From an uncultured bacterium (lineage in GTDB: Bacteria; Chloroflexota; Anaerolineae; JACIWP01), in NCBI GenBank assembly GCA_903872005.1, contig CAIQJD010000902.1, positions 1 to 8,108 on the forward strand: a stretch of DNA of 8,108 nt, given 5' to 3'. The notes beneath the pieces were generated by a model. That model saw only the letters and a list, made by a program, of their open reading frames with translations. It had not been told where the DNA came from and did no database searches. Below, one piece after another: positions 1 through 8,108 of the stretch (position 1 is the first letter of the stretch; each line of letters begins with the position of its first letter). Position numbers and translations under genes: made by a program.

Positions 1-843
1 CAGCGAGAGTGCCATGATCACCGGATAGTCGCGATTGTAGATAGCGAGAGTCAACTGATTGCCGATGCCCGGAATACGGAAAATCGTCTCGATGAAAAAA
101 GCGCCCGTAATCATGGTGGCAATCATCGGGCCAATCACAGTAAGTAGCGGGATCATCGCATTCTTGAAGGCGTGCCGCAGGATAACCGCGCTCGTTCGCA
201 GTCCTTTGGCATAGGCGGTGCGCACGTAGTCGGCGCGCAGGCTCTCCAGCAGGCTGGATCGCGTGTAGCGTGCGATGGTCGCCGATGGGCCTAAGGCCCA
301 GGCGATCACCGGCATGATGAACTGCTTGGGCTCCCCCCAACCGCCGGTCGGCAGCCACTTGAGCTGCACCGCGAAGACGATGATCAGGAGAATAGCAACC
401 ACAAAAGTAGGCATCACGATATTGGTGACCACCGCCACCGATGTGAAATAGTCAAGCCAACTGTTCGGCTTGAGCGCGGCGAGGATGCCCATGACCAACC
501 CGACGACCAATGAGACGCTGAACGTCACCATAGCCAATTGAATCGTCACCGGCCACGACCGGCGCAAGAACTCCAGCACCGGCTCTCCATAGCGGAAAGA
601 AATCCCCAGATCGCCCTGCACGAGCCGGATCATGTACCTCATATACTGCACGTAGATCGGCTTGTCCAGACCGTACTTCTCCATCAGCGTCTGCCGCACC
701 GATTCCGGCACGGGCATCTCCTGTTTCTGTGCCGTGTCGAATGGGCCGCCTGGCACCGCGTGCATCATCACGAACGTAATGATGGACACGGCAAGCAAGA
801 CACCGATGATGCCGAGGAAGCGACTGAGGACGTAGCGCGCCAT
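1..843 (-). CDS. ABC transporter permease, DppB/OppB type (3' end beyond window)
   Basis: This is one of the two membrane subunits expected in a peptide/nickel/oligosaccharide-type ABC importer. The 281 visible residues are open to the left edge. The N-terminus has the family pattern: a first membrane helix (about residues 9-27) ending in MMHAVPGGPFD, then an extracytoplasmic stretch with the GLDKPIYVQY motif and GDLGISF. Further hydrophobic helices lie at about 100-120 and 140-160. The EAA loop that contacts the ATPase is clear at about 201-225 (ADYVRTAYAKGL, then LRHAFKNAMIPLLT). The visible end, around NRDYPVIMA, is near the usual C-terminus, so roughly 25-40 residues are probably missing. 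The ATG at 843 is supported by GAGGAG 8 bases upstream. It follows the binding-protein gene on the same strand after 71 bases; the second permease and ATPases are presumably beyond the left edge. The substrate cannot be read from the sequence. Confidence 0.95.
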   Translation of the reverse strand, partial: MARYVLSRFLGIIGVLLAVSIITFVMMHAVPGGPFDTAQKQEMPVPESVRQTLMEKYGLDKPIYVQYMRYMIRLVQGDLGISFRYGEPVLEFLRRSWPVTIQLAMVTFSVSLVVGLVMGILAALKPNSWLDYFTSVAVVTNIVMPTFVVAILLIIVFAVQLKWLPTGGWGEPKQFIMPVIAWALGPSATIARYTRSSLLESLRADYVRTAYAKGLRTSAVILRHAFKNAMIPLLTVIGPMIATMITGAFFIETIFRIPGIGNQLTLAIYNRDYPVIMALSL

Positions 844-867
844 AGCTGGGACTCCTCTTTTGCAGAT

Positions 868-891
868 GGGGGCCGGCTTGCGCCGGCCCCC
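868..891 (-). other. Intercistronic GC hairpin between binding-protein and permease genes
   Basis: In the mRNA sense (minus strand) a 10-base arm GGGGGCCGGC is followed by a GCAA loop and its exact complement GCCGGCCCCC. It starts 23 bases after the binding-protein stop codon and ends before the permease ribosome site. No run of U follows, so it is not a classic intrinsic terminator. Hairpins at this place in ABC operons commonly protect the upstream mRNA or partly block readthrough, which would give more binding protein than permease; that role is inferred. Confidence 0.7.
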
Positions 892-914
892 TGCGCACAC
901 TTACTTATCCGCGA

Positions 915-2711
915 CTACTTCTTGATGTAGAGGTCGCTCCACATCATCTGGTAGTGCGCGCGGATGCCGACGTTCTTGGCGACCTTCAGACCGCCAATGT
1001 TCGTCTTCCAGACTTCGCCTTGCACCGGGTTGCCGATGAAGACGCCGCCAACGTCCGAGATGAGGATCTTCTCGGCTTCGTTGTACATCGCGCAGCGCTT
1101 GGTCTTGTCCAGCTCACCGCGAGCCGTATTGACCAGGTCATTGAACTTCTCGTTCTTCCACGGGTGGCGGGTCTGAGCGGTCCACCAATCCATGAAGTTG
1201 GTCGGGTCCGAGTAGTCCTGCGCCCACTGGATCAGGCCCAAAGGAACTTCGTACTTGCCGAGAGCCGCCATGTAGACGGAGCGCTCGACATCCTTGGGCG
1301 TGACGGTGATGCCCAGGTTGTCCTTGAGCATGCGCTGGATGGCTTCGCCTTCGGTCACGATCTGGCCCTGGCGGGTCCACATTTCGAGGGCGGGGAAGCC
1401 CTTGCCATCGGGATAGCCGGCTTCGGCCATCAAACTCTTCGCCAATGCCGGGTCGTAGGCCTGAATCTTCTGGATCGCGGGGTCGTTCTGCTGGCTGCAA
1501 GGCACAACCGGCGGAATCATGGCATAGGCCGGGCTTTCCAGGCCTTGCATGACGTTCTCCGAGATGGACTTGCGATCAATCGCGTGGCTGAACGCCTGGC
1601 GCACCTTCAAGTTGTCGAACGGCGCCTTCTGCAGCGGGAAGTGCATGTAGTAGGTCACCGGCATGGACATCGTCTCGACCTGGCCCTTCAGGCTCGTGTC
1701 GGCCAACGCTTCCTTGAGGGTCGCGCCGGAGAAGATGGTCCAGTCAATTTCGCCGGCCTTGTACATCTGCATGTACAGCGAGGGCGGAGCGGCCTGCGGC
1801 ACGAAGACCTGGATGATCTGCTCAAGCTTGGGCTTCGCCGGGCCGTCGTACTTCGGGTTCGGAACGTAGACGACATTCTTGCCCTTGTTCCACTCTTTGA
1901 CCATGTACGGGCCGTTGCTCAACACGTTCTTCGGATCGGCCGCCCAGTTCTCGCCGGCTTTCTCGATGATGTGCTTCGGCGCGATGGTGGCGATGAAGCC
2001 GACGATCTGCGTCATGTACGGGATGGGCTTCGCCGTCTTGATCAACAGCGTGTAGTCATCCTTCTTGCTGACGCCCAACTTGGTGATGTCGGTTTCCTTC
2101 TTGGTGTAGATCGCTTCGGCGTTCTCGATGCCATAGTAGAACCAGCCGTACGGGTTGGCCGTCGCCGGATCCATCATGCGGCGGATCGAGTAGACCCAGT
2201 CATCAGCCGTGACCGGGGTGCCATCGCTCCACTTCGCCGTCTTGCGCAGATAGAACGTCCAGGTCAGGCCGTCGGCAGAGGTTTCCCACTTCTCGGCGGC
2301 GCCAGGATAAGCCTGGAAGTCGTAGTCGAGCCAGACCAGCGGCTCCAGAGCGTAGCCTTCGAGGCCGGAGCTTTCGTAGATGTTCTTGGTGGCGTCGAAA
2401 TGCTTGCCTTCGATGCCGGCATAGCGGAAGATCTGCTTGTCAGCCGCAGCGGCGTCGGTCGGCAGCGTCACGCCAACGGAGTTCTTCGCCGCTTCCGGCA
2501 CCTTGGTCGGCGGAACGGCGGTGTTGGTGGCAGCCGGCGCCTTGGTCGGCGCTTGGGTCGGGGCCGGCGCCTGGGTCGGCGCTTGCGTCGCGGCCGGGGC
2601 CTTGGTCGGCGCGGCCGTGGGGGCCGGCGTCGCCGTGGGGGCGCAGGCCGTCAACAGCACAGACAGGATGACCAGCACGGCAACGATCATCTTCACACTT
2701 TTCTGCGACAT
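915..2711 (-). CDS. Extracellular solute-binding lipoprotein, family 5 (OppA/DppA-like)
   Basis: This is the substrate receptor of the ABC importer, anchored outside the cytoplasmic membrane. From the chosen start the protein has 598 residues: positive residues (K4, K7), a hydrophobic core (9-20) and lipobox LLTAC with the lipidated Cys at 23. An Ala/Pro/Thr-rich linker (24-72) precedes the SBP_bac_5 domain (about 92-598). Family hallmarks are LEPLVWLDYD (122-131), the WTFYLRKTAKWSDGTPVTADD block (151-171), SNGPYMVKEW (265-274), and VRQAFSHAIDR (370-380). I chose ATG 2711 rather than the in-frame upstream start at 2753 because it has AAGGAG 10 bases upstream and gives a normal signal peptide; the longer form would add 14 residues ahead of it. 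Family 5 proteins bind peptides, nickel complexes or oligosaccharides. The substrate here is unknown. The gene lies downstream of a GntR/FCD regulator that probably controls it. Confidence 0.95.
   Translation of the reverse strand: MSQKSVKMIVAVLVILSVLLTACAPTATPAPTAAPTKAPAATQAPTQAPAPTQAPTKAPAATNTAVPPTKVPEAAKNSVGVTLPTDAAAADKQIFRYAGIEGKHFDATKNIYESSGLEGYALEPLVWLDYDFQAYPGAAEKWETSADGLTWTFYLRKTAKWSDGTPVTADDWVYSIRRMMDPATANPYGWFYYGIENAEAIYTKKETDITKLGVSKKDDYTLLIKTAKPIPYMTQIVGFIATIAPKHIIEKAGENWAADPKNVLSNGPYMVKEWNKGKNVVYVPNPKYDGPAKPKLEQIIQVFVPQAAPPSLYMQMYKAGEIDWTIFSGATLKEALADTSLKGQVETMSMPVTYYMHFPLQKAPFDNLKVRQAFSHAIDRKSISENVMQGLESPAYAMIPPVVPCSQQNDPAIQKIQAYDPALAKSLMAEAGYPDGKGFPALEMWTRQGQIVTEGEAIQRMLKDNLGITVTPKDVERSVYMAALGKYEVPLGLIQWAQDYSDPTNFMDWWTAQTRHPWKNEKFNDLVNTARGELDKTKRCAMYNEAEKILISDVGGVFIGNPVQGEVWKTNIGGLKVAKNVGIRAHYQMMWSDLYIKK
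2496..2642 (-). repeat. Repetitive coding DNA for the Ala/Pro/Thr linker of the binding lipoprotein
   Basis: Residues 24-72 of the lipoprotein are almost only Ala, Pro, Thr, Gln and Lys. The nonamer APTKAPAAT occurs at residues 34-42 and 54-62, exactly 20 residues apart, with shorter APTQAP units between. At DNA level the two copies (2586-2612 and 2526-2552) share 14 identical bases at one end, consistent with internal duplication. The segment is likely a flexible tether between the membrane anchor and the binding domain. Confidence 0.75.
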
Positions 2712-2721
2712 TCTCTCTTTT

Positions 2722-2727
2722 CTCCTT
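2722..2727 (-). promoter_or_regulatory. Ribosome binding site fixing the lipoprotein start
   Basis: The minus strand reads AAGGAG, 10 bases before ATG 2711. It lies downstream of the alternative in-frame start at 2753, so it supports the shorter protein with a normal signal peptide. Confidence 0.7.
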
Positions 2728-2732
2728 AGCAC

Positions 2733-2744
2733 TGGATAGCTCAT
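2733..2744 (-). promoter_or_regulatory. 12-bp copy of the centre of the GntR operator, in the lipoprotein leader
   Basis: TGGATAGCTCAT here is identical to 3688-3699, the centre of the palindrome upstream of the GntR gene, and in the same orientation. The outer arms of the palindrome are not conserved at this copy. It sits just upstream of the lipoprotein ribosome site, where a bound repressor could block transcription. A 12-mer match somewhere in 8 kb is expected by chance, so only the matching locations make it suggestive. I found no convincing sigma-70 promoter in the 191 bases between the GntR and lipoprotein genes (2712-2902). Confidence 0.3.
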
Positions 2745-2902
2745 GGTACGCACATTGAAATCCGTATCACAGCCTTGGGCAAATCGAACGCCACATCCCC
2801 CCTTTCCATAGACAACCTATACAACAAGCAATCTGCAACCGAAAGTAGACCACACAAGGGGTAATATTCCTGGTAACGCGCACAACAGAGAACCAGCGCG
2901 CC

Positions 2903-3637
2903 TCAACCCACCAACCCATTCATCGCCCGCTGGACACGCTGCTCCAGATCAGACAAATGCGCCAGCATCGCGGCTTTGCCTTCCTCCACGTCGCGCTGCG
3001 CCAAAGCGTCCACGATACGCAGATGCTTGGCGACATACTCCTGATGCAAGGCGCTGGAATCAACGGCAGGAAAGCCGGCCATCCCCAACTGCTCCGGGAT
3101 GCGAAACACGGTGATCGGATCGAGCAAATCCTTGAGGATACGGTTGCCGGTGGAATATGCCATTAGGCGATGAAACTGCGTGTGCAGGGCATGCCCCTGC
3201 GCCTGGTCTTGCAGGTAGATGAGGCTATACTCAACGATCAAGGCGCGCATCGCGGCGATCTGCTCCTCCGTCGCTCGCTCGACCGCCTGCTCCACCACCA
3301 TCAGTTCCAGCCCGCGCCGGATGACATACAACTCCCAAGGGGAATAGTCGCCGCGCCGCAGCGAAATGGCAAGGGCCTCAGCCAGCCGCTCGCGGCCGCT
3401 TTCCGTGACGAAGGTCCCCACGCCATGCCGCACATGCACCAGCCCCTTGGTCGCCAGCACCCGCACCGCATCGCGCACTACCGCCCGGCTGACCTCCAAC
3501 TGCGAAGCCAGCTCATTCTCAGTCGGCAAAGTCTCGCCCGGCGCGAACTCGCCGCGCACGATCATCTCTTCAAGGCGATCGGCGATAGTTTCGTGCAGGC
3601 GTTGGCGCTTGACTGGCTGAAAGGCTTCGCGATTCAC
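2903..3637 (-). CDS. GntR-family transcriptional regulator, FadR subfamily (FCD domain)
   Basis: A 244-residue one-component regulator. The N-terminal winged helix-turn-helix occupies about residues 12-78: TIADRLEEMI, then PTENELASQLEVSRAVVRDA carrying the recognition helix, and the wing HVRHGVGTFV. The all-helical FCD ligand domain covers about 100-235, with the RRGLEL start, FHRLMAYSTGN (155-165) and KHLRIVDALAQRDVEEG (204-220). FCD domains usually coordinate a metal through one Asp/Asn and three His. Here H156, H205 and H227 fit, while the usual acidic position appears to be H152. The start is GTG 3637, with GGGAG 8 bases upstream; no ATG is better placed. It lies 191 bases upstream of the binding-lipoprotein gene on the same strand, so it probably senses the imported compound or a product of it. 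FCD regulators often respond to organic or sugar acids, but the ligand here is unknown. Confidence 0.93.
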   Translation of the reverse strand: MNREAFQPVKRQRLHETIADRLEEMIVRGEFAPGETLPTENELASQLEVSRAVVRDAVRVLATKGLVHVRHGVGTFVTESGRERLAEALAISLRRGDYSPWELYVIRRGLELMVVEQAVERATEEQIAAMRALIVEYSLIYLQDQAQGHALHTQFHRLMAYSTGNRILKDLLDPITVFRIPEQLGMAGFPAVDSSALHQEYVAKHLRIVDALAQRDVEEGKAAMLAHLSDLEQRVQRAMNGLVG

Positions 3638-3677
3638 CGCATCGTCTCCCGGCTGACCGTCGAGCTTGACTCAGGCC

Positions 3678-3708
3678 GATGACTCAATGGATAGCTCATT
3701 AAGTCATC
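3678..3708. promoter_or_regulatory. Palindromic operator, probably bound by the GntR regulator
   Basis: Arms GATGACTCAATG (3678-3689) and CATTAAGTCATC (3697-3708) are complementary at 11 of 12 positions and are separated by 7 bases. An additional TGACTCA at 3667-3673 repeats part of the left arm. The site lies about 9-39 bases downstream of the start predicted from the consensus promoter at 3723-3751, a typical place for an autorepressor acting as a roadblock. Binding by the adjacent GntR protein is inferred. Confidence 0.65.
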
Positions 3709-3722
3709 ATACAACTGACCCT

Positions 3723-3751
3723 AGTATAGCACGGGGGCGGCCTCTTGTCAA
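3723..3751 (-). promoter_or_regulatory. Consensus sigma-70 promoter of the GntR/ABC operon
   Basis: On the minus strand TTGACA (3751-3746) is followed by a 17-base spacer and TATACT (3728-3723). This is a perfect -35 box, ideal spacing and a 5/6 -10 box. It predicts transcription starting near 3716, about 80 bases before the GTG of the regulator. Confidence 0.85.
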
Positions 3752-3810
3752 CCGGCAACGATCCCCGCTCCCGCATATCGCCACCCCACAAACCCGCATC
3801 GCCGGCCAGG

Positions 3811-3843
3811 TTGCCGCACTTTTGCCGCAATTTTCTGACCGCC
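3811..3843 (+). promoter_or_regulatory. Tandem 11-bp direct repeats, likely OmpR-family regulator box, upstream of the two-component operon
   Basis: Two adjacent 11-mers, TTGCCGCACTT (3811-3821) and TTGCCGCAATT (3822-3832), differ at two positions; a degenerate third unit (TTCTGACCGCC) follows. A 7-8 bp core plus an A/T-rich spacer repeating every 11 bp is the layout of PhoB/OmpR-type sites. The first unit begins 67 bp before the TATAAT box. The same arrangement occurs at 6129-6161 ahead of the VTC operon. This suggests autoregulation by the response regulator encoded immediately downstream. Confidence 0.65.
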
Positions 3844-3874
3844 CTACGCAACTTCCGCCGGCCATCCCGGTATA

Positions 3875-3883
3875 TGATATAAT
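3875..3883 (+). promoter_or_regulatory. Extended -10 promoter of the two-component operon
   Basis: TGATATAAT is a perfect extended -10 element (TGn plus TATAAT, 3878-3883). No good -35 box lies 16-18 bases upstream, as expected for a promoter that depends on an extended -10 or on an activator. The predicted start is near 3890, leaving a short leader before the ribosome site AGGAG (3900-3904). Confidence 0.75.
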
Positions 3884-3899
3884 CAAGCTGACCAGAGGT

Positions 3900-3904
3900 A
3901 GGAG
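3900..3904 (+). promoter_or_regulatory. Ribosome binding site fixing the response-regulator start
   Basis: AGGAG lies 8 bases before ATG 3913. The alternative in-frame GTG at 3904 begins on the last base of this AGGAG, so ATG 3913 is the better start; an AGAGG at 3894-3898 leaves the GTG weakly possible. Confidence 0.65.
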
Positions 3905-3912
3905 TGCGTACC

Positions 3913-4614
3913 ATGCGCGAACGAATCTACATCGCCGACGACGAGCCGAACATCCGGGATGTCGTCAAGACCTTCCTGGAGAGCGAGGGGTATCGCGTGG
4001 CCGCCTTCGAGAACGGCGACCGGCTGCTCGCTGCTTTTCGCGAATCCCCTTGCGATCTGGTGATCCTCGATATCATGATGCCCGGATCGAGCGGGTTCAC
4101 GATTTGCGCGGAGCTGCGTAAGATCAGCGCCGTGCCGATCATCATGCTCACGGCACGCGATAGCGATCTGGACTACGCGGCCGGCATCAACCTGGGCAGC
4201 GACGACTATTTCACCAAGCCCTTCTCGGCGCTGGCTCTGGTCATGCGTATCAAAGCCATATTTCGCCGCATCGAGCTGGACCGGACGGTGCAGGAATCGC
4301 CGGCGCCGCGCGCCCTGGCCTTTGGGGGTCTGGAGATTGACGTGCGGAACAAGACGGCAACCCTGAACGGCGCGCCTTTCGAGATGACCCCGAACGAGTA
4401 CAGCCTGCTCTGCTATCTCATGGAAAACAAGGACCGGGCGATATCGCGCGACGAGCTGCTCAACAAAGTCTGGGGCTACGACAGCGAGGTCGAGACGCGC
4501 GCCTCGGACGACACCGTGCGCCGGCTGCGGAAAAAGCTGGCCGGCAGCCGGATCGTGATCGAGACCGTCTGGGGCTTCGGCTTCCGGCTGAAACAAGGTG
4601 AACCCCATGCCTGA
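3913..4614 (+). CDS. OmpR/PhoB-family DNA-binding response regulator
   Basis: A 233-residue cytoplasmic transcription factor of normal family length. The receiver domain (about 3-118) has the acidic pair D9/D10, the phosphoacceptor D53 in VILDIMMPG, the switch T80 in MLTARDSD and K102 in DDYFTKPF. The C-terminal winged-helix domain (about 135-228) has the family pattern LEIDVRNKTATLNG, EYSLLCYLM, WGYD and the recognition helix ending TVRRLRKKL (202-210), then IETVWGFGFRL. It is the first gene of an operon and overlaps the sensor kinase by 8 bases, which points to translational coupling and a cognate pair. Direct repeats with the 11-bp period expected for this family lie upstream of its own promoter and upstream of the VTC operon, so both are plausible targets. 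The input signal is unknown; orthology to PhoB, CssR or any named regulator cannot be claimed from the sequence. Confidence 0.95.
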   Translation: MRERIYIADDEPNIRDVVKTFLESEGYRVAAFENGDRLLAAFRESPCDLVILDIMMPGSSGFTICAELRKISAVPIIMLTARDSDLDYAAGINLGSDDYFTKPFSALALVMRIKAIFRRIELDRTVQESPAPRALAFGGLEIDVRNKTATLNGAPFEMTPNEYSLLCYLMENKDRAISRDELLNKVWGYDSEVETRASDDTVRRLRKKLAGSRIVIETVWGFGFRLKQGEPHA

Positions 4615-6016
4615 CTGGCGCGCATTCAAGGTAAGCATACGCACCAGGATCATGGTGCTCGTTCTAATCATCATTGCCGTCACCTTCGCGGCGATCCTCG
4701 GCGTCTTCAACGTCCTCGTGAATGAGTACATCAGAAACAGCGTCCACGAACAACTGCAAGGCGCGACCGAAACGGCAGGCGCAGGCGAAAAATCCCAGGC
4801 GCCGCCGAATGATCAACCGCCGCCAGGAGCGGACGCCGGCGCGGCGCCCAATATTCGCAAGCCGCCTCGGGGCAGGGTGGGGCAAGCAGAAACCATCGTT
4901 GTCTCCGCAGACTACACGCTCATCTTCCCCGACGCGGGCATGGCATTCTTGCCCAACTACGATGAGAGCAAGAACCTGGCCGCTCAACTGGCAACCGATC
5001 AAATTGATCTGCGTAGCGCCGAAGTGGTGCGCCTGGATACCGGCGAGCGGGAATACTACTGCGTATCCATCGCAACGACGACCGGGAACTCCGCCGGCCA
5101 GGAGTTCGTGATCTACTATGTGGATATGACCACCATCGCCTCCTTCGCAGCGCGCATCAACATCGTCCTGCTCATCGTCATGGGCATCGTGGGAGGGTTG
5201 GCGGCCGTCAGTGTGGCCTTCCTGGCAGATCGCATCGCTCGCCCGATCCGCGAGCTGACGCAGGTCGCGGCGCGCATCGGCGAAGGAGATTTCTCGCGCA
5301 GCAGCGCAGACTATCGGGACATCGAGCTTGCCAATCTGGCGAGCAGCATGAACCGGTCGGCCGGCCAACTGGAAGCATACGACAAAGAGCAGAAGACCTT
5401 CTTCCAAAACGTCTCCCACGAGCTGAGGACGCCTCTACAGGTCATCAAGTGCAACGCCGAAGGCATCGAACACGGCATCCTCGACGTAGTGAAAGCGAGC
5501 CGGGTGATTCTCACGGAAACCGACCGGCTGAGCGAGATGGTCGAAGACCTGCTCTATCTTTCCCGCGTGGACAATATCACGAAGAGCAGCCGCTGGGCGG
5601 AGTGCGACCTGCGGGAGCTGCTTTCCAATGCCGCAGAGCGCCAGCGCGGCCTGGCCGCCCAACGCGGCATCCAGTTCGAAATTGACTTCGACGACGAGCC
5701 GGCGAATCTGCTGTGCGATGAGAAAAGCATCAACCGCGCCTTCTCCAACCTCATGTCGAACGCGATCCGGTATGCGCGCGCCAGGATCACCCTGGCATGT
5801 CACGTCGCCGACCAAGGGATCCGCGTATCGGTGGCCGATGATGGCCCAGGGATCTCGGCCGAAGATCTGCCGCACGTCTTTGACCGGTTCTACCACGGCG
5901 CCGGCGGCTTGCATGGCATCGGTCTCTCCATCGTCAAGGCTGTCGTGAAACAGCATCAGGGCAGCATTGAGGCCAGGAACACGGAGACCGGCACGGTCTT
6001 CACGATTATCTTCTGA
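4607..6016 (+). CDS. Membrane sensor histidine kinase (HAMP, HisKA, HATPase)
   Basis: A 469-residue HPK partner of the preceding regulator. Order of parts: cytoplasmic tip, membrane helix 1 (about 15-38), an extracytoplasmic sensor of about 145 residues, membrane helix 2 (about 184-206), a HAMP linker (about 205-258, with ARPIRELTQVAARIGEGDF), dimerisation/phosphoacceptor domain with FFQNVSHELRTPLQ (phosphorylated H271), and the ATPase domain. The ATPase has the N-box with N385 (NLMSNAIRYA), G1 DDGPGI (411-416), F-box VFDRFYHG and G2 GIGLSIVKA (437 on), with a short ATP lid. The sensor contains a Pro/Gly/Ala-rich unstructured segment (about 58-90), then a compact region with alternating strands (about 96-175) that could be a PAS/Cache-like fold; its ligand is unknown. 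I chose ATG 4607, which overlaps the regulator stop and has AAGGTG 6 bases upstream; an in-frame GTG at 4598 is the alternative. Confidence 0.95.
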   Translation: MPDWRAFKVSIRTRIMVLVLIIIAVTFAAILGVFNVLVNEYIRNSVHEQLQGATETAGAGEKSQAPPNDQPPPGADAGAAPNIRKPPRGRVGQAETIVVSADYTLIFPDAGMAFLPNYDESKNLAAQLATDQIDLRSAEVVRLDTGEREYYCVSIATTTGNSAGQEFVIYYVDMTTIASFAARINIVLLIVMGIVGGLAAVSVAFLADRIARPIRELTQVAARIGEGDFSRSSADYRDIELANLASSMNRSAGQLEAYDKEQKTFFQNVSHELRTPLQVIKCNAEGIEHGILDVVKASRVILTETDRLSEMVEDLLYLSRVDNITKSSRWAECDLRELLSNAAERQRGLAAQRGIQFEIDFDDEPANLLCDEKSINRAFSNLMSNAIRYARARITLACHVADQGIRVSVADDGPGISAEDLPHVFDRFYHGAGGLHGIGLSIVKAVVKQHQGSIEARNTETGTVFTIIF

Positions 6017-6038
6017 AAACTCCGCAAGTACGCGCGCG

Positions 6039-6079
6039 GCGACGCCCATCTCCCCGGCAACGGCGAGATGCGGCGTCGC
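6039..6079 (+). terminator. Long hairpin after the sensor kinase, possible terminator
   Basis: GCGACGCC (6039-6046) pairs exactly with GGCGTCGC (6072-6079). The stem continues with CATCTC (6047-6052) against GAGATG (6065-6070), leaving only C6071 bulged, so the stem has 14 pairs. It begins 23 bases after the kinase stop codon. No U-run follows, so it is either a non-canonical terminator or an mRNA 3'-end stabiliser that separates the two-component operon from the VTC operon. Confidence 0.55.
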
Positions 6080-6128
6080 TCATCTATTCACGGACGCGCG
6101 CAGCACATCTCGTAGGGGACTACCCCGC

Positions 6129-6161
6129 TTGCCGCATTTCTGCGTAATTTCTGCGGCCTCC
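6129..6161 (+). promoter_or_regulatory. Tandem 11-bp direct repeats, likely OmpR-family regulator box, upstream of the VTC operon
   Basis: Three consecutive 11-mers, TTGCCGCATTT (6129-6139), CTGCGTAATTT (6140-6150) and CTGCGGCCTCC (6151-6161), repeat a (T/C)TG-C-G core, with T-rich ends in the first two. The first begins with the same octamer TTGCCGCA as the two units ahead of the response-regulator gene. It starts 62 bp before the TATAAT box, compared with 67 bp at the other promoter. This is the main evidence that the response regulator also controls this operon. Confidence 0.65.
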
Positions 6162-6190
6162 CTTCGGTGATTTGTGCGCCCAGTCGGCTG

Positions 6191-6196
6191 TATAAT
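6191..6196 (+). promoter_or_regulatory. -10 box of the VTC operon promoter
   Basis: A perfect TATAAT, with no recognisable -35 box at the right distance. That is typical of activator-dependent promoters, and the tandem repeats at 6129-6161 would place an activator just upstream. The predicted start is near 6203, leaving a leader of about 53 bases. Confidence 0.7.
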
Positions 6197-6255
6197 CTCG
6201 GTAGAAATCAGGAACGAACGGGCAATGACCCGCCGGCAAGGACTGGAGAACGGAC

Positions 6256-6942
6256 ATGAGCGAGTTGGTGTACCGCAGCGAACTGAAGCACGTGATCGCT
6301 TGTGCGGATGGTCTGATCATCAAGAGCCGGCTGGCGCACGCGCTGCGCCGTGACCCGAATGCCGGCCCAGACGGCAGCTACCACGTCCGAAGCCTGTATT
6401 TCGATACGCCAGATGACCGGGCGTATCACGACAAGGTGGACGGCGTGCCGATGCGAGAGAAGTTCCGCATCCGCTTCTACAATCTTGATCCGCGTTTCAT
6501 CCGCCTGGAGAAGAAGATCAAGCGCAACGGCGGGGGCGCCAAGCTGATGGCCCGCCTGAGCCAGGCCGAGACGCGCCAGATCATGGACGGAGAGATCGGG
6601 TTCATGCGTGATTCGGAACAGGCGCTACTGCGGGAGTTCTACGTGCGGATGAGGGCCGAACGACTGCTGCCCAGGACGGTGGTGGACTATCGGCGCACGG
6701 CGTACCTGTGCGCGGCCGGCAACGTGCGTGTGACGCTGGACAGCGACATCCGGGCCTCGGTGAGTTCTCTGGACATCTTCGACGCTGAACTGCCGACCGC
6801 ATCGGCCTTTGACGCCAACAAGTGCATCCTGGAAGTGAAGTTCGACGGATTCCTACCCGAATACATCCAGGAACTGATTCAGCTCAACAAGTGCTCGGCT
6901 ACGGCGGCGTCCAAATACACGGCCTGCCGTATCTACATGTAA
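6256..6942 (+). CDS. VTC-domain protein, putative polyphosphate polymerase
   Basis: This 228-residue soluble protein is a stand-alone VTC domain of the triphosphate-tunnel (TTM) superfamily. In yeast Vtc4 the same fold makes inorganic polyphosphate from ATP. The charged strands that line the tunnel are all visible: YRSELKH with E9 and K11; VRSLYFDT (44-51); REKFRIRFYN with R71 and R73; RLEKKIKRN with E85, K86, K87 and K89; VDYRRTAY with R146 and R147; RVTLDSDIRA (158-167); ILEVKFDG with E193 and K195; and the C-terminal SKY (219-221). It has no SPX domain and no membrane helix, unlike eukaryotic Vtc4. The start ATG has GGAG 7 bases upstream. It is the first gene of an operon with a DUF4956 membrane protein and a Cthe_2159-like lipoprotein, a grouping that I recall recurring in other bacteria. 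Polymerase activity is inferred from the fold and residues. Confidence 0.9.
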   Translation: MSELVYRSELKHVIACADGLIIKSRLAHALRRDPNAGPDGSYHVRSLYFDTPDDRAYHDKVDGVPMREKFRIRFYNLDPRFIRLEKKIKRNGGGAKLMARLSQAETRQIMDGEIGFMRDSEQALLREFYVRMRAERLLPRTVVDYRRTAYLCAAGNVRVTLDSDIRASVSSLDIFDAELPTASAFDANKCILEVKFDGFLPEYIQELIQLNKCSATAASKYTACRIYM

Positions 6943-6992
6943 TCTCGGACACCACCCATTGATCGCAGCCTGCACGGCAAGGAGAGGAAACC

Positions 6993-7667
6993 ATGACATT
7001 CGCTGACATCTTCAAGTCGAGTTTTCTGGAAACAGCACGGGCGTTCTCATTGACCGACTCAGTCATCGCTCTGGCAGCCGCTTTTCTGATCGGCATGTTC
7101 ATCTTCTGGATCTACAAGCGGACCTTCGCCGGCGTGATGTACTCACGGCCATTCAACATCTCGCTGGTTGCCCTGACCATGCTGACCACCTTCGTCATCC
7201 TGGCGGTCACATCCAACATCATCATCTCCCTCGGCATGGTGGGCGCGCTCTCCATCGTGCGGTTCCGCACGGCGATCAAAGACCCGATGGACTTGGTCTT
7301 CCTGTTCTGGGCCATTGGAGCCGGCATCGTATTGGGAGCAGGGCTGATCCTGCTGGCGGCGCTTGGCTCATTGATCATCGGCGGTATGCTCATCGCCTTC
7401 GTCAGCCGAACAGCGCAGGAAACCCCGTACATGGTGGTCGTCCATTGCGATGACGAGGCCGCCGAAGCCCGAGCCGTAGAGGTGATGAAGAAGAACCTCG
7501 GCAAGTACCGCCTGAAATCCAAGACGGTGGCGGCCGGCAAGGGCATCGAGCTGGTATCGGAGACGCGCTTGAAAGGCAATGAGACCCAATTCGTCAACGA
7601 GATGTCCGCCATCGCCGGGGTCACGAACGTCGTCCTGGTGAGCTACAATGCGGAGTATGCGTCCTAA
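6993..7667 (+). CDS. DUF4956 integral membrane protein
   Basis: A 224-residue protein recognised by the DUF4956 signature SLGMVGALSIVRFRTAIKDP (79-98), which follows a membrane helix and is rich in Gly and Arg. Hydrophobic segments lie at about 23-41, 56-78, 102-121 and 122-137. The C-terminal 80 residues are soluble, with an ACT/ferredoxin-like pattern ending in IAGVTNVVLVSYNAEY. The Gly/Arg-rich signature after a helix, plus a C-terminal small domain, recalls MgtC-type proteins, but that is only a resemblance. AAGGAG lies 8 bases before the ATG, and the gap from the VTC gene is 50 bases, so the two are probably cotranscribed. No function is established that I can name. The partner relationship with a VTC polymerase makes a role in anchoring it, or in moving its product across the membrane, a reasonable hypothesis. 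Confidence 0.9.
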   Translation: MTFADIFKSSFLETARAFSLTDSVIALAAAFLIGMFIFWIYKRTFAGVMYSRPFNISLVALTMLTTFVILAVTSNIIISLGMVGALSIVRFRTAIKDPMDLVFLFWAIGAGIVLGAGLILLAALGSLIIGGMLIAFVSRTAQETPYMVVVHCDDEAAEARAVEVMKKNLGKYRLKSKTVAAGKGIELVSETRLKGNETQFVNEMSAIAGVTNVVLVSYNAEYAS

Positions 7668-7723
7668 AGGCGCACCCTCGAAACAGGCAAGCAAGCACTT
7701 ATTATCTGATGATGGAGGCTACT

Positions 7724-8108
7724 ATGAAACCGATCAAACGGACTCTTACAGGAATGGTGGCAGCGGCGGCGCTATGCGGCATGCTGCTCACGGGATGCGG
7801 CAGCGCACCAGTCGTTTCGGCCGCCAGTCAGGCGGCGAGCCTGACCGTCGCCAAGGCAGTCGCTGCGGCGCCGGCGGTCAGCGTGCAAGTGGTTGAGGCA
7901 ACGGACATCGCGCAGGAGGATGTCACCGACGCCACGCTGATCACTCTGGGGGATACGATTACCGTGGCCGGGGCGGGCGCAGTCGTGGATCAGAACACCG
8001 TCACGATCATCGCCGGCGGCGCGTACCGCATCAGCGGCGAGCTGCGGGACGGCCAGGTCATCGTCAACTCGGCGGACAAGGAGACGGTCAGGCTGATCCT
8101 GGATGGAG
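7724..8108 (+). CDS. Lipoprotein with Cthe_2159-like carbohydrate-binding domain (3' end beyond window)
   Basis: The visible 128 residues begin with a lipoprotein signal: K3, K5 and R6, a hydrophobic stretch (8-22) and lipobox LLTGC with Cys at 25. An Ala/Val-rich spacer (about 28-60) follows. From about residue 70 the pattern ITLGDTITVAG, NTVTIIAGGAYRISGEL, DGQVIVN and VRLILDG matches the start of the Cthe_2159 carbohydrate-binding family, a right-handed beta-helix protein first described from Clostridium thermocellum that binds acidic polysaccharides or cellulose. Family members are usually several hundred residues long, so most of this one lies outside the window. ATG 7724 has GGAGG 5 bases upstream, and the gene starts 56 bases after the DUF4956 stop, so it is probably the third gene of that operon. 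Family assignment is from pattern recall; the bound polymer is unknown. Confidence 0.82.
   Translation, partial: MKPIKRTLTGMVAAAALCGMLLTGCGSAPVVSAASQAASLTVAKAVAAAPAVSVQVVEATDIAQEDVTDATLITLGDTITVAGAGAVVDQNTVTIIAGGAYRISGELRDGQVIVNSADKETVRLILDG

Follow-up and report, generated by a model that had tools for sequence, protein, structure and literature searches.

Predicted 11-bp direct-repeat operators connect an OmpR/PhoB-family response regulator with a VTC-DUF4956 operon

Two boxes of 11-bp direct repeats precede a two-component operon and a VTC operon in the 8,108-base stretch of DNA analyzed here (hereafter, the window). On the sequence evidence we put at roughly 85% the probability that the response regulator gene at 3913-4614 encodes the protein for which these boxes are operators, and that this protein activates the VTC operon and, through a weaker box copy, its own operon. 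The boxes display the features by which OmpR/PhoB operators are recognized, namely head-to-tail 11-bp repeats, a nearby cognate regulator, a fixed distance to the -10 hexamer, and conservation together with the regulator. The known part is thus the OmpR/PhoB-family operator type, and the new part appears to be an undescribed regulon confined mostly to a single gene cluster. In the open-licence PMC literature searched, no paper was found that describes the box motif or a regulator for VTC genes of bacteria, in line with the earlier note, to whose author the motif looked undescribed.

The regulator gene (3913..4614, plus strand) encodes a receiver domain and a winged helix (Pfam PF00072 and PF00486, Trans_reg_C), and the PhoB/OmpR regulator previously proposed to lie between the boxes is indeed encoded there. 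The adjoining sensor histidine kinase gene (4607..6016, plus strand) has HAMP, HisKA, and HATPase_c domains by Pfam and 52-61% identity in loci L148-L153. Between the kinase gene and the VTC promoter lies a strong hairpin lacking a T-run (6038..6080, plus strand); the region 6030-6100 folds at -41.9 kcal/mol (z -4.98), and none of 200 shuffles was equally stable. This hairpin probably separates the regulator-kinase and VTC transcription units. The downstream genes, all on the plus strand, encode a VTC-domain protein of the polyphosphate polymerase type (6256..6942; PF09359, E 3e-40), a DUF4956 protein (6993..7667; PF16316, E 4e-10), and a Cthe_2159 carbohydrate-binding-domain protein with a lipoprotein-like start (7724..8108, cut by the window end; PF14262). 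In the loci L001, L004, and L006, a Cthe_2159-type gene comes with a box copy of its own.

Exact searches of both strands over the whole window found the 8-mer TTGCCGCA at 3811, 3822, and 6129 of the plus strand only, with no copies on the minus strand, as previously reported. When one mismatch was allowed, the window contained 17 matches against 10.9 expected, a number reached by 8 of 200 shuffles; since this enrichment is only mild, the 8-mer alone is little proof. Lag-11 identities, counted in 22-base segments over all 8,108 bases, peaked at 3802, 3803, 6135, and 6136 (15/22 each), exactly at the two promoters to which the copies had been assigned. Lag 11 was the best among lags 5-23 in both intergenic regions (runners-up 13 and 14), and the observed values were reached by 6 and 10 of 2,000 dinucleotide shuffles. 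Each box consists of four head-to-tail 11-bp units; the 11-bp period of the earlier note was thus retained, whereas its count of two to three units was too low. The predicted VTC-operon operator (6129..6172, plus strand) comprises TTGCCGCATTT, CTGCGTAATTT, CTGCGGCCTCC, and CTTCGGTGATT, the last of which (6162-6172) is among the two best conserved units in relatives. The predicted regulator-gene operator (3811..3854, plus strand) comprises TTGCCGCACTT, TTGCCGCAATT, TTCTGACCGCC, and CTACGCAACTT; its units 3 and 4 are weaker, and TTCTGACCGCC agrees with units 1 and 2 at 3 of 11 positions. A matrix trained without the window ranked 6129 first (41.1) and 3811 second (24.5) among window positions, followed by a third match at 3.8. 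The regulator box also scored 32.8 bits with a profile that the window sites had helped to build. A chance repeat was rejected on the basis of the lag-11 peaks, the scores of the window-free matrix, and the placement of the best matches in relatives.

The TATAAT hexamers at 3878 and 6191 start 67 and 62 bp from the respective box starts, which confirms the 62-67 bp given earlier. At the regulator promoter, another candidate for the -10 is TATGAT (3873..3878, plus strand), which starts precisely 62 bp from the start of the box. This hexamer does away with the apparent discrepancy in spacing and shares its register with the remaining 15 sites of the alignment (61-62 bp); we regard it as the likely -10, with TATAAT at 3878-3883 as the alternative. 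The -10 of the VTC operon, TATAAT (6191..6196, plus strand), lies 18 bp past unit 4. Overall, every one of the 16 aligned sites has a -10-like hexamer at a distance of 61-62 bp from its box start (offsets of 54-68 searched). The boxes end 18 bp before the -10 hexamer and overlap the -35 region, and good -35 hexamers were found neither at the VTC promoter (TTGACA matched at no more than 3/6 positions for spacings of 16-18 bp) nor for either -10 candidate of the regulator promoter (at most 2/6). Such a position fits repression as well as activation, and the regulator could bind as a repressor or dual regulator that keeps VTC off when phosphorylated. We consider this distinctly unlikely, because the poor -35 hexamers in both window promoters and the constant distance in all aligned sites are what contact with polymerase would be expected to produce.

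In all six Bacillota genomes found to have VTC close to an ortholog of the regulator (67-77% identity), the box stands upstream of VTC amid unrelated flanks; the repeats are thus conserved upstream of orthologous operons, as the proposed regulon implied. Used unfitted as a query, the window VTC box matched best at the VTC promoter of each of the loci L148-L152 (30-34/44; next 23-25), and in L153 the VTC and regulator promoters tied for the top at 25/44 (next 24). Its best matches in four loci with a different regulator were 22-24/44 and never fell at the VTC promoter. The gene cluster appears to have crossed from one phylum to another at a time recent enough to leave regulators of 75-77% identity, and promoter similarity among orthologs could in principle reflect shared descent without constraint. 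This is contradicted by the flank comparison, which makes it hardly credible: mean identity to five ortholog sites is 82, 69, 45, and 80% for units 1-4 of the VTC box, whereas both the flanks and the 18-bp spacer between the box and the -10 remain at the chance level of 25-27%.

The occurrence of the box was further compared with that of the regulator across 51 VTC promoters, i.e., 69 loci minus 14 near-duplicates and minus L081, L088, L089, and L111, which lacked a usable match or start codon. The box was present in 10 of these promoters, 9 of them in clusters that also encode a member of the regulator subfamily (50-77% identity), and none of the 41 box-free promoters is known to have one. 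The box thus accompanies 9/9 promoters with the subfamily against 1/42 without (Fisher P 3e-9, ignoring relatedness, with counts partly from related genomes and the regulator scored from locus or genome searches, in some genomes from 1.5-kb flanks alone). One box, in L138, lies 176 bp upstream, beyond the 160-bp scan window (where the locus scores 0.6), and was counted as present from locus-wide scans. The recognition-helix stretch is near-identical in 12 of 12 aligned subfamily regulators and different in four alternative regulators.

Several genomes depart from this pattern. The VTC box of G376 is strong (36.5), yet no regulator was found at E 1e-70 in this fragmented genome, where the box lies on a 7.8-kb contig. 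At least five genomes (G002, G003, G007, G008, and G467) encode a related regulator (54-70% identity over the matched part) away from the best VTC gene, with no box there. G234 has a 75%-identical regulator and a partly matched kinase, with no box on the contig (best 6.3) and no VTC at E 1e-60. In a regulator-profile scan of related loci, 8 of the best 80 loci fell at 54-70% identity, and most others were non-orthologous regulators. The excluded loci L088 and L111 carry TTG(C/T)C(G/A)CA-type repeats before VTC with scores (10.0 and 11.1) between those of the box and box-free groups; in both, a -10-like hexamer follows the first unit at 50 bp, a distance smaller than 61 by one unit. The genome of L088 (G006) has a related regulator on another contig; that of L111 (G121) has two TTGCCACA-type repeats before VTC (score 11.1), and the regulator was not found there at E 1e-70.

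Outside these clusters the motif is scarce, as the regulon proposed in the earlier note requires. In 1.46 Mb of other loci, all scores of the window-free matrix above 24 fell in clusters with VTC, the regulator subfamily, or Cthe_2159; the best score elsewhere (23.7, L065) exceeds those of the accepted sites in L004 (20.4) and L113 (16.4). A 70-position profile applied to 28 relatives' genomes, with 150 candidates scored in each, detected no strong site outside such clusters. Among the matches listed for a 19-base pattern, G533, G534, G536, and G537 each had one exact match, located at the VTC promoter.

These scans bear on whether the boxes might belong to another OmpR/PhoB regulator of the host, such as the phosphate-starvation regulator acting through a Pho box. 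The Pho regulon can include polyphosphate genes. PhoB is the best NCBIfam match of the window regulator, G376 and G121 have a box or box-like repeats with no counterpart of this regulator found (E 1e-70), and TTCAC repeats resembling PolR and PhoP sites were seen by eye at the VTC promoters of L129, L156, and L157. The PolR and PhoP sites are likewise direct repeats with an 11-bp period (PMC6754071). However, the PhoB match reaches only 193 bits, 103 bits below the equivalog cut-off of 296, the window units are of the TTGCCGCA type rather than the GTTCAC type described for those sites (PMC6754071), and 9 of 10 boxes accompany the regulator subfamily. A Pho box should moreover recur at many phosphate genes, whereas the 28 genomes (150 candidates each) yielded no strong site elsewhere. 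The Pho box was rejected on these grounds, and control by another host regulator is very unlikely.

The self-control half of the regulon proved less general than its VTC half. A separate regulator-promoter box was found in the window and in one relative, L153, where it is weaker (17.5 with L153 left out of training); the regulator promoters of L148-L151 have no box. The L151 and L152 regulators are encoded downstream of VTC-DUF4956-CotH and probably share their operon. It is unlikely, though less so than the readings above, that the VTC box alone is functional and that the copy at 3811 is decayed or a chance resemblance. Besides the box-free promoters of L148-L151, the weak units 3-4 of this copy favor such a reading, as does its plain identity, which is not distinctive (25-29/44 at true sites, up to 26 in control loci). 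Against it, the copy outscores all outside matches in 1.46 Mb with the window-free matrix, coincides with a lag-11 peak, and has the in-register TATGAT 62 bp away, and L153 carries its own regulator-promoter box.

Activation through both boxes is the reading that we prefer. It builds on the four-unit site, the fixed -10 distance, conservation amid unrelated flanks, tracking of the regulator subfamily, and scarcity elsewhere; from these we infer that the regulator binds, that binding depends on phosphorylation, that the regulator activates instead of repressing, and that two dimers occupy the site. The kinase would phosphorylate the response regulator, two tandem winged-helix dimers of which would bind the four 11-bp units in a head-to-tail arrangement. 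The bound regulator would lie over the -35 region and bring RNA polymerase to the -10 hexamer, 17-18 bp farther downstream, and the VTC-DUF4956-Cthe_2159 operon would thereby be switched on. In this genome, the weaker box copy would also switch on the regulator-kinase operon itself.

A broader pattern may be involved, since 12 of the 41 box-free VTC promoters have significant 11-bp repeats with other letters. Tentatively, and at slightly less than even odds, many Bacillota VTC-DUF4956 operons may be wired to OmpR/PhoB regulators by 11-bp repeats, with regulators repeatedly exchanged, letters changing with the recognition helix, and geometry kept; the TTGCCGCA version would have moved together with its operator as a self-contained module into a Chloroflexota genome. 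Among the alternative-regulator loci, lag 11 reaches significance in L119 alone, not in L123 or L154 (as L140); L124 is a near-duplicate. If true, these apparent swaps, in which the operon stays the same and the recognition helix and repeat letters differ, would form a natural data set on how OmpR/PhoB helices read DNA. For a widespread, little-studied set of genes (a VTC-type polymerase, DUF4956, and CotH or Cthe_2159), the prediction also names a concrete operator and a regulator that is likely dedicated to the set, so that its inducing signal becomes approachable via one two-component pair and one short site.

The gene set itself resembles the accessory genes described with Pel, which comprise a polyphosphate polymerase, DUF4956, and CotH; unlike here, that set is linked to Pel exopolysaccharide genes, and the main text of the paper does not contain the word two-component (PMC7112168). 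RR_1586 of Clostridioides difficile is likewise an OmpR-family regulator with a direct repeat of an 11-nucleotide motif, there shown by gel shift, in a paper whose main text does not use the word VTC (PMC6222199). In Microlunatus phosphovorus, the two-component system PolS-PolR controls polyphosphate genes and acts through direct repeats that also have an 11-bp period, but its motif is GTTCACnnnnnGTTCaC in two repeats, and the targets named there include ppk, ppgk, and phosphate transport, without VTC (PMC6754071). Operators of ArcA, PhoB, and OmpR are direct repeats spaced 11 bp center to center (PMC3798270). ArcA is a different regulator with 176 binding regions, compared to one cluster per genome here, but most of its sites have three to five repeats, a range that includes the four units of the present boxes (PMC3798270).

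Identities 11 bases apart, counted in 22-base windows, reached their four highest values in the whole window (15 of 22 each) at positions 3802, 3803, 6135, and 6136, placing the lag-11 maxima at the two promoters for which the earlier note had described 11-bp repeats. In each promoter region no other lag between 5 and 23 scored as high as lag 11, and the observed scores were reached by 6 and 10 of 2000 dinucleotide shuffles. The only copies of TTGCCGCA on either strand of the window are those at 3811, 3822, and 6129. The VTC box (four units, 6129-6172) and its weaker copy (3811-3854) flank a response regulator with receiver and winged-helix domains (3913-4614) and a HAMP-HisKA-HATPase sensor kinase (4607-6016); downstream follow genes for a VTC-domain protein (6256-6942), a DUF4956 protein (6993-7667), and a Cthe_2159 protein (7724 to the window end), all assigned by domain search. 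The top NCBIfam match of the regulator is PhoB (193 bits, under the 296-bit cut-off). A strong hairpin without a T-run (z -4.98) lies between the kinase gene and the VTC box. A GntR/FCD regulator gene occupies the minus strand at 2903-3637, and just upstream of it is an inverted repeat, GATGACTCAATG / CATTAAGTCATC (3678-3708; 92% complementary, 7 nt between arms), a possible operator of that regulator.

The repeats were found to be conserved upstream of orthologous operons. In the phylum of a Peptococcaceae bacterium (Bacillota), the search identified six genomes whose VTC gene has an orthologous regulator (67-77% identity) no more than about 5.5 kb away (loci L148-L153). The 44-base VTC box, used unfitted as query, had its top match at the VTC promoter in five of the six loci (30-34 of 44; runner-up 23-25), and in L153 the VTC promoter (25 of 44) tied for top with the regulator promoter, the next match scoring 24. 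In four control loci, where other regulators neighbor VTC, top matches scored 22-24 and never fell at the VTC promoter. With the window's regulator box as query, those five loci again gave their top match at the VTC promoter (25-29 of 44; runner-up 22-24), and L153 gave it at the regulator promoter (25); since its top matches in the control loci reach 24-26, away from the VTC promoter, the place is informative here and the score is not. Identity of the window to five of the six ortholog sites was 82, 69, 45, and 80% for units 1-4 and 70% for the -10, compared to 27% for the spacer and 25-27% for the flanks, a footprint that common ancestry by itself would not leave. The box of L148 is entered by a T-run that follows a terminator-like hairpin (z -2.33; 6 of 200 shuffles equally stable). 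The third VTC-operon gene encodes a CotH kinase in L148, L151, L152, and L153 and a Cthe_2159 protein in the window.

A matrix trained without the window scored 41.1 at 6129 and 24.5 at 3811, with the third-best window site at 3.8. When L152, L153, and a four-member clade were each omitted from training in turn, all six sites still ranked first in their own locus. Across 1,458,045 bases of other loci, all scores above 24 (L001, L003, L004, L006, L120, and duplicate loci) lay inside clusters with VTC, the regulator subfamily, or Cthe_2159; the best score outside them, 23.7 in L065, exceeds some sites accepted by place (20.4 in L004, 16.4 in L113). New box copies precede Cthe_2159 genes, the family ending the window's operon, in L001, L004, and L006.

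The box also tracks the regulator subfamily. The 69 VTC loci yielded 65 with a usable start and 51 non-redundant promoters; scored over 160 bp, nine reached at least 16.4 and the other 41 at most -2.1, and the L138 box, outside the scanned 160 bp, was counted as a tenth from other scans. A subfamily regulator (50-77% identity) is in the cluster for 9 of these 10 promoters, the sole exception being G376, where the promoter lies on a contig of 7.8 kb; in five genomes a related regulator is encoded away from the best VTC gene, which has no box (Fisher P 3e-9 for the association, uncorrected for relatedness). Two loci left out before this count, L088 (1396-1451) and L111 (1415-1470), carry TTGCCACA-type rows in front of VTC that are shorter and score 10.0 and 11.1; their -10 lies at 50 bp, closer by one unit than the window's. 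The genome of L111 had no subfamily regulator match at E 1e-70. With these two loci considered, the split is less clean than the 51 promoters suggest. In G234 (L221, contig C152), the regulator is 75% identical and its kinase matched in the first part only, with no VTC match at E 1e-60 and no box on the regulator's contig; the system may be in decay in this genome.

All 12 aligned subfamily regulators share nearly the same recognition-helix stretch (ETRA.DDTVRRLR in the window), and four alternative regulators whose genes neighbor VTC have a different one. The VTC promoters of these operons (L154, L119, L123, and L124), beside an OmpR-family regulator other than the window's, instead carry TTTAAG/TTAAG-type repeats by eye, with lag-11 significance in L119 only. 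These are apparent regulator swaps, the clearest being L154 (G614), where VTC is 61% identical to the window's. By eye, the VTC promoters of L156, L157, and L129 have TTCAC-type repeats resembling the PolR/PhoP motif and are possibly under Pho control.

The scan of relatives' genomes proposed in the earlier note returned only known sites among its strongest matches: a 70-position profile from 16 sites, run on 28 whole genomes (150 candidates scored per genome, so weak sites may escape), gave 14 matches at E <= 1.5e-8, every one used in building it. The next-ranked, G007:C50 (L201; 9e-5) and G002:C29 (L218; 0.003), stand ahead of trypsin-PDZ (HtrA-like) protease genes, judged by their likely start, in genomes carrying a related regulator elsewhere; the regulon may thus have a branch for envelope stress. 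The other three of these five matches, in G006, G467, and G002:C8, neighbor the regulator gene but lie on the opposite strand, thus pointing at a divergent gene. A 19-base pattern used before the profile matched 14 to 60 times per genome when up to two mismatches were allowed; in 8 of 10 genomes, among them genomes without this regulator, it matched more often than its reversed control. Its exact matches, among those listed, were one each in G533, G534, G536, and G537, always at the VTC promoter; because the pattern derives from such promoters, the informative part is the absence of other exact matches.

Of the self-contained regulon suggested earlier, the box at the VTC operon is retained in relatives, whereas the box at the regulator's own gene is not general, none being present at the regulator promoters of L148-L151. 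In L151 and L152 the regulator lies downstream of VTC-DUF4956-CotH and may share their transcript. The closest named relatives of the window's neighboring peptide-binding protein are in Anaerolineae, Caldilineaceae, and Thermomicrobiaceae, which makes Chloroflexota the probable phylum of the host. The close named relatives of the VTC protein and of the regulator, by contrast, belong to Bacillota or have no placement. Of 251 genomes sampled from the phylum of an Anaerolineales genome, one had a VTC of this kind (E 1e-40), and it showed no regulator match at E 1e-50; the cluster has therefore likely been transferred between phyla.

A -10-like hexamer lies 61-62 bp past the box start in 16 of 16 aligned sites, TATGAT at 3873 holding this spacing in the window's regulator promoter. 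Since the -35 region falls under unit 4 and neither window promoter has a convincing -35 hexamer, the likeliest mode would be activation, with the bound regulator touching polymerase; the four units would accommodate two tandem dimers. The predicted targets (VTC, CotH or Cthe_2159, and possibly HtrA-like proteins) would, speculatively, fit a role at the envelope or cell surface. The open-licence literature searched yielded no description of the motif, of its regulator, or of a connection to VTC operons, in keeping with the earlier view that the motif is undescribed. The operator type itself is already known: ArcA sites have been described that contain three to five repeats, usually spaced by 11 bp (PMC3798270), comparable to the four 11-bp units of the operator predicted here.
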